Assembly (NCBI GenBank): GCA_030628225.1
Contig: DAOVRJ010000085.1
Location: 1-9,283 of the forward strand
Source of the DNA: Candidatus Zixiibacteriota bacterium
GTDB lineage: Bacteria > SM23-81
Direction: 5' to 3'
DNA length: 9,283 bases
The position numbers and the translations under genes are program-made. Shown in pieces: positions 1-9,283 of the stretch. Below the pieces are notes generated by a model. The model was not told where the DNA came from. It did no database searches and was given only the letters and a program-made list of their open reading frames with translations. Numbering within the stretch: the stretch's first letter is position 1; each line of letters opens with the position of its first letter.

Positions 1-53
1 AATTCAAAACCTGTTGATGTTCCCAGTGGTGGTGGACGGGGATCGCTCGAGTC

Positions 54-101
54 CCTGAATCCTCGAATCCTTGAATCCTATTTTTCCAGAATCCTCGACC
101 C
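54..101. repeat. Degenerate 8-bp-period tandem repeat
   Basis: Six units stay in register: CCTGAATC (54-61), CTCGAATC (62-69), CTTGAATC (70-77), a diverged CTATTTTT (78-85), CCAGAATC (86-93) and CTCGACCC (94-101). The core is GAATC followed by CT. It marks the left border of the hairpin-rich stretch at 110-321. Short stuttering repeats of this kind are common between genes in some deltaproteobacterial genomes (recollection). Spacing and unit length do not fit CRISPR. No function is assigned. Confidence 0.65.
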
Positions 102-109
102 CTTCGGTT

Positions 110-321
110 GCAGCCTAAAGGTCAGAGGGTGTTGTGTCTCTGCGGCTATAGACCTCAACTGAGTGCTGCTGGCAAGTCGTACCGCAGAGGGGGTAGCGAA
201 GGACCGCGAGGCTGGCGTGCCGGTTGACGTGAAGGAAAACGGCATCGGCGGTCCCACCGCCGATAGCCAGCCGGTGGCGCGCAGCGCCATGCGGGCCGGA
301 GCGAGGGGGAAACTTCCCCCT
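110..321. other. GC-rich, hairpin-dense intergenic segment, possible structured RNA or mobile-element remnant
   Basis: This is most of the 399 bases without a supported gene. Visible perfect stems are CTCTGCGG 138-145 with CCGCAGAG 182-189, ATCGGCGGT 244-252 with ACCGCCGAT 256-264 (three-base loop, extended by GGC/GCC around one bulged A), TGGCGC 275-280 with GCGCCA 284-289, and AGGGGGA 304-310 with TCCCCCT 315-321. AGGTC 119-123 could also pair with GACCT 151-155, which would make a pseudoknot with the first stem. Short ORFs exist on both strands but are rich in Arg, Pro and Ser with no recognisable domain. The part around 175-245 faintly recalls group II intron domain I, but no domain V and no reverse transcriptase are present. 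RNase P RNA, tmRNA and tRNA signatures are absent. The coding strand of any RNA cannot be decided. The last stem is followed by only three T on the + strand, a poor terminator. Confidence 0.4.
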
Positions 322-336
322 TTAAAAGATTCATTT

Positions 337-371
337 CAAATTTCAAAGTGCAAATTTTAAATTGAAAAGTG
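337..371. repeat. AT-rich 7-bp-period tandem repeat
   Basis: Five 7-bp units are in register: CAAATTT (337-343), CAAAGTG (344-350), CAAATTT (351-357), TAAATTG (358-364) and AAAAGTG (365-371). It forms the right border of the hairpin-rich segment and lies just 3' of the hydrolase gene that ends at 400. Units 1 and 3 are identical; the rest are diverged. Function is unknown. It may be slippage-derived or part of a dispersed intergenic element. Confidence 0.6.
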
Positions 372-399
372 AAGTAAAAAATCAATCAATGTGACGCAT

Positions 400-1164
400 T
401 TACAAATATATCTTAAGCCAGGCAATAGCTTCTGAAAGCATCTCAAAAGTAGGGGTATGACCGATGCCTTTATATTCGATGAGTTTGATCAGCTCCTTGT
501 GGGTGAAACTTCGTTTTGCTCTCTCGTAGAACTCTTTAACATCCCCTATGGGCATGATCTCATCCAATTCGCCGTTGAGGATCAGCAGGGGAAAATCTTT
601 CACTTTGTCCAGATGGCTCGATGGCTGTCGATTTTCTATCTGCGAGATCTTCTGCTCATCGAAGTGCCTGGCAAAGCCCGGATCCCGAGCAAGGTCCCTT
701 CTGATTGATTTTCCCCATTGGGGTGTGGCGATGATGGGGACGGCAACCTTTACATTTGGGGATCTTACTCGATAAATATAATCATAGACGATCATCCCGC
801 CCATGGAGAAGCCTATCAATCCGACACTTTTGTTATCTACAGACTGGTGGTCGGCAAAAGCCGCTATGATAGTGTCGATAGTTTTGCTCGATTTGAAAAT
901 TATGGTATGCAGATGCCCTTTTTTTTCCAGATTTGAATAGTTTTTAAACTGTGCTGTTTCAAGTTCGCCGTGCTCATATGCATCAAAAAGAATCGTATGG
1001 TATCCCTCTTTGGCAACATAATAAGCATACGGCAATACATTTTCTTTGCGAGCCGTAAAGCCGTGACTCATGATCACCATGGGCTGCTTTTCGCCAGAGC
1101 CCGCCCGATACAATTCCAGGACGGGAATCTCAGAGATTTTTCTGCTGGTCAGGGTTAATTTCAT
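400..1164 (-). CDS. Alpha/beta hydrolase (YitV/YjfP-like esterase, dienelactone-hydrolase superfamily)
   Basis: A 254-residue cytoplasmic serine hydrolase without signal peptide. The catalytic set is visible: the nucleophile elbow GFSMGG at 118-123 (Ser120), an acid in the strand-end motif NGELDEIMP (Asp201), and His236 in GIGHTPT. SHGF at 33-36 fits the oxyanion-hole turn. Length and layout match the small esterases of the YitV/YjfP type, which cleave short-chain esters in vitro; the natural substrate cannot be told from sequence. The ATG at 1164 has no convincing Shine-Dalgarno sequence, and no in-frame start was found in the 39 bases upstream. It follows ruvX after 73 bp, so it may be read through from that operon or have its own promoter, which I could not identify. 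Its DNA is clearly more AT-rich than the ruvX and NUDIX genes upstream. Family call is solid; substrate is unknown. Confidence 0.88.
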   Translation of the reverse strand: MKLTLTSRKISEIPVLELYRAGSGEKQPMVIMSHGFTARKENVLPYAYYVAKEGYHTILFDAYEHGELETAQFKNYSNLEKKGHLHTIIFKSSKTIDTIIAAFADHQSVDNKSVGLIGFSMGGMIVYDYIYRVRSPNVKVAVPIIATPQWGKSIRRDLARDPGFARHFDEQKISQIENRQPSSHLDKVKDFPLLILNGELDEIMPIGDVKEFYERAKRSFTHKELIKLIEYKGIGHTPTFEMLSEAIAWLKIYL

Positions 1165-1237
1165 GTGTTTGGTCTGGCCATCCGCTTGGTGAAATGATAA
1201 AACAGTGCAGTTGTGCCACTCGACAACAGAGAGGTCT

Positions 1238-1669
1238 CTAGCCCTTCTCCGTATTTTTCGCCCGGTAATCCAAATACCCCTGCAGAATCAAGGCGGCGGC
1301 CACACCATCCAGGTGCTTCTTCGCCCGGCGCATCTTCACGCCGGTCTCCCGGAACATGCGCTGCGCGGCCACGGTGCTCAGTCGCTCGTCCCACACCACC
1401 ACGGGCACAGACAGCCGGGAATTGAGGATTTCCACCATGCGTCTGGCCTCGGCGGCCGCGGGCCCCTCGCTGCCGTCCATGTTCCGAGGCAGGCCGATCA
1501 CCACCTCCGCCACCTGATACTCCGCCACCAGGTTTTCCACCTCCGCGGCCCACCCGTGGCCGCGAGTTTTTTCCACGACCTTCAGGCTCTGGGCCACGAT
1601 CGCCAGGGGGTCGCTGACAGCCACCCCGATCCTTTTCGCTCCGGGGTCAAGAGCCAGAATTCTGCTCAT
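1238..1669 (-). CDS. ruvX: RuvX/YqgF-family RNase H-fold nuclease (putative Holliday junction resolvase / pre-16S rRNA nuclease)
   Basis: A 143-residue protein of typical family length. The RNase H-like fold is marked by LALDPGAKRIGVAVSD at 5-20 with catalytic Asp8, the strand-loop VVIGLPRNMDGSEGP at 57-70, VWDERLST with Glu95, and HLDGVAAALILQ with Asp121. These are the three acidic metal ligands expected. Members have been described as a resolvase of recombination intermediates and, in E. coli, as a factor for 16S rRNA 5' maturation; either role is possible. The start is well supported: AGGAG sits five bases before the ATG, inside the end of the NUDIX gene, with which it overlaps by 23 bp. 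That overlap implies co-transcription and probably translational coupling. The gene is GC-rich, like the NUDIX gene. Confidence 0.93.
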   Translation of the reverse strand: MSRILALDPGAKRIGVAVSDPLAIVAQSLKVVEKTRGHGWAAEVENLVAEYQVAEVVIGLPRNMDGSEGPAAAEARRMVEILNSRLSVPVVVWDERLSTVAAQRMFRETGVKMRRAKKHLDGVAAALILQGYLDYRAKNTEKG

Positions 1670-2342
1670 TCACTCCTCCGAAATATTCGGCGATGGCCCG
1701 CCGGTGGGTGGCGAAGGCGATGTCCCCGGGCAGATCGCCGGGGCCGAACAACCCGGCCTCGCTGGCATCGTCGCCGGCCTGAAGCTCTCCGCCCACCATC
1801 TCCGTCAGATAGATGATCAGCACCACCTGTGTCCGGGGATCGTCTCGGGCGATGTTCGCTCCGAAGAGCTCTTTTACCCGGATGTCCAGTCCCGTCTCCT
1901 CTTTGACCTCTCTGACGGCGCACTCGGCAGGCGTCTCGTTCAGCTCCATGAAGCCGGAGGGCAGACACCAGTGGCCCCGCAAGGGCTCCTCGGCCCGCCG
2001 GACCAGCACGATCTTTTCGCCGCTGGGGATGATGGCGGCCACGGCCGGGACCGGGTTTTGGTAAAAGATGAAGCCGCAGCCGGAACAGACCAGGCGTTTC
2101 CTGCCGTTCATCTTTTTGAGCGCCAGAGAGGCGCCGCATTTCGGACAGAAGCGGAAACCGGCCTCCCTCTTTCGACCACCAGGCAGCGCGTCTTCGGGCG
2201 GCGGCGGCAAAGTCTCCCGGTGCTCAGCCTTCTGGCGGTGGCGATCGTAGATCTTGCCGCTGGACTTGATTCGGGTGACCGGATTGATCTTCCAGGTTCT
2301 GCGCGTTTTGGGGACCGGGATTTTGATCTTCTTCTTGTCCAT
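1647..2342 (-). CDS. NUDIX hydrolase with zinc ribbon and basic N-terminal extension
   Basis: 231 residues in three parts. Residues 1-40 are strongly basic (TRRTWKINPVTRIKSSGKIY at 13-32) and are followed by a Pro-rich linker. Residues 66-89 form a zinc ribbon with Cys66, Cys69, Cys86 and Cys89. The NUDIX domain follows, with a perfect NUDIX box from Gly130 to Leu152 (GX5E, then REVKEETGL). The enzyme should hydrolyse a nucleoside diphosphate linked to another moiety, using Mg2+. The ribbon followed directly by the NUDIX fold recalls NudC, but the NudC N-domain and its SQPWPFPxS motif are missing, so the substrate is undecided. AGGAG lies 8 bases before the ATG, and the preceding phosphatase gene ends 17 bp upstream. 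No ATG lies in frame between the start and the ribbon, so the basic extension appears genuinely fused. Confidence 0.92.
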   Translation of the reverse strand: MDKKKIKIPVPKTRRTWKINPVTRIKSSGKIYDRHRQKAEHRETLPPPPEDALPGGRKREAGFRFCPKCGASLALKKMNGRKRLVCSGCGFIFYQNPVPAVAAIIPSGEKIVLVRRAEEPLRGHWCLPSGFMELNETPAECAVREVKEETGLDIRVKELFGANIARDDPRTQVVLIIYLTEMVGGELQAGDDASEAGLFGPGDLPGDIAFATHRRAIAEYFGGVNEQNSGS

Positions 2343-2359
2343 TTATCTTCTCCTGGGCC

Positions 2360-4606
2360 TCAGGAATGGGGCACAAGCTGCAGAGCGACCATGGTGCTGT
2401 CGTCCTGCTGCTGTACCATGGTTCCGGCGAAGGCATTCACCTGCTCAAAGAGCTCATCCAGAAGCTTCTGGGGCGTTAAACTGCGCCTGTTCAGGAGAAA
2501 CCGGATCAGCCGCTGTTCGCCGAACTCCTCCTCGGCCTCGTTCTGTGCCTCGGTGATGCCGTCGGTGTAGAAGAACAGGCTGTCTCCCGGCCCCGTGGGC
2601 ACGGTTTGCTCCTCGTAGGGAGCGTCGTCCATAAAGCCCAGGATGAGTCCGCCTGTGGTCAGCTTCTGGATCTGCCCGTCTGCGCGGAGCAAAATAGGGG
2701 AATTGTGTCCCGCGTTGCTGTATGTGAAATCTCCGCTATTTAGATCCAGCTCCCCGTAAAAGAAGGTCACGAACTTATCTATGTCGGTGAACCGGGCGAT
2801 GTGGGCATTGACCCGGGACACAGTTTCCTTTACCGAAAGGTGGTTTTGGACCTGAGCGTTGAAAGTGGCCTGCAGCACAGCCATCAGCAATGCGGCGGGC
2901 ATTCCCTTGCCGCAGACGTCCCCGATGGCGATTCCCAGTACATCGTCCTTGACGGTAACAAAGTCGTGGTAGTCGCCGCCAACTTGGCGGCTGGGTTTGC
3001 TCAGGGCCGAGACCAGGAAACCGGCGCCGGTGGGGCAGACCTTGGGAAGAAGGGATTCCTGGATCTCCCGTGCCCGGGCCAGCTCCTCCTCAATACGCCG
3101 CTTTTCCACGGCCTCCTGGTATAATTGGGAGTTCACCAGGGCTATGGCTAGCTGGTTGGCCAGCACCGAGAGCATGGCTATGTCCTCGAAATTATAGCGT
3201 CTGGCTCCCATCTTGTTGCCCAGACAGAGAAGGCCCAGAAGCTCTTGGCGCTGCGCGATGGGGATCAGCAGGTGGGCTTCCAGTTGATCCAGTTTTTCCC
3301 GGTCCTCGCTGTCCAGAAGTTTTTTGATCTCAGCCAGGGCGACAGGTCCCCGGGCATTGGCCATCAACTTTATGGCCGAGCCGTTTCTGTCGAGCCAAAC
3401 CTCTCCCGGGGCGTTCTGCGCAGAAGCGCAGGTGGAGAAGTGGCTCCCCTTGCTTTCGGGCAGCAGCAGCGCCGCTCTGTCGGTGAGCGAGGCGGCTCGC
3501 AGAGTTGTGGTTATCTTCTCCTGAAGCTGTCTGACCTCGAAGATGGAGATGATGTCCCGGGTCAGGCGCTGGAGGATGTTTCGATAATCCGAGCGGTCTC
3601 GTCGAAAAATGCCTTCCGAGAGCTCCTCGATCCGGGAAAGCAGCGGCTGAAAAAAGATCACGGCGATGACCACAAAAGCGATGTCCAAATAGGGGATCTG
3701 CATCCCCAAAGTCCTGGCCACCAGGCGGTCCATCTGCCGGATGACGATGAGGTATGTTCCAAGCAGCACGCCGGTGGTTGCCGAATAGACGATGCTCTGG
3801 CGGACGATGGCGCGCAGGCCCAGAAACTGGTGGCGCACCATTGCCCAGGCGATGGAGCCTGCCCCAGTCAACAGGGCGATGATCACCAGGGTGGAGCGGA
3901 GCTGGATGGGCATGCGCAGGGATGTGAGGATGGGCAGTAAAATGGCCACGGTGTAAAGCCCCACGCTGAAGCGCACCCCCCAGAGAACCAGGCGCGCCTG
4001 CCTTTTCTGGAGAGGATCCCGCAGCGCTCGATAGCCCCGGCTCATGAGCAGGATGGCGGTGATGACATACAAGAGGTTGATGGAGGAGAAAAACTTCGTG
4101 TGAGCGTGATAAATTCCGGCTATGAACAGAGTAACGGTTTTTAGAAGCAGGGTGATCGCGTCCGCAAAAGGGCCCAGGTTGTCGCCAAGACGACGTGGAT
4201 CCAGTGAAGAGACGATTTTAGCGGGATTGGAAAAGAACAAGACGACCAGCATGTGGAAAAGGTGGGGCAAATAGATCCAGATCCATATCCGGGGAAAACG
4301 GCGGATCAGCTTGTGTTCCCGGGGGAAGATCAGGGAGAAAAGAACAAGCTGGGGAAAGAAGAACTCCCAGAGATAGAAAAAGTTGTAGTAGAAACCGGTT
4401 TGCAGCACATGGCTGGTTGGGTTCAGGTAATAAACAAGGGTGCCGAAGGCGCCCAGGATCGGCCCCAGTCCCCCAAAGAACATCATGGTGCTGGTCACCC
4501 GGTTAATCCGCTCTCTCGGGTTTTCCCGGAGAATGACCAGTCCCAAAAGGAAAAGGGCTACGCCTCCGGCCAAATAGATGGCCGCTATGAGAAGGTTTCC
4601 TCTCAT
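2360..4606 (-). CDS. Membrane-anchored GAF-SpoIIE (PP2C-type) serine/threonine phosphatase, RsbU-like
   Basis: 748 residues. Residues 1-322 hold about eight to ten hydrophobic helices (for example 4-25, 37-58, 72-94, 107-126, 148-168, 206-230, 237-258, 270-291, 308-322), a sensor-like membrane region resembling histidine-kinase 7TM inputs. About 345-495 is a GAF domain, then a coiled-coil-like helix (495-520, ending EIQESLLP). The SpoIIE phosphatase occupies about 525-745. Metal-binding acidic motifs are intact: GGDYHDF (Asp545), GDVCGKG (Asp563), SNAGHN at 630-635, YTDGITEA (Asp682) and QDDST (Asp735/Asp736). Such enzymes dephosphorylate a STAS-domain antagonist and so release a regulator held by an RsbW-type kinase. 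The kinase gene ends 31 bp upstream, which fits that role. The Shine-Dalgarno match is weak (AGG eight bases before ATG). What the membrane and GAF parts sense is unknown. Confidence 0.93.
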   Translation of the reverse strand: MRGNLLIAAIYLAGGVALFLLGLVILRENPRERINRVTSTMMFFGGLGPILGAFGTLVYYLNPTSHVLQTGFYYNFFYLWEFFFPQLVLFSLIFPREHKLIRRFPRIWIWIYLPHLFHMLVVLFFSNPAKIVSSLDPRRLGDNLGPFADAITLLLKTVTLFIAGIYHAHTKFFSSINLLYVITAILLMSRGYRALRDPLQKRQARLVLWGVRFSVGLYTVAILLPILTSLRMPIQLRSTLVIIALLTGAGSIAWAMVRHQFLGLRAIVRQSIVYSATTGVLLGTYLIVIRQMDRLVARTLGMQIPYLDIAFVVIAVIFFQPLLSRIEELSEGIFRRDRSDYRNILQRLTRDIISIFEVRQLQEKITTTLRAASLTDRAALLLPESKGSHFSTCASAQNAPGEVWLDRNGSAIKLMANARGPVALAEIKKLLDSEDREKLDQLEAHLLIPIAQRQELLGLLCLGNKMGARRYNFEDIAMLSVLANQLAIALVNSQLYQEAVEKRRIEEELARAREIQESLLPKVCPTGAGFLVSALSKPSRQVGGDYHDFVTVKDDVLGIAIGDVCGKGMPAALLMAVLQATFNAQVQNHLSVKETVSRVNAHIARFTDIDKFVTFFYGELDLNSGDFTYSNAGHNSPILLRADGQIQKLTTGGLILGFMDDAPYEEQTVPTGPGDSLFFYTDGITEAQNEAEEEFGEQRLIRFLLNRRSLTPQKLLDELFEQVNAFAGTMVQQQDDSTMVALQLVPHS

Positions 4607-4637
4607 CTGAACCTGGCTCTTTGCTTCCTACAAGGGC

Positions 4638-5087
4638 CTATTTCCCCCGGCTGGATCCGGCATCCGCCAGCCGCTTGATAAATTCTACCTCCGTGCCCCC
4701 TCCCGGGGCCGGGCGGAAGTTAACCTCGTCCATGAGGGAATGCAGGATGAAAATGCCCCTTCCGTTGCATTTCATCAGGTTCTCCGGGTCCAGGGGACAG
4801 CATACATCGGTGCCGAAAAAGCACTTTCCCTCATCGCGAACGCGAATGCGCATCTGCTCTGTTTCCATATCGACGAGGATGTGCACCTGTTTCTTTTTGT
4901 CTTTTTTATTGCCGTGAAGGATCGCGTTATTCACCGCCTCACTCAGGGATATGGCTATATTGCTGGTGGCATCTTTGTCAAAGCCCATTTTTTTGGCCAG
5001 GGCCTCGATAAAAGCGACCGCTTTTTTAAGATGCTTCTGCGAGCTGGGTATGGACAGCTCTTCGTGCTGAAGTTTTCCCGTGGACAT
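4638..5087 (-). CDS. RsbW-like GHKL ATP-binding protein (anti-sigma serine/threonine kinase family)
   Basis: 149 residues, the normal length for a single-domain RsbW/SpoIIAB-type kinase. The N box is SEAVNNAILHGN at 49-60, with Glu50 and Asn54. The G1 box reads RDEGKCF at 84-90, where the second glycine of DxGxG is replaced by Cys89. The G2 box is NGRGIFIL at 108-115, and GGGTEVEF at 129-136 closes the fold. The usual PENL stretch precedes G2. Cytosolic; the family binds a sigma factor or other target and phosphorylates a STAS antagonist. Cysteines 89, 96, 97 and 107 cluster around the ATP lid, which is unusual. The start is well supported: the upstream stop codon TAG forms part of the purine-rich AGGGGGA site just before the ATG, so translation is probably coupled. 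Its natural partner for reversal is the phosphatase just downstream. Confidence 0.87.
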   Translation of the reverse strand: MSTGKLQHEELSIPSSQKHLKKAVAFIEALAKKMGFDKDATSNIAISLSEAVNNAILHGNKKDKKKQVHILVDMETEQMRIRVRDEGKCFFGTDVCCPLDPENLMKCNGRGIFILHSLMDEVNFRPAPGGGTEVEFIKRLADAGSSRGK

Positions 5088-5096
5088 CTTTTCCCC

Positions 5097-5273
5097 CTAC
5101 AGGAGCATCTTCAGGACAACGATGGTCACGTCGTCGCCCAGCTTTGATCTGCCCACGAAATTGAGCACACTGGCGAATATTTCCGCTTTGTCGTTGATGA
5201 CGAACTCATGAACGAAACCGAGAAATCCAAGTCCCAACAGCGGAAGGCCCTCGCTCACCTTTTTTGAGGCCAT
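5097..5273 (-). CDS. 58-residue ORF resembling only the C-terminal end of a PP2C/SpoIIE phosphatase
   Basis: Encodes 58 residues starting MASKKVSEG and ending FVGRSKLGDDVTIVVLKMLL. The pattern GDDVTIVVLK matches the last metal-binding aspartate and final strand of PP2C/SpoIIE phosphatases (compare QDDSTMVALQL in the 748-residue neighbour). The other catalytic motifs are absent, so it cannot be an active phosphatase alone. It has a strong ribosome site (GGAGAAGGGGAA directly before the ATG). It begins 28 bp after the membrane-protein gene, and its stop overlaps the ribosome site of the RsbW-like gene. So it is probably translated. It may be the remnant of a second phosphatase shortened by deletion, or a retained small protein, perhaps an accessory to the kinase or phosphatase. 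The upstream DNA encodes a different protein, so no missing half lies nearby. Confidence 0.55.
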   Translation of the reverse strand: MASKKVSEGLPLLGLGFLGFVHEFVINDKAEIFASVLNFVGRSKLGDDVTIVVLKMLL

Positions 5274-5301
5274 TTCCCCTTCTCCTGTTTGTTAAGTAAT
5301 T

Positions 5302-5505
5302 CTAGCTCTGTTTTTCTCCCTTTCGCAACGCTCCGGAAACCGGCAGAGCAACTCCCAGGATGAAAGCCATCCGGAATGCAGTTTCCCAATCAACCACACC
5401 AGCACCGTGCCGGATCGAGCTCCACAGAAATGTCACCACGACTGTGACCACGAAGGTGACGCCAAAGGTGGTGATGAACCTGACGAAGAGCTCTTTGCGG
5501 CTCAT
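5302..5505 (-). CDS. Small two-helix membrane protein of unknown function
   Basis: 67 residues. Two hydrophobic stretches, about 8-28 (ending VVTFLWSS) and 42-58 (TAFRMAFILGVALPVSG), flank a short loop containing RHGAGVVDWE. The N-terminus (SRKE) and C-terminus (RKGEKQ) are positively charged, suggesting both ends are cytoplasmic. The ATG has GGAG five bases upstream. It is the first gene after the possible promoter at 5604-5633 and lies 28 bp before the phosphatase-tail ORF, so it probably belongs to the same transcript as the kinase and phosphatase. I recall similar short HGxxxVDWE-type proteins as hypotheticals in deltaproteobacteria but know of no function. It is not an RsbW or STAS protein. 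A membrane input or anchor for the switch is conceivable but unsupported. Confidence 0.72.
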   Translation of the reverse strand: MSRKELFVRFITTFGVTFVVTVVVTFLWSSIRHGAGVVDWETAFRMAFILGVALPVSGALRKGEKQS

Positions 5506-5603
5506 TTTTTCTCCGTGTTAGGGTTTGAAAAATCTCACCGTGTAGTTCCAGAAGTTCTCTCATCTAGCGTGTCTTGTGCGGAGCAATCAGCGCTCTTTGC
5601 ATT

Positions 5604-5633
5604 CATATAGGAAGACTCGTGCTCAGGTTTCAA
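5604..5633 (-). promoter_or_regulatory. Possible sigma-70-type promoter of the kinase/phosphatase operon
   Basis: On the minus strand TTGAAA (5628-5633, five of six matches to TTGACA) and TATATG (5604-5609, four of six matches to TATAAT) are 18 bp apart. Transcription would start near 5597, giving a leader of about 90 bases before the membrane-protein gene at 5505. It sits in the 159-bp gap after the glycosyltransferase gene, the natural place for a new transcription unit. No strong intrinsic terminator is visible for the upstream gene. GCTGGCCAGC (5637-5646) is a palindrome but lacks a T tract. Pattern match only. Confidence 0.35.
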
Positions 5634-5664
5634 ACAGCTGGCCAGCGTGCGCAGAAATTGGCAT

Positions 5665-6930
5665 CTAAGTACCTAAGCAGTCTGATATAAGATTTTTTAG
5701 CTTCTGCTGCAGGACGGAATATGAATAATATCGCCGGGCCAATTTGTAATTGTGATCAACCATTTCCTGGCGCAGCTTGGGGTTACCCATCACCTCTCTT
5801 GTCTGACGAATGGCCTCCTCGGTTACATATCCTTCCAGTTCGATGACCCTAAAGCCCTTTGGTTTGATATCGATAGTGTAGATCGAGTAGGTGTTTACCA
5901 CGATTGGTTTGCGGAAGTAGATGGTTTCCAAGAACGCGTTGCCGAAACCCTCGAAATCGGAGGGGTAAGTTACCAAATCGGTATGTGGATAGATGTCCGC
6001 AAGGGTATATATCTTTTCTCCACGATCGGTTGTGCCGCGATATTCCCCGATGATGTCAGATACAAACAGAGTATTCACATTCATGATTGCGGAGTAGTCC
6101 CGAACTCTTTTCTCATACTCATGACCTTCATCACCCGAGGCGTGTGAGATGACCAGCTTTGCCTTCATCCCCAAACGGCTGACCAGCTCCACGGCATGTT
6201 CAATCCCCTTGCGCTTTATCACCCTGGTCGGCTGGAGCACAAAAAGCTCATCCCTCTCGATACCAAGAGCCTCTCGCACATCATCAGAATACTCATCAGC
6301 AGATGAAGGGGGATTGTCAAAATCCATAACGTTTGGGATTATGTTCGCTGAAATCCCCGTTCGGAGACTGAGCTGATTATCGGCCGAGGAGTTGATGACC
6401 ACGTGGTGAAGAGATGGCAGGTGCGGTGGAAAGGCCATGTTCAGGTATTCCCAAACGGCATTTGTCAAGAAGCGTTGACGTTCCCAGAAGAAATCGTGAT
6501 GATGAGCGATGGCCGGCATCCCGGTTTCGGAAAGGACCTCGGTCATGGCCAGGCCGAGAGGGAGATTGAGCGGGATGCACAAGGCGTTCTCTGACACTAA
6601 AATATCAAGATCAAATTTCTTGATAAAAGCGTAGATCTGTTCCTTGAGCCGGTCTTTGATCTGCTGAATTTTCCGCGTCACGGATGGCTTTCGGGTCCGA
6701 ACACCAAAACATTCTTTGTTGATATCCTCAATTGCCGGATGCCTGAAATGAGCTTCCTCGACGAGAAATGACCTGTCCGGCGGTCGGTCCAGTTCGCCGG
6801 CCATGTAAAAGCAGGTGAAGCCTTCTTTTTCAAAGACATCAGCCCATTTTGCCGTCTCCAAGGAGACACCATCGGTTCCGGCCAGGCGAGTGGTGATAAA
6901 TCCGACGTGATTTGTTCTCCGGCCACTCAT
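5665..6930 (-). CDS. GT-B fold family 4 glycosyltransferase
   Basis: With the ATG at 6930 the protein has 421 residues. The N-terminal half begins NHVGFITTRLAGTDGVSLET (7-26), a glycine-rich acceptor-domain start, and carries HHHDFFWE at 143-150. The C-terminal donor domain shows LQPTRVIKRKG (232-242), with the basic residues that usually hold the nucleotide-sugar phosphates, and EGFGNAFLE, the E-X7-E motif (Glu327, Glu335). It should transfer a sugar from a nucleotide-sugar donor with retention. The acceptor is unknown. A role in a small-molecule glycoside such as a compatible solute is a guess from overall resemblance. The ATG at 6930 has GAGG six bases upstream and the domain begins just after it. 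A GTG at 6990, close behind the UPF0316 stop, would add 20 unremarkable residues and is a real alternative. Downstream is the gap with the possible promoter. Confidence 0.88.
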   Translation of the reverse strand: MSGRRTNHVGFITTRLAGTDGVSLETAKWADVFEKEGFTCFYMAGELDRPPDRSFLVEEAHFRHPAIEDINKECFGVRTRKPSVTRKIQQIKDRLKEQIYAFIKKFDLDILVSENALCIPLNLPLGLAMTEVLSETGMPAIAHHHDFFWERQRFLTNAVWEYLNMAFPPHLPSLHHVVINSSADNQLSLRTGISANIIPNVMDFDNPPSSADEYSDDVREALGIERDELFVLQPTRVIKRKGIEHAVELVSRLGMKAKLVISHASGDEGHEYEKRVRDYSAIMNVNTLFVSDIIGEYRGTTDRGEKIYTLADIYPHTDLVTYPSDFEGFGNAFLETIYFRKPIVVNTYSIYTIDIKPKGFRVIELEGYVTEEAIRQTREVMGNPKLRQEMVDHNYKLARRYYSYSVLQQKLKNLISDCLGT

Positions 6931-6993
6931 CGTTTCCCTCACAGTATACGAGGCCGGTGAACCATAGCTGACCTCGTCCTTTTCCGCCACGAA

Positions 6994-7599
6994 TTATTTC
7001 CCCTTTCGCTGCCGGCGAAGGGAACGCAGAAGGTGTTTTCGCTGAGCAGGTTTCTTCAAGGGATACACCTCTCTGCTGACATGTCTGATGTCCTCTGTTG
7101 TGTAGAACGCCTGTGGATTATATCTTTTAATGATCTCCACGACCCTTTTCAGATTTCTGCGTCTGACAATGGTGAAGATGACGCGGACCTTCCCGCTAAT
7201 GCCGCGAGCGGCCACATGGGTGACCCCAAAATCGGCGCCCTTCAGATATTCTATCAGTTTGGTAGCATCCTTGTTGGTCACGACCCGGACCAGCAGAAGC
7301 CCCAGGCCCAGTTTTTCCTCGATGAGGATTCCCACATAGGTTCCCGTGGCGAAACCAGCGCCATAGGCGATGTAGCAGATGACATTGGTCAAATTCTGCA
7401 TAATCTGGCCGATGGCCAGAAGCCAGATCAGCACCTCGAAGAACCCGATCAGCGAGGCCAGGAATTTGGTGCCTCTGGAGATGAACAGGATGCGCACCGT
7501 GCCCATGCTCACATCCAAGATGCGGGCGATGAAAATGAGCAGCGGCAGGATAAGCCACATGTAGAGACCCGAGCTGGCAAAGGGAAGAGCGTCCATCAT
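6994..7599 (-). CDS. UPF0316 family membrane protein (DUF5698 + DUF2179)
   Basis: 201 residues. Three hydrophobic helices are visible at about 12-29, 45-65 and 72-92, with LDVSMGTVRILFISRG (28-43) and YGAGFATGTYVGILIEEKLG (79-98) typical of the family. A soluble alpha/beta domain of the DUF2179 type follows (about 100-168, including LLVRVVTNKDATKLIEYLK), then a very basic tail (RKHLLRSLRRQRKGK). The biochemical role of the family is not established; related domains occur in YitT-type membrane proteins. ATG codons lie at 7599 and 7596; GAGGGG is six bases before the first. The stop is three bases from a possible GTG start of the glycosyltransferase, so the two genes are likely one transcript. 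The 200 bp upstream (7600-7800) hold no gene. TATACA at 7663-7668 could be a -10 box but has no good -35. Confidence 0.9.
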   Translation of the reverse strand: MMDALPFASSGLYMWLILPLLIFIARILDVSMGTVRILFISRGTKFLASLIGFFEVLIWLLAIGQIMQNLTNVICYIAYGAGFATGTYVGILIEEKLGLGLLLVRVVTNKDATKLIEYLKGADFGVTHVAARGISGKVRVIFTIVRRRNLKRVVEIIKRYNPQAFYTTEDIRHVSREVYPLKKPAQRKHLLRSLRRQRKGK

Positions 7600-7800
7600 G
7601 ATTGTCCCCTCTGATACACTACCTTGTACTGATGCATGAATAATGATCTTGAAAAGGTCGAGTGTATAGTAGAGTAATTGTTCTTCTCAGCGAACGAATC
7701 GAGTTCTTTAATTGAAACGGCGCCGTAACGATGTTTAAAGGATCGGTCTGTTCACATACCATTTTTCAAGTTTACCCGGCTCCATTCTCCTCGTCCGACG

Positions 7801-8280
7801 TCATTTTATGATGGTCTCGTCCGGCACATTTCCACTTTTGAAGTGCTTGTCCAGCCAGCCGGAGATGACGTCATCCCGGCAGTCAAAGTATTTCACATAG
7901 GGCTTGATGTCCAGAAGAGGCGTTCCGTCCAGAATATCGACCTCTGTAAAGAACAGCTTGTTTTTTTTGATGTCCTTAATTTTCACAACGGAGAAACCGA
8001 TGTGATTGGGCCGGTTGGGACTCCGTATGGCGAATATTCCATGTATGTTCTGTTCGAGAAAGGGCCTTCCCTGGATTTTCTCTTCCGTTGATTTATGGAA
8101 ATAGTAGATGATGATGGCATGGCTAAATTCGTTAAGATCTTTCAGGCCCCCGGCGTATTCGTCCCTTAACTCGATCCAGGCTTGCGCCTCACGCCTGAAA
8201 ATTCCCTGGATGGGGATGTCCTTGCTCTTTTTATAAGGCGAGTGAATGACCCCGATGGGGTGCATGATGATCTGATCCAT
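7801..8280 (-). CDS. trmO: TrmO/TsaA-family tRNA m6t6A37 methyltransferase
   Basis: 159 residues, one compact TsaA-like beta-barrel domain. Diagnostic motifs are PIGVIHSPYK at 8-17, HGIFAIRSPNRPNHIGFSVV at 80-99, and DILDGTPLLDIKPYVKYFD at 115-133. In E. coli TrmO (YaeB) the family uses S-adenosylmethionine to N-methylate threonylcarbamoyl-adenosine at position 37 of certain tRNAs. The C-terminal extension of E. coli TrmO is absent here, giving the short form common in archaea and many bacteria; its substrate is less certain. HIGF replaces the more usual PIGL, a small change in the conserved loop. The ATG has AGGGG six bases upstream. The gene begins 64 bp after nadE and may be co-transcribed. 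A 9-bp direct repeat lies in that gap. Its codons are more AT-rich than those of ruvX. Confidence 0.9.
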   Translation of the reverse strand: MDQIIMHPIGVIHSPYKKSKDIPIQGIFRREAQAWIELRDEYAGGLKDLNEFSHAIIIYYFHKSTEEKIQGRPFLEQNIHGIFAIRSPNRPNHIGFSVVKIKDIKKNKLFFTEVDILDGTPLLDIKPYVKYFDCRDDVISGWLDKHFKSGNVPDETIIK

Positions 8281-8304
8281 ACCTTTCCCCTATCTTCTAT
8301 ATAT

Positions 8305-8343
8305 CCCGGAAATGATTCTGAAGTTGCATCGAAACCCGGAAAT
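8305..8343. repeat. 9-bp direct repeat upstream of trmO
   Basis: CCCGGAAAT occurs at 8305-8313 and 8335-8343, starting 30 bp apart (about three helical turns), in the 64-bp gap between nadE and trmO. On the minus strand the downstream copy is followed by TATATA (8298-8303), which could be a -10 element, but no acceptable -35 is visible and the leader would be only about a dozen bases. It could be an operator for a dimeric regulator or chance. Confidence 0.35.
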
Positions 8344-8344
8344 C

Positions 8345-9283
8345 CTAATACCTCCCGCGCCGGAGGGCAGGGTTCCTGCTATATGCTGATGGACTTGACC
8401 GCGTCGATCTTCTCGGACAGGCCATCCGAACATCCCCACCCACACCACCATCCACAGGCGGATCGGCATGCTCAGACCCCCTCTTCCAGCTCGAGAGACG
8501 GTTCATCTTCCGCACCAGGGTGATCTCCCGCTCAACGACACCGGCCGCGATGATCTCCTCGTCCGACAGGCCGCAATCTGTGCCGTCCAGGACGATATCG
8601 ATCTTGGTATAGCTGATTCCCAGGGCCGATTCGTCGTTGATCCCTTTGATCATATCCGGAGAGGGGGGCTGCTCCTGTATTTCGGGGGGGACCCCCAAAT
8701 AGGCCGCTAGTTGTCGAATCTGGGTTTTGTAGAGACCCATGAGCGGCGACAGGGGAAGATCATCGATGCCGCCCCTGACAAACCAGCCGACGAGATATTC
8801 TGACCGGTTAGCAGCGCCCAGCAGCAGCCAGTTGCGGTCTTTCGCCTGTCTTTCCAGTATCTGGCGACGGCAGATGTGCCGGGCATTGAACGCGGCATCG
8901 ATATGCCGGACGCTGGAATTGTAGATCCGTCTCTTGAATTTACGGCTGTCAAACATATCGCGACGCAGGGTTGACACAAAGGGGGATTCGCCGCACAGCC
9001 ATCGATACGATCCGTTCAGCAGATATCGATTCACAAAATGGGACAAAGCGATTATGCGCATGATCAGAGGCGCGTAGATATGGTTCTCGCGCATTGCCGG
9101 CTCGATGTTGCGGACCCCCAACTCCAGTCCCAGCCAGTCGGCTACTAGTCGAGCCTTGCTTTCTGATTCTTTTTCGCTGTCTCGTTCACAGAGATAGGAG
9201 ACATTAACCGATTCTTTGCCCAAAGCACGCACCGCCAGGGCCGTGAGCAGGGCAGAGTCTAGCCCTCCGCTGAGCCCAATTAA
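8345..9283 (-). CDS. nadE: NAD+ synthase (NadE), N-terminus beyond the window
   Basis: 312 residues are visible in frame from the window edge. The PP-loop signature SGGLDSA at 5-11 lies upstream of any internal start (a GTG at 9232 would cut it off), so the gene is truncated by the window edge, not short. NARHICRR (133-140), LLLGAANRSEYLVGW (153-167), SPLMGLYKTQ (179-188), PPSPDMIKGINDES (206-219) and IDIVLDG (228-234) align with the ATP- and deamido-NAD-binding parts of NadE. The enzyme amidates deamido-NAD+ using ATP, and ammonia or glutamine. Whether a glutaminase domain lies further upstream cannot be seen. The family's usual SEHKR ending reads SEHADPPVDGG here. The last 35 or so residues (Arg- and Ser-rich) have poor codon bias, while other frames look better, so the true C-terminus is uncertain. 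trmO follows after 64 bp. Confidence 0.9.
   Translation of the reverse strand, partial: LIGLSGGLDSALLTALAVRALGKESVNVSYLCERDSEKESESKARLVADWLGLELGVRNIEPAMRENHIYAPLIMRIIALSHFVNRYLLNGSYRWLCGESPFVSTLRRDMFDSRKFKRRIYNSSVRHIDAAFNARHICRRQILERQAKDRNWLLLGAANRSEYLVGWFVRGGIDDLPLSPLMGLYKTQIRQLAAYLGVPPEIQEQPPSPDMIKGINDESALGISYTKIDIVLDGTDCGLSDEEIIAAGVVEREITLVRKMNRLSSWKRGSEHADPPVDGGVGGDVRMACPRRSTRSSPSAYSRNPALRRGRY

Follow-up and report, generated by a model that had tools for sequence, protein, structure and literature searches.

A 58-codon open reading frame before an RsbW-like gene in a Zixiibacteriota bacterium is very probably the deletion scar of a phosphatase gene

Introduction

Phosphatases with a GAF-GAF-PPM architecture that act on the RsbW/RsbV switch are a known kind, with RsbZ of C. 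difficile as one example (PMC12143880). The locus described here lies in a stretch of 9,283 nucleotides of a Candidatus Zixiibacteriota genome, here called the window. In it, an open reading frame (ORF) of 58 codons, the microORF, stands directly before an RsbW-like gene. It is like the GAF-GAF-SpoIIE (PPM/PP2C) phosphatases of the RsbU/RsbP/RsbZ kind found beside RsbW in that its last ~27 codons share homology with the C-terminal end of such an enzyme, encoded at the same locus of a relative. Unlike a tandem-GAF phosphatase such as RsbZ (PMC12143880), it has neither of the GAF domains, and nothing of SpoIIE except the last strand region.

The microORF also resembles the fusion ORFs that in-frame deletions leave behind, with the 5' end of one gene, the 3' end of the next and the intact pair in a relative. 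It differs from other such remnants in one detail alone, namely the overlap that persists between its stop and the ribosome site of the following gene. Since the sequences to either side of the junction are each homologous to a gene of the relative, and since synteny agrees, we consider the microORF very probably the deletion scar of a phosphatase gene, an ordinary remnant of gene loss.

Genomes compared

The phylum is sampled by four genomes and the genus by one. The closest relative compared, from the same family, is candidate division Zixibacteria bacterium SM23_81 (G001, LJUY01000004.1); G002 and G003 belong to the phylum as well. The genome that carries the window is metagenome-assembled, in 306 contigs, and 92% complete. 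The names SGNH, NUDIX and RuvX used below were assigned by eye from the translations.

The 58-codon ORF

The microORF occupies positions 5097..5273 on the minus strand, starts with ATG and encodes 58 residues, MASKKVSEGLPLLGLGFLGFVHEFVINDKAEIFASVLNFVGRSKLGDDVTIVVLKMLL. A sequence resembling a ribosome-binding site, AGGAGAAGGGG, lies at 5276..5286 (minus strand), so that the start reads AGGAGAAGGGGAA-ATG, a good ribosome site. At the other end (5088..5099, minus strand) the TAG stop runs into GGGGAAAAG, which is the ribosome site of rsbW, and 9 nt separate the stop from the ATG of the RsbW-like ORF. The product ends in GDDVTIVVLKMLL, which includes GDDVTIVVLK. The sequence thus confirms the preliminary description with regard to the 58-residue length, the strong ribosome site, the GDDVTIVVLK end and the stop placed at the RsbW-like ribosome site.

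The same description took the product for the tail of a PP2C phosphatase. This holds for residues 31-57 (alignment score 70 against shuffles, see below); the first ~31 residues come from another gene. The 58 residues matched no family among the Pfam and NCBIfam profiles at E values up to 1, and there was no significant profile match to SpoIIE/PP2C (PF07228). In a complete SpoIIE/PP2C domain the metal-binding motifs span about 190 residues, whereas the microORF holds only the final ~27, terminal GDD included. With almost all of the phosphatase domain missing, its product cannot be a PP2C enzyme.

The same locus in relatives

In the closest relative, the corresponding locus (L053, contig C82) contains, in operon-strand order, a phosphoribosyltransferase gene, a 53-residue ORF, a 598-residue GAF-GAF-SpoIIE phosphatase gene, an RsbW-like gene (65% identical to that of the window), an inserted SGNH-like ORF, a membrane-GAF-SpoIIE phosphatase gene (69%), and the NUDIX and RuvX genes. 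The window has the same series minus the phosphoribosyltransferase, the GAF-GAF-SpoIIE phosphatase and the SGNH-like ORF. The 53-residue ORF (L053 7282-7443, minus strand) has a TTG start, overlaps the end of the phosphoribosyltransferase gene and precedes the phosphatase. It belongs to no family, and in 290 genomes its only homologue is the start of the window's microORF; a match in G268 is due to chance, as the matching frame overlaps a long unrelated ORF.

In G002 and G003 the genes for a STAS protein, a GAF-GAF-SpoIIE phosphatase, an RsbW-like kinase and a membrane (7TM)-GAF-SpoIIE phosphatase follow each other consecutively. A full GAF-GAF-SpoIIE phosphatase therefore precedes rsbW in these two genomes as well as in SM23_81. 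The preliminary description had named a recent deletion product as one of two possible readings, and a full-length phosphatase at this place in relatives as support for a remnant and as grounds for rejecting a functional small protein. Such a gene is present exactly here in all three, which supports the deletion reading. In two KSB1-type loci (L062 and L063) RsbW is followed by the membrane phosphatase and no GAF-GAF gene stands directly before RsbW, so its presence at that place is shown for this phylum and not for all.

Two parents of the fusion ORF

Comparison with the closest relative reveals a different parent on each side of a junction, and both parents are intact there at the same place. 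Codons 1-31 of the microORF (5181..5273, minus strand) have their homologue in the 5' portion of the 53-residue ORF, and residues 3-31 align with its start without gaps (SKKVSEGLPLLGLGFLGFVHEFVINDKAE / SRKMSDTVSLLGIDIDDLTHEFIISEKQE). The BLOSUM62 score is 64, against 24±3.7 for shuffled sequences (maximum 44; 0 of 2000 reach 64). Over the 14-kb locus of the relative, the frame of the 53-residue ORF is the best of six for this part, with all other frames at 34 or below.

As for the last 27 codons and the stop (5097..5180, minus strand), these correspond by homology to the C-terminal end of the GAF-GAF-SpoIIE phosphatase. Residues 31-57 align with it without gaps (EIFASVLNFVGRSKLGDDVTIVVLKML / EIHDQLREFVGPSGLGDDITMLILKVL) at a score of 70, against a shuffled mean of 17.3 (sd 3.5, maximum 35). 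Ten SpoIIE tails were compared with this part, and the same-locus phosphatase scores best, the others reaching 35-61. An origin by duplication of the tail of the downstream 7TM phosphatase was rejected, as the score to that tail is 35 compared with 70 for the same-locus enzyme. A match of the microORF on another contig of the same relative (C34) is also a chance one, in a frame that overlaps a long unrelated ORF.

DNA identity gives the same picture. On the N-terminal side of the junction it is 64.5% to the 53-residue ORF and 33% to the phosphatase, while on the C-terminal side it is 30% and 61%, respectively. The switch between parents falls within codons 30-38 (5160..5186, minus strand), and the exact point of the junction lies somewhere in this zone. 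With the junction placed after codon 31, the implied deletion is 1,876 bp in the coordinates of the relative. There, the starts of the 53-residue ORF and the phosphatase are 256 bp apart and in differing frames; the deletion cancels this difference, so that by chance no stop interrupts the scar between the start of the one and the stop of the other.

The proposed course of events is as follows. In the ancestor of this lineage, rsbW was preceded on its own strand by a small ORF and then a tandem-GAF SpoIIE/PP2C phosphatase gene. About 1.9 kb was then deleted, which took away the end of the small ORF, the spacer and the phosphatase gene except its last ~27 codons. What remained is a frame running from the start of the small ORF to the stop of the phosphatase.

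Some points count against a scar, namely the perfectly kept GDDVTIVVLK strand signature, the codon-position divergence of the tail and the presence of the fusion in a single genome. Divergence at the three codon positions is 0.37/0.26/0.56 for the tail of the microORF, 0.40/0.30/0.40 for the intact orthologous 7TM tail and 0.25/0.18/0.47 for RsbW. The tail thus diverges like that of an intact phosphatase and somewhat more than RsbW, with decay not yet visible. This suggests that either the deletion is young relative to the split from SM23_81 or the tail is still constrained, two options that 27 codons from one genome cannot separate.

Start and stop signals

In the relative, the TAA stop of the phosphatase, GGGGGAGGA and the rsbW ATG stand in this order, with 9 nt from stop to start. 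The spacing is identical in the window (TAG, GGGGAAAAG, ATG). At the other end of the locus, GAGGAGCGCCG precedes the TTG of the 53-residue ORF. The start region of the microORF is thus inherited from the 53-residue ORF, and its stop and the spacing to rsbW from the phosphatase.

The preliminary description had argued that a remnant would not be expected to keep such coupling. This argument fails, since the same 9-nt arrangement is already found at the intact phosphatase/rsbW junction of SM23_81. With the overlap of stop and ribosome site already in place there, an in-frame deletion keeps the coupling automatically. The coupling features, being inherited, are therefore no evidence of selection.

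Possible roles and other explanations

A refinement of the deletion scar, not an alternative to the deletion, is that the deletion is real and selection has kept the ORF as a leader whose translation sets the expression of rsbW through translational coupling. We regard this as a reasonable option, at somewhat less than an even chance. All 58 codons of the scar are open, and the 9-nt spacing and the overlap of stop and ribosome site equal those of the intact gene pair; however, these features came with the parents, and the fusion ORF is carried by a single genome among those compared. A literature search for gene remnants that are retained for their coupling yielded no useful result. Whether passive or selected, a role of the scar as translated leader of rsbW is possible, and at most its translation may deliver ribosomes to the stop/Shine-Dalgarno region ahead of rsbW.

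It is far less probable that the fusion peptide has been kept or co-opted to bind RsbW or its antagonist as a small protein, a decoy of the surface of the deleted phosphatase, as the preliminary description had proposed. The good ribosome site, the lack of internal stops and the intact GDD strand would suit it, and an origin by fusion is compatible with a later function. Nevertheless, no standalone homologue of similar length was found for the microORF in 98 genomes, relatives included, or for its 53-residue parent in 290. The order membrane protein, microORF, RsbW-like gene, put forward earlier as something to check, is not conserved either: homologues of the membrane protein sit on contigs other than those of the RsbW-like genes, where the latter were found. 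The single-sequence AlphaFold2 model of the 58 residues is all-helical, without a PP2C strand, and at its low confidence (pLDDT 66.5, pTM 0.35) it is uninformative on an alpha/beta PP2C fold. The last helix and strand of the PP2C core, in isolation, are not expected to fold. A protein function is unlikely, and the microORF probably has no present role as a protein.

In the case of an assembly artefact, the organism would still have the phosphatase and only the contig would have lost it. The genome is indeed fragmented and incomplete, but the junction joins two non-repetitive sites with at most a few shared bases (such as GAA), in frame with both parents, and no other contig has a close match to the lost 5' portion of the phosphatase gene (best 38%). 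We consider such an artefact highly improbable.

A deletion scar with these signals is a clean example of a microORF whose good signals can be pure inheritance, the start coming from one gene, the coupling and the stop from its neighbour. The case calls for caution: a functional small protein should not be deduced from a strong ribosome site and coupled translation. Furthermore, it records how, in a lineage with few sampled genomes, an RsbW switch lost one of its two phosphatase inputs.

Remaining phosphatases and neighbouring genes

A search across the contigs of the genome found no second copy of the GAF-GAF-SpoIIE phosphatase. Apart from the operon's one membrane phosphatase, contig C285 carries the only SpoIIE gene, a single-GAF paralogue (38% identity), and a move of the phosphatase elsewhere in the genome was rejected on this ground. 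SM23_81, by comparison, has five SpoIIE genes. A plasmid search of the region returned nothing.

The RsbW-like anti-sigma/serine kinase (4638..5087, minus strand, 149 residues) has a HATPase_c_2 domain (E 7e-23) and similarity to RsbW/SpoIIAB, with scores under the RsbW and SpoIIAB equivalog cut-offs. Next in the same operon is the intact membrane (about 7 TM)-GAF-SpoIIE phosphatase (2360..4606, minus strand, 748 residues, SpoIIE E 1.6e-51). Gene order suggests that RsbW probably works with this remaining membrane-anchored enzyme. An RsbW-like gene directly followed by a membrane-GAF-SpoIIE gene is common to the window and the two KSB1-type loci, with about 40% identity between the phosphatases. 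The N-terminal half of the 748-residue protein weakly matches the PrsK histidine kinase model TIGR02916. Where SM23_81 has the SGNH-hydrolase-like ORF between rsbW and the membrane phosphatase (L053 3951-4907, minus strand, 318 residues), the window has 31 nt.

Finally, the small membrane protein upstream of the microORF (5302..5505, minus strand, 67 residues) belongs to an unrelated small family. Its homologues in G002, G012, G048 and G033 are 31-45% identical, mostly of similar length and found in varied contexts. It shows a weak resemblance to DUF1761.
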